From Granulosicoccus sp. (GTDB taxonomy: Bacteria > Pseudomonadota > Gammaproteobacteria > Granulosicoccales > Granulosicoccaceae), in the NCBI GenBank assembly GCA_020627685.1, contig JAHDGK010000024.1, positions 36,986 to 73,175 on the forward strand: 36,190 bases of DNA. The letters run 5' to 3'. Shown one piece after another: positions 1-36,190 of this stretch (positions within the stretch are counted from its first letter, which is position 1; every line of letters starts with the position of its first letter). The notes beneath the pieces were generated by a model that was not told where the DNA came from, searched no databases, and worked only from the letters and a program-made list of their open reading frames with translations. A program made the position numbers and the translations under genes.

Positions 1-146
1 ACCTGTCGATGGAAGCTTTCGCAAATATGCGTTTTGATCAATAGGCGAAAACCACTTACCCGATGTACACTGTAAAGCTGCAATAAGTACCACACTAGAT
101 GTGGTGCTTGTTGCACCTTAAAAACATTGCTCGTACGGAGAATTCA

Positions 147-764
147 TTGGACATCACTCTCTATCACTCACCCGGTGCCTGTTCGATGGCAACCTATATT
201 TCGTTGCTTGAAGCAGGTGCCAAGTTTGACGTCAATATCATCAATCTTGGCAAAAATGAACAGTCAAGCCCTGAGTACGTTGCAATCAACCCCAAGAAGA
301 AAGTACCGCTGTTAGTAGCCGATGGACGGGGGCTGACAGAAAACGTCGCCATTCAATCATGGATAGCTGAAACCTATCCTGAAGCGCATCTTTTGCCATC
401 AGATAGTTGGGAGAGACTGCAAGCCGTCTCTTACATGGGTTGGTTTGGCGCTGGCATACATCCCCACATAACCCGGCATTTTAAGCCCGCTAAATTCTGT
501 GCTGATGAGGGTAGTCACGCGGACTTAAAGGCCAAAGCTAAAGCCGCTTATATGGAGCAGTTGGAAGTTGTAGAAACTGAGCTAAATGATAGAACCTGGT
601 TTTTCGACCATTACACGGTGTGCGACTCCTACTTCTTTTGGATCTATACACGCGCGCTGGCAGAGGGTTTCGATCTGAGTGGCTTCAAGAGCTGTACTGC
701 ACATAATGAACGCATGCGTGAAAGAGATAGCGTTAAGTCTGTACTTGCTCACATTGCGAGTTAG
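147..764 (+). CDS. Glutathione S-transferase family protein, beta-class-like
   Basis: The N-terminus reads LYHSPGACSM about 4 residues from the proposed start. This is the thioredoxin-fold beginning of bacterial beta-class GSTs, in which the Cys of PGACS is the catalytic thiol. The K-K-V-P-L-L segment with its cis-Pro and the following LTENVAI glutathione-binding loop are both present, then an all-helical C-terminal half. I chose the TTG at 147 because GGAG lies at 137-140 with good spacing. An earlier in-frame codon at 99 would add 16 residues unlike the family. It probably conjugates or isomerises an electrophile using glutathione in the cytoplasm. It converges on the MobA-type hydroxylase, so a role in the same aromatic pathway is possible but unproven. 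Confidence 0.85.
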   Translation: MDITLYHSPGACSMATYISLLEAGAKFDVNIINLGKNEQSSPEYVAINPKKKVPLLVADGRGLTENVAIQSWIAETYPEAHLLPSDSWERLQAVSYMGWFGAGIHPHITRHFKPAKFCADEGSHADLKAKAKAAYMEQLEVVETELNDRTWFFDHYTVCDSYFFWIYTRALAEGFDLSGFKSCTAHNERMRERDSVKSVLAHIAS

Positions 765-780
765 TGTTTATCTCTAATCA

Positions 781-2664
781 CTATGATGGTGGTAGCAAGA
801 ACTGATCAAAAAAGTTGCTCAGCCCGCTGAAGTCATTCAGCGGTAATATTTCGGCGACGTATTGATCGGGTCTTACAATAACAAGAGCTCCTTTAGATCT
901 ATCTATGCGTCGGGTGTCGAATATGTCTCGGCTATGTTTCGTATGCGGGCAAAATACTTTTTCATAGTCGATCAAACCGTACTTACCTTTGCGTGGAAGC
1001 AGTAAATCCGGCAACACTTCCATCATCATTGATGGTGCACTGAGTTGAAACACGGCGCGTATATCTATCAAGCTGTCAATGTCTGACTCTTTACCTGTGT
1101 AGCGCAGGATAGGGGAGGCGGGGTCTTGAGTAAGATAATCACATAGATTGCTTATTGGTTTGCCCGGGCCTCCATCATCGAGAGCGTCAGAAAACACCAT
1201 GAGGCGCCATCGTCCATCTGCCTTTATTGTATGGCCGAGCTGTACTGGTAGGCCATCACTAAGGCGAACAACGACATCAGAGTGAAATCGCTTTCCAACG
1301 GTTAAGCCGTCGGCCAGCAACTGGTGCTTATACGTTCCAGTGATAATGGATGAATCGTATTGTGTTTCTACACCTGCGGTATAGCGGCCATGCTTTTTAA
1401 AATACGTTTGAAATTGTGAAGCTTCGATCGAATTTTGCGTTTTCCGACTGAAAAGCTTGGCCATGTCCTTGTCAAAGTCTATTAGCTCTTGAGCTTTAGA
1501 TTGTCGCTCCCTCGAGTAGGTATTTAACAGGGCAGGTACAGCCTGTTTGCGTATAACTGACGCCAACTTCCATCCCAAATTAAATGAATCTGCCATACCC
1601 ACATTCATTCCTTGCCCAGCTTTCGGGCTGTGGGTGTGGCATGCATCGCCTGCTATAAAAATGTCGGGTGTATCTGATAGCCCATCCTCTACTTGAGCAT
1701 TGTCAAATTGATCGCAAACTCGCTGCCCGATTTCATAAGCTGACCACCATACTGTTTCTTTAACATCCAAGGTATAGGGTGACAAAATAGCGCGTGCTTT
1801 TGCGATGAGCATTTCCGGAGTGACACCTTTGTCACTTGCTCGCTCCTCTCCATGCAGCTCGCCCAGTTCTATGTACATTCGAACCATATAGCCGCCTTCG
1901 CGAGGAATAATCAGCATGCTTCCGTTATCAGACGATTGAATAGCTGCTTTTTTCCTGATATCGGGAAAATTCGTAACTGCAAGCACATCCATAACGCCCC
2001 ATAGTTGCCGCGCAGATTCACCCTTCAGTTCGAGATTTAAAAACTGTCGCACCGCACTACGAGCACCATCGCAACCAACAATATACCGAGCACTGATAGT
2101 GCATGTGTCGGAGCTATCCTGATCAGTAAATTCTGCAACTAGTGGGTAATCTCTAGCTTGGGTGCGCGTTAATGCGGTGAGTTTCTGGTTGTACACGGGC
2201 TTTAAGTGGTGCGTACTGTTCTGCATAAGTTCGAGATATAAATCGTGAACCCGAGCCTGGTTGAGAATGACGTGTGGCATCTCTGACAGGTCGTCTTCTA
2301 CATCAGGAATTAGCTCTGCGCGATGAAGGGTTTTGCTGTCAGGGGCGGGGCGCCAGAACGCAACCTCATTAACGCCATAGGCCTCATTAATGACTTTATG
2401 CGCAAAACCAAAGGCTTCAAACATTTCCAGAGAGCGGCAAGCCAAGCCGTCTGCCTGGCCGACAGCTAGGGGCCCGGATTTTTGTTCAAGGACTTTTACA
2501 GTGATATCAGGGAAAGCGCACAATTGAGCTGCAAGAGTTAATCCGGCAGGGCCACTCCCTACGATAAGAACATCAACAGGTTGATCGGATGCGTCGGGAG
2601 TCTCTTTAGTCTTAGCGGCAATGGCAGGGTCACCACTGCGAAATCCATTTAAGTGATATTGCAT
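781..2664 (-). CDS. mobA: FAD-dependent aromatic hydroxylase, 3-hydroxybenzoate 4-monooxygenase type
   Basis: 627 residues, the length of the MobA / phenol 2-monooxygenase group. The start MQYHLNGFRSGDP resembles MobA proteins. A dinucleotide-binding motif GSGPAGL lies near residues 36-42, the second FAD motif GDACHTHSPKAGQGMNVGM is about two thirds along, and the C-terminus looks like the thioredoxin-like dimerisation domain of this family. Known members use NADPH and O2 to hydroxylate phenolic acids; MobA converts 3-hydroxybenzoate to protocatechuate. The exact substrate is inferred. No ring-cleavage dioxygenase is visible in the window, so the rest of the pathway must lie elsewhere. It is divergent from the crotonase-MarR-amidohydrolase unit across a palindrome-rich region, suggesting control by that MarR protein. 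Confidence 0.8.
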   Translation of the reverse strand: MQYHLNGFRSGDPAIAAKTKETPDASDQPVDVLIVGSGPAGLTLAAQLCAFPDITVKVLEQKSGPLAVGQADGLACRSLEMFEAFGFAHKVINEAYGVNEVAFWRPAPDSKTLHRAELIPDVEDDLSEMPHVILNQARVHDLYLELMQNSTHHLKPVYNQKLTALTRTQARDYPLVAEFTDQDSSDTCTISARYIVGCDGARSAVRQFLNLELKGESARQLWGVMDVLAVTNFPDIRKKAAIQSSDNGSMLIIPREGGYMVRMYIELGELHGEERASDKGVTPEMLIAKARAILSPYTLDVKETVWWSAYEIGQRVCDQFDNAQVEDGLSDTPDIFIAGDACHTHSPKAGQGMNVGMADSFNLGWKLASVIRKQAVPALLNTYSRERQSKAQELIDFDKDMAKLFSRKTQNSIEASQFQTYFKKHGRYTAGVETQYDSSIITGTYKHQLLADGLTVGKRFHSDVVVRLSDGLPVQLGHTIKADGRWRLMVFSDALDDGGPGKPISNLCDYLTQDPASPILRYTGKESDIDSLIDIRAVFQLSAPSMMMEVLPDLLLPRKGKYGLIDYEKVFCPHTKHSRDIFDTRRIDRSKGALVIVRPDQYVAEILPLNDFSGLSNFFDQFLLPPS

Positions 2665-2708
2665 GACGGGTTATTCCAAGCGTGCTTGCGCAGCAGCGAG
2701 GCGCTGGG

Positions 2709-2730
2709 TGGCAAGTGAGTGCGCTTGCCA
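2709..2730 (-). promoter_or_regulatory. Hairpin in the 5' leader of the MobA-type gene
   Basis: TGGCAAG (2709-2715) and CTTGCCA (2724-2730) form a perfect 7-bp inverted repeat with an 8-nt loop, about 45 bases upstream of the hydroxylase ATG. It may be an mRNA leader hairpin or a protein-binding site. There is no T-run, so it is not a terminator. Confidence 0.4.
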
Positions 2731-2750
2731 GGTGGTCAAATTAAGAACCC

Positions 2751-2775
2751 AAATAGTTACATAACATAACTATTT
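2751..2775. promoter_or_regulatory. Palindromic operator candidate 1 (MarR-type)
   Basis: AAATAGTTA (2751-2759) and TAACTATTT (2767-2775) form a perfect 9-bp inverted repeat with a 7-bp spacer. It lies in the divergent region between the hydroxylase and the crotonase. The size and AT-rich dyad are typical of MarR-family operators, and a MarR gene is in the divergent operon. The half-site AATAGTTA recurs at 2826-2833. Confidence 0.55.
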
Positions 2776-2781
2776 GTGTCT

Positions 2782-2800
2782 ACGAATAATTTGTATTCGT
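2782..2800. promoter_or_regulatory. Palindromic operator candidate 2
   Basis: ACGAATA (2782-2788) and TATTCGT (2794-2800) form a perfect 7-bp inverted repeat with a 5-bp spacer, only 6 bp from candidate 1. It is a different sequence from candidate 1, so it may be a site for another regulator. Confidence 0.4.
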
Positions 2801-2816
2801 CTCCTGAAAATTTATG

Positions 2817-2844
2817 TTGACTATCAATAGTTATACGACATAAT
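2817..2844 (+). promoter_or_regulatory. Putative sigma70 promoter of the crotonase-marR-amidohydrolase unit
   Basis: TTGACT (2817-2822) and CATAAT (2839-2844) are separated by 16 bp, in the correct orientation. The spacer contains ACTATCAATAGT and a copy of the AATAGTTA half-site (2826-2833), so a regulator bound there would block RNA polymerase. No transcript data are available. Confidence 0.4.
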
Positions 2845-2997
2845 TAGTTTTTGCTATTAATATTCGCTGCTTTGAGGCTTTTTCAAAGCAGTAAATGCGT
2901 GTCGCTCCAGCCTATTTAGTGTTCTCAGGGTTGAATGGCGCGTAATCGTGTTGAAATTTTATGTCGCAACTTGGACGATTTTCGTGTCGTATTTCAT

Positions 2998-3765
2998 ATG
3001 AGTGAATCTATGCTTCTAATAGAAGTCGATGGCCCTATCGCCACGCTGACCATCAACAGGCCAGGCAAACGTAACGCCATGTGCGAAGAGTTGCTTGATG
3101 CCATCGACGCTTTTTTTTCAGCCCCCCCGAAAGAGGTCAAAGTCGTCATCCTGACCGGGACAGAAGGCCACTACTGTTCAGGCCTTGATTTATCAGAACA
3201 CGTTCATCGTAGTGCAGAAGAAAACTTGCATCATTCTCGCCATTGGCACGGGGTGATGCACAAAATTCAGTTTGGTGGGCTGGCCGTTGTATCCGCCATG
3301 TTCGGCGCTGTTATTGGGGGTGGTTTAGAGCTAGCGGCTTCTACCCATGTGCGCATAGCAGAACCATCTACTATTTTCCAAATGCCCGAAGGGCGTCGCG
3401 GAATATTTGTCGGCGGTGGAGCGACTGCCAGAGTGGGACGTCTACTCGGTGCCGACAGAATGACTGAAATGATGCTAACGGGCCGCAAATACACTGCGGA
3501 TGAGGGACTTTCTTTAGGGTTAGCTCATTATTCTGTGGAGGAAGGCGGCGCATTGGAACTTGCAAAAACCTTAGCTGGGAAAATCTCCCGTAATGCACCT
3601 CTGTCAAATTATTTGATGATCCAATCAATTCCGCGCATCAATGATATGTCGCAAAGCGATGGACTGTTTACAGAGTCTCTTGCAGCCGCGCTTTCGCAAA
3701 CAACACCTGATGCTATAGAGGGTCTCAAAGCATTTTTGGAAAAGCGACCACCGAAGTTTAGGTAA
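2998..3765 (+). CDS. Enoyl-CoA hydratase/isomerase (crotonase) family protein
   Basis: About 255 residues from the chosen ATG. The N-terminal VDGPIATLTINRPGKRNAM and the oxyanion-hole region YCSGLDL are standard crotonase features. GGGLELAAS and FQMPEGRRGIFVGGGAT carry both glutamates used by enoyl-CoA hydratases. The longer frame from 2935 has a weak AGGG Shine-Dalgarno, but its extra 21 residues do not look like this family; ATG 3010 is a third option. It should act on an acyl-CoA thioester, probably a ring-derived or phenylpropanoid CoA given its neighbours. The specific substrate cannot be read from the sequence. It is followed after 5 bp by the MarR gene, so they are probably cotranscribed. 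Confidence 0.85.
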   Translation: MSESMLLIEVDGPIATLTINRPGKRNAMCEELLDAIDAFFSAPPKEVKVVILTGTEGHYCSGLDLSEHVHRSAEENLHHSRHWHGVMHKIQFGGLAVVSAMFGAVIGGGLELAASTHVRIAEPSTIFQMPEGRRGIFVGGGATARVGRLLGADRMTEMMLTGRKYTADEGLSLGLAHYSVEEGGALELAKTLAGKISRNAPLSNYLMIQSIPRINDMSQSDGLFTESLAAALSQTTPDAIEGLKAFLEKRPPKFR

Positions 3766-3770
3766 AGCGT

Positions 3771-4259
3771 ATGAGTACAACTAAACTAGCGGTAGTTCCT
3801 CCTAGCCGGATAAGCGACGAAACTCTGCGTAATTTTTTGGGTTACCAGCTCAAACGCTCTTTCAACGTTATCCAGGCCGATTTAGCTAAGACTCTGAAAC
3901 CGTTTGATTTAAGAATGCTAACGTTTACCGCTCTAGTATTCATTGTCGATAATCCGGGTATGAGTCAGTCTCAATTGGCCGATGCTATGGATATTGAACG
4001 ACCGAACCTCGTTGTCATTATTGATGAGCTTGAGCAACGCGAACTCATCGTGCGCGATCGTGTGAAAACCGACAGGCGTATGTATGCACTTAAAGCCACA
4101 CTAGCTGGTAAACGCTTGTGTAAAAAAGCGGTTGCTGCGGATAAAGCACATGAGGCTCGTTTGCTGGCAGGCATTGACAAAGAGACCCGTAAAAATCTTA
4201 TGTCTACTTTAGAAGTGCTAAGTAGTCATCTCCAGAATCGTAACGAGGATCTCACTTAA
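3771..4259 (+). CDS. MarR family transcriptional regulator
   Basis: 162 residues with the MarR winged helix: PGMSQSQLADAMDIERPNL forms the recognition helix region, followed by the DRRMYAL wing with its conserved Asp-Arg. Such dimers bind AT-rich palindromes and release DNA on binding a phenolic or acyl-CoA ligand. It lies 5 bp after the crotonase, and its TAA overlaps the ATG of the amidohydrolase by one base, so the three genes form an operon. The palindromes at 2751-2800 are the obvious candidate operators, giving autoregulation plus control of the divergent hydroxylase. The ligand is unknown. Confidence 0.9.
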   Translation: MSTTKLAVVPPSRISDETLRNFLGYQLKRSFNVIQADLAKTLKPFDLRMLTFTALVFIVDNPGMSQSQLADAMDIERPNLVVIIDELEQRELIVRDRVKTDRRMYALKATLAGKRLCKKAVAADKAHEARLLAGIDKETRKNLMSTLEVLSSHLQNRNEDLT

Positions 4260-5131
4260 TGATCGATCTTGCAAAGGTTCGTGCAATCGACATTCATACA
4301 CATGCTGAGGAGCCTTGTGGTTGTCACCCTGATGACGGCTATGATGAATTGCAGTCCACCATGGCCTCATACTTCCGCGCGCCCTGGAGTCATCCACCGA
4401 CAGTAGCTGAAACTGCTGCCTATTATCGCGAGCAAAATATAGCGGCGGTGATATTCCCGGTTGATGCGGAAAGGGAAACAGGGTATCGGCGGTATTCGAA
4501 TGACGAGATAGCTGAGGTTGTGGCTGAAAACAGCGATGTCCTTATTCAGTTCGCGTCAATCGATCCGTGGAAAGGCAAGATGGCTGTGCGTGAAGCTCGG
4601 AGATTGATACGCGAGTACAAGGTTAAAGGCTTCAAGTTTCATCCCACCATGCAAGGATTTTTTGCAAACGACCGTATGGCTTATCCTTTTTACGAAGTGT
4701 TAGAGGAGGAAGGTTGTATTGCACTGTTCCATACAGGGCAAACGGGTGTTGGTTCTGGAATGCCGGGTGGAAACGGTATGCGATTGAAATATTCCAACCC
4801 AATGACCATGGATGATGTAGCAGTAGATTTTCCTGACTTAAAAATTATTCTGGCGCATCCTTCGTTTCCCTGGCAGGAGGAAGCATTGGCCGTCGCGCAA
4901 CATAAGCCTAATGTCTATATTGATCTCTCTGGCTGGTCGCCAAAGTATTTTCCCGAAATACTGCTTCGTTACTGCAATTCAATACTGAAAAAGAAAGTGT
5001 TGTTCGGTTCGGACTGGCCAATGATTACGCCGGAACGATGGCTTTCAGATTTTGAAAAAATCGCCATAAAAGATGAGCTCCGAGAGGACATTACCAAAGG
5101 CAATGCTGCACGGTTGTTAGGGCTGGTTTAA
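4259..5131 (+). CDS. Amidohydrolase (COG2159, ACMSD/resorcylate-decarboxylase-like TIM barrel)
   Basis: 290 residues. The metal-binding DIHTH motif is at about residues 11-15, KGFKFHP and ALFHTGQTG are central, ILAHPSFPW follows, and FGSDWP near the C-terminus supplies the conserved Asp. This order is that of the amidohydrolase-2 / ACMSD superfamily. Members include nonoxidative decarboxylases of hydroxylated aromatics and hydrolases of ring-cleavage products. Context with an aromatic hydroxylase and a MarR regulator supports an aromatic-pathway step, but which reaction is not determined. Its start overlaps the MarR stop (TAATG). Only 14 bp separate its stop from the convergent retron reverse transcriptase, and I see no terminator there. 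Confidence 0.85.
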   Translation: MIDLAKVRAIDIHTHAEEPCGCHPDDGYDELQSTMASYFRAPWSHPPTVAETAAYYREQNIAAVIFPVDAERETGYRRYSNDEIAEVVAENSDVLIQFASIDPWKGKMAVREARRLIREYKVKGFKFHPTMQGFFANDRMAYPFYEVLEEEGCIALFHTGQTGVGSGMPGGNGMRLKYSNPMTMDDVAVDFPDLKIILAHPSFPWQEEALAVAQHKPNVYIDLSGWSPKYFPEILLRYCNSILKKKVLFGSDWPMITPERWLSDFEKIAIKDELREDITKGNAARLLGLV

Positions 5132-5145
5132 AACTAATCTCAGTC

Positions 5146-6429
5146 TTAAGCAATCTCGCTAAAAATACGCTCTAATTTTTCGCCTTTTATTTTGTTCAAA
5201 GACTTAACATACTGTATGCGACCCAGCAGCTGTGCTCGTAAATTCTCATGACCCTCTCGGTTTTGACTTTCAATGCCGTGCCTTTTGCAGTTAGTTAGCG
5301 TTGCTTTGAGTGCATCGTAGTATTGCCTATCAATATTAGTTTGTGTATTGACCACGATACCGACTAAACGTTGTTTTTGGTGAGGGCGTTTTATACGGGT
5401 TTTTCTGTAGTTCAACGATACGCCTTCATCAATACAAATTCCGCCTACGACTGATTCTAGAAATCGCCAATCGCGATGAACATTGCTCGACAAGGCAATG
5501 TCATCCGCATAACGGGAGTAGTCCATGTCTAAAGAGTTGGCTAAACCCGTCAGTCTGACATCCAGCTGATGTAAGGCCGCGTTAGCCAGTGCAGGGGAGG
5601 TGGGCGCTCCTTGAGGTAGATGCCGTTGTTTTAACCGAATCCGCTGCTCATGCGTAAACAGACGTAGGGTTTTATGGTCCAGTTGAACCCGATGCGAACA
5701 CAAAGCGGTGAGATAGACTGATACCTGCTCTGAATAGCCAAGGGATCGGAATATATTCTTAATGGTTGGCCAGCTTATAGAGTGAAAGCAATCTGCAATA
5801 TCGTACGATATCAAGTAACGTTTACCAACATGGTTGGTAGCGTGTGAAACGCAATTTCTACCTTGGCAAAAACCGTGGGCAGCGTCATGTGTTTCTATTG
5901 TGCTTAGAATGGTGTCGTTTATCTTACGTTGAATTCGTTTAAGGTCTATCTTTGGTTTTTCGATTAATCGTATTCCACCATTACGTTTTTCCAGAAAGTC
6001 GTAGTGGTAGTGTTTAAGATGGCTTGGTGTAGATGCATCGTTACGCCAACAATTAGCGAACCATTCAAGTTCAGTGGTTGAAACTAATAACCATTTCGCT
6101 AGTTCACCGACGCTATTAATTTCTGGGAGTGGTTTTCGGATGTGTGCACTCATACCGCCTTGTTTGAGAGTAAAGCGCGTAATCCTTGGTTGGCTTGAGT
6201 TCCGAATAAACCAGCTGTCGATTCGATCAGATGCGGCTAGAAACTCGGTGATATCGCTTAGAGGTGGCTTTGTAGGGTGTGCCACCAATAGCTCGTTAAT
6301 GACTTCGTTAACATCATCTGGCAAATGGGTGACGCACACAATGGAAGCGCCAAGCAAGGTTTTGTAGTGCCACTCGACTTCAAACAACCAATTCGCAAGC
6401 TGCGATGTGAAAAAAGCTTGTTTGTTCAC
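5146..6429 (-). CDS. ret: Retron-type reverse transcriptase with N-terminal extension
   Basis: 427 residues. RT landmarks in order: GGIRLIEKPK (151-160), HGFCQGRNCVSHA (185-197), SYDIADCFHSI (208-218, catalytic Asp), LPQGAPTSPALANAALH (271-287), YADD (307-310), RLVGIVVN (354-361). N283-A-A-L-H287 matches the retron NAxxH signature; the usual retron VTG triplet is replaced by LVG. Residues 1 to about 105 are an extra domain I do not recognise, making the protein roughly 100 residues longer than minimal retron RTs. From memory this resembles the long RTs of the myxobacterial Mx162 class. The start is GTG with GGAA close upstream. A structured RNA with a1/a2 repeats begins 22 bases upstream (6451-6593). 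It should copy the msd part of that RNA into branched msDNA. No separate effector gene adjoins it. Confidence 0.9.
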   Translation of the reverse strand: MNKQAFFTSQLANWLFEVEWHYKTLLGASIVCVTHLPDDVNEVINELLVAHPTKPPLSDITEFLAASDRIDSWFIRNSSQPRITRFTLKQGGMSAHIRKPLPEINSVGELAKWLLVSTTELEWFANCWRNDASTPSHLKHYHYDFLEKRNGGIRLIEKPKIDLKRIQRKINDTILSTIETHDAAHGFCQGRNCVSHATNHVGKRYLISYDIADCFHSISWPTIKNIFRSLGYSEQVSVYLTALCSHRVQLDHKTLRLFTHEQRIRLKQRHLPQGAPTSPALANAALHQLDVRLTGLANSLDMDYSRYADDIALSSNVHRDWRFLESVVGGICIDEGVSLNYRKTRIKRPHQKQRLVGIVVNTQTNIDRQYYDALKATLTNCKRHGIESQNREGHENLRAQLLGRIQYVKSLNKIKGEKLERIFSEIA

Positions 6430-6450
6430 TTTCCATTTCTGTGTAGATGA

Positions 6451-6593
6451 GCGGCACTCTGCTCGAGAATTCGCATGAACTCACGTGCACGAAGTGCACA
6501 GCCGTTCCTGCAGTGTTAAGAAAGCAATACCCTACCTTGGGGTATCCCCAAAGCCCAGCAATCGAAAGAGTGCTGACAAAACCAGAGTGCCGC
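6451..6593 (-). ncRNA. msr-msd: Retron msr-msd noncoding RNA with a1/a2 repeats
   Basis: Read on the minus strand, a1 GCGGCACTCTG (6593-6583) pairs perfectly over 11 bp with a2 CAGAGTGCCGC (6461-6451), enclosing about 121 nt. Inside are three hairpins. CAGCA/TGCTG has a 10-nt loop (6556-6575). CUUUGGGG-AUA-CCCCAAGG is an 8-bp stem (6535-6553). The third is a compound stem at 6473-6511 built from GCA/UGC, GAAC/GUUC and GUGCAC-UUC-GUGCAC. The first two suit msr, the third suits msd. The position just before the reverse transcriptase on the same strand is the canonical retron arrangement. The branch guanosine is not certain: G6582 directly follows a1, and an AGC occurs at 6574-6572. Confidence 0.8.
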
Positions 6594-6599
6594 AGAACG

Positions 6600-6628
6600 A
6601 CGGTAGGTGAATTGATGAAGAAAATCAA
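6600..6628 (-). promoter_or_regulatory. Weak putative promoter of the retron RNA
   Basis: On the minus strand TTGATT (6628-6623) and TACCGT (6605-6600) are 17 bp apart, which would place the start of transcription at the first base of a1. The -10 match is poor, so this rests mainly on position. Confidence 0.25.
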
Positions 6629-6687
6629 CTGCAGTTAGAATTAGGGAAACATTGTAGACCCCACGCGAACATGCATAAGCCCACGTA

Positions 6688-7944
6688 CTATGTCAATAAT
6701 TCATCTTCAAACGGAAATCTAGAGAGCAGTTCTGTCCCTGTTCTAGTCACTAGAAGTTGCTGTTCAAGCTTGACGCCTTCTGTGCCACCAGCCGCACCAA
6801 TATAGCTTTCAACGCAGAGTGTCATGCCGGGTTCGATAGTACCGTCGTACCCGGCATGTGGGAAGTCGCCATGATGGTAGAGGTACGGGTATTCACCTGT
6901 CATACCGCAGCCATGTGCTGATAAATAGTATCGATTGTCGTAGTAGGCTTCGGGTATATTCCATGCTTGATTGGCGTATTCACGAAAACTCAAGCCCGGC
7001 TTGATGATTTCCATGTTGTGGTGCACTTGTTCATGCGCCACTTTGTATAACGTCTTTTGTGTTTCATTCGGCTTGTCCGGGCCAGCGTGAAAAGTACGTG
7101 AAAAATCTGAATAATACCCATGGCAACCAACTACGTCGGTATCCAGAGCAATCAATTCGTTCTCACGAATAAGGCTACTAGACGTTTCTTGGAACCATGG
7201 GTTGGTGCGTTGACCTGCACTGAGTAAGCGTGTCTCGCAGTAGTCTCCATTTTGTTCAATGACCGATTGGTGTAGTACAGACCAAAGTTGATTCTCAGTC
7301 AGGCCCGGTTTTATCGCCGAGCGCAGTTTTTCAACGCCGATTTCTGTTGCTCTTAATGAGGCTTTTATGCATTTCATTTCCTCATCTGACTTGATAGCAC
7401 GTGCCATCTCAACGGCTTGTTGTGCATCTACAATTCGTAGGCCGCAAGCCTGAAGTGCTAGGGCGGTACCCGCGTTCAGACGCTCTAGACCAACTGTCGC
7501 ACCAGCACCAACAAGCTCTGTTATCAGGTCGTTCATCTCAGCAGCCCACTTCGTTTCACGTTTCATGATGTCAGGTCCGGCCGCTACGAAACTGGCTGTG
7601 CTAGCGGGGCGAACTTCGTCAACGGTGTCGAATCCATCCGCTAAATGTAGACAGCCTGTAAATTCGAACAAAATAGATTTGCTGGCAGTTAGTAACAGGT
7701 AGCGAGAAGGTGCGTTGCGCTGGCAGAACACCTGCATGTTTCGTGTGCCCGTTGCATACCTTATATTTATTGGGTCGGACAATATCAACGCATCCACACC
7801 GTAACGCACCATCTCGGCACGCACGCGTGCAAGACGATAATGTCGAACCGCATGAAGGTCAATTCCTTCACTTTCTGGTGCTCGGTCCAGAAGCGCAAGG
7901 TCAGACAAGTCGCTGCGTTCTGCATGCCAGTCGAAATTTGCCAT
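6688..7944 (-). CDS. M24-family metalloenzyme of the DddP (DMSP lyase) type
   Basis: 418 residues with the creatinase/aminopeptidase P two-domain layout. Putative metal ligands are D268, D270, D280, H344, E379 and E394. From memory, the DMSP lyase DddP of Ruegeria lacuscaerulensis uses D295, D297, D307, H371, E406 and E421; every spacing matches with a constant offset of 27. Ordinary M24 peptidases instead have two Asp 11 residues apart. Y339 matches DddP Y366, but the position of D377, proposed as catalytic, is G350 here (HGCGMTGEYPYL). DMSP cleavage to DMS and acrylate is therefore possible but not safe to assume; a related lyase or hydrolase is the alternative. It is divergent from the dehydrogenase operon at 8158 and upstream of the retron on the same strand. 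Confidence 0.75.
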   Translation of the reverse strand: MANFDWHAERSDLSDLALLDRAPESEGIDLHAVRHYRLARVRAEMVRYGVDALILSDPINIRYATGTRNMQVFCQRNAPSRYLLLTASKSILFEFTGCLHLADGFDTVDEVRPASTASFVAAGPDIMKRETKWAAEMNDLITELVGAGATVGLERLNAGTALALQACGLRIVDAQQAVEMARAIKSDEEMKCIKASLRATEIGVEKLRSAIKPGLTENQLWSVLHQSVIEQNGDYCETRLLSAGQRTNPWFQETSSSLIRENELIALDTDVVGCHGYYSDFSRTFHAGPDKPNETQKTLYKVAHEQVHHNMEIIKPGLSFREYANQAWNIPEAYYDNRYYLSAHGCGMTGEYPYLYHHGDFPHAGYDGTIEPGMTLCVESYIGAAGGTEGVKLEQQLLVTRTGTELLSRFPFEDELLT

Positions 7945-8038
7945 TTATAGACGTCCCTTGTTTAAGTAACCGCGGCAAAATCATATCACCTGGTATTGAT
8001 AATATGCATTGACTGCGGTGCGTGTTAAGGCTTGAACC

Positions 8039-8065
8039 AACGGTTTAAGAACCGTTAGCTTTTTT
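8039..8065 (+). terminator. Intrinsic terminator-like hairpin inside a divergent promoter region
   Basis: AACGGTT (8039-8045) and AACCGTT (8050-8056) form a perfect 7-bp stem with a TAAG loop. Six T residues follow at 8060-8065 on the plus strand. It lies upstream of the plus-strand gene at 8158, so it would stop transcripts beginning between 7945 and 8039, as in an attenuator or a short RNA unit. Confidence 0.5.
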
Positions 8066-8114
8066 CGGGTCTAAATCTTTTTCTGAGGCAAGCACACTGG
8101 TGGCAAAGCCTGTT

Positions 8115-8120
8115 TATACT
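8115..8120 (+). promoter_or_regulatory. Possible -10 element for the dehydrogenase operon
   Basis: TATACT matches the sigma70 -10 consensus at five of six positions and lies about 38 bases before the GTG at 8158, downstream of the hairpin at 8039-8065. I see no good -35 at 16-18 bp upstream, so an activator may be needed. Confidence 0.3.
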
Positions 8121-8157
8121 GCTTGGTCGGATTCAGCTTTTAAGAAGAGGCTATCAC

Positions 8158-9027
8158 GTGAAAATTGGCGTAATCGGTTGTGGGAATATGGGGGGCGGTA
8201 TGGCAAGGCAGCTATTGGCTGCCGGGCATACAATGGTTTGCTACGACCCAGACGCTGATACGCTAGATAAGCTACAGGCCGATGGTGTAAAAGCAGCCGC
8301 TTCAGCTGGTGAGTTGGCTAGATCAGTACAGTACATTATTCTGTCCCTTCCAAAAGCAGCTGTCGTCGAAGCGGTTATGCAGGAGATTGGCTCAGACATA
8401 CGTCAGGGTTCGATCGTCTTGGATACTTCTACTTCAGAGCCCGCTACATCACAGGCTATGTCTGAACTTGGTGCGGCGCATGGGTTTTCATTTATAGATG
8501 GTCCGGTAAGCGGCGGACCATCTGCTGCCAATGCCGGAACGATGACTATGCTCCTTGGTGGTGAACTCAGCGCTATCGAGGAACTTAAACCCTTGCTTGA
8601 CATCATCACGGCTAAGACCGTCATCGTGGGTGGCTCTGGTGCTGGGCACGCTGCGAAAATCGCTAACAACATGCTATGTGCTGCAAATCTCGTCTTAGTT
8701 GCGGAAGCAATTCGTCTAGGTGAGGCGTCGGGTGTACAAGCGCAGGATCTACTGGAAGGTATCAATGCAGGGTCGGGTCGTAGCGGCGTCAGTGAAGTCA
8801 ACTTCCCGCGGTGGGTGCTGAATGACGCCTTTGATTCCGGCTTCACAATGGGTTTGATGCGTAAAGATGTCGGGCTTGCACTTGATCTGGCCAAGTCAAC
8901 CCGTGTCGAATTGCCGGGCTTTACTGAAATAGCCGATCTCTGGTTGAACCAATCAACTCATATTTCAGATTCTGCGGACTTTAACGAAATTGTTAAATAC
9001 GATGATAGAGGGAATGACAGTGTCTGA
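8158..9027 (+). CDS. NAD(P)-dependent beta-hydroxyacid dehydrogenase (3-hydroxyisobutyrate dehydrogenase family)
   Basis: 289 residues, normal for the family. The N-terminal IGVIGCGNMGGGMARQL is the Rossmann GxGxxG with the family's preference for NAD(P). DGPVSGGPSAANAGTMT is the substrate-binding segment, and GHAAKIANNML holds the catalytic Lys. Relatives oxidise 3-hydroxyisobutyrate, 3-hydroxypropionate or L-threonate, or reduce tartronate semialdehyde. The start is a GTG with GAGG about 7 bases upstream. It is first in a tight four-gene operon, and its stop overlaps the start region of the aldehyde dehydrogenase. A dehydrogenase followed by an aldehyde dehydrogenase suggests oxidation of a hydroxyacid through a semialdehyde. 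The specific substrate is not determined. Confidence 0.85.
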   Translation: MKIGVIGCGNMGGGMARQLLAAGHTMVCYDPDADTLDKLQADGVKAAASAGELARSVQYIILSLPKAAVVEAVMQEIGSDIRQGSIVLDTSTSEPATSQAMSELGAAHGFSFIDGPVSGGPSAANAGTMTMLLGGELSAIEELKPLLDIITAKTVIVGGSGAGHAAKIANNMLCAANLVLVAEAIRLGEASGVQAQDLLEGINAGSGRSGVSEVNFPRWVLNDAFDSGFTMGLMRKDVGLALDLAKSTRVELPGFTEIADLWLNQSTHISDSADFNEIVKYDDRGNDSV

Positions 9028-10528
9028 ACGATTATGCAAATTGCAACAAGCCATGTTGTCTGTCGGGCTGAATGAACATCCCCAAAGCCTGATTAATGGC
9101 GAGCTAACCGATGGGCCTGGTGCAGACGTTTCATTGATTGATCCATTTACTGAAGAAGTGCTTTTTACTTACGCGGACGCCGATACCGATTTAGCTAAGC
9201 TTGCGTGCGATGCAGCAAGTGCGACTCAGCCCGGTTGGGCTAAAGGCATGTCAGCGGCCGCTCGTGGTCAAGTCATGCAAGACATCTCACGATCGGTCCT
9301 GTCCCATGCTGAACCACTAGCACAAATTGAAGCCATCGTTGCGGGCAAACCCATTCGTGACTGCCGTGTTGAGGTTGCGAAAGTGGCTGAGATGTTTGCC
9401 TACTATTCAGGTTGGGCCGACAAGCTGCACGGCGAAGTTATACCGGTACCTTCTGGACATTTAAACTACACCTTACGCGAACCCTTAGGTGTTGTCTTTC
9501 AGATAACGCCGTGGAATGCACCTATCTTTACCGGCGGTTGGCAAATTGCCCCGGCAATAGCGACAGGCAACAGCGTTGTCATAAAACCTAGCGAATTGAC
9601 GCCAATCACAACAGTGGCGTTGGTTAAGCTTGCTGAAGAGGCAGGACTGCCCAAAGGTGTTGTCAATGTGTTGTGCGGTCTTGGGCCTACTGCAGGACAA
9701 GCCGCTATTGAACATCACGCAGTGCGTAAAGTGGTGTTCGTTGGCTCGCCTGAAACCGGGCGTAGGGTAGCCACGGCGGCTGCATCCAATTTAAAACCTG
9801 CGGTGCTGGAGCTTGGCGGAAAGTCAGCCAATATTGTTTTTGATGATGCCAATTTGAAGCATGCCTGCTTGGGTGCTCAAGCGGCCATATTTTCTGGCGC
9901 CGGACAAAGTTGTGTCGCGGGTTCCCGGTTGTTGGTTCAACGCTCTGTCCACAAAGAGTTTGTTGATATGTTGGCTAATGGGATGAACAACATAACGTTG
10001 GGTGACCCCTTGAATGAGAACACCGAAATTGGTCCCATTAGTAACGCGCGGCAATTTGAACACGTTACCGGCATGATCAAACAGGCTGCTAACGAGGGTG
10101 CAACGATACATACACGTACTAAAAACGATGGTTGTGGTTACTTCGTGCCGCCAACTGTATTAAATGATTTGTCTAATAATGCAACTGCTGCGCAAAGTGA
10201 AATTTTTGGTCCGGTAGTCACCGCTATTCCTTTTGATGACGAGGCAGAGGCGATTGCGTTAGCCAATGATACTAATTTCGGTTTGGCCGGTGCTGTGTGG
10301 ACGTCAGACGTGGGGCGTGCTCACCGAATTGCAGAAGCTGTGAGGGCTGGCACCTTCTGGATTAATAGTTACAAGGCAATTCATGTTTCATCGCCGTTCG
10401 GTGGGTCGCTTAACTCAGGGTTTGGCAGGTCAAGCGGCACAGATGCATTGATGGAGTATACGGCTGCCAAGAGTGTCTGGCTGGACAGTGCGCCAACACC
10501 CAAGATTGCTTTTGGGTATGTGTCGTAG
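9020..10528 (+). CDS. Aldehyde dehydrogenase family protein
   Basis: About 502 residues from the chosen start. Seen in order: FQITPWNAPIFTGGWQ with the catalytic Asn, VIKPSELTP for cofactor binding, FVGSPETGRRV, LELGGKSANIV with the general-base Glu, FSGAGQSCVAGSRLLV with the nucleophilic Cys, and EIFGPVV. These mark a functional NAD(P)+-dependent aldehyde dehydrogenase close to the betaine-aldehyde/semialdehyde group. I prefer GTG 9020 because AGAGGGA (9007-9013) is 6 bases upstream. ATG 9014 is too near that site, and TTG 8990 and ATG 9002 lack one. It overlaps the previous gene's stop and is coupled to it. Likely it oxidises the aldehyde made by that dehydrogenase or by the DddP-like pathway. 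Confidence 0.9.
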   Translation: MSERLCKLQQAMLSVGLNEHPQSLINGELTDGPGADVSLIDPFTEEVLFTYADADTDLAKLACDAASATQPGWAKGMSAAARGQVMQDISRSVLSHAEPLAQIEAIVAGKPIRDCRVEVAKVAEMFAYYSGWADKLHGEVIPVPSGHLNYTLREPLGVVFQITPWNAPIFTGGWQIAPAIATGNSVVIKPSELTPITTVALVKLAEEAGLPKGVVNVLCGLGPTAGQAAIEHHAVRKVVFVGSPETGRRVATAAASNLKPAVLELGGKSANIVFDDANLKHACLGAQAAIFSGAGQSCVAGSRLLVQRSVHKEFVDMLANGMNNITLGDPLNENTEIGPISNARQFEHVTGMIKQAANEGATIHTRTKNDGCGYFVPPTVLNDLSNNATAAQSEIFGPVVTAIPFDDEAEAIALANDTNFGLAGAVWTSDVGRAHRIAEAVRAGTFWINSYKAIHVSSPFGGSLNSGFGRSSGTDALMEYTAAKSVWLDSAPTPKIAFGYVS

Positions 10529-10537
10529 GAGGTGTCT

Positions 10538-11266
10538 ATGAAATTGGTTAAAGATGTACAAGACTTGGTTTCAGAAGCACCTTCAATTGCTCCCATCTTG
10601 GGCTTGACCAGGTTCGAGACATTTGCCGAACTGGCTGGCACCTTGTTTACTGGACTTTGCAACAACACTGAGATCGGTAATACGGTAGCCAGAGTCTATG
10701 GTGCAGATGCAAGCCTTGTTGAACTCACAACTTACGACATCACAGAAACTGCGCGAAGAAATTTTGAACCCGGCGGACCGCCCGCAACGCTTTTATTCTC
10801 CCGTGGTGTGCACGCTGTAATGGCACATCGAATTGCCAATTACCTTTGGACTCACGAAAGCCCTAATCTAGCTCTTGCGTTTAAGGCTGCGTGTGGTCGA
10901 GTGCTGGATACAGACATTCACCCCGCTGCACAGTTTGGAGCAGGGCTGTGGCTGGATCATGGACTGGGTTTTGTCGTGGGTGAAACCTGCGTCATCGACG
11001 AAGACGTGTCCATATGGCATAACGTTACGCTTGGGAGCACGTTAAGCAATAGTGGGGCTTGCCGCCATCCGTACATTGGGCGAGGTGCGGTCATCGGGGC
11101 AGGTGCCATTTTATTAGGTAATATTAAAATTGGTGCAAATGCGAACATTGGAGCTGGCGCCATTGTTGTGGAGGACGTTGCCGATAATCAATTGGTAGTG
11201 GGTAACAAAGCCGCAGCCCGTGGTGAGGCTAAGATTAGCTTTTTAAATACGGAGAAGACAGAATGA
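10538..11266 (+). CDS. Serine O-acetyltransferase-like (CysE-type) hexapeptide-repeat protein
   Basis: 242 residues. The N-terminal helical half is followed by a left-handed beta-helix built of hexapeptide repeats, seen as DIHPAAQFGAGLWLDHG, GETCVIDEDVSIWHNVTLG and GAVIGAGAILLGNIKIGANANIGAGAIVVEDV. The DIHP and DHG segments are those of serine acetyltransferases, where the histidine is catalytic. ATG 10538 is chosen because AGGAGG (10527-10532) precedes it by 5 bases. Its presence inside a dehydrogenase/VOC operon instead of with cysteine genes is odd. It may acetylate a hydroxylated intermediate other than serine. Four bases overlap with the next gene (ATGA). Confidence 0.8.
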   Translation: MKLVKDVQDLVSEAPSIAPILGLTRFETFAELAGTLFTGLCNNTEIGNTVARVYGADASLVELTTYDITETARRNFEPGGPPATLLFSRGVHAVMAHRIANYLWTHESPNLALAFKAACGRVLDTDIHPAAQFGAGLWLDHGLGFVVGETCVIDEDVSIWHNVTLGSTLSNSGACRHPYIGRGAVIGAGAILLGNIKIGANANIGAGAIVVEDVADNQLVVGNKAAARGEAKISFLNTEKTE

Positions 11267-12153
11267 ATGCGTCATTTGGAGTGGATCATCCACTTGTCGC
11301 AACCCATGACATCAATCAACTTCGTGATTTACTGATTGCCCTTGGGTTCAACATGACCGCAATAGGTAAACATCCGTGGGGCACGAGTACCAGTCTTGCA
11401 ATGTTTGATGGTTGTTTACTTGAAATCATGGGTATCTATGACAGTGCTTTGATCGATGAGGTTCCTGCAGGACATTTTCGATTCGGCCGGCATGTTTACG
11501 AATATCTTCAGGAACGCGAAGGTGTTGCCCTGACAGCATTACACAGCACAGATTCTCGCAATGATGCGCAACGCGCCGAAGACGCAGGCTTTACCGTTGC
11601 AGGGCATCTTGAATTTGGCCGCGACGTAACTTTGCCCGATGGTACATCCGACCGGACGAAAACAACGCTTGCCTTACTTCCTGATCTTAAGTTTCCCCGT
11701 TTGTCTTTTTTTCTTTGTCAGCAACATCGGCCTGAACTGATCTATGTACCCGAATGGTTGGAGCATCCCAACAAAGTCACCGGCATTTGCGGTGTGAATA
11801 TCATTGCAGACACGCCTTATCATTCAGACTTGGTAGCACGCTTCAGCCAACTGTACGATGGATACACCAAGTTCGATGGTGGATTTCAATACCAGACAGC
11901 AAATGGGGTATTAAGAGTGATGGATGCTGCGTGCTTTGAACGAACCATCGGCCGCGTGCCAGAAGCTATTGCACAAGAACCGTTGCCTTGTATCGCTGGA
12001 ATGGATTTGGTGATGTCTGAGCCGGCAGTTTTCAGCGAATATCTCAAGGCCAGTAATCTGGCTTATGGTGAAATTCCAAACGGATTTGTGTTGACATCAC
12101 CTGAGACAACTGCGAACACAACTCTGAGGTTCATGTCAAAAGAATATAAATGA
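11263..12153 (+). CDS. VOC/glyoxalase-like domain protein
   Basis: 296 residues resembling the large glyoxalase-like family (Glyoxalase_3 type). The first repeat begins VDHPLVATHDINQLRDLLIALGF and contains a metal-ligand-like His and a later LLEIMGIY Glu. A second repeat begins at GICGVNIIAD. These proteins form beta-alpha-beta-beta-beta barrels that act as lyases, isomerases or dioxygenases, usually with a divalent metal. Its start overlaps the acetyltransferase stop by 4 bases, so it is the last gene of the operon starting at 8158. A terminator hairpin lies about 110 bases downstream. The reaction is unknown. Confidence 0.7.
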   Translation: MNASFGVDHPLVATHDINQLRDLLIALGFNMTAIGKHPWGTSTSLAMFDGCLLEIMGIYDSALIDEVPAGHFRFGRHVYEYLQEREGVALTALHSTDSRNDAQRAEDAGFTVAGHLEFGRDVTLPDGTSDRTKTTLALLPDLKFPRLSFFLCQQHRPELIYVPEWLEHPNKVTGICGVNIIADTPYHSDLVARFSQLYDGYTKFDGGFQYQTANGVLRVMDAACFERTIGRVPEAIAQEPLPCIAGMDLVMSEPAVFSEYLKASNLAYGEIPNGFVLTSPETTANTTLRFMSKEYK

Positions 12154-12262
12154 GTCGATTGTTCTCTACCGTTTTTTTTTTGGCGGTTCTATCATCGGTA
12201 CTGCCACTGCAGATTATTCGGCGTAGCTGGTATCTGTCATAGGATGCATGTGCAAGTCGGTG

Positions 12263-12292
12263 CACAACCGGCCACCACTTGTGCCGGTTGTG
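12263..12292. terminator. Intrinsic terminator between convergent genes
   Basis: CACAACCGGC (12263-12272) and GCCGGTTGTG (12283-12292) form a perfect 10-bp GC-rich stem with a 10-nt loop, followed on the plus strand by the T-rich tract TTTATCGTTTTCTT. It ends the operon 8158-12153 and sits just past the stop of the convergent PEBP gene. Confidence 0.75.
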
Positions 12293-12304
12293 TTTATCGT
12301 TTTC

Positions 12305-12937
12305 TTATTGGGAAGGTGTTAAATCTCTGTTCATCGTGTAGGTTCCCATATAACTTGCTTTATCCAAGATATGCGGTTGAATGGCAGCTAATGCCTGATG
12401 GCCATCGAAGGGTTCGGGTATCGATATTGTCTCTTGATCAAGAGCGTAAACGGTGAAGTGATAGTGATGCATGATGGAATCGTTCCATGGAGGGCATGGG
12501 CCATCATAGTCAGCGTAGTTACCCTCCATATCAGCATCTCCGGCAAACCACTGTGTGTAGTTATTTAGCCCGGCTGTGCCATAAGTTCTCTGGCCTGAGG
12601 TTTTGCCTCGAGGTGTGACGCCAGCAGATGCCTCCCCCTCTGTTAATTCAGTTTTATCAGCCGGTATGTTTAGTAGCACCCAGTGAAAAAAATCTACGCG
12701 CGCTAAGTCTGCAGGTACAGTCTTGCCTTCCTGGTTCACGTTCTCAGCTGACGAAGGCACATCTGGATCGTGACAAATTAGTGCATATGACTTTGTTCCC
12801 TGTGGGGCATTCTCCCAGCTGATCGGGGGGCTAACGTTGCCTCCCAATTCGAATCGTCCTTCTGTCGGTATCTGCCCGAACGCATATGTTGATGGTATGG
12901 CAGATCCGTGGGTCCAACTAGGTATTGTGATTTTCAT
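12305..12937 (-). CDS. YbhB/YbcL family Raf-kinase-inhibitor-like protein (PEBP fold)
   Basis: 210 residues. The family core is visible: SYALICHDPDVPS with the anion-pocket Asp-Pro-Asp, FHWVLLNIPAD, and DYDGPCPPWNDSIMHHYHFTVYALD. Bacterial members are small cytoplasmic or periplasmic phospholipid-binding-like proteins of unclear role. No signal peptide is evident. It is a monocistronic minus-strand gene with an upstream gap of about 214 bases (12938-13151). In that gap I see only a direct repeat of GTTCGTT at 12979-12985 and 12995-13001 and no clear promoter. Confidence 0.9.
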   Translation of the reverse strand: MKITIPSWTHGSAIPSTYAFGQIPTEGRFELGGNVSPPISWENAPQGTKSYALICHDPDVPSSAENVNQEGKTVPADLARVDFFHWVLLNIPADKTELTEGEASAGVTPRGKTSGQRTYGTAGLNNYTQWFAGDADMEGNYADYDGPCPPWNDSIMHHYHFTVYALDQETISIPEPFDGHQALAAIQPHILDKASYMGTYTMNRDLTPSQ

Positions 12938-13151
12938 TATTTAGCCCTCAATTGATGAATAGTGAGAGAACAGCTTACGTTCGTTTGCGATTTTGTTCGT
13001 TCAGATGGCGATCAAAAACTATCGGAATTCGATCAATGAGTTGTGGGCCGCTCTAATAAGATTGCGCATGTTGAGTACGAAACGAGCGCGACTGTGACTA
13101 AGCTACTAGCCCTTGTATTGTTAGCGGTATGTATTCGTAATAAGCAGTCGC

Positions 13152-13910
13152 TTAGGCAGCTGTTAACAATGCACCACCGTCGGGTGCAACGGGTTCTAAG
13201 TCAAGCTCCTTTAGAATGCTTCTTGTTGTGGCCGCAGCAGCGGAGAGTGTCGGGATGCCGGATGCTTTTTCGATAGCTCCTATTGACGGCAGTGAAGGCA
13301 TTTGTACGCAAGCAGAAGCTATGATTGCATCTACACCGCGAGTGTCTAGTTTTTTCCATAGTTCAGCTGGGGCGTTTGGATCTTGTGCGGCGACATCTAG
13401 ATTTCCTGGGATTTCTAAAGCAATGAAATCGTGCACTTCAATTCCTTCGTCTTCAATGTAGTCTGCAACTAATTTGGCCAACGGCTTCATATAAGGGCAT
13501 ATAAACGAAATTTTCTTTGCCCCTAGACTATGCAGTCCCTCGATGAGTGCGCCTGCAGAATTAAGTACAGGCGTCGCTTGGTTTTCTTGTAACGTTGCGT
13601 TCTGAAGTTTTTCGCGCGATGTACGATGGTAGCCTTTGCCCATACTCATTATTGCCACTAAGCAAGCATAAGCCTGTACTTCAACCGCTGCATCTGAAAG
13701 TTCGATTGCGCAGCGCACGCTCTCGTTATCCATGTTTTCTAACTCAGCTTTAACCACACTCTTCATGCGCATACGTGAGGAATGAAATGAAAAGCGATCG
13801 GGCAAGATAGTCTCTCGTGCACGCAACAGGGCTGGTATTTCGGTTTCCATGGTGATGTTAGAGCTAGGAACGATTAAGCCAACGCGTCTGCGTGATTGTT
13901 GGTCTAGCAT
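13152..13910 (-). CDS. maiA: Maleate isomerase (maleate cis-trans isomerase), Asp/Glu racemase superfamily
   Basis: 252 residues. The opening RRVGLIVPSSNITMETEIPALLRARE and the segment FSFHSSRMRMKSV are near-diagnostic of maleate isomerases. Two catalytic cysteines are present, C83 in YACLVAIMSMGKGYHR and C201 in ASACVQMPSL, matching the Cys pair of characterised enzymes. It converts maleate to fumarate without cofactor in the cytoplasm. It lies 28 bp downstream of the TRAP large permease on the same strand, so the substrate is probably imported by that transporter, either maleate itself or a compound degraded to it. It is the last gene of the dctP-Q-M-maiA unit. Confidence 0.85.
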   Translation of the reverse strand: MLDQQSRRRVGLIVPSSNITMETEIPALLRARETILPDRFSFHSSRMRMKSVVKAELENMDNESVRCAIELSDAAVEVQAYACLVAIMSMGKGYHRTSREKLQNATLQENQATPVLNSAGALIEGLHSLGAKKISFICPYMKPLAKLVADYIEDEGIEVHDFIALEIPGNLDVAAQDPNAPAELWKKLDTRGVDAIIASACVQMPSLPSIGAIEKASGIPTLSAAAATTRSILKELDLEPVAPDGGALLTAA

Positions 13911-13938
13911 GATAATTTACCTTGAGTAATAGGACGAA

Positions 13939-15255
13939 TTAGAGGGCACGGCCCATAACCGCCTCTGGTAGCCAGGTAGCTATAGAGGGGAACAAGCACA
14001 GCAATAAAATGGCTAATACCATGCAACCGACAAACGGTATCGAGCCGCGTAAAATTGTCTTTAATGATATATCCGGCGCGATCCCGTTGATGACGTATAG
14101 ATTTAAACCTACCGGAGGTGATATCAGTCCTATTTCCATATTGATTGTTAAAACAACAGCAAACCATATTGGATCAAACCCGGCGTTCACAATAACCGGT
14201 AACAGTATCGGGGCTGTCATCAATATCACTGCCACTGGTGGCAAGAAAAAACCGGCTACAAGTAAAAATACATTGATAGCTGCCATTAGCACCCAACGGT
14301 TTACGTCTAAGGCACCGATCCACTCAGCAATAGATTGAGTAATGTAAAGCGTAGACAACATGTACGAGAACACGCCTGCTGCTGCAATGATAAATAGAAT
14401 CATCACACTCTCTTTGGTGCTGTCGCGAAATATGCTCCACAGTGCTTTGAGGTTGGTGAGCTTGTAGATCACAATTGCAACGAGTAGGCAAAGTAGCGCA
14501 CCTACTGCAGCCGTTTCAGATGGTGTAGCGATACCCCCGTACATGGAGTACAAAACCCCGATAATGATAATGATGAAAGGGATTACTCGAGGCAGTATTT
14601 CGAAGCGCTGTCGCCATGTGTAGTTTTGTTTGGTCAGTAATGCGCGATTACCTGATCTCCAGGTTGCGTAGAGTGACCAAGCCATAAATAAGCCCACCAG
14701 TAATAATCCTGGGAACACGCCGGCTAAAAATAAACGCCCTATAGAGGTCTCAGTGGCAACTCCATATACGATCATTGTGATCGAAGGAGGAATCAGTATC
14801 CCCAAGGTACCACCAGCTGCGATTGATCCAGTTGCAATACCCGCTGGATACCCGCGTTTCAGCATCTCAGGTATACCCATCTTACCGATGGCAGCACAGG
14901 TTGCTGGGCTCGAACCAGACATCGCTGCAAACAAGGAACAGGCACCCAAGTTCGATATAACCAACCCACCGGGTACTCTCGTCAGCCAACGCTCTAAAGC
15001 CTCGTATAAATCAGCTCCTGCGCGAGTTGAAGAAATTGATGCTCCCATGATGATAAACATGGGTATGGATAGCAACGCGAAGCTATCAAGCTTGCCGAAA
15101 AATATTTCCGGCATGAGCTCAAGCGATCGGATACCGTCGAAGGTAAGTAAAAACCCACCGGCTACGACGAGTAAACCGATTCCAACCGATACACCAGAAA
15201 ACAAAACTAAGATGGTGAGTAGCCCAACGATCGTGCCTAAAATTAGCGGGTCCAT
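13939..15255 (-). CDS. dctM: TRAP transporter large permease (DctM)
   Basis: 438 residues, almost entirely hydrophobic, with about 12 membrane segments. Typical DctM elements include FGKLDSFALLSIPMFIIMGA near the start, SNLGACSLFAAMSGSSPATCAAIG, GYPAGIATGSIAAGGTLGILIPPSI and the C-terminal NMEIGLISPPVGLNLYVINGI. It forms the ion-coupled channel of a tripartite uptake system in the inner membrane. It follows the small permease after 5 bp. The transported substrate is inferred from the downstream maleate isomerase to be an organic acid. Confidence 0.95.
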   Translation of the reverse strand: MDPLILGTIVGLLTILVLFSGVSVGIGLLVVAGGFLLTFDGIRSLELMPEIFFGKLDSFALLSIPMFIIMGASISSTRAGADLYEALERWLTRVPGGLVISNLGACSLFAAMSGSSPATCAAIGKMGIPEMLKRGYPAGIATGSIAAGGTLGILIPPSITMIVYGVATETSIGRLFLAGVFPGLLLVGLFMAWSLYATWRSGNRALLTKQNYTWRQRFEILPRVIPFIIIIIGVLYSMYGGIATPSETAAVGALLCLLVAIVIYKLTNLKALWSIFRDSTKESVMILFIIAAAGVFSYMLSTLYITQSIAEWIGALDVNRWVLMAAINVFLLVAGFFLPPVAVILMTAPILLPVIVNAGFDPIWFAVVLTINMEIGLISPPVGLNLYVINGIAPDISLKTILRGSIPFVGCMVLAILLLCLFPSIATWLPEAVMGRAL

Positions 15256-15260
15256 AACGA

Positions 15261-15806
15261 TTACTCAATTCCAAAAGGCGATGCTTTGTTGACTACGATG
15301 TCAGCAAGATCTGCGAGAAGTTGAAAGGTAAGTAGTAAAAAGCCAATAGGTAGAGCGGCGTAAGGTATCCACAGAGGTACAGCGGTAACAGTATCTGATG
15401 TCCAACCCCGGCTCCAAGCAAAATGCCAATACTCGAAGCCGTACCACAGCATGATGCCGACGATAGTGATTGAGATGAGCAGTGTGAAAATTGCGAGCAT
15501 GTAGCGAGATCGCTTTTTTAATATAAGTGGTACCAGATCAACATTGACGTGGCCGCGTTCTTTTTGCACGAATGAAAGGCCGATTAGGGTTGCTGCGATC
15601 ACTAGGTAAACTATTACCTCGGTTTGCCATACGGTCGAGCCATTTAAAATAAATCGAATAAAAATCATCTGGCAGGTCAGTGCAATCGCTACCATGATCA
15701 TTAGACTTGCAGCAATACCGGCCAAGGTTGAAAGGCCTTCAGCTACGCGTATGAATTGATTAATAGGCCTTGCACTGTTCTCGGGTTTGTTGGCTTCTGT
15801 ATTCAT
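15261..15806 (-). CDS. dctQ: TRAP transporter small permease (DctQ)
   Basis: 181 residues with four hydrophobic segments and the family sequence VWQTEVIVYLVIAATLIGLSFVQKERGHVNVDL, which holds the conserved HV-V/N-D element of DctQ proteins. It pairs with DctM in the membrane. It lies between the binding protein and the large permease and is separated from the former by a stable hairpin (15837-15865). Confidence 0.92.
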   Translation of the reverse strand: MNTEANKPENSARPINQFIRVAEGLSTLAGIAASLMIMVAIALTCQMIFIRFILNGSTVWQTEVIVYLVIAATLIGLSFVQKERGHVNVDLVPLILKKRSRYMLAIFTLLISITIVGIMLWYGFEYWHFAWSRGWTSDTVTAVPLWIPYAALPIGFLLLTFQLLADLADIVVNKASPFGIE

Positions 15807-15836
15807 TAGAATGTCTCTGGATTACTCAGCTTGATT

Positions 15837-15865
15837 GAGAATCAGCTTGGTTAAGGCTGATTCTC
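15837..15865 (-). promoter_or_regulatory. Intercistronic hairpin between dctP and dctQ
   Basis: GAGAATCAGC (15837-15846) and GCTGATTCTC (15856-15865) form a perfect 10-bp inverted repeat with a 9-nt loop, in the 77-bp gap between binding protein and permeases. No long T-run follows on the minus strand. Such hairpins commonly protect the upstream message or partly terminate it, so that binding protein exceeds permease. Confidence 0.6.
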
Positions 15866-15883
15866 TTGCTACATTTGCCGCAT

Positions 15884-16870
15884 TTATTCAACAGCGAGAG
15901 CCATATCAAGTAATGCCTGACCATTAGGTACGCTCTCAACGAACTGCTTATAAGAGGTTTCCGTAGCGATTTCCTGCCAAGCCTTAAAATCTTCAGGTGT
16001 CATTTCAGCAATCTCAACGTTAGCTTCTTTGAAAATTTCTACTGATTTTGCGTCTTGCTTCTTGGCTTCGCTCTGGTAGAACGCCTGTGCCTTCGCTGCG
16101 CCTCTCAATAGCGCGTCTTGCTGAGCGACATTTAAGCTTTCAAACGTAGATTTGTTCATCAACAGTGGCTGATAGAGAAACCACAACGCGATATCTGCGG
16201 CAGGTGTGTAGCATTTAACCTGCTCAAAAATTCGATAGGAAACAAAAGAGGCAGATGATGTATTTGCTGCGTCGAGCACGCCGGTTTGCATTGCGCTGTA
16301 AATTTCAGAAGAGGCCATTGATGCTATAGAAGCGCCAGCGCCAACCAACATTTGCTCAAATGATTTGCCTGCAGCTCTTGTTTGTAACCCTTGCACATCG
16401 GCTGGTTTGGTTATGCACTTGTCTTTACCGACAAAACCACCCGCTAAATATCCATGTACCAACACCATTACGTCATCTTCAGCCATCTGCGCTTCAAGTG
16501 CTTCCATAAAGGGGGATTGGCTAAGTCGTGCAGCGTGATCATGGTTTTTTACAAGTCCCGGCATAAGCGTGAGATTAAAAGCGGGGCGCTGACCACCTGC
16601 ATAACTAAGCGGGAACACGGTCATATCTAGTTGTCCACGGCTTAATGGCTTGTATTGCTCGCGGGGCTTGAATAGTGATTTTGAGCCGAAAATCTTTATT
16701 TCTAGGTCGACATTGGAATTCTGTACCTCATCCGCCACGATCTGGGCGACTTGATGGCGAACGTCTTTACTTGACCATTGGTGGGAGAGACGAAGCTCCT
16801 TGGCATTGGCCCAACCGGTGCAAATAAACATCGCCAACAGGCTGACACTCGCGCTAGTTCGTAATTTCAT
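15884..16870 (-). CDS. dctP: TRAP transporter periplasmic substrate-binding protein (DctP)
   Basis: 328 residues from ATG 16870, chosen because GAGGAG lies 8 bases upstream; the GTG at 16879 has no spacing from that site. A signal peptide is clear (hydrophobic SVSLLAMFICTGWANA, cleavage likely after ANA). The mature protein has ELRLSHQWSSKDVRHQVAQIV, DMTVFPLSYAGG, LQTRAAGKSFEQMLVGAGAS and EIYSAMQTGVLDAANTS. The last contains the family region around the carboxylate-binding Arg. It binds an organic acid in the periplasm and delivers it to DctQM. It is divergent from the GntR/FCD regulator. Confidence 0.93.
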   Translation of the reverse strand: MKLRTSASVSLLAMFICTGWANAKELRLSHQWSSKDVRHQVAQIVADEVQNSNVDLEIKIFGSKSLFKPREQYKPLSRGQLDMTVFPLSYAGGQRPAFNLTLMPGLVKNHDHAARLSQSPFMEALEAQMAEDDVMVLVHGYLAGGFVGKDKCITKPADVQGLQTRAAGKSFEQMLVGAGASIASMASSEIYSAMQTGVLDAANTSSASFVSYRIFEQVKCYTPAADIALWFLYQPLLMNKSTFESLNVAQQDALLRGAAKAQAFYQSEAKKQDAKSVEIFKEANVEIAEMTPEDFKAWQEIATETSYKQFVESVPNGQALLDMALAVE

Positions 16871-16900
16871 GGTTTTCACTCCTCGTTGTGGAACGGATGT

Positions 16901-16956
16901 CTATGTATTCATAAACAGTTTATAAGTATACATATAAATATTATAAATATACATAG
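16901..16956. promoter_or_regulatory. Repeated TATACATA operator candidates between dctP and the GntR gene
   Basis: TATACATA occurs at 16927-16934 and 16948-16955, exactly 21 bp (two helical turns) apart. CTATGTAT at 16901-16908 is the inverted copy of ATACATAG at 16949-16956. The first site is extended to the palindrome GTATAC (16926-16931). The AT-rich region sits between divergent dctP and the GntR/FCD gene, which is where such a regulator normally binds. Confidence 0.5.
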
Positions 16957-17020
16957 AAGCCTCAAAATTATTTGTAAATCCGATTTCTGCTAAAATTTGG
17001 GCGTCAAAAACGAGGTTAAT

Positions 17021-17659
17021 GTGGCCAGTACTGCTGATATGGTTGTGAGTCAGATATCGCGAGATATCGAAGACGGCACGCTCAGACCGGGTGATCCCAT
17101 AGACGAGGCCGCGCTCTCGGAGAAATTTGGTGTGTCTCGCACGCCACTTCGTGAAGCCGTCAGGTCGCTGGTCAATAGCGGGGTGCTTGTTACTAGGCCC
17201 CGAAAGGGTGCCTCAGTACGTATATTGACGCCCAAGGAGTTGATCGATTTGTTTGAAGTTTCGGCCGAGCTCGAAGGTATGGCCTGTAGGCTGGCTGCTT
17301 CAGTTTTAACTGATAACCACGCGGAGCTCATCAAAGCCGCGTTGCTTGAATGTTTTTCGGCTGCAGAAGTGGGTGATATTAAACGCTACTCAACCGCGAA
17401 CTTGGCCTTTCACAAATCTATCCACGTTGCCAGCGGGAATGAAGCGCTGCTATCTCATCTCGAAAAGATTCAGATACAGGTGAATCCTTATCGCTTCATG
17501 CCGTATGAAGTGCGCGGCAGAATAGCGGCGTCTGCTCGTGAGCACAGTGACATTGTGGATGCAATATTAGCGGGTGATGGGAATGCGGCTGAAGCACTAA
17601 TGCATGATCACATGATGCTACAAGGCAAACGGCTACCTTCGATCGTACAGTCAATGTAG
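17021..17659 (+). CDS. GntR family regulator, FCD subfamily
   Basis: About 212 residues from GTG 17021, chosen for GAGG at 17012-17015; the frame also opens at TTG 16997. The winged helix reads LRPGDPIDEAALSEKFGVSRTPLREAVRSLVNSGVLVTRPRKGASV, the standard GntR N-terminus. The all-helical C-terminal FCD domain has AFHKSIHVASGNEAL and EHSDIVDAILAGDGNAAEALMHDHM, carrying His/Asp ligands for metal or carboxylate effectors. It is divergent from the TRAP-maleate isomerase operon and so is probably its repressor, with an organic acid as effector. Confidence 0.92.
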   Translation: MASTADMVVSQISRDIEDGTLRPGDPIDEAALSEKFGVSRTPLREAVRSLVNSGVLVTRPRKGASVRILTPKELIDLFEVSAELEGMACRLAASVLTDNHAELIKAALLECFSAAEVGDIKRYSTANLAFHKSIHVASGNEALLSHLEKIQIQVNPYRFMPYEVRGRIAASAREHSDIVDAILAGDGNAAEALMHDHMMLQGKRLPSIVQSM

Positions 17660-17744
17660 GACTTTAAAGTAACAAATTCTTTCAGTGACAAAGTTGAGAT
17701 CTCGCTGCTATTTCAACGTTGGGTAACGGCCAAAAAAATTGCAC

Positions 17745-18656
17745 CTATTTTTCCCAGTGAGGAACCCAATCGCCTTCCATTTGCAGTGAGACTCCAGCAC
17801 CATCTTCCTCTAGTTTCACCACATGAAGCTCGCCCTTATCACCGCCAAAGGTGTTGCGGGCCTTTTCAAATTGTTGATGCACTAAGCGAGTAACGGGCGA
17901 GGGTGTTTCGGCTGAGTCGCAAGCATTAACGATTAAGTTCAAATCCTTTTGGCATAGATCAAGTGAAAATGACGGGTCGTAGTGTCCCGCAAAAACAGAA
18001 GGCGCGTCGTGGTGCATACACCAGCTATCAGATGCGCCCAGGCTTAACGCCGGCCATAGACGGGACAAGTCCACACCAGACTTTACACCCATGACAAGTG
18101 CTTCACCCATGGCCGTTGCATGAATCGCCCAGAGTTGATTGCTGGCTAATTTAGTAATGACTCCGCTCCCGTTTGCACCCATATAGTGAACCGGGCCCAT
18201 GAGCTCCATGACTGGCCGTGCTTTTTCAACAGTCGCTTCATCGCCTCCGGCGAACTGCGTCATGTTGGCATTGCGAGCACCATCTACTGCGCCTGTAACC
18301 GGTGCGTCAATGGACATCGCACCCTTCTCAGAAACAGCGCTAACCAAAGCTTTGCTGAGTTCAGGAGAATTGGTGGTCATATCAATCCAGATTTGACCTT
18401 CACCAATAGTTTCAAGAATACCGTTGGGGCCTCGGACAACCTGATCTATTTGGTCAGGACCAAAGACCATCGTAAAAACAATGTCCGCGCCTCGTGTTGC
18501 CTCTGCTGGTGTGTCCACCCAGGTTGCACCCATTTCAATATGTTGTGCAGCTCTCGATTTGTCGAGATCGCAGACCATGAGTTCGTGCCCGGCACGTAGG
18601 ATGTTTAATGAAGCTGCGGAACCCATGGTTCCCAATCCGATAAATCCGATTTTCAT
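17745..18656 (-). CDS. NAD(P)-dependent beta-hydroxyacid dehydrogenase (3-hydroxyisobutyrate dehydrogenase family), second copy
   Basis: 303 residues. It has the Rossmann motif IGFIGLGTMGSAASLNIL, the substrate segment DAPVTGAVDGARNANMTQF and catalytic Lys in GSGVITKLASNQLWA. It is clearly a paralogue of the gene at 8158, but is divergent in sequence and has an unusual motif DAPVTGA where most have G-P-V-S-G. It lies 37 bp downstream of the PhyH-type dioxygenase on the same strand, suggesting the dioxygenase makes the hydroxy compound it oxidises. The exact substrate is unknown. Between it and the convergent GntR gene (17660-17744) I see no convincing terminator. Confidence 0.85.
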   Translation of the reverse strand: MKIGFIGLGTMGSAASLNILRAGHELMVCDLDKSRAAQHIEMGATWVDTPAEATRGADIVFTMVFGPDQIDQVVRGPNGILETIGEGQIWIDMTTNSPELSKALVSAVSEKGAMSIDAPVTGAVDGARNANMTQFAGGDEATVEKARPVMELMGPVHYMGANGSGVITKLASNQLWAIHATAMGEALVMGVKSGVDLSRLWPALSLGASDSWCMHHDAPSVFAGHYDPSFSLDLCQKDLNLIVNACDSAETPSPVTRLVHQQFEKARNTFGGDKGELHVVKLEEDGAGVSLQMEGDWVPHWEK

Positions 18657-18693
18657 ACTTGATGTTCCTGTAATGGCGCGTCAACAACGACCT

Positions 18694-19560
18694 TTATGCT
18701 TGGTTTTGTTGCCAGATTTTTGGATAGAGATCAGTGCCAGGACGGTCTCCTGGCTTCAGTCCGTATTCAGTCATGATGGCGCTGTGGTCCGGGTCCATAC
18801 CGCACTCTCTAAATTTTATACGAGCATCGTCTCCAAGCCACTTAGTGGTAAACACTTCTAATCCTTTGTCTTCATCGAGTTTGCCTGAACCGCCGTGCAA
18901 AATACGACTATTAAAGGCGACGCAATCCCCGGGGTTCATGTCCCAACTTATTACACCATAGCGTTCGGGGTCAGCATCGATGTCGGGAATGGACTCTTCA
19001 GCAATGCCAGAAAAATTCACTTGATCAACGTCGGTCTTGCCATCCGGATTTAGTTCACCAAAATTTGGCTGATCAAAAATTTGATTGTTCAGATGCGAGC
19101 CGGGCACGAACGCCAGAGCGTTTTTCTTTTTAACGGGTACGAGGGGCATCCAAATAGTACAAGTGTCATAACCTTCTATGGACCAATAAGGCTCGTCTTG
19201 ATGCCATGGTGTCGAAAACTGAGTGCCCGGTGAGCGAACGAAAACTGCGTCAAAGAAAAAATTGATCTCTGTGGCTTTTAACAGTTTGCCGGCAATCTCG
19301 GCAGCAGGAGAGTTAAAAATAAACTGCTGGTATTCATCGACCTCCTGCCAGGCCTGGCTATCCCAAAACATCGTGCGGCCCTCGGCATCACGATCCCAGG
19401 TACGTGCACGATGCGTTGGATTTTTACCGTTGATCATTAACCCTCGCTTCAGCACTTCTATCCAATCTGAATCGAACATGTCCTTTACAAGGACGACCCC
19501 ATCGCGATGGTAAGCATCGATTTCATCAGCGGTTATTTCGCGTTGTAATTCAGTATTCAT
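18694..19560 (-). CDS. Phytanoyl-CoA dioxygenase (PhyH) family Fe(II)/2-oxoglutarate oxygenase
   Basis: 288 residues. The iron ligands are H120-Q-D122 in STPWHQDEPYW and H222 in NSRILHGG, the 2-His-1-carboxylate set of PhyH proteins. The residue normally binding the 2-oxoglutarate carboxylate is Arg about 10 residues after the distal His. Here the nearby stretch DKGLEVFTTKW has only lysines, which is worth noting. It should hydroxylate a small organic substrate using O2 and 2-oxoglutarate. It is upstream of a hydroxyacid dehydrogenase and divergent from a LysR regulator, forming a small inducible unit. Confidence 0.87.
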   Translation of the reverse strand: MNTELQREITADEIDAYHRDGVVLVKDMFDSDWIEVLKRGLMINGKNPTHRARTWDRDAEGRTMFWDSQAWQEVDEYQQFIFNSPAAEIAGKLLKATEINFFFDAVFVRSPGTQFSTPWHQDEPYWSIEGYDTCTIWMPLVPVKKKNALAFVPGSHLNNQIFDQPNFGELNPDGKTDVDQVNFSGIAEESIPDIDADPERYGVISWDMNPGDCVAFNSRILHGGSGKLDEDKGLEVFTTKWLGDDARIKFRECGMDPDHSAIMTEYGLKPGDRPGTDLYPKIWQQNQA

Positions 19561-19669
19561 AGTTCTACCTGCGTACGCCGGGTGATTGGATAGGTATTGA
19601 TACGATATAGTCCATCTTAGACAAAGTAAAATAGTATGATATTGGCCTAAGACCTAATTATTATTATTG

Positions 19670-20563
19670 ATGGATTCGAATCTAAATTTAAACTGGTTAA
19701 GAACTTTTGAAGCTGCCGCGCGATTGTCTGGATTTTCAGCTGCTGCACGAGAACTGGGACTTACCCAGGTAGCAGTTAGTCAGCAAATAAAGTCGCTTGA
19801 AACCAAATTGGGGCACGACTTGTTTGTTCGTCACCCCAAAAAAGTACAGCTGACGGAGGCGGGCAAGGCATATCTGCCATCGGTACGCGAGGCGCTGGAG
19901 AAATTATCCCATGCCACCTACGGCCTGTTTGGCTCAGATACAAACCAAACCATTGTGGTGCGGGCGTCTATCGCTGTATTGAGTTGGCTGACTCCCGGGT
20001 TGCATTGCTTCCGTCAACAACACCCGAATATCAAGCTTAAGTTCGTGACTTCTATTTGGCCTGATCCGATAGACACACAGAAGGTTGATATCGACATCGT
20101 ATTGATGCCAAGCCACAAGCAGGCCGAGTCATCCGAAAAGCTTTCCGATGAGTACATTGTGCCGATATGTTCAGAACAGGCAGCCGAAAATATACTCACT
20201 CCCAATGATCTATGTGAGCAGCAAGCAGTGCACATAGTGGGGTACGACGATCATTGGTCGCTCTATCTAAATCACGTCGATCAGGGGACTAAGACAAATG
20301 TTGCTTCGAGCATCAGCTTGCAGGTAGACACATCCGTTTTGGCCTGCGAGTTAGTCGCATCGGGTAACGGATGTGCAGTATTAATAGAGCGTTTTGCTAG
20401 AAGATCTATTGAAGTAGGGAAGGCCATCCGTATCGTTGGCGAGCCAATACCATTGCAACAATCTCACTTTCTCGTCAAAACAGAAACTGGAAACGAGAAA
20501 TCCGTTTCAGCTGAAATTGAAGTTGTTAAGGAGTGGATTCGCTCTGAATTTGCGAATAGCTAG
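19670..20563 (+). CDS. LysR family transcriptional regulator
   Basis: 297 residues. The N-terminal winged helix reads NLNWLRTFEAAARLSGFSAAARELGLTQVAVSQQIKSLE, like the GcvA-type LysR group. The C-terminal part is the effector-binding alpha/beta domain. ATG 19670 is chosen over the adjacent TTG 19667. It is divergent from the PhyH/dehydrogenase pair across about 110 bp. There, ATACGATAT (19600-19608) and GTATGATAT (19634-19642) are similar direct elements that could be contact sites. Probably it activates the divergent unit and represses itself. Confidence 0.92.
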   Translation: MDSNLNLNWLRTFEAAARLSGFSAAARELGLTQVAVSQQIKSLETKLGHDLFVRHPKKVQLTEAGKAYLPSVREALEKLSHATYGLFGSDTNQTIVVRASIAVLSWLTPGLHCFRQQHPNIKLKFVTSIWPDPIDTQKVDIDIVLMPSHKQAESSEKLSDEYIVPICSEQAAENILTPNDLCEQQAVHIVGYDDHWSLYLNHVDQGTKTNVASSISLQVDTSVLACELVASGNGCAVLIERFARRSIEVGKAIRIVGEPIPLQQSHFLVKTETGNEKSVSAEIEVVKEWIRSEFANS

Positions 20564-20675
20564 GCTTCTTATGGCCGACAGGAGTTATGTTTAAAGCGGT
20601 AAAAGCGACTGTCTATACACCCTTTTTTGTTTTCGATCCGCGTAATCTCATTGCACAAGGTATCCCACACACAAT

Positions 20676-21890
20676 TCAACTCCCCTGAGAGTCCACTGCT
20701 TCAACGGATACCCACTCACCACCTTTTTCATGAGACTGAACAGCAGCCTCCACGAATTGAACACCTGTAGCACCCTCTGCGACATCGGGGCACATCAGCC
20801 AATTATCGGGTACCTCTATACCATCCTTGTGGGCTGCAACCTTTAATGCGAATTCGGTGTAAAGGTTTGCCCAAGCTTCGATAATGCCTTCCGAAAATCC
20901 GCGGCCGGTTCTTACTAATCGTTCAACAGACGTCGTAACACCATGGCCATGACCTCTGGTGATGATTTGATCTGGGCTGCCATAGCGACATAACTTTAAT
21001 TGCTCAGCTTGCTCCATGTTCCATTCTAGCCCGCCCTCTGAGCCGTAGACTCTCAGGCGAAGCCCACCTCGATTTCCACTGGCTAGTCGTGTCGCTATTA
21101 ATGTTCCAGGAACGCTGTGAGCAAATTCTGTGGTCATGAAAACAGTGTCTTCTAATGCTTGCGGGGCGCCACATACATGCATGTCAGCACGTAGCCGCGT
21201 TATCGGCATGCCCGTTACAAAACTTGCAAGATGTGCAGCGTGTGTACCTATATCTGCAGTGCAACTGCTCTTACCGGATTTTTTAGGATCGATACGCCAC
21301 TGTACATGGGCTGCATCTAAGGCTCCTTCGGGTACCATCCAGTCTTGCATGAATTCAACGTGTACTTGGTTAATGTCTCCGATGGCGTTTGTAGATATCA
21401 GATCTCTGGCTTGCCTAACCATTGGATAACACGACATCACATAACCAACAGCAAATGGCACCTCTAATTCATTTGATCGTTTTACAAGCGTTAAGGCCTG
21501 TGCAATTTCATTGGTTAAGGGTTTATCGCAGAGAACCGCAATACCGGCCTTAATAAATGTTTGTGATGCGTCGAAATGCAGATGATTAGGCGTTGTGACC
21601 ATGACAGCATCGATGCCATCGCTACGTTGTGCCTCACGTTCTGCAAAAGATTCAAAGTTGTCGTAGGTACGTTCAGGTTGTACAAACCATGATGCTGCCT
21701 GCTCTTTGGATTTGTTGGAATCAGAGGAGAACACGCCAGCAGTGACTTCCCAGTAGTCGCTGAGTCGTGCGGCCATGGCTTGTGTACGTGATATTCGGCC
21801 ACCGCCGACGACACCCAATCGCAGTCGTCTTTTGAGCCTGGGGAAAGGGCCGTTAAAGTCGAACTGCTCGGGTAAAAGTTTTTCGCTCAT
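20676..21890 (-). CDS. Gfo/Idh/MocA family oxidoreductase
   Basis: 404 residues. The NAD(P)-binding motif LGVVGGGRISRTQAMAAR and the family Lys-Pro pair in AVLCDKPLT are present. The C-terminal beta-sheet domain includes SGKSSCTADIGTHAAHLA, holding the substrate-contacting Asp and His. These enzymes oxidise or reduce sugars, inositols and sugar acids. It is the last gene of a three-gene minus-strand operon with a cupin-like protein and a second family member, opposite a LacI-type regulator, so a carbohydrate catabolic role is likely. The 112-bp gap to the convergent LysR gene holds a T-rich tract around 20621-20634 but no clear hairpin. Confidence 0.92.
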   Translation of the reverse strand: MSEKLLPEQFDFNGPFPRLKRRLRLGVVGGGRISRTQAMAARLSDYWEVTAGVFSSDSNKSKEQAASWFVQPERTYDNFESFAEREAQRSDGIDAVMVTTPNHLHFDASQTFIKAGIAVLCDKPLTNEIAQALTLVKRSNELEVPFAVGYVMSCYPMVRQARDLISTNAIGDINQVHVEFMQDWMVPEGALDAAHVQWRIDPKKSGKSSCTADIGTHAAHLASFVTGMPITRLRADMHVCGAPQALEDTVFMTTEFAHSVPGTLIATRLASGNRGGLRLRVYGSEGGLEWNMEQAEQLKLCRYGSPDQIITRGHGHGVTTSVERLVRTGRGFSEGIIEAWANLYTEFALKVAAHKDGIEVPDNWLMCPDVAEGATGVQFVEAAVQSHEKGGEWVSVEAVDSQGS

Positions 21891-21902
21891 AAGTGCTATT
21901 GA

Positions 21903-22568
21903 TTACTGGATAAGCTGACTGGTATCTACCCCTTCAGGCAGAATTTCAACAGCCATGAAAATAGCCGGAGTAATGGTTTCATACTGATGCCAAGGATAAT
22001 TTCCCTGTGAATCGTACATAGGTTTATGTGTTGCACCGGGAGCCATGGGTTCTTCAAGATACAAAGTGTTGATATCTTTTTGCAGGCATTGTTGCATCTT
22101 GCCGAAGCCAACAATTTGCGTATGAACTTCGCGAAAACCGGGTACGGGGCAAAAAGGGTGTTCTTTATGGAGCCCGACATTTAGAGGAACAGAGCCTGAG
22201 TGATACAGAGTCAATCCGACGTTGTCTATAAAGGTTTTTGGCGACATATAGTGCTCAACGCCTTTAAGTCGTTCCTCACCGCGTTTTTCATAAGCGGAAG
22301 GCCAGTGTTCTTTTACTTTATTAAATAATGATTCTTCATCGGGGTATTGATCGAAACGTTCGACAAGTACTGCTCTTTCTACATTCTCTATGGTCCCACT
22401 TACCACCACACAGGACTGCAACGAAGGTAGTGTTTGTTGTTGAATGCTGAGCGCTGTTTCGCCTAAATTTAAGACGATAGTTTTTGAATTGATTGGCAGT
22501 ACTCGTTGGTTGCGCACATGCTTAACGCAAAAAAACGGTTCTGCGATATCAAGAATATCAATGCTCAT
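21903..22568 (-). CDS. Uncharacterised cupin-like protein in a sugar oxidoreductase operon
   Basis: 221 residues that I do not assign to a named family. A cupin-like motif 1 is visible in GLHKEHPFCPVPGFREVHTQIVGFG: two His, a Glu 9 residues after the second His, then 6 residues and Gly. A motif-2-like APGATH follows about 40 residues later. This would give a metal-binding His-His-Glu-His set as in sugar isomerases and epimerases of the cupin fold. There is no signal peptide or membrane segment. It is packed between two Gfo/Idh/MocA genes (12 and 23 bp gaps), so it probably acts on the same sugar-derived substrate, for example as an isomerase or hydrolase. Confidence 0.6.
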   Translation of the reverse strand: MSIDILDIAEPFFCVKHVRNQRVLPINSKTIVLNLGETALSIQQQTLPSLQSCVVVSGTIENVERAVLVERFDQYPDEESLFNKVKEHWPSAYEKRGEERLKGVEHYMSPKTFIDNVGLTLYHSGSVPLNVGLHKEHPFCPVPGFREVHTQIVGFGKMQQCLQKDINTLYLEEPMAPGATHKPMYDSQGNYPWHQYETITPAIFMAVEILPEGVDTSQLIQ

Positions 22569-22591
22569 AATGCTGTTTTAATAACTTTTTT

Positions 22592-23737
22592 CTATGGGAA
22601 AGTTTCTGGTAACGCTAAAGGTGCATCGCAGCGACTGTCGATGTCCACAAACTGTTTGTACTCAGCGGAATCGAGAACACCTTGCATGACATCGAATATG
22701 TGCATAGCAAGTTCTCCATTACAACGAGCCGCACGTTTTTCGCGAATAGCCAGAGCCATATCTACTAAGCCGAGACCGCGGGAGTCTTCGTTATAGCCAT
22801 GGGTGTTGGGGGCAACCTCCCAGTGCTCGTTGCCTGGTACTCGGGGCTGATACACCCAGCGCGATGTCTCCCTTGTTCGATACCACACATCTCCTTGAAA
22901 GATATTCGCACCATGTACGGGGTCGGGGTCGGCTATGCAAATAGTGCCGTTCTCTCCGTAAATTTCAAAACGCGGTGTGTCCGATTCCCAGATATCGAAA
23001 CTGATCGTCATCGATCCTTGCACACCGGAGGCAAACTCAAACATGGATTGCACGTGAGTATCAACTTCAACCGGAATTCGCTCACCTGCGCGCGGTTGTG
23101 ATTCAATCAGCCTCTCAGCAAAAGCTCTTCGAGCCATGCCTGATACTCGACAGATCGGGCCCAGCAGAAACACCATGGCAGTGAAGTAGTATGGGCCGAG
23201 ATCCAGCAACGGGCCGCCACCTGTTTGATAATAAAAGTCCGGATTCGGGTGGTGTCGTTCGACACCTCGTGTCCCAACAAACGCTGACACCGATGTGGGT
23301 TTACCAATGACACCGCTATCGAGTAGCTTTTTCACCGTTTGCCAGCGCCCCCCTAGAAACGTGTCTGGAGCATTGCCAAGGTAGAGGTCTTTTTCGGCAG
23401 CCAGTTTGAGCAACTTTTCGCCTTGTTCACGGTGAGTGACGAATGGTTTCTCAGCGTAGATATGTTTACCAGCGTTTAGCGCCTGCCAGCTAATATCAAA
23501 ATGCGCCGCGGGGATAGTCAGATTTAGTATGCAGTCGATGTCTTCATTAGCAATGAGCTCGTCCGGGGTACAGGCCAAATCTAGGCCGTATTGTTGAGCT
23601 TTGGCTTTGGATTCACCCAGATCCAGGCTGGCACAACCGACGACCTTAGTTTCACTAAATTTCTGCAGCGTTCGTAAATAAATATCGCTGATTCGACCGC
23701 ATCCCACCAAGCCTATGCGTAGGGGAGGGCTACTCAT
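22592..23737 (-). CDS. Gfo/Idh/MocA family oxidoreductase
   Basis: 381 residues. IGLVGCGRISDIYLRTLQ is the nucleotide-binding loop and HIYAEKPFV holds the family Glu-Lys-Pro. TGGGPLLDLGPYYFTAMVFLLG is the conserved D-x-G-x-Y region of the substrate domain. It is the first full gene of the operon with the cupin-like protein and another family member. Its ATG overlaps the stop of a 13-codon leader ORF (23734-23775), which has the stronger Shine-Dalgarno, so its translation may be coupled. Confidence 0.92.
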   Translation of the reverse strand: MSSPPLRIGLVGCGRISDIYLRTLQKFSETKVVGCASLDLGESKAKAQQYGLDLACTPDELIANEDIDCILNLTIPAAHFDISWQALNAGKHIYAEKPFVTHREQGEKLLKLAAEKDLYLGNAPDTFLGGRWQTVKKLLDSGVIGKPTSVSAFVGTRGVERHHPNPDFYYQTGGGPLLDLGPYYFTAMVFLLGPICRVSGMARRAFAERLIESQPRAGERIPVEVDTHVQSMFEFASGVQGSMTISFDIWESDTPRFEIYGENGTICIADPDPVHGANIFQGDVWYRTRETSRWVYQPRVPGNEHWEVAPNTHGYNEDSRGLGLVDMALAIREKRAARCNGELAMHIFDVMQGVLDSAEYKQFVDIDSRCDAPLALPETFP

Positions 23738-23775
23738 AACCCTGCAAGTTCTGCAGCGCCAAGAGTAAGTTCCAT
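23734..23775 (-). CDS. Possible 13-codon leader peptide upstream of the oxidoreductase operon
   Basis: On the minus strand an ATG at 23775 is preceded by AGGAGA (23786-23781) at ideal 5-base spacing. It encodes MELTLGAAELAGL, and its TGA overlaps the ATG of the oxidoreductase. It could be a true leader peptide, a translational-coupling device or the remnant of a gene. Its size makes it uncertain. Confidence 0.35.
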   Translation of the reverse strand: MELTLGAAELAGL

Positions 23776-23801
23776 GCTCTTCTCCTGATCATATTTTCAA
23801 G

Positions 23802-23814
23802 AATCTAAAAGATT
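23802..23814. promoter_or_regulatory. Small dyad in the divergent oxidoreductase / LacI-type regulator region
   Basis: AATCT-AAA-AGATT is a perfect 5-bp dyad in the 196-bp region between the divergent genes at 23737 and 23934. TTGTCA at 23895-23900 is a possible -35 for the regulator. No clean LacI-type 14-20 bp palindrome was found. Confidence 0.25.
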
Positions 23815-23933
23815 ACTGAGGTAAATTTAGACGAGCAAGATTTTTAGGCTTTTTGATTCACATTGATGTTTATTGGTGTGGTAATGCGTTTATATTGTCA
23901 GTAAATTGATTTAATTTGATGTAATTAACGGCT

Positions 23934-24971
23934 ATGGTTTCTAATATTCCCATTGTTCCGCATCGTGCCACTATCTCCGCTATAGCCAAATTAGCAGGCG
24001 TTGGGACTGCCACCGTTGACCGCGTGTTGAACGATCGTGCACACGTGCGCGAAGCGACTCGTCAGCGAGTGTTGCGGGCAAAAAACGCGATAGAAACGGG
24101 CTCTGAAGTCGATCATCAGGCACGCGTTTGGAGGATCAGAATTTTTTTGCCGGAGGGGGCGGGCCCTCCAACGGAACATCTTGCAAAGTGCTTTGAAAGT
24201 ATGAGCATCGCTGGCAGAGTGAACGTTGAATGTATTTTTTACGCCAAGTTGAAACCAGGAGCGCTCGCCCGGCGTCTCCGGGCTTGCTACAAGCAAGGTA
24301 TCGATGCTGTAGGATTCCAGGCGCTAGATGATCCGAGGGTGTCTCAAGCGGTTGATGAGCTGGGGCATTTTGGTATTCCATGTGTGCCTATTCTTTCAGG
24401 CATAGTCAGTCCCAAGCTCACCGGTTTCATCGGGATCGACAATATGTCCGCAGGAAGAACCGCCGGTTTTCTAATGGGGCGATTGTTATCCCAACCTGCG
24501 CAAGTTGCTATTATTTCAACTGGTGAACTGTATCGTGTTCATACAGATCGAGAGATGGGTTTCCGATCAGTACTGCGGACCGACTATAGACATCTTGAAA
24601 TCGTTGAAACTGAGTGCGGACAAGATGACCGGGAAAGCAACTACCAAATCGTTTGTGACGCTCTTCATCGCTACCCCGATTTAGGCGGAATCTATAACGT
24701 TGGCGGGGGTAATTCAGGGGTCGTACAAGCGCTAAAAAAGGATCATCACAAGGATGAAATAGTGTGCATTGGTCATAATCTGACACACAGGTCCGCGGAA
24801 TATTTGCTTGATGGCTCAATGGACATAGTGCTACATCAAAATTTATCGCGGGTGGCTGATCTGGCTGTGCAAACGCTAGTTGCCAAACTCGAGAACCGCG
24901 AATATGAGATGGCATTGATTCCAGTTGAAGTGATTACGCGAGAGAACATTACCGGGATAGCATATGGGTGA
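23934..24971 (+). CDS. LacI-type transcriptional regulator with periplasmic-binding-protein domain
   Basis: 345 residues. The HTH TISAIAKLAGVGTATVDRVLNDRAHVREATRQRV is the LacI/GalR headpiece. The rest is a type I periplasmic-binding fold, e.g. GIDAVGFQALDDPRV and GFIGIDNMSAGRTAGFLMGRLL, similar to ribose/inositol-binding proteins. It should bind a sugar and control the divergent operon 23737-20676. It is followed by about 100 bp with only a weak 5-bp dyad before the XRE gene. Confidence 0.92.
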   Translation: MVSNIPIVPHRATISAIAKLAGVGTATVDRVLNDRAHVREATRQRVLRAKNAIETGSEVDHQARVWRIRIFLPEGAGPPTEHLAKCFESMSIAGRVNVECIFYAKLKPGALARRLRACYKQGIDAVGFQALDDPRVSQAVDELGHFGIPCVPILSGIVSPKLTGFIGIDNMSAGRTAGFLMGRLLSQPAQVAIISTGELYRVHTDREMGFRSVLRTDYRHLEIVETECGQDDRESNYQIVCDALHRYPDLGGIYNVGGGNSGVVQALKKDHHKDEIVCIGHNLTHRSAEYLLDGSMDIVLHQNLSRVADLAVQTLVAKLENREYEMALIPVEVITRENITGIAYG

Positions 24972-25070
24972 TTGAGGTCAGAATATTCTCTGAAATCTCC
25001 ACCCGTTTCCTTCGCCATAGCGTAGTGTACTAAGCTCTGATATCAATCTAAAACCCATTAGGAAAAAACA

Positions 25071-25439
25071 TTGGACAAAATAGAAGCCTTGCTTGGAAGC
25101 AGAATTTCCGAAGCCAGAATGGCAATGGGATTTTCTGAGAAACAGCTTGCACAACGTCTGGGACTCAAAGAGCAGACCATTGAAAAATGGGAGTCAGGAG
25201 AAAAAACGCCAAGAGCAAACAAGCTACATCAGATGGCAGGAGTTCTAGGCGTTCCGATTGTATGGCTTATGGGAGGTGCCGAAACTCCACCAATCGTAGA
25301 AGCGCCAAGTTTTAACGAAACTGATGGTCTAGAGGATAAATTATCAAAAGCAGAGGCTTTGATTAACGAACTCAGTTTTTTATTGACTGACATCCGAGCA
25401 AGTACTCGAAGAGTGCAACGGGATATCGATGCCGGCTAG
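25071..25439 (+). CDS. Small XRE-family helix-turn-helix protein
   Basis: 122 residues from a TTG start with AGGAAA about 6 bases upstream. ISEARMAMGFSEKQLAQRLGLKEQTIEKWESGEKTPRANKLHQMAGVLGV is a classic XRE/Cro HTH. Residues from about 85 on are predicted coiled coil (DGLEDKLSKAEALINELSFLL). It lies between a LacI-type regulator and a cyclase with about 100 bp on each side, so it is probably its own transcription unit. The target is unknown; no toxin partner is adjacent. Confidence 0.85.
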   Translation: MDKIEALLGSRISEARMAMGFSEKQLAQRLGLKEQTIEKWESGEKTPRANKLHQMAGVLGVPIVWLMGGAETPPIVEAPSFNETDGLEDKLSKAEALINELSFLLTDIRASTRRVQRDIDAG

Positions 25440-25548
25440 CCTGCAGTTCCAACGACAGAGCAGTGCCTATCCTAGCCGTGCTGTTTCTGTCCATTTAAAA
25501 AAGGCCTCGATTCCACTTAGTCATCGCGACGGTTAGCGATCCCGTTTT

Positions 25549-27348
25549 ATGAGAATGCGTGTACCTCTTCGTTACATCACTGTTTTTGGTGTTTCCGCAC
25601 TCATTGCGCTAGCAGTGGGTATTGTCTTTTTCTTGGGCTTTTTCAGCGCCACGAAAAATACACGTGAATTAATGAACGATCAGGCCAACGGGCTGATTTC
25701 ATCCATGCAGCGAGACATCGCACTGTGGATGAAACCGGTCAATAGTCAGGCAATCTGGGTTGCCGAACATGTGGCTGATAATTCACGCGCTGTCTCAAAC
25801 CTTGAACAGTTTGATGCGTTTATGCAAGGCGCTTTGGCAGCTACAACACAAGTTGCCGGCATCGCGCTCGTTTCTCCAGACGCTTTGATACGACGCTGGA
25901 CGCGTTCTACCGGTGAAGTCATAACGGAAGATTGGTCTGACAGGCAGGAGATAAAATTGTGGATAGAAGGTGCCAAGCAGCGTAGGGGGCCGTCGTGGGT
26001 AGAACCCTTCTTTACAGACACGATTGACAAAACAATCCTGTTGCACGATTTGCCGATATACGCAGCTAATGGAGAGTTTCTAGCTATTCTGGCGCAGATA
26101 GTTCCTATTGAGGAGTTGTCGAATCATGTTGTTGATTTATCTCCGCGAGAAGGGATGACGCCCTTTATTTTACATGGGGAGGATCACGTCCTTGCCCATC
26201 CGCTACTAACGAAAGTGGCAGACAGTGAGAACACCATCGCTACTCCATTGCCTTTGTTGGCGGACATCGATGATGAAATTTTAAAACGGATATGGTCACC
26301 AGACGATGAAGACCTTTTCTTTCTGAACGACTACGACAACATAGAAACCAGCGGTGTTTTCATCGAAGAACATGAGCGCTACTTTATTTATCTCTATCGA
26401 AGAATAAAGGACTATGGATCTGTACCTTGGATTATCGGAGCACACCTTAATACGGATATTTATGGCGGTGCAGAAAGTAAGCGTTTGGTGCAGGCGCTAG
26501 TCGGAAGTATCGCCGTTCTGCTTGCCGCCATTGTAGGTGCAATTGCCTTAGGTAGATACATCACTCGTCCTATAACTGAAATTGCTGAAGCCGCGCGATT
26601 AGTTGAAGCTAACAAACTCACTGAAGTGCAAGCGTTGAAGCCAAGTCGAATGTCGGAATTGGACGATGCGGCACGCTCATTTAATCAGATGTTAGTTGAT
26701 TTGAGAGAACGCACGCTCATACGCCAGACGTTAGGGCAGTTTGTTCCGGAGACGGTTGCTCGCACTTTGTTGTCTGAAGGTGGTTCTTTAGAATCTCAGA
26801 ATGCACAAGCAACCCTTCTGTATTCGGATATTGAAGGTTTTACATCATTAACTGAAAACCTGGGCGCCGCAAAAATGGTGTCTGTATTGAATGCCTATTT
26901 TTCAGCGATGGTTGAGATACTAGAAAAATATGAGGGCGTTGTTACTCAGTTTCATGGTGATGCCATTCTTGCCACTTTTAATGTGCCTATAGAGAATACT
27001 GAGCATGCGAAGAATGCCATCATGGCAGCTTCAGAAATGATTGAAACGGTTAACGCTCAGCAATTCTGTGGTCAAGCATTAAACGTCCGAATAGGAATCG
27101 ACAGCGGCCCGGTGGTCGCTGGAGCTGTGGGTGCCGCGGGTAGACTCAGCTACACGATATATGGAAACCCGGTGAATTTAGCGGCACGGTTGGAGGGTAT
27201 GAACAAAGAATTTTCTACTAGCATGCTCGTATCCGAAAATACTGAAAAACTTGCGGGTCCAAGCGCTAACTTGCGGCTAGTGGGTCAAACTTCCATCAGG
27301 GGGCAGGCAGAGACTATTAAGATTTTCACTAGTAGTCCTTTGACGTGA
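25549..27348 (+). CDS. Membrane-bound class III adenylate/guanylate cyclase with sensory domain and HAMP
   Basis: 599 residues. TM1 is about 8-32, a periplasmic Cache-like sensor about 35-310, TM2 about 314-336, HAMP about 337-390 and the cyclase domain about 415-590. The metal-binding aspartates are D427 (YSDIEGFTSL) and D471 (QFHGDAILATF). N543 and R547 (NPVNLAARLE) provide the transition-state residues, so the site looks active. The purine-selecting Lys before F-x-G-D is replaced by Gln467, while Thr536 keeps the adenylyl-type second position. It senses an extracytoplasmic ligand and makes a cyclic nucleotide; cAMP is likelier than cGMP but not certain. Confidence 0.9.
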   Translation: MRMRVPLRYITVFGVSALIALAVGIVFFLGFFSATKNTRELMNDQANGLISSMQRDIALWMKPVNSQAIWVAEHVADNSRAVSNLEQFDAFMQGALAATTQVAGIALVSPDALIRRWTRSTGEVITEDWSDRQEIKLWIEGAKQRRGPSWVEPFFTDTIDKTILLHDLPIYAANGEFLAILAQIVPIEELSNHVVDLSPREGMTPFILHGEDHVLAHPLLTKVADSENTIATPLPLLADIDDEILKRIWSPDDEDLFFLNDYDNIETSGVFIEEHERYFIYLYRRIKDYGSVPWIIGAHLNTDIYGGAESKRLVQALVGSIAVLLAAIVGAIALGRYITRPITEIAEAARLVEANKLTEVQALKPSRMSELDDAARSFNQMLVDLRERTLIRQTLGQFVPETVARTLLSEGGSLESQNAQATLLYSDIEGFTSLTENLGAAKMVSVLNAYFSAMVEILEKYEGVVTQFHGDAILATFNVPIENTEHAKNAIMAASEMIETVNAQQFCGQALNVRIGIDSGPVVAGAVGAAGRLSYTIYGNPVNLAARLEGMNKEFSTSMLVSENTEKLAGPSANLRLVGQTSIRGQAETIKIFTSSPLT

Positions 27349-27604
27349 TTTTCGTTCAGATGACGTCAGTTTTTCCATAGCCACGGAGGCTGACTTTCCA
27401 GAAGTCCCATGGGTCGCATGTGTGGCATCTGAAGACGCTCCTATCGTAGTTATAACCCATAGGCAAATAGAACACATAGGCGGGCTAAGTGGGGACGACG
27501 GCACCCCGACATTTTCCAATGCAAGTTATGTCACTGGTCAAACTGAAAGTGTTTGGGGGGCCAAAAATCCGCCAATAGTGGCCAATTCAAGTCCTTCGAT
27601 TTAA
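27344..27604 (+). pseudogene. Decayed metallo-beta-lactamase-fold hydrolase fragment
   Basis: A plus-strand frame without a proper start runs to the TAA at 27604. Its product includes APIVVITHRQIEHIGGL and GDDGTPTFSNASYVTGQTE. This resembles the ITHxHxDHIGGL...GxPTFPNAxYV core of MBL-fold hydrolases, but the metal motif is degraded to H-R-Q-I-E-H. Only about 70 residues of homology remain, lacking both ends of the fold. It fills the otherwise empty gap between the cyclase and the convergent Na/Pi cotransporter. This was judged by eye. Confidence 0.5.
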
Positions 27605-27611
27605 ACAAACC

Positions 27612-29285
27612 CTAGCGTTGCTGGTTAACATCGTCAAGATTTTCAATCAGCCGAGTCTCCAGCAATTGTCCTCCACGATACAAAATAGGATAGGCCAAAG
27701 AAGCAACCCGGCTATTAAACTGATTTAGCGCACGCAGTGTTTCAAGATGAATATTACTCGAATCAAAGCTCACAGCCGATCCACTGCTAAGGCGTTTCAA
27801 GTGCTTTTTTCGACTATCGCGTTCATGCCTTACCATCTCTGTTTTTTCTTCAAGCAACAGGCGTGCATGTTCAACGTCTCCGGAGACAAGGAGGTTCATT
27901 GCCAGTGATAAATTCGACAGTATTTGCCCATGCATCCTTCCGAGCTCTTCACTACCATCTTTTGAGAGTCGAACGCCTTGTTCGGCTTTTTCCTGTGCAA
28001 GCACCAGGAGCTGCTTACCAACAATGTCACCTGCTGACTCAAGTGCGATCGCATATTCAGTCAGTTCTCTAACCTTCTCTGTTTGGTTGCTATCCATGAC
28101 GGGTGAGGGTATTGATGCTGCGTAACGTTTAATGTCATCTAACGCACGATTAACCAGCTGGTCTTGCGCGCGGATTGCTTTCATTCGATCCAGATCAAAC
28201 TCGCGATAGAGCTCCATTACGGGCAACACCATACCTTCGACGATCTGTGCCATGCGAAGCGTCTCGCGCTGTAGGCTAGTTATTGCCAACTGCGGTTGAT
28301 TAAGCAGTGCATCATCAAGGGCTGGGCGCAAGACAGGATTAAACGACTCTGCTTCTTTTTCATCTGGCAGCAGCAGCGTCATGGGTTTCTCTAATAAGCG
28401 ACACAACGGCAACGCAGCTAGCAACGCGAAGTTGAAGAGGATATGAAAATTAATGAGGGCCTGAGCGTTTCCCATGTTGAATAACCAAACGGGTAATGTG
28501 AACCAAGAAATCATTAGGAGTACCGATACCGCAAAGCTCCCCCTGATGATTAAATTTGCCAAGGGTAGTCGACATGCCTGTACATTCATTCCACGGGCAA
28601 GCCAAACCGGTATGATCGCCGATCCGAGGTTGGCACCAAGTACCATTGCTATTGCCGCATTCACCGGTAGCGCCCCGATCGATACAATCGTCACAACCAT
28701 TAAAATGGTGGCAACCGATGAGTGCATGAAAACCGTTAGGATTGCGCCGATCATAAAGGCGGTCAGGTAATCACTTTCGAGATAGGTAGAGACTGCTGGA
28801 AGAAAATCACTTTCCCTGATTGGCTCCATGGTTTGCCGCAGAAACATCAATGAGATCAGGATAAAAGCAACGCCAAGAACAATTCTGCCAAACTGTTTTA
28901 ACTTGCGACGATCAGACTTAACCGAACACAATCCGCCCACTGCGAGTAATGTAGGTATCAACCACTCGAGCTGAAAAGATAACACTTGAATCACCAGTGC
29001 TGACCCGAGATCAGCGCCCAGAATCATAGGCAGGCCTATGGCAAAAGCCAAGGCACCTGTACCTGCAAAACCTGCTACCAATAGAGCGACTGCTGCAGAG
29101 CTTTGTAAAACAACCGCCATGAACAGCCCGGTGGCGGCAGCTGTTGGCCGGTTGGTAGCGCCAGTTACGGCTCGTCTGAACGCACTACCGAAAGTACGTT
29201 CTATACCGGTTCGAACCATGCGCACGGCGTAGAGCAACAGCATGGTCGCACCTGTAAGCTCAACAAGAAAAGTCAGTATATTCAC
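27612..29285 (-). CDS. Na/Pi cotransporter family protein with PhoU-like C-terminal domain
   Basis: 557 residues from a GTG start with only a weak Shine-Dalgarno. The membrane half (about 1-310) has the two-fold repeated motifs of the family: VVLQSSAAVALLVAGFAGTGAL and VFMHSSVATILMVVTIVSIGALPVN. The PILGADLGSAL and MVLGANLGSAI signatures follow them. Residues from about 330 on are helical and PhoU-like. Members move phosphate with sodium across the inner membrane and may export excess Pi. It is 58 bp downstream of a HAD phosphatase on the same strand, suggesting that released phosphate is handled by this transporter. Confidence 0.9.
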   Translation of the reverse strand: MNILTFLVELTGATMLLLYAVRMVRTGIERTFGSAFRRAVTGATNRPTAAATGLFMAVVLQSSAAVALLVAGFAGTGALAFAIGLPMILGADLGSALVIQVLSFQLEWLIPTLLAVGGLCSVKSDRRKLKQFGRIVLGVAFILISLMFLRQTMEPIRESDFLPAVSTYLESDYLTAFMIGAILTVFMHSSVATILMVVTIVSIGALPVNAAIAMVLGANLGSAIIPVWLARGMNVQACRLPLANLIIRGSFAVSVLLMISWFTLPVWLFNMGNAQALINFHILFNFALLAALPLCRLLEKPMTLLLPDEKEAESFNPVLRPALDDALLNQPQLAITSLQRETLRMAQIVEGMVLPVMELYREFDLDRMKAIRAQDQLVNRALDDIKRYAASIPSPVMDSNQTEKVRELTEYAIALESAGDIVGKQLLVLAQEKAEQGVRLSKDGSEELGRMHGQILSNLSLAMNLLVSGDVEHARLLLEEKTEMVRHERDSRKKHLKRLSSGSAVSFDSSNIHLETLRALNQFNSRVASLAYPILYRGGQLLETRLIENLDDVNQQR

Positions 29286-29343
29286 AAATCTTGCGGTGCC
29301 ACTTCAGCTAACATATTCGTTACTCATACTTGATGCTTGACAG

Positions 29344-30228
29344 TCATATGCGTGGCAGCCTCCAATCTGGATACACACCCGCCTTATCACAAAAATCTCC
29401 GGTGTCATAACCTGCAAACAAACCGTCTTGAGTCACGAGCACAGTTCGCCAGTGTCTGGCTGCAGCACCGACGATGTCTGTATGTAGCGTATCACCACAC
29501 ATGGCAATTCTTTCGGGTCTGATGTCTGGCAATGTGTTTTCGACTAATTGATACACTTCCGAAAACGGTTTACCAAAAAAACGGACCGTGTCTATACCCT
29601 GGTCTAGTAATAAATGACCATAGTAACCGGGTTCAATCGAGAATCCGTTGTCACGTGGTGCGACAAGATCAGGGTTGGCAATGACAACAGGGCGTGGCTG
29701 CCTCAACAGACTTGCCAATAAAGATCTTTGCTTTTCTTCAGTCCATCCCGTGGATGATAGAAACAAAAAGCCGTCAACTGCATCATAGGCTTCGTCGTTA
29801 TTGCTCAAGCGGGTAGTTGGAACAGAGATATCTGTAAATGAATCTTCAGGTGCTGTAATCACACCCCAGTTACGTCCATCCAGTTGGCTAATAGCTGCCT
29901 GTCGACTGGTGATGATTTCTTCATCGTTAAGTGCAAGTCCTAAGGCCTTGAATTTTGCTACAGAGCCGGAGTGATCGTAACTTGCTGCATTTGTGAGTAT
30001 GCGTATCTGAGCGCCTTTTGCGCGAAGTTCCTGTAGGCGTTCATCCGCGCCTTCTATCAATGTGTTACCGACATTAAGCACCCCGAAGGCATCAAAAACG
30101 AACGCACTAATCTCATCTGCAATGTCGCGTAATGAATCGATATCGCGAACCACCGACTCGGTATTGGTTTGCGGTGTACGCTCTTTAACTTGCTGATATC
30201 GATCAAAAATTGCAGGAGTAGTTTGCAT
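29344..30228 (-). CDS. HAD-superfamily hydrolase, NagD/TIGR01459-like (sugar- or glycerol-phosphate phosphatase)
   Basis: 294 residues. Motif I reads FVFDAFGVLNVG; the nucleophilic Asp is present, but the second Asp of DxD is Phe, as in the TIGR01459 subgroup where it is aromatic. Motif II is ILTNAAS, the class IIA cap follows, and GKPFSEVYQ and MCGDTLHTDIVGA supply the Lys and metal-binding Asp. It should dephosphorylate a small phosphoester in the cytoplasm. It lies opposite a DeoR regulator and the Ugp-like cluster, which points to glycerol-phosphate or a sugar phosphate. It is probably cotranscribed with the Na/Pi protein. Confidence 0.87.
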   Translation of the reverse strand: MQTTPAIFDRYQQVKERTPQTNTESVVRDIDSLRDIADEISAFVFDAFGVLNVGNTLIEGADERLQELRAKGAQIRILTNAASYDHSGSVAKFKALGLALNDEEIITSRQAAISQLDGRNWGVITAPEDSFTDISVPTTRLSNNDEAYDAVDGFLFLSSTGWTEEKQRSLLASLLRQPRPVVIANPDLVAPRDNGFSIEPGYYGHLLLDQGIDTVRFFGKPFSEVYQLVENTLPDIRPERIAMCGDTLHTDIVGAAARHWRTVLVTQDGLFAGYDTGDFCDKAGVYPDWRLPRI

Positions 30229-30301
30229 AGGTTTTTACTTAATTTGAGCGTGTATAGCCATTAGCTTCTGTCTGGCATTCTATCGTTTTCAGAGTTAAAA
30301 G

Positions 30302-30353
30302 CAACAAAACAACAAAATAATGGAAGATTATTGTTCATATGAAGATGTTCGAT
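30302..30353. promoter_or_regulatory. Repeat and operator-like elements between the HAD gene and the DeoR gene
   Basis: A tandem CAACAAAA repeat (30302-30309, 30310-30317) is followed by the palindrome TTCATATGAA (30334-30343) and ATGTTCGAT (30345-30353). The last resembles a half-site of GlpR operators. They lie in the 196-bp divergent region, where the DeoR protein would bind. No clean -35/-10 pair was found. Confidence 0.35.
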
Positions 30354-30424
30354 TAGTTGATAACCACAATAAAATGTTGATTTGAAATTTTATTCACGGT
30401 AGTCTCAGCTGGAAACCCGTTGAG

Positions 30425-31204
30425 ATGATCATGTCGAGTAAGAAACTAAACCGGCGAGAAAGGATTGAGGAGATTGTGCTGGAACGCGGCGCGATCTCAG
30501 TCGGGGCACTGGCGGAAATTCTCGATGTTTCAACTCAAACCATTCGACGCGACATCGATGATCTATGCGATGGCGACACCTTACGGCGCCAACATGGCCG
30601 TGTTGAGATAGACCCAAAAAAACTCAACACACCATTTGATCAACGCGCCGGCACTAACCTCGCGGGTAAACGCGATATTGGTGAGGCCGCAGCAGAACTG
30701 GTACCCGACGGCGCGACAGTGTTCATCTCTATAGGTTCTACACCGCTTGCGGTGGCAAGGGCGATGCGACGTCGCAAAGACCTGACCGTTATCACTAACA
30801 ATCTCAGTGCGGCGATGGCTCTCAGTGAAGAAGTGTCGAATCGGATCATCATTCCGGGTGGTGAGCTACGTTTACCGGATCGCGATATTTTGGGTGACGA
30901 AGTGCTTGAGCTCTTCAGCAGATATCGTGCAGACATCAGTATATTTGGTGCTGCAGGTGTTGCCGAAGATGGAGCACTGCTTGAATTTCATGTGGCAGAG
31001 GTACGCGCGCGTGAACAGATTCGCGAAAACTCGCGTCTCTCCATGCTGGTGGTTGACAGCACCAAGTTCGGTCGAGCGGCTCCGGCGGTGGGCGAGTCGC
31101 TGTTAGACATCGACCACGTGATTGTTGATCGTCGTCCAACACCAGCTTTCGATTCATTGCTCGACCAGCTAAATGGTCGACTGCTGCTAGCAGAGCGCGA
31201 CTAA
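30425..31204 (+). CDS. DeoR family transcriptional regulator (GlpR-like)
   Basis: 259 residues. The N-terminal HTH reads RRERIEEIVLERGAISVGALAEILDVSTQTIRRDIDDLCDGDTLRRQHGRV, the DeoR signature. The C-terminal DeoRC domain has FISIGSTPLAVARAM and DRDILGDEV for sugar-phosphate effectors. ATG 30425 and 30431 are both possible. It overlaps the ABC ATPase start by one base and thus heads the Ugp-like operon. It is likely the repressor of both that operon and the divergent phosphatase, with a phosphorylated glycerol or sugar as effector. Confidence 0.92.
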   Translation: MIMSSKKLNRRERIEEIVLERGAISVGALAEILDVSTQTIRRDIDDLCDGDTLRRQHGRVEIDPKKLNTPFDQRAGTNLAGKRDIGEAAAELVPDGATVFISIGSTPLAVARAMRRRKDLTVITNNLSAAMALSEEVSNRIIIPGGELRLPDRDILGDEVLELFSRYRADISIFGAAGVAEDGALLEFHVAEVRAREQIRENSRLSMLVVDSTKFGRAAPAVGESLLDIDHVIVDRRPTPAFDSLLDQLNGRLLLAERD

Positions 31205-32211
31205 TGCAACCACATGTTGAACTCACCGGTATAAGTAAACGTTGGAACGATGCCATTGGTGTCGAAGGACTTAACCTTTCAATTGATCAAGGTTCTTTTG
31301 TAGCATTGCTTGGCCCATCCGGTTGTGGCAAGTCGACCTCCCTGCGTTTATTGGCCGGGCTGGAAATGCCTGATGAAGGCAGCATTATCATTAATGGTCG
31401 AGACGTGACCACAAGTGCAGCATCTGACCGTAACCTTTCTATGGTGTTTCAGTCCTATGCGTTGTTCCCCCATCTTTCTGTGGAAGAGAACGTTGTATTC
31501 GGATTAAAAGTGCGCCGTGTACCCAAACGCGAACGCATGGAGAAGATGGCACGAGCACTGACTATCACTGGCCTTGAGGGATTAGAAAAACGTAAACCTG
31601 GAGAACTTTCCGGGGGGCAGCGACAACGTGTTGCATTGGCAAGAGCCATAGTTGCCGGGCAAAAGCTTTGTTTGATGGATGAGCCGCTTTCAAACCTCGA
31701 TGCAAAGCTTCGCAACTCTGTACGTAAAGACATCAAAAAGCTGCAGCGTGATCTTGGCATCACGGTGGTTTATGTCACGCATGATCAAACAGAAGCAATG
31801 AGTATGGCTGATAAAGTGGTGCTGATGAAAGATGGTCGTCTACAACAAGTCGGTAGCCCGAACGAACTTTACAGTAGCCCGGCAAATACGTTTGTGGCCG
31901 GTTTTATAGGCGCACCACCGATGGCTCTTATTGAGTCGGAAGTGCTACCTGAATTTGAAGACGGTCTGACGTTGGGCCTGCGGGCAGAGCATGTTTCCAT
32001 CGTGCCAAATGATACCGGCAGATTATCTTGCGAAGTTATCGAGTCAGAGTTTGTTGGTGCAGAGACCCTTATTGGCCTTGCGCACAGCGGTACTGTCGGG
32101 GTCACTGTTTTACAACCGGGCTTGTCATTAATTCAGCCCGGTGAACGTGTTGATATTACTTTTAACGACCGAGACCTGCATCGGTTCAATCAGGCAGGCG
32201 AGCGACTGTGA
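31204..32211 (+). CDS. ugpC: ABC transporter ATP-binding protein, UgpC/MalK type
   Basis: 335 residues. Walker A is GPSGCGKST, Q-loop FQSYALFPHL, signature LSGGQRQRVALARAI, Walker B LCLMDEPLSNLD and H-loop YVTHDQTEAMSMADKVV. A TOBE/OB regulatory domain follows from about residue 235. It powers the importer formed with the next three genes. It is coupled to the DeoR gene (stop/start overlap). The Ugp assignment rests on the whole cluster; another carbohydrate is possible. Confidence 0.9.
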   Translation: MQPHVELTGISKRWNDAIGVEGLNLSIDQGSFVALLGPSGCGKSTSLRLLAGLEMPDEGSIIINGRDVTTSAASDRNLSMVFQSYALFPHLSVEENVVFGLKVRRVPKRERMEKMARALTITGLEGLEKRKPGELSGGQRQRVALARAIVAGQKLCLMDEPLSNLDAKLRNSVRKDIKKLQRDLGITVVYVTHDQTEAMSMADKVVLMKDGRLQQVGSPNELYSSPANTFVAGFIGAPPMALIESEVLPEFEDGLTLGLRAEHVSIVPNDTGRLSCEVIESEFVGAETLIGLAHSGTVGVTVLQPGLSLIQPGERVDITFNDRDLHRFNQAGERL

Positions 32212-32251
32212 AATTACAGTCATTGCATCATCAATTGGAGGAGCTTCATTC

Positions 32252-33505
32252 ATGAATACGCTAAAGAAGGTAAGTAGTGCGATAGCATTGGCCGCGAGCA
32301 TCGCTATGCCCGCAGCCGCTGAAACGGAACTAACAATGTACTACCCGATTGCGGTTGGTGGTGCACTGACTGAAGTCGTTGACGGTATTGTCGCGGACTT
32401 TGAAGCTGCGAACCCGGACATCAGCGTCACAGCGATCTATTCCGGTAACTATGACGATACTCGTGTACGAGCGCTCTCGGCTATCAACTCTGGGGAACCC
32501 GCTCAGTTGGCTGTGATGTTCTCGATAGATGCCTACGATCTAATAGAACAAGATCTCATTGTACCGTTTGATGATCTGGTTTCAGACAAGGCATGGCTTG
32601 ACAGCTTTTACCCTGCGCTGATGGCGAACGGTAAAATTGAAGGTAAGACATGGGGCATACCGTTTCAGCGCTCTACTATTGTGGCCTACTATAATAAAGA
32701 CCTTTTTCGCGCTGCCGGCCTCGACCCCGAAGCGCCTCCTACATCGTGGGATGATCTGATCAGCGCAGGCAAGGCCCTCACCAAAGACGGAACTTACGGT
32801 TTGATGATTCCATCAACGGGCTACCCGTACTGGATGTTCCAAGCACTGGCGATTCAGAACGGCAAAGAAGTCATGTCTAATGATGGACTGACCACTTACT
32901 TTGATGATCAAACAGTTGTTGACACGTTGGACTTCTGGAAATCGCTGTCAAGCGAACACGGTATCATGCCAACAGGCACGGTAGAGTGGGGCACGTTGCG
33001 CCAGGCATTTCTTGAAGGCCAGACAGCGATGATGTGGCACTCAACCGGTAACCTCACTGCGGTTAAGAAAAATGCCAGCTTTGATTTTGGTGTAGCTGAG
33101 TTACCCGCCAATGTGCGCAAAGGCTCACCAACAGGTGGCGGCAACTTCTACATCTTTAAAGATACTTCAGATGAAGAAAAGGCCGCAGCACTCAAGTTGA
33201 TTGAGTTCATGACATCACCCGAACAGGCAGCAACCTGGTCAATCGCCACCGGCTACATGGGTGTATCACCAGCGGCTTATGAAACGGATGCATTAAAAGC
33301 CTATACAGCGGAATTTCCACCGGCATTGGTTGCACGTAACCAGCTTGAGAATGCGGTAGCAGAGTTTTCCACATTTGAAACAGCTCGTGTACGCGATGGT
33401 TTGAACAACGCAATCCAGTCTGCATTGACAGGTTCCAAGAGTTCAGAGGATGCACTGTCTGAAGCACAGTCTGCAGCCGATAGATTGTTGAAGGCGTACA
33501 GATAG
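32252..33505 (+). CDS. ugpB: ABC transporter periplasmic substrate-binding protein, UgpB-like
   Basis: 417 residues from ATG 32252, which has GGAGGAG about 9 bases upstream. The open frame extends to 32141 but that part overlaps the ATPase gene and lacks a signal. The signal peptide is VSSAIALAASIAMPAAA. The mature start ELTMYYPIAVGGALTEVVDGIVADFEAANPD and YSGNYDD resemble UgpB, which binds glycerol-3-phosphate and glycerophosphocholine. It captures substrate for UgpA/E/C. A hairpin follows the gene. Confidence 0.88.
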   Translation: MNTLKKVSSAIALAASIAMPAAAETELTMYYPIAVGGALTEVVDGIVADFEAANPDISVTAIYSGNYDDTRVRALSAINSGEPAQLAVMFSIDAYDLIEQDLIVPFDDLVSDKAWLDSFYPALMANGKIEGKTWGIPFQRSTIVAYYNKDLFRAAGLDPEAPPTSWDDLISAGKALTKDGTYGLMIPSTGYPYWMFQALAIQNGKEVMSNDGLTTYFDDQTVVDTLDFWKSLSSEHGIMPTGTVEWGTLRQAFLEGQTAMMWHSTGNLTAVKKNASFDFGVAELPANVRKGSPTGGGNFYIFKDTSDEEKAAALKLIEFMTSPEQAATWSIATGYMGVSPAAYETDALKAYTAEFPPALVARNQLENAVAEFSTFETARVRDGLNNAIQSALTGSKSSEDALSEAQSAADRLLKAYR

Positions 33506-33517
33506 GAAGACCGGGCT

Positions 33518-33541
33518 GACCGACCTGGCAACAGGTCGGTC
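33518..33541 (+). promoter_or_regulatory. Strong intercistronic hairpin with GCAA tetraloop after the binding-protein gene
   Basis: GACCGACCTG (33518-33527) and CAGGTCGGTC (33532-33541) form a perfect 10-bp stem closed by a GCAA (GNRA) tetraloop, in the 76-bp gap before the permease gene. No T-run follows, so message stabilisation or partial attenuation is likelier than full termination. Confidence 0.65.
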
Positions 33542-33581
33542 TATCCATCTCCAAGGTATCTCTCAGACAATTCAACTTTTA

Positions 33582-34475
33582 ATGAAATCAGCATCTAATC
33601 TCGAACAACGCCGGCAATCCATCTATGGGTGGTTGATGTTTGCGCCTGCGGCAGTGATGTTGTCAGTGTTTGCGTTTTACCCGACTATCGCAACATTCTG
33701 GTCAAGCCTTTTTTCCCGCGGTACTCGCCGAAGGCCGAGTGAATTTATTGGTCTTGAGAATTACACCGATTTGTTTGCCGATCCGACATTCTGGTTGGTT
33801 GCTAAAAACAATCTGCTCTATGCCGGTGTAACCATTCCCGCTTCAATTGCAATTGCGCTGGCCATGGCGCTTTGGGCAAATTCTAAGATCTCTGCACGCA
33901 GTTTTGTTCGCACCGCCTATTTCACACCTACTGTGCTTCCGATGATTGCTGCTGCAAATCTTTGGTTGTTTTTCTACACGCCGGGGCTGGGCGTTCTGGA
34001 TAAGATCGGCAGCCTGTTTGGGTTTGAGTCGGTCAATTGGCTCGGTCAGCCTGAAACGGCTCTGTGGGCCATTGTTATAGTCACTATCTGGAAGGAGGCA
34101 GGTTTTTTTATGATCTTCTACCTTGCGGCCTTGCAGACTATTCCAGAAGATCTTAAAGAAGCCGCAGACATTGAAGGCACTAGTCGCTTCACTTATACAC
34201 GTCGCATTGTGTTGCCGCTGTTGATGCCAACTACTATTTTTATAATGGTCAATGCTCTGATTAATTCCGTCAAGCTTATTGACCATCTATTTATTCTCAC
34301 CAAAGGTGGCCCATCAGATGCCTCCAAGCTTCTTCTTTACTACATATGGGAGATGGCGTTTGCCTTCTTTGATGCACCACATGCTGCTGCACTGACTATT
34401 CTAGTTTTGGCGGTGCTGTGTGTGGTAGCGGCAGTGCAGTTTCTTTATCTCGATAGAAGGACGCACTATCAATGA
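33582..34475 (+). CDS. ugpA: ABC transporter permease, UgpA/MalF type
   Basis: 297 residues with six membrane segments. The cytoplasmic EAA loop reads EDLKEAADIEGTSRFTYTRRIVLPLLMPT, which docks to the ATPase. The N-terminus has the usual LMFAPAAVMLSVFAFYP. It overlaps the second permease by 4 bases. Confidence 0.93.
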   Translation: MKSASNLEQRRQSIYGWLMFAPAAVMLSVFAFYPTIATFWSSLFSRGTRRRPSEFIGLENYTDLFADPTFWLVAKNNLLYAGVTIPASIAIALAMALWANSKISARSFVRTAYFTPTVLPMIAAANLWLFFYTPGLGVLDKIGSLFGFESVNWLGQPETALWAIVIVTIWKEAGFFMIFYLAALQTIPEDLKEAADIEGTSRFTYTRRIVLPLLMPTTIFIMVNALINSVKLIDHLFILTKGGPSDASKLLLYYIWEMAFAFFDAPHAAALTILVLAVLCVVAAVQFLYLDRRTHYQ

Positions 34476-35296
34476 ATAGGCTAAGCCGTGATGGGTTGAC
34501 CAAATCACTAGACAGTATTGGCGCTATCGTGCTGGCCATCATCTGGATATCGCCTCTAGTTTTTGCCTTTTGGGCTGCCTTTCACAGCACTTCAGATGCG
34601 GTAAATTTTAATCTGTTTTCCGCATGGACTCTCGACAACTTTCGTACAGCGTGGGCTGGTGCGCCCTGGCTAAAATACTTTTTGAATACCTTTTTGTTGG
34701 TGACCATTGTTCTTATCGGTCAATTCTTTTTTACCACGCTCGCAGGTTTTGCCTTTGCTAAGTTATCTTTTCCGGGAAAAGACCTTATTTTTATTCTGGT
34801 GTTGATGCAGCTCTTCATATTGCCAGAGGTTCTGATTGTCGAGAACTATGCAATGGTTTCGCGCCTTGGTCTGTTTGATACGCTTTTCGGTGTAGGCATG
34901 CCGTATATGGCCAGTGCATTCGGTATCTTTCTGATGAGGCAATCTTTCAAGTCTGTGCCAATAGAGTTGCATGAGGCCGCTCGTATTGAAGGCTGCAGTT
35001 TGTTCGGTATTTTATGGCGTGTTTATGTGCCACTGGCAAAACCAACCTATCTTGCTTATGCGTTGGTGTCTGTGTCGACTCACTGGAATAATTTTCTTTG
35101 GCCTTTGATTGTAACTAATTCACCTGATACACGGCCATTAACTGTTGGGCTGTCTATTTTTGGGGCACCGGAAAATGGTGTGGACATCAGTATTATTTCA
35201 GCAGCAACGCTGATGTCGGTCGCACCGCTGTTAATAGCGTTCCTTGTATTTCAGCGTCAGTTTGTGCAGGCCTTTTTGCGCACTGGCATTAAATGA
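34472..35296 (+). CDS. ugpE: ABC transporter permease, UgpE/MalG type
   Basis: 274 residues with six membrane segments. Its EAA loop is IELHEAARIEGCSLFGILWRVYVPLAKPT, and the C-terminus ends in LVFQRQFVQAFLRTGIK, typical of this half of the channel. It overlaps both neighbours by 4 bases (ATGA), which indicates a single translationally coupled operon. Confidence 0.93.
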   Translation: MNRLSRDGLTKSLDSIGAIVLAIIWISPLVFAFWAAFHSTSDAVNFNLFSAWTLDNFRTAWAGAPWLKYFLNTFLLVTIVLIGQFFFTTLAGFAFAKLSFPGKDLIFILVLMQLFILPEVLIVENYAMVSRLGLFDTLFGVGMPYMASAFGIFLMRQSFKSVPIELHEAARIEGCSLFGILWRVYVPLAKPTYLAYALVSVSTHWNNFLWPLIVTNSPDTRPLTVGLSIFGAPENGVDISIISAATLMSVAPLLIAFLVFQRQFVQAFLRTGIK

Positions 35297-36096
35297 CAAG
35301 CATTCTGCAAATCTCAGATACCCATCTGGCTGCCGATGGCGTTCTGGTCTCTGGTCGACTCAAGACAGATGTCTCTTTTAAAAAACTGCTTGATCGTTTG
35401 TTAGACGCACAAGAGCAGTGGGGAAAGATAGACGCAGTCATTGTTACGGGTGATATCAGTGATGATGGCAGCGAGCAAAGTTATTCGCGTTTCAAGGCTT
35501 TGGTTGCTCCTCTTAATCTTCCTGTCGTTGTGATTCCGGGTAACCACGATAAACGAGAAAAAATGCGCAGCGCGTTCAGTCACGACGGCTATCTACCAAG
35601 CTCAGGCATGCTCAACTGGTTCCGAAGAATAGGGGACGTCAACGTTATAGGGCTGGATACCCTGGTCGAAGGCCATGGTCATGGCGAATTGGCGCTTGAG
35701 ACACTGGATTTTCTGGAACAACAATTAGACGTTGTGCGACAACTACCACTCATTGTCGCAATGCATCATCCGCCATTTAAAACCGGCATTGCCTTTATGG
35801 ATGCAATTGGTTTAAAAAACACAGACGCATTTGTAAAGGTACTACGACGAGCACAGTGTCAGGAGATTAGGATATTGTGTGGTCATATACACAGTATGAC
35901 TGTTGCCAGCATAGCAGGGCATGTCGCAGTGTCATCGCCGTCGCCCTGCAGCGGGTTCGAATTGGATGTGCGTGACGAAGCCTCTGTTGGATTTTACGAT
36001 TGTGAAGACGGCTGTTTGTTACACCGTTGGTCCAACGGGTTTCAAACCGTTCGTATAGGTCCGAGCAGTGGGACAGGTCCCCATCCTTTTGGTTGA
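35293..36096 (+). CDS. Metallophosphoesterase, GpdQ/CpdA-type phosphodiesterase
   Basis: 267 residues. The five calcineurin-fold motifs are present: SDTHLAADG, VTGDISDDG, PGNHDKR, AMHHPP and CGHIHSM, giving a binuclear metal site. The family includes cAMP phosphodiesterase CpdA and glycerophosphodiesterase GpdQ. Coupling by 4-bp overlap to a Ugp-type importer favours hydrolysis of imported glycerophosphodiesters, which the downstream HAD/DeoR theme also supports. A cyclic-nucleotide target cannot be excluded, given the cyclase at 25549. Confidence 0.88.
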   Translation: MTSILQISDTHLAADGVLVSGRLKTDVSFKKLLDRLLDAQEQWGKIDAVIVTGDISDDGSEQSYSRFKALVAPLNLPVVVIPGNHDKREKMRSAFSHDGYLPSSGMLNWFRRIGDVNVIGLDTLVEGHGHGELALETLDFLEQQLDVVRQLPLIVAMHHPPFKTGIAFMDAIGLKNTDAFVKVLRRAQCQEIRILCGHIHSMTVASIAGHVAVSSPSPCSGFELDVRDEASVGFYDCEDGCLLHRWSNGFQTVRIGPSSGTGPHPFG

Positions 36097-36135
36097 GTCC
36101 AATACATTGGCTTAACTGAGTAGCGCCATAGAAAA

Positions 36136-36190
36136 TGGTGGGCCCGGCAGGACTCGAACCTGCGACCAAGGGATTATGAGTCCCCTGCTC
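36136..36190 (-). tRNA. Partial tRNA with CAT anticodon (Met or Ile2), cut by the window edge
   Basis: The minus strand reads a 7-nt anticodon loop CTCATAA (anticodon CAT) within a GGGGA/TCCCT stem. It continues through the T-arm CAGGTTCGAATCCTG and ends in GGGCCC-ACCA with an encoded CCA. The 5' acceptor and part of the D-arm lie outside the window. Elongator Met and lysidine-modified Ile tRNAs share this loop, so the identity is open. Confidence 0.9.

Follow-up and report, generated by a model that had tools for sequence, protein, structure and literature searches.

A DddP-related M24 protein of Granulosicoccus with glycine at the site of the DddP aspartate

Active-site residues and likeness to DddP

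A gene in a 36,190-nucleotide stretch of Granulosicoccus sp. DNA (the window) encodes a protein with the metal-binding residues of the DMSP lyase DddP and a glycine at the site of a DddP aspartate. Is this protein a DddP that has lost its aspartate, a different member of the M24 fold, or a member of a lineage of its own, and on what might it act? The open reading frame starts with ATG and codes for 418 residues without internal stops (Table 1), and a Pfam scan of the product finds Peptidase_M24 (PF00557, 109.9 bits) and Creatinase_N. In a MAFFT alignment with RlDddP (4rzy), residues D268, D270, D280, H344, E379 and E394 fall on D295, D297, D307, H371, E406 and E421 at an offset of 27 throughout, and with the same offset Y339 falls on Y366 and G350 on D377. 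A reading made from the sequence alone had named the same six ligands at this constant offset, the same tyrosine and the same glycine; the alignment reproduces the ligands, and both the alignment and a direct reading of the window codons for residues 339-350 (YYLSAHGCGMTG) bear out the other two. The Trp that binds the DMSP sulfur in DddP, which we take to be Trp95, is replaced by Phe73.

The six ligands are those listed for DddP by Hehemann et al. (2014; PMC4108388), in whose account Asp377 is the favoured base, Tyr366 is the alternative and both are invariant in DddP. A review describes the DMSP sulfur as bound by a Trp and a Tyr and the proton as abstracted by an Asp (PMC5395565). Both candidate bases appear as mutants in PDB titles, D377N in 4s01 and Y366A in 4s00.

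The likeness to DddP extends over the whole protein. When the protein is compared with solved structures by phmmer, DddP chains match at E values of 1e-66 to 3e-64, followed by Xaa-Pro peptidases and other M24 enzymes at 5e-16 and weaker, so the resemblance to DddP exceeds chance. An AF2 model (pLDDT 86.7, pTM 0.86; residues 1-20 and 244-252 are below 50, the latter stretch bordering the F251 site) retrieves four DddP entries as the top Foldseek matches, with a TM score of 0.89 on the query, while other M24 enzymes reach at most 0.73 among the 50 matches listed. Shared with DddP (RlDddP 4rzy, RdDddP 4b28 and the equivalog model NF043017) are the fold, the six ligands including the unusual D297, Tyr366 and an RTNPWFQE segment, at about 31-34% identity. 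In contrast, the protein scores 299.3 bits with NF043017, half of the 600-bit cut-off, has Gly350 for Asp377 and Phe73 for Trp95, falls in a separate clade outside DddP, and has some relatives in betaine-gene neighbourhoods. The host genome also encodes a true DddP on another contig (895.3 bits with the same model). The window gene is thus a second, divergent member of the family in this host.

Table 1. Features of the window, with positions counted from its first nucleotide.
Feature	Position	Strand	Basis or remark
M24-fold gene, DddP sister family (G350 clade)	6688..7944	minus	418 aa; Pfam, HMM, trees, structure
Gly350 codon, site of DddP Asp377	6895..6897	minus	alignment and codon read; Gly in 80/80 orthologs
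Tyr339 codon, site of DddP Tyr366	6928..6930	minus	alignment and codon read; Tyr in 176/178 distinct rows
Phe73 codon, site of DddP Trp95	7726..7728	minus	codon read; Phe in 80/80 orthologs
Metal-ligand stretch D268 to D280 (D268, D270, D280)	7105..7143	minus	alignment; coordinates by arithmetic
Metal ligand H344	6913..6915	minus	alignment and codon read
Metal ligand E379	6808..6810	minus	alignment; coordinates by arithmetic
Metal ligand E394	6763..6765	minus	alignment; coordinates by arithmetic
HIBADH-type dehydrogenase, divergent neighbour	8158..9027	plus	TIGR01692, 198 bits, below cut-off 291.6
Aldehyde dehydrogenase	8990..10528	plus	PF00171; listed ORF overlaps the end of the 8158..9027 gene
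Retron-like reverse transcriptase	5146..6429	minus	adjoins the M24 gene
PhyH dioxygenase	18694..19560	minus	78.8 bits

Gly350 and Phe73 mark a clade beside DddP

A scan of genome contigs yielded 97 relatives, of which the best 80 (62-82% identity) were used as orthologs. All 80 have Gly at site 350, Phe at site 73, Tyr339 and the six metal ligands intact. A recent loss of the aspartate in one strain, or a sequencing slip, is ruled out by the presence of Gly in 80/80 orthologs from other genomes. Asp at site 350 together with Trp at site 73 is found in 17 DddP rows, RlDddP and 12 DddP-like rows (L034 was excluded from the DddP-like group and the second gene of L084 was placed in no group; both were tallied separately). 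Over 178 distinct superfamily rows, with 10 genes present twice counted once, the pairs at sites 73 and 350 are F/G in 93 rows, W/D in 43 and Y/G in 36, the rarer combinations being F/D (3), W/G (1), N/G (1) and a gap (1). The six ligands are complete in 175 of these rows, and the three exceptions are a row cut at a contig end, a gene with an in-frame stop and a divergent row. A long list of residues is invariant over 42 aligned members.

Outgroup rows for the trees were other M24 proteins of the host genome, which holds eight M24 matches; five others were aligned after exclusion of rows outside 300-700 aa (two), and two did not align. A quick tree of 105 rows, built without columns 73 and 350, comprises 102 superfamily rows and three such same-genome M24 proteins, which separate at a support of 99. 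One clade of 53 rows (SH-aLRT 98) includes the window protein; another, of 39 rows (98), includes DddP and is made up of the Asp rows and one Gly row, L167. Site 350 needs two changes on this tree and site 73 needs five. For a more careful tree of 41 rows, 64 of the 105 rows were dropped, L034, L167, L012 and own_L115 by name (all long) and the rest by identity. L167, the row that causes the second change at site 350, is therefore absent, and on this tree site 350 needs one change and site 73 four, with a support of 100/98 for the Asp clade and of 100/99 for the split of 39 rows from two other same-genome M24 proteins. Asp is the derived state on the 41-row tree, although the root is weak and rests on two long outgroup rows.

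Both trees place the window protein beside DddP. Gly350 is the mark of a conserved clade that is sister to DddP, and the protein is not a DddP copy with a lost Asp. The sequence-only reading, which proposed a DddP lineage with altered substrate or mechanism, finds support for the lineage, to which the nearest structures, the HMM and the trees all point. Its view of the aspartate as lost is not borne out, since Gly350 marks a large clade and Asp occurs only on the DddP side of the rooted 41-row tree. Given the tree and the 80/80 Gly, "without the catalytic Asp" is better taken to mean that the protein comes from the part of the family in which Asp does not occur.

The best 80 of the 97 relatives come from Alphaproteobacteria, Halomonas and its relatives, other gammaproteobacterial MAGs, Paraburkholderia and Acidimicrobiales MAGs. 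Of 397 genomes sampled across the phylum, 28 have relatives of either clade (E <= 1e-80), as do 59 of 121 genomes in the family of genome G301; close orthologs (E <= 1e-150) occur in 10 of 385 genomes in the class of genome G274. The best relatives of the window protein are found in Roseobacter-group Alphaproteobacteria, at 82% identity (very near genomes may lie outside the scan), and in a search of 48 genomes of the host's order at E <= 1e-40, no genome but the host's own gave a match above 41% identity. From this distribution, horizontal transfer into the gammaproteobacterial host, which is of the same class as Halomonas, appears likely. The GC content is 49.0% for the gene and 47.6% for the window.

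Gene neighbourhoods of the window gene and its relatives

No betaine transporter or demethylase gene, among the families of the first count described below, lies within two places of the window M24 gene. The divergent HIBADH-type and aldehyde dehydrogenase genes had been proposed to process acrylate or 3-hydroxypropionate. Both genes are present, but the case for these substrates is weak. The neighbours of some relatives point to quaternary-ammonium betaines and not to DMSP. An adjacent HIBADH-ALDH pair occurs in three of 155 related loci (L082, L085 and L254), with the HIBADH gene four, five and two places from the M24 gene, which makes the link only suggestive. In L082 and L085, from Halomonas relatives with an ortholog, the pair is 43-45% and 51-52% identical to the window pair and lies 4-6 places off; in L254 it is 33% and 32% identical and lies 2-3 places off.

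Two further genes of the window are noted here. The reverse transcriptase scores 424 bits with the PADLOC model RT_other, 407 with RT_outgroup and 309 with RT_XIII, and 185 bits with the NCBIfam model St85, below its cut-off; an Rfam scan of the whole window at gathering scores returned one partial tRNA and no retron RNA. The PhyH dioxygenase is 64% identical to the product of a gene five places from the M24 ortholog in the Acidimicrobiales locus L087.

The neighbourhoods of relatives were compared on genes called with a home-made program based on codon usage; in the window this program did not recover the reverse-transcriptase gene. We counted the betaine classes OpuAC, MttB, DMGDH-like, BCCT, GbcA, GbcB, CdhA and BKACE, near being within two places of the M24 gene and far five or more places away. 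The label CdhA is our assumption, made from 3-hydroxyacyl-CoA dehydrogenase domains. The families for the first count were chosen after looking at the neighbours, with seeds first picked by eye; nearly all seeds were then confirmed with Pfam or NCBIfam, the LysR seed being by eye only. Four loci in this count were unclassified by motif. Around the 98 G-type loci, OpuAC makes up 11/375 near genes against 0/502 far genes, and all betaine classes together 18/375 against 3/502 (two-sided p 6e-5), with a betaine gene near in only 14 of the 98. The 19 Asp-type loci show 9/79 near against 1/90 far (p 0.006), in 7 loci. Among the neighbours counted around G-type genes, a LysR-type regulator is the most frequent, lying no more than two places away in 22 of the 98 loci.

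The enrichment was further examined in a held-out set, for which the prediction was fixed beforehand with the same seeds and thresholds and from which 5 of 40 loci were dropped as duplicates. Betaine classes make up 16/139 near genes against 1/196 far genes (one-sided p 5e-6), in 14 of the 35 loci, which are not independent, as 28 belong to a single bacterial family and four genomes contribute two loci apiece. Two of the 35 genes are Asp-type. The signal is strongest in the 24 loci at 41-54% identity (13/95 near against 0/132 far; 12 loci), whereas in the 11 loci at 59-75% identity it is not significant (3/44 against 1/64, p 0.18; 2 loci). The association with betaine genes is statistical: it is strongest at 41-54% identity, found in single cases among orthologs at 68-81%, and absent in the window.

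Individual loci illustrate these contexts. OpuAC binding-protein genes lie beside orthologs in Halomonas and its relatives (L082-L085), Paraburkholderia (L111), Sinorhizobium (L041) and a Hyphomicrobiales MAG (L078). In L062, L072 and L075 the genes no more than two places from the ortholog include MttB and one for a DMGDH-like protein. In L161, which encodes a 49% relative, one stretch holds OpuAC, a HalD dioxygenase, a 3-hydroxyacyl-CoA-dehydrogenase-type gene and BKACE; the ortholog in L081 adjoins a dehydrogenase similar to that of L161 and a thioesterase, and also an oligopeptide-type ABC binding protein. We take the dehydrogenase-type, thioesterase and BKACE context of these two loci to represent carnitine genes. 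On S. meliloti pSymA (CP140933, WQO96739.1) and in Shinella, a 47% relative annotated as an Xaa-Pro peptidase is set in the order MttB / GlxA regulator, M24, isochorismatase and then a glycine-betaine ABC transporter of two permeases, an ATPase and a binding protein. The pSymA protein resembles the window protein in its Gly at site 350 and in its score with the DddP HMM (316 bits); it differs in having Tyr at the Phe73 site (by eye) and in the MttB and glycine-betaine ABC set that the window lacks. Near Asp-side relatives lie GbcA- and GbcB-like genes that score under the equivalog cut-offs, a gene for glutathione-independent formaldehyde dehydrogenase that exceeds its cut-off, and also BCCT or MttB genes.

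The contexts vary, with carnitine-, glycine-betaine- and hydroxyproline-like genes in some loci and phosphonate- or oligopeptide-type ABC genes in others, and a single substrate common to all relatives is not evident. The phosphonate-type ABC genes adjoin some Acidimicrobiales orthologs; since these loci also share housekeeping-looking neighbours (argS-like, by eye), we regard them as one-lineage synteny and set them aside as a functional clue.

Several loci show further features. HalD-type dioxygenases (Pfam "Halogenase D"), presumably an amino-acid halogenase/hydroxylase family, are encoded no more than two places from the M24 gene in 10 of the 98 G-type loci and in 24 of the 35 held-out loci, where they lay outside the fixed prediction (L160-L162, L168-L170, L174-L176, L195, L250-L254, L256-L264 and L266-L275, several with an aldehyde dehydrogenase adjoining). 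The Halomonas locus L084 has two family members, at 8001-9260 (plus) and 11886-13145 (minus), 69% and 50% identical to the window protein; a separate OpuAC-type binding-protein gene accompanies each of them, and the second also has a HalD dioxygenase. In L250 (G482:C3) a 60% relative contains one in-frame TGA, and HalD and BCCT genes are present in the locus. A TPP-dependent acetolactate-synthase-like gene lies directly upstream of the M24 ortholog on the same strand in L069, L070, L071 and L091, and two places upstream, also on the same strand, in L094; its identity was assigned by Pfam for the L070 copy and by eye for the other four.

Possible function and alternatives

We infer a metal content, substrate, cleaved bond and mechanism for the window protein from its lineage, its conserved set of metal ligands, the coupling of F73 with G350 and the betaine-gene association of some relatives. 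The reading that we favour, tentatively, is that a binuclear metal centre cleaves a small quaternary-ammonium betaine at its C-N bond, and not DMSP at its C-S bond, without the proposed Asp base of DddP. By analogy with DddP, the carboxylate of the substrate would be held by the two metals, and the onium group may be caged by Phe73 and Tyr339, where DddP has a Trp and a Tyr. In the absence of Asp at site 350, either Tyr339 or a metal-bound hydroxide could act as the base, and the outcome of this step would be elimination or hydrolysis.

A wider proposal, which we hold with more doubt, is that the F/Y73-G350 clade constitutes an unrecognised family of betaine C-N-cleaving enzymes and that DddP is a branch of an older betaine-cleaving superfamily, with Trp95 and Asp377 as a derived adaptation to DMSP. 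Such an origin would agree with the Km of DddP for DMSP, which lies in the millimolar range (listed values of 14 and 17 mM; PMC5395565). If the clade does act on betaines, it would add an enzyme step to quaternary ammonium catabolism and allow a direct test, via sites 73 and 350, of the origin of the weak DMSP activity of DddP.

The alternative that survives best, though we consider it rather unlikely, is a hydrolase of amide or amidine C-N bonds resembling creatinase or ectoine hydrolase. Its substrate would be a nitrogen-containing compatible solute or an N-methylated derivative of an amino acid, and it would remove no amine from a betaine. Ectoine hydrolase DoeA and creatinase (6twk, 1chm) have the same M24 fold and use it on small nitrogenous solutes, and aldehyde dehydrogenase or HalD-type dioxygenase genes adjoin a number of relatives. 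However, the window protein is far from DoeA, with 51.7 bits for DoeA_2 (cut-off 575) and 42.4 bits for the other DoeA model (cut-off 613), the TM score for these two enzymes is about 0.70 compared with 0.89 for DddP, and it lacks two His of the prolidase 3q6d.

These two His, which we take to be the catalytic His of M24B peptidases, face F251 and G350 in the alignment; the Foldseek matches listed include E. coli aminopeptidase P with a His243Ala mutation. A second alternative is an M24B peptidase for Xaa-Pro or Xaa-Hyp dipeptides. Public annotation takes this view, naming relatives "Xaa-Pro peptidase family protein" or "aminopeptidase P family protein", and the Pfam Peptidase_M24 match agrees with it, as does the L109 ortholog that adjoins a cis-3-hydroxyproline dehydratase-like gene (473 bits, cut-off 500). 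The M24 fold, a creatinase-type N-domain and most metal ligands are shared with M24B Xaa-Pro peptidases and prolidases (3q6d, 1a16). But most of the ligands are common to M24 enzymes in general and D270 is not: this column holds Asp in 178/178 distinct superfamily rows and Gly in the three same-genome M24 proteins that align there. The protein also groups with DddP rather than with other M24 proteins on both trees, whose outgroups are three and two long-branched rows, respectively. The replaced His, the Asp270 for Gly and the trees rule out an ordinary Xaa-Pro peptidase, and we regard the dipeptidase reading as improbable.

Quite improbable as well is a DddP-like DMSP lyase in which Tyr339 or a metal hydroxide would serve as the base. 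DddP enzymes are the closest solved relatives, and Tyr366 is named as the alternative base in RdDddP (PMC4108388). DddP homologs are also reported from Labrenzia, with 35.16% identity to DddP2, and from Halomonas (PMC6309047); both genera carry orthologs, and these homologs may be the same as the orthologs described here. Against this, the favoured and invariant base of DddP (PMC4108388) is absent, Phe replaces Trp95, a DddP scoring 895 bits is already encoded by the host, and orthologs are also present in Sinorhizobium, Paraburkholderia and Acidimicrobiales MAGs. A catalytically dead or regulatory M24 fold would explain why both the proposed base of DddP and the two prolidase His are missing, but is very unlikely given the six ligands in 80/80 orthologs and the long invariant-residue list over 42 members.

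We found no paper on the clade itself among the open-access literature matches listed, and its annotated relatives carry peptidase names. No bacterial DMSP lyase genes are more abundant in the Global Ocean Sampling metagenome than dddP and dddQ (PMC5395565), and members of the G350 sister clade could be miscounted as dddP at loose thresholds. As a minor observation, the true DddP gene of the host (locus L191) adjoins TRAP-transporter-like genes (by eye), with an MttB-family gene a few genes off.
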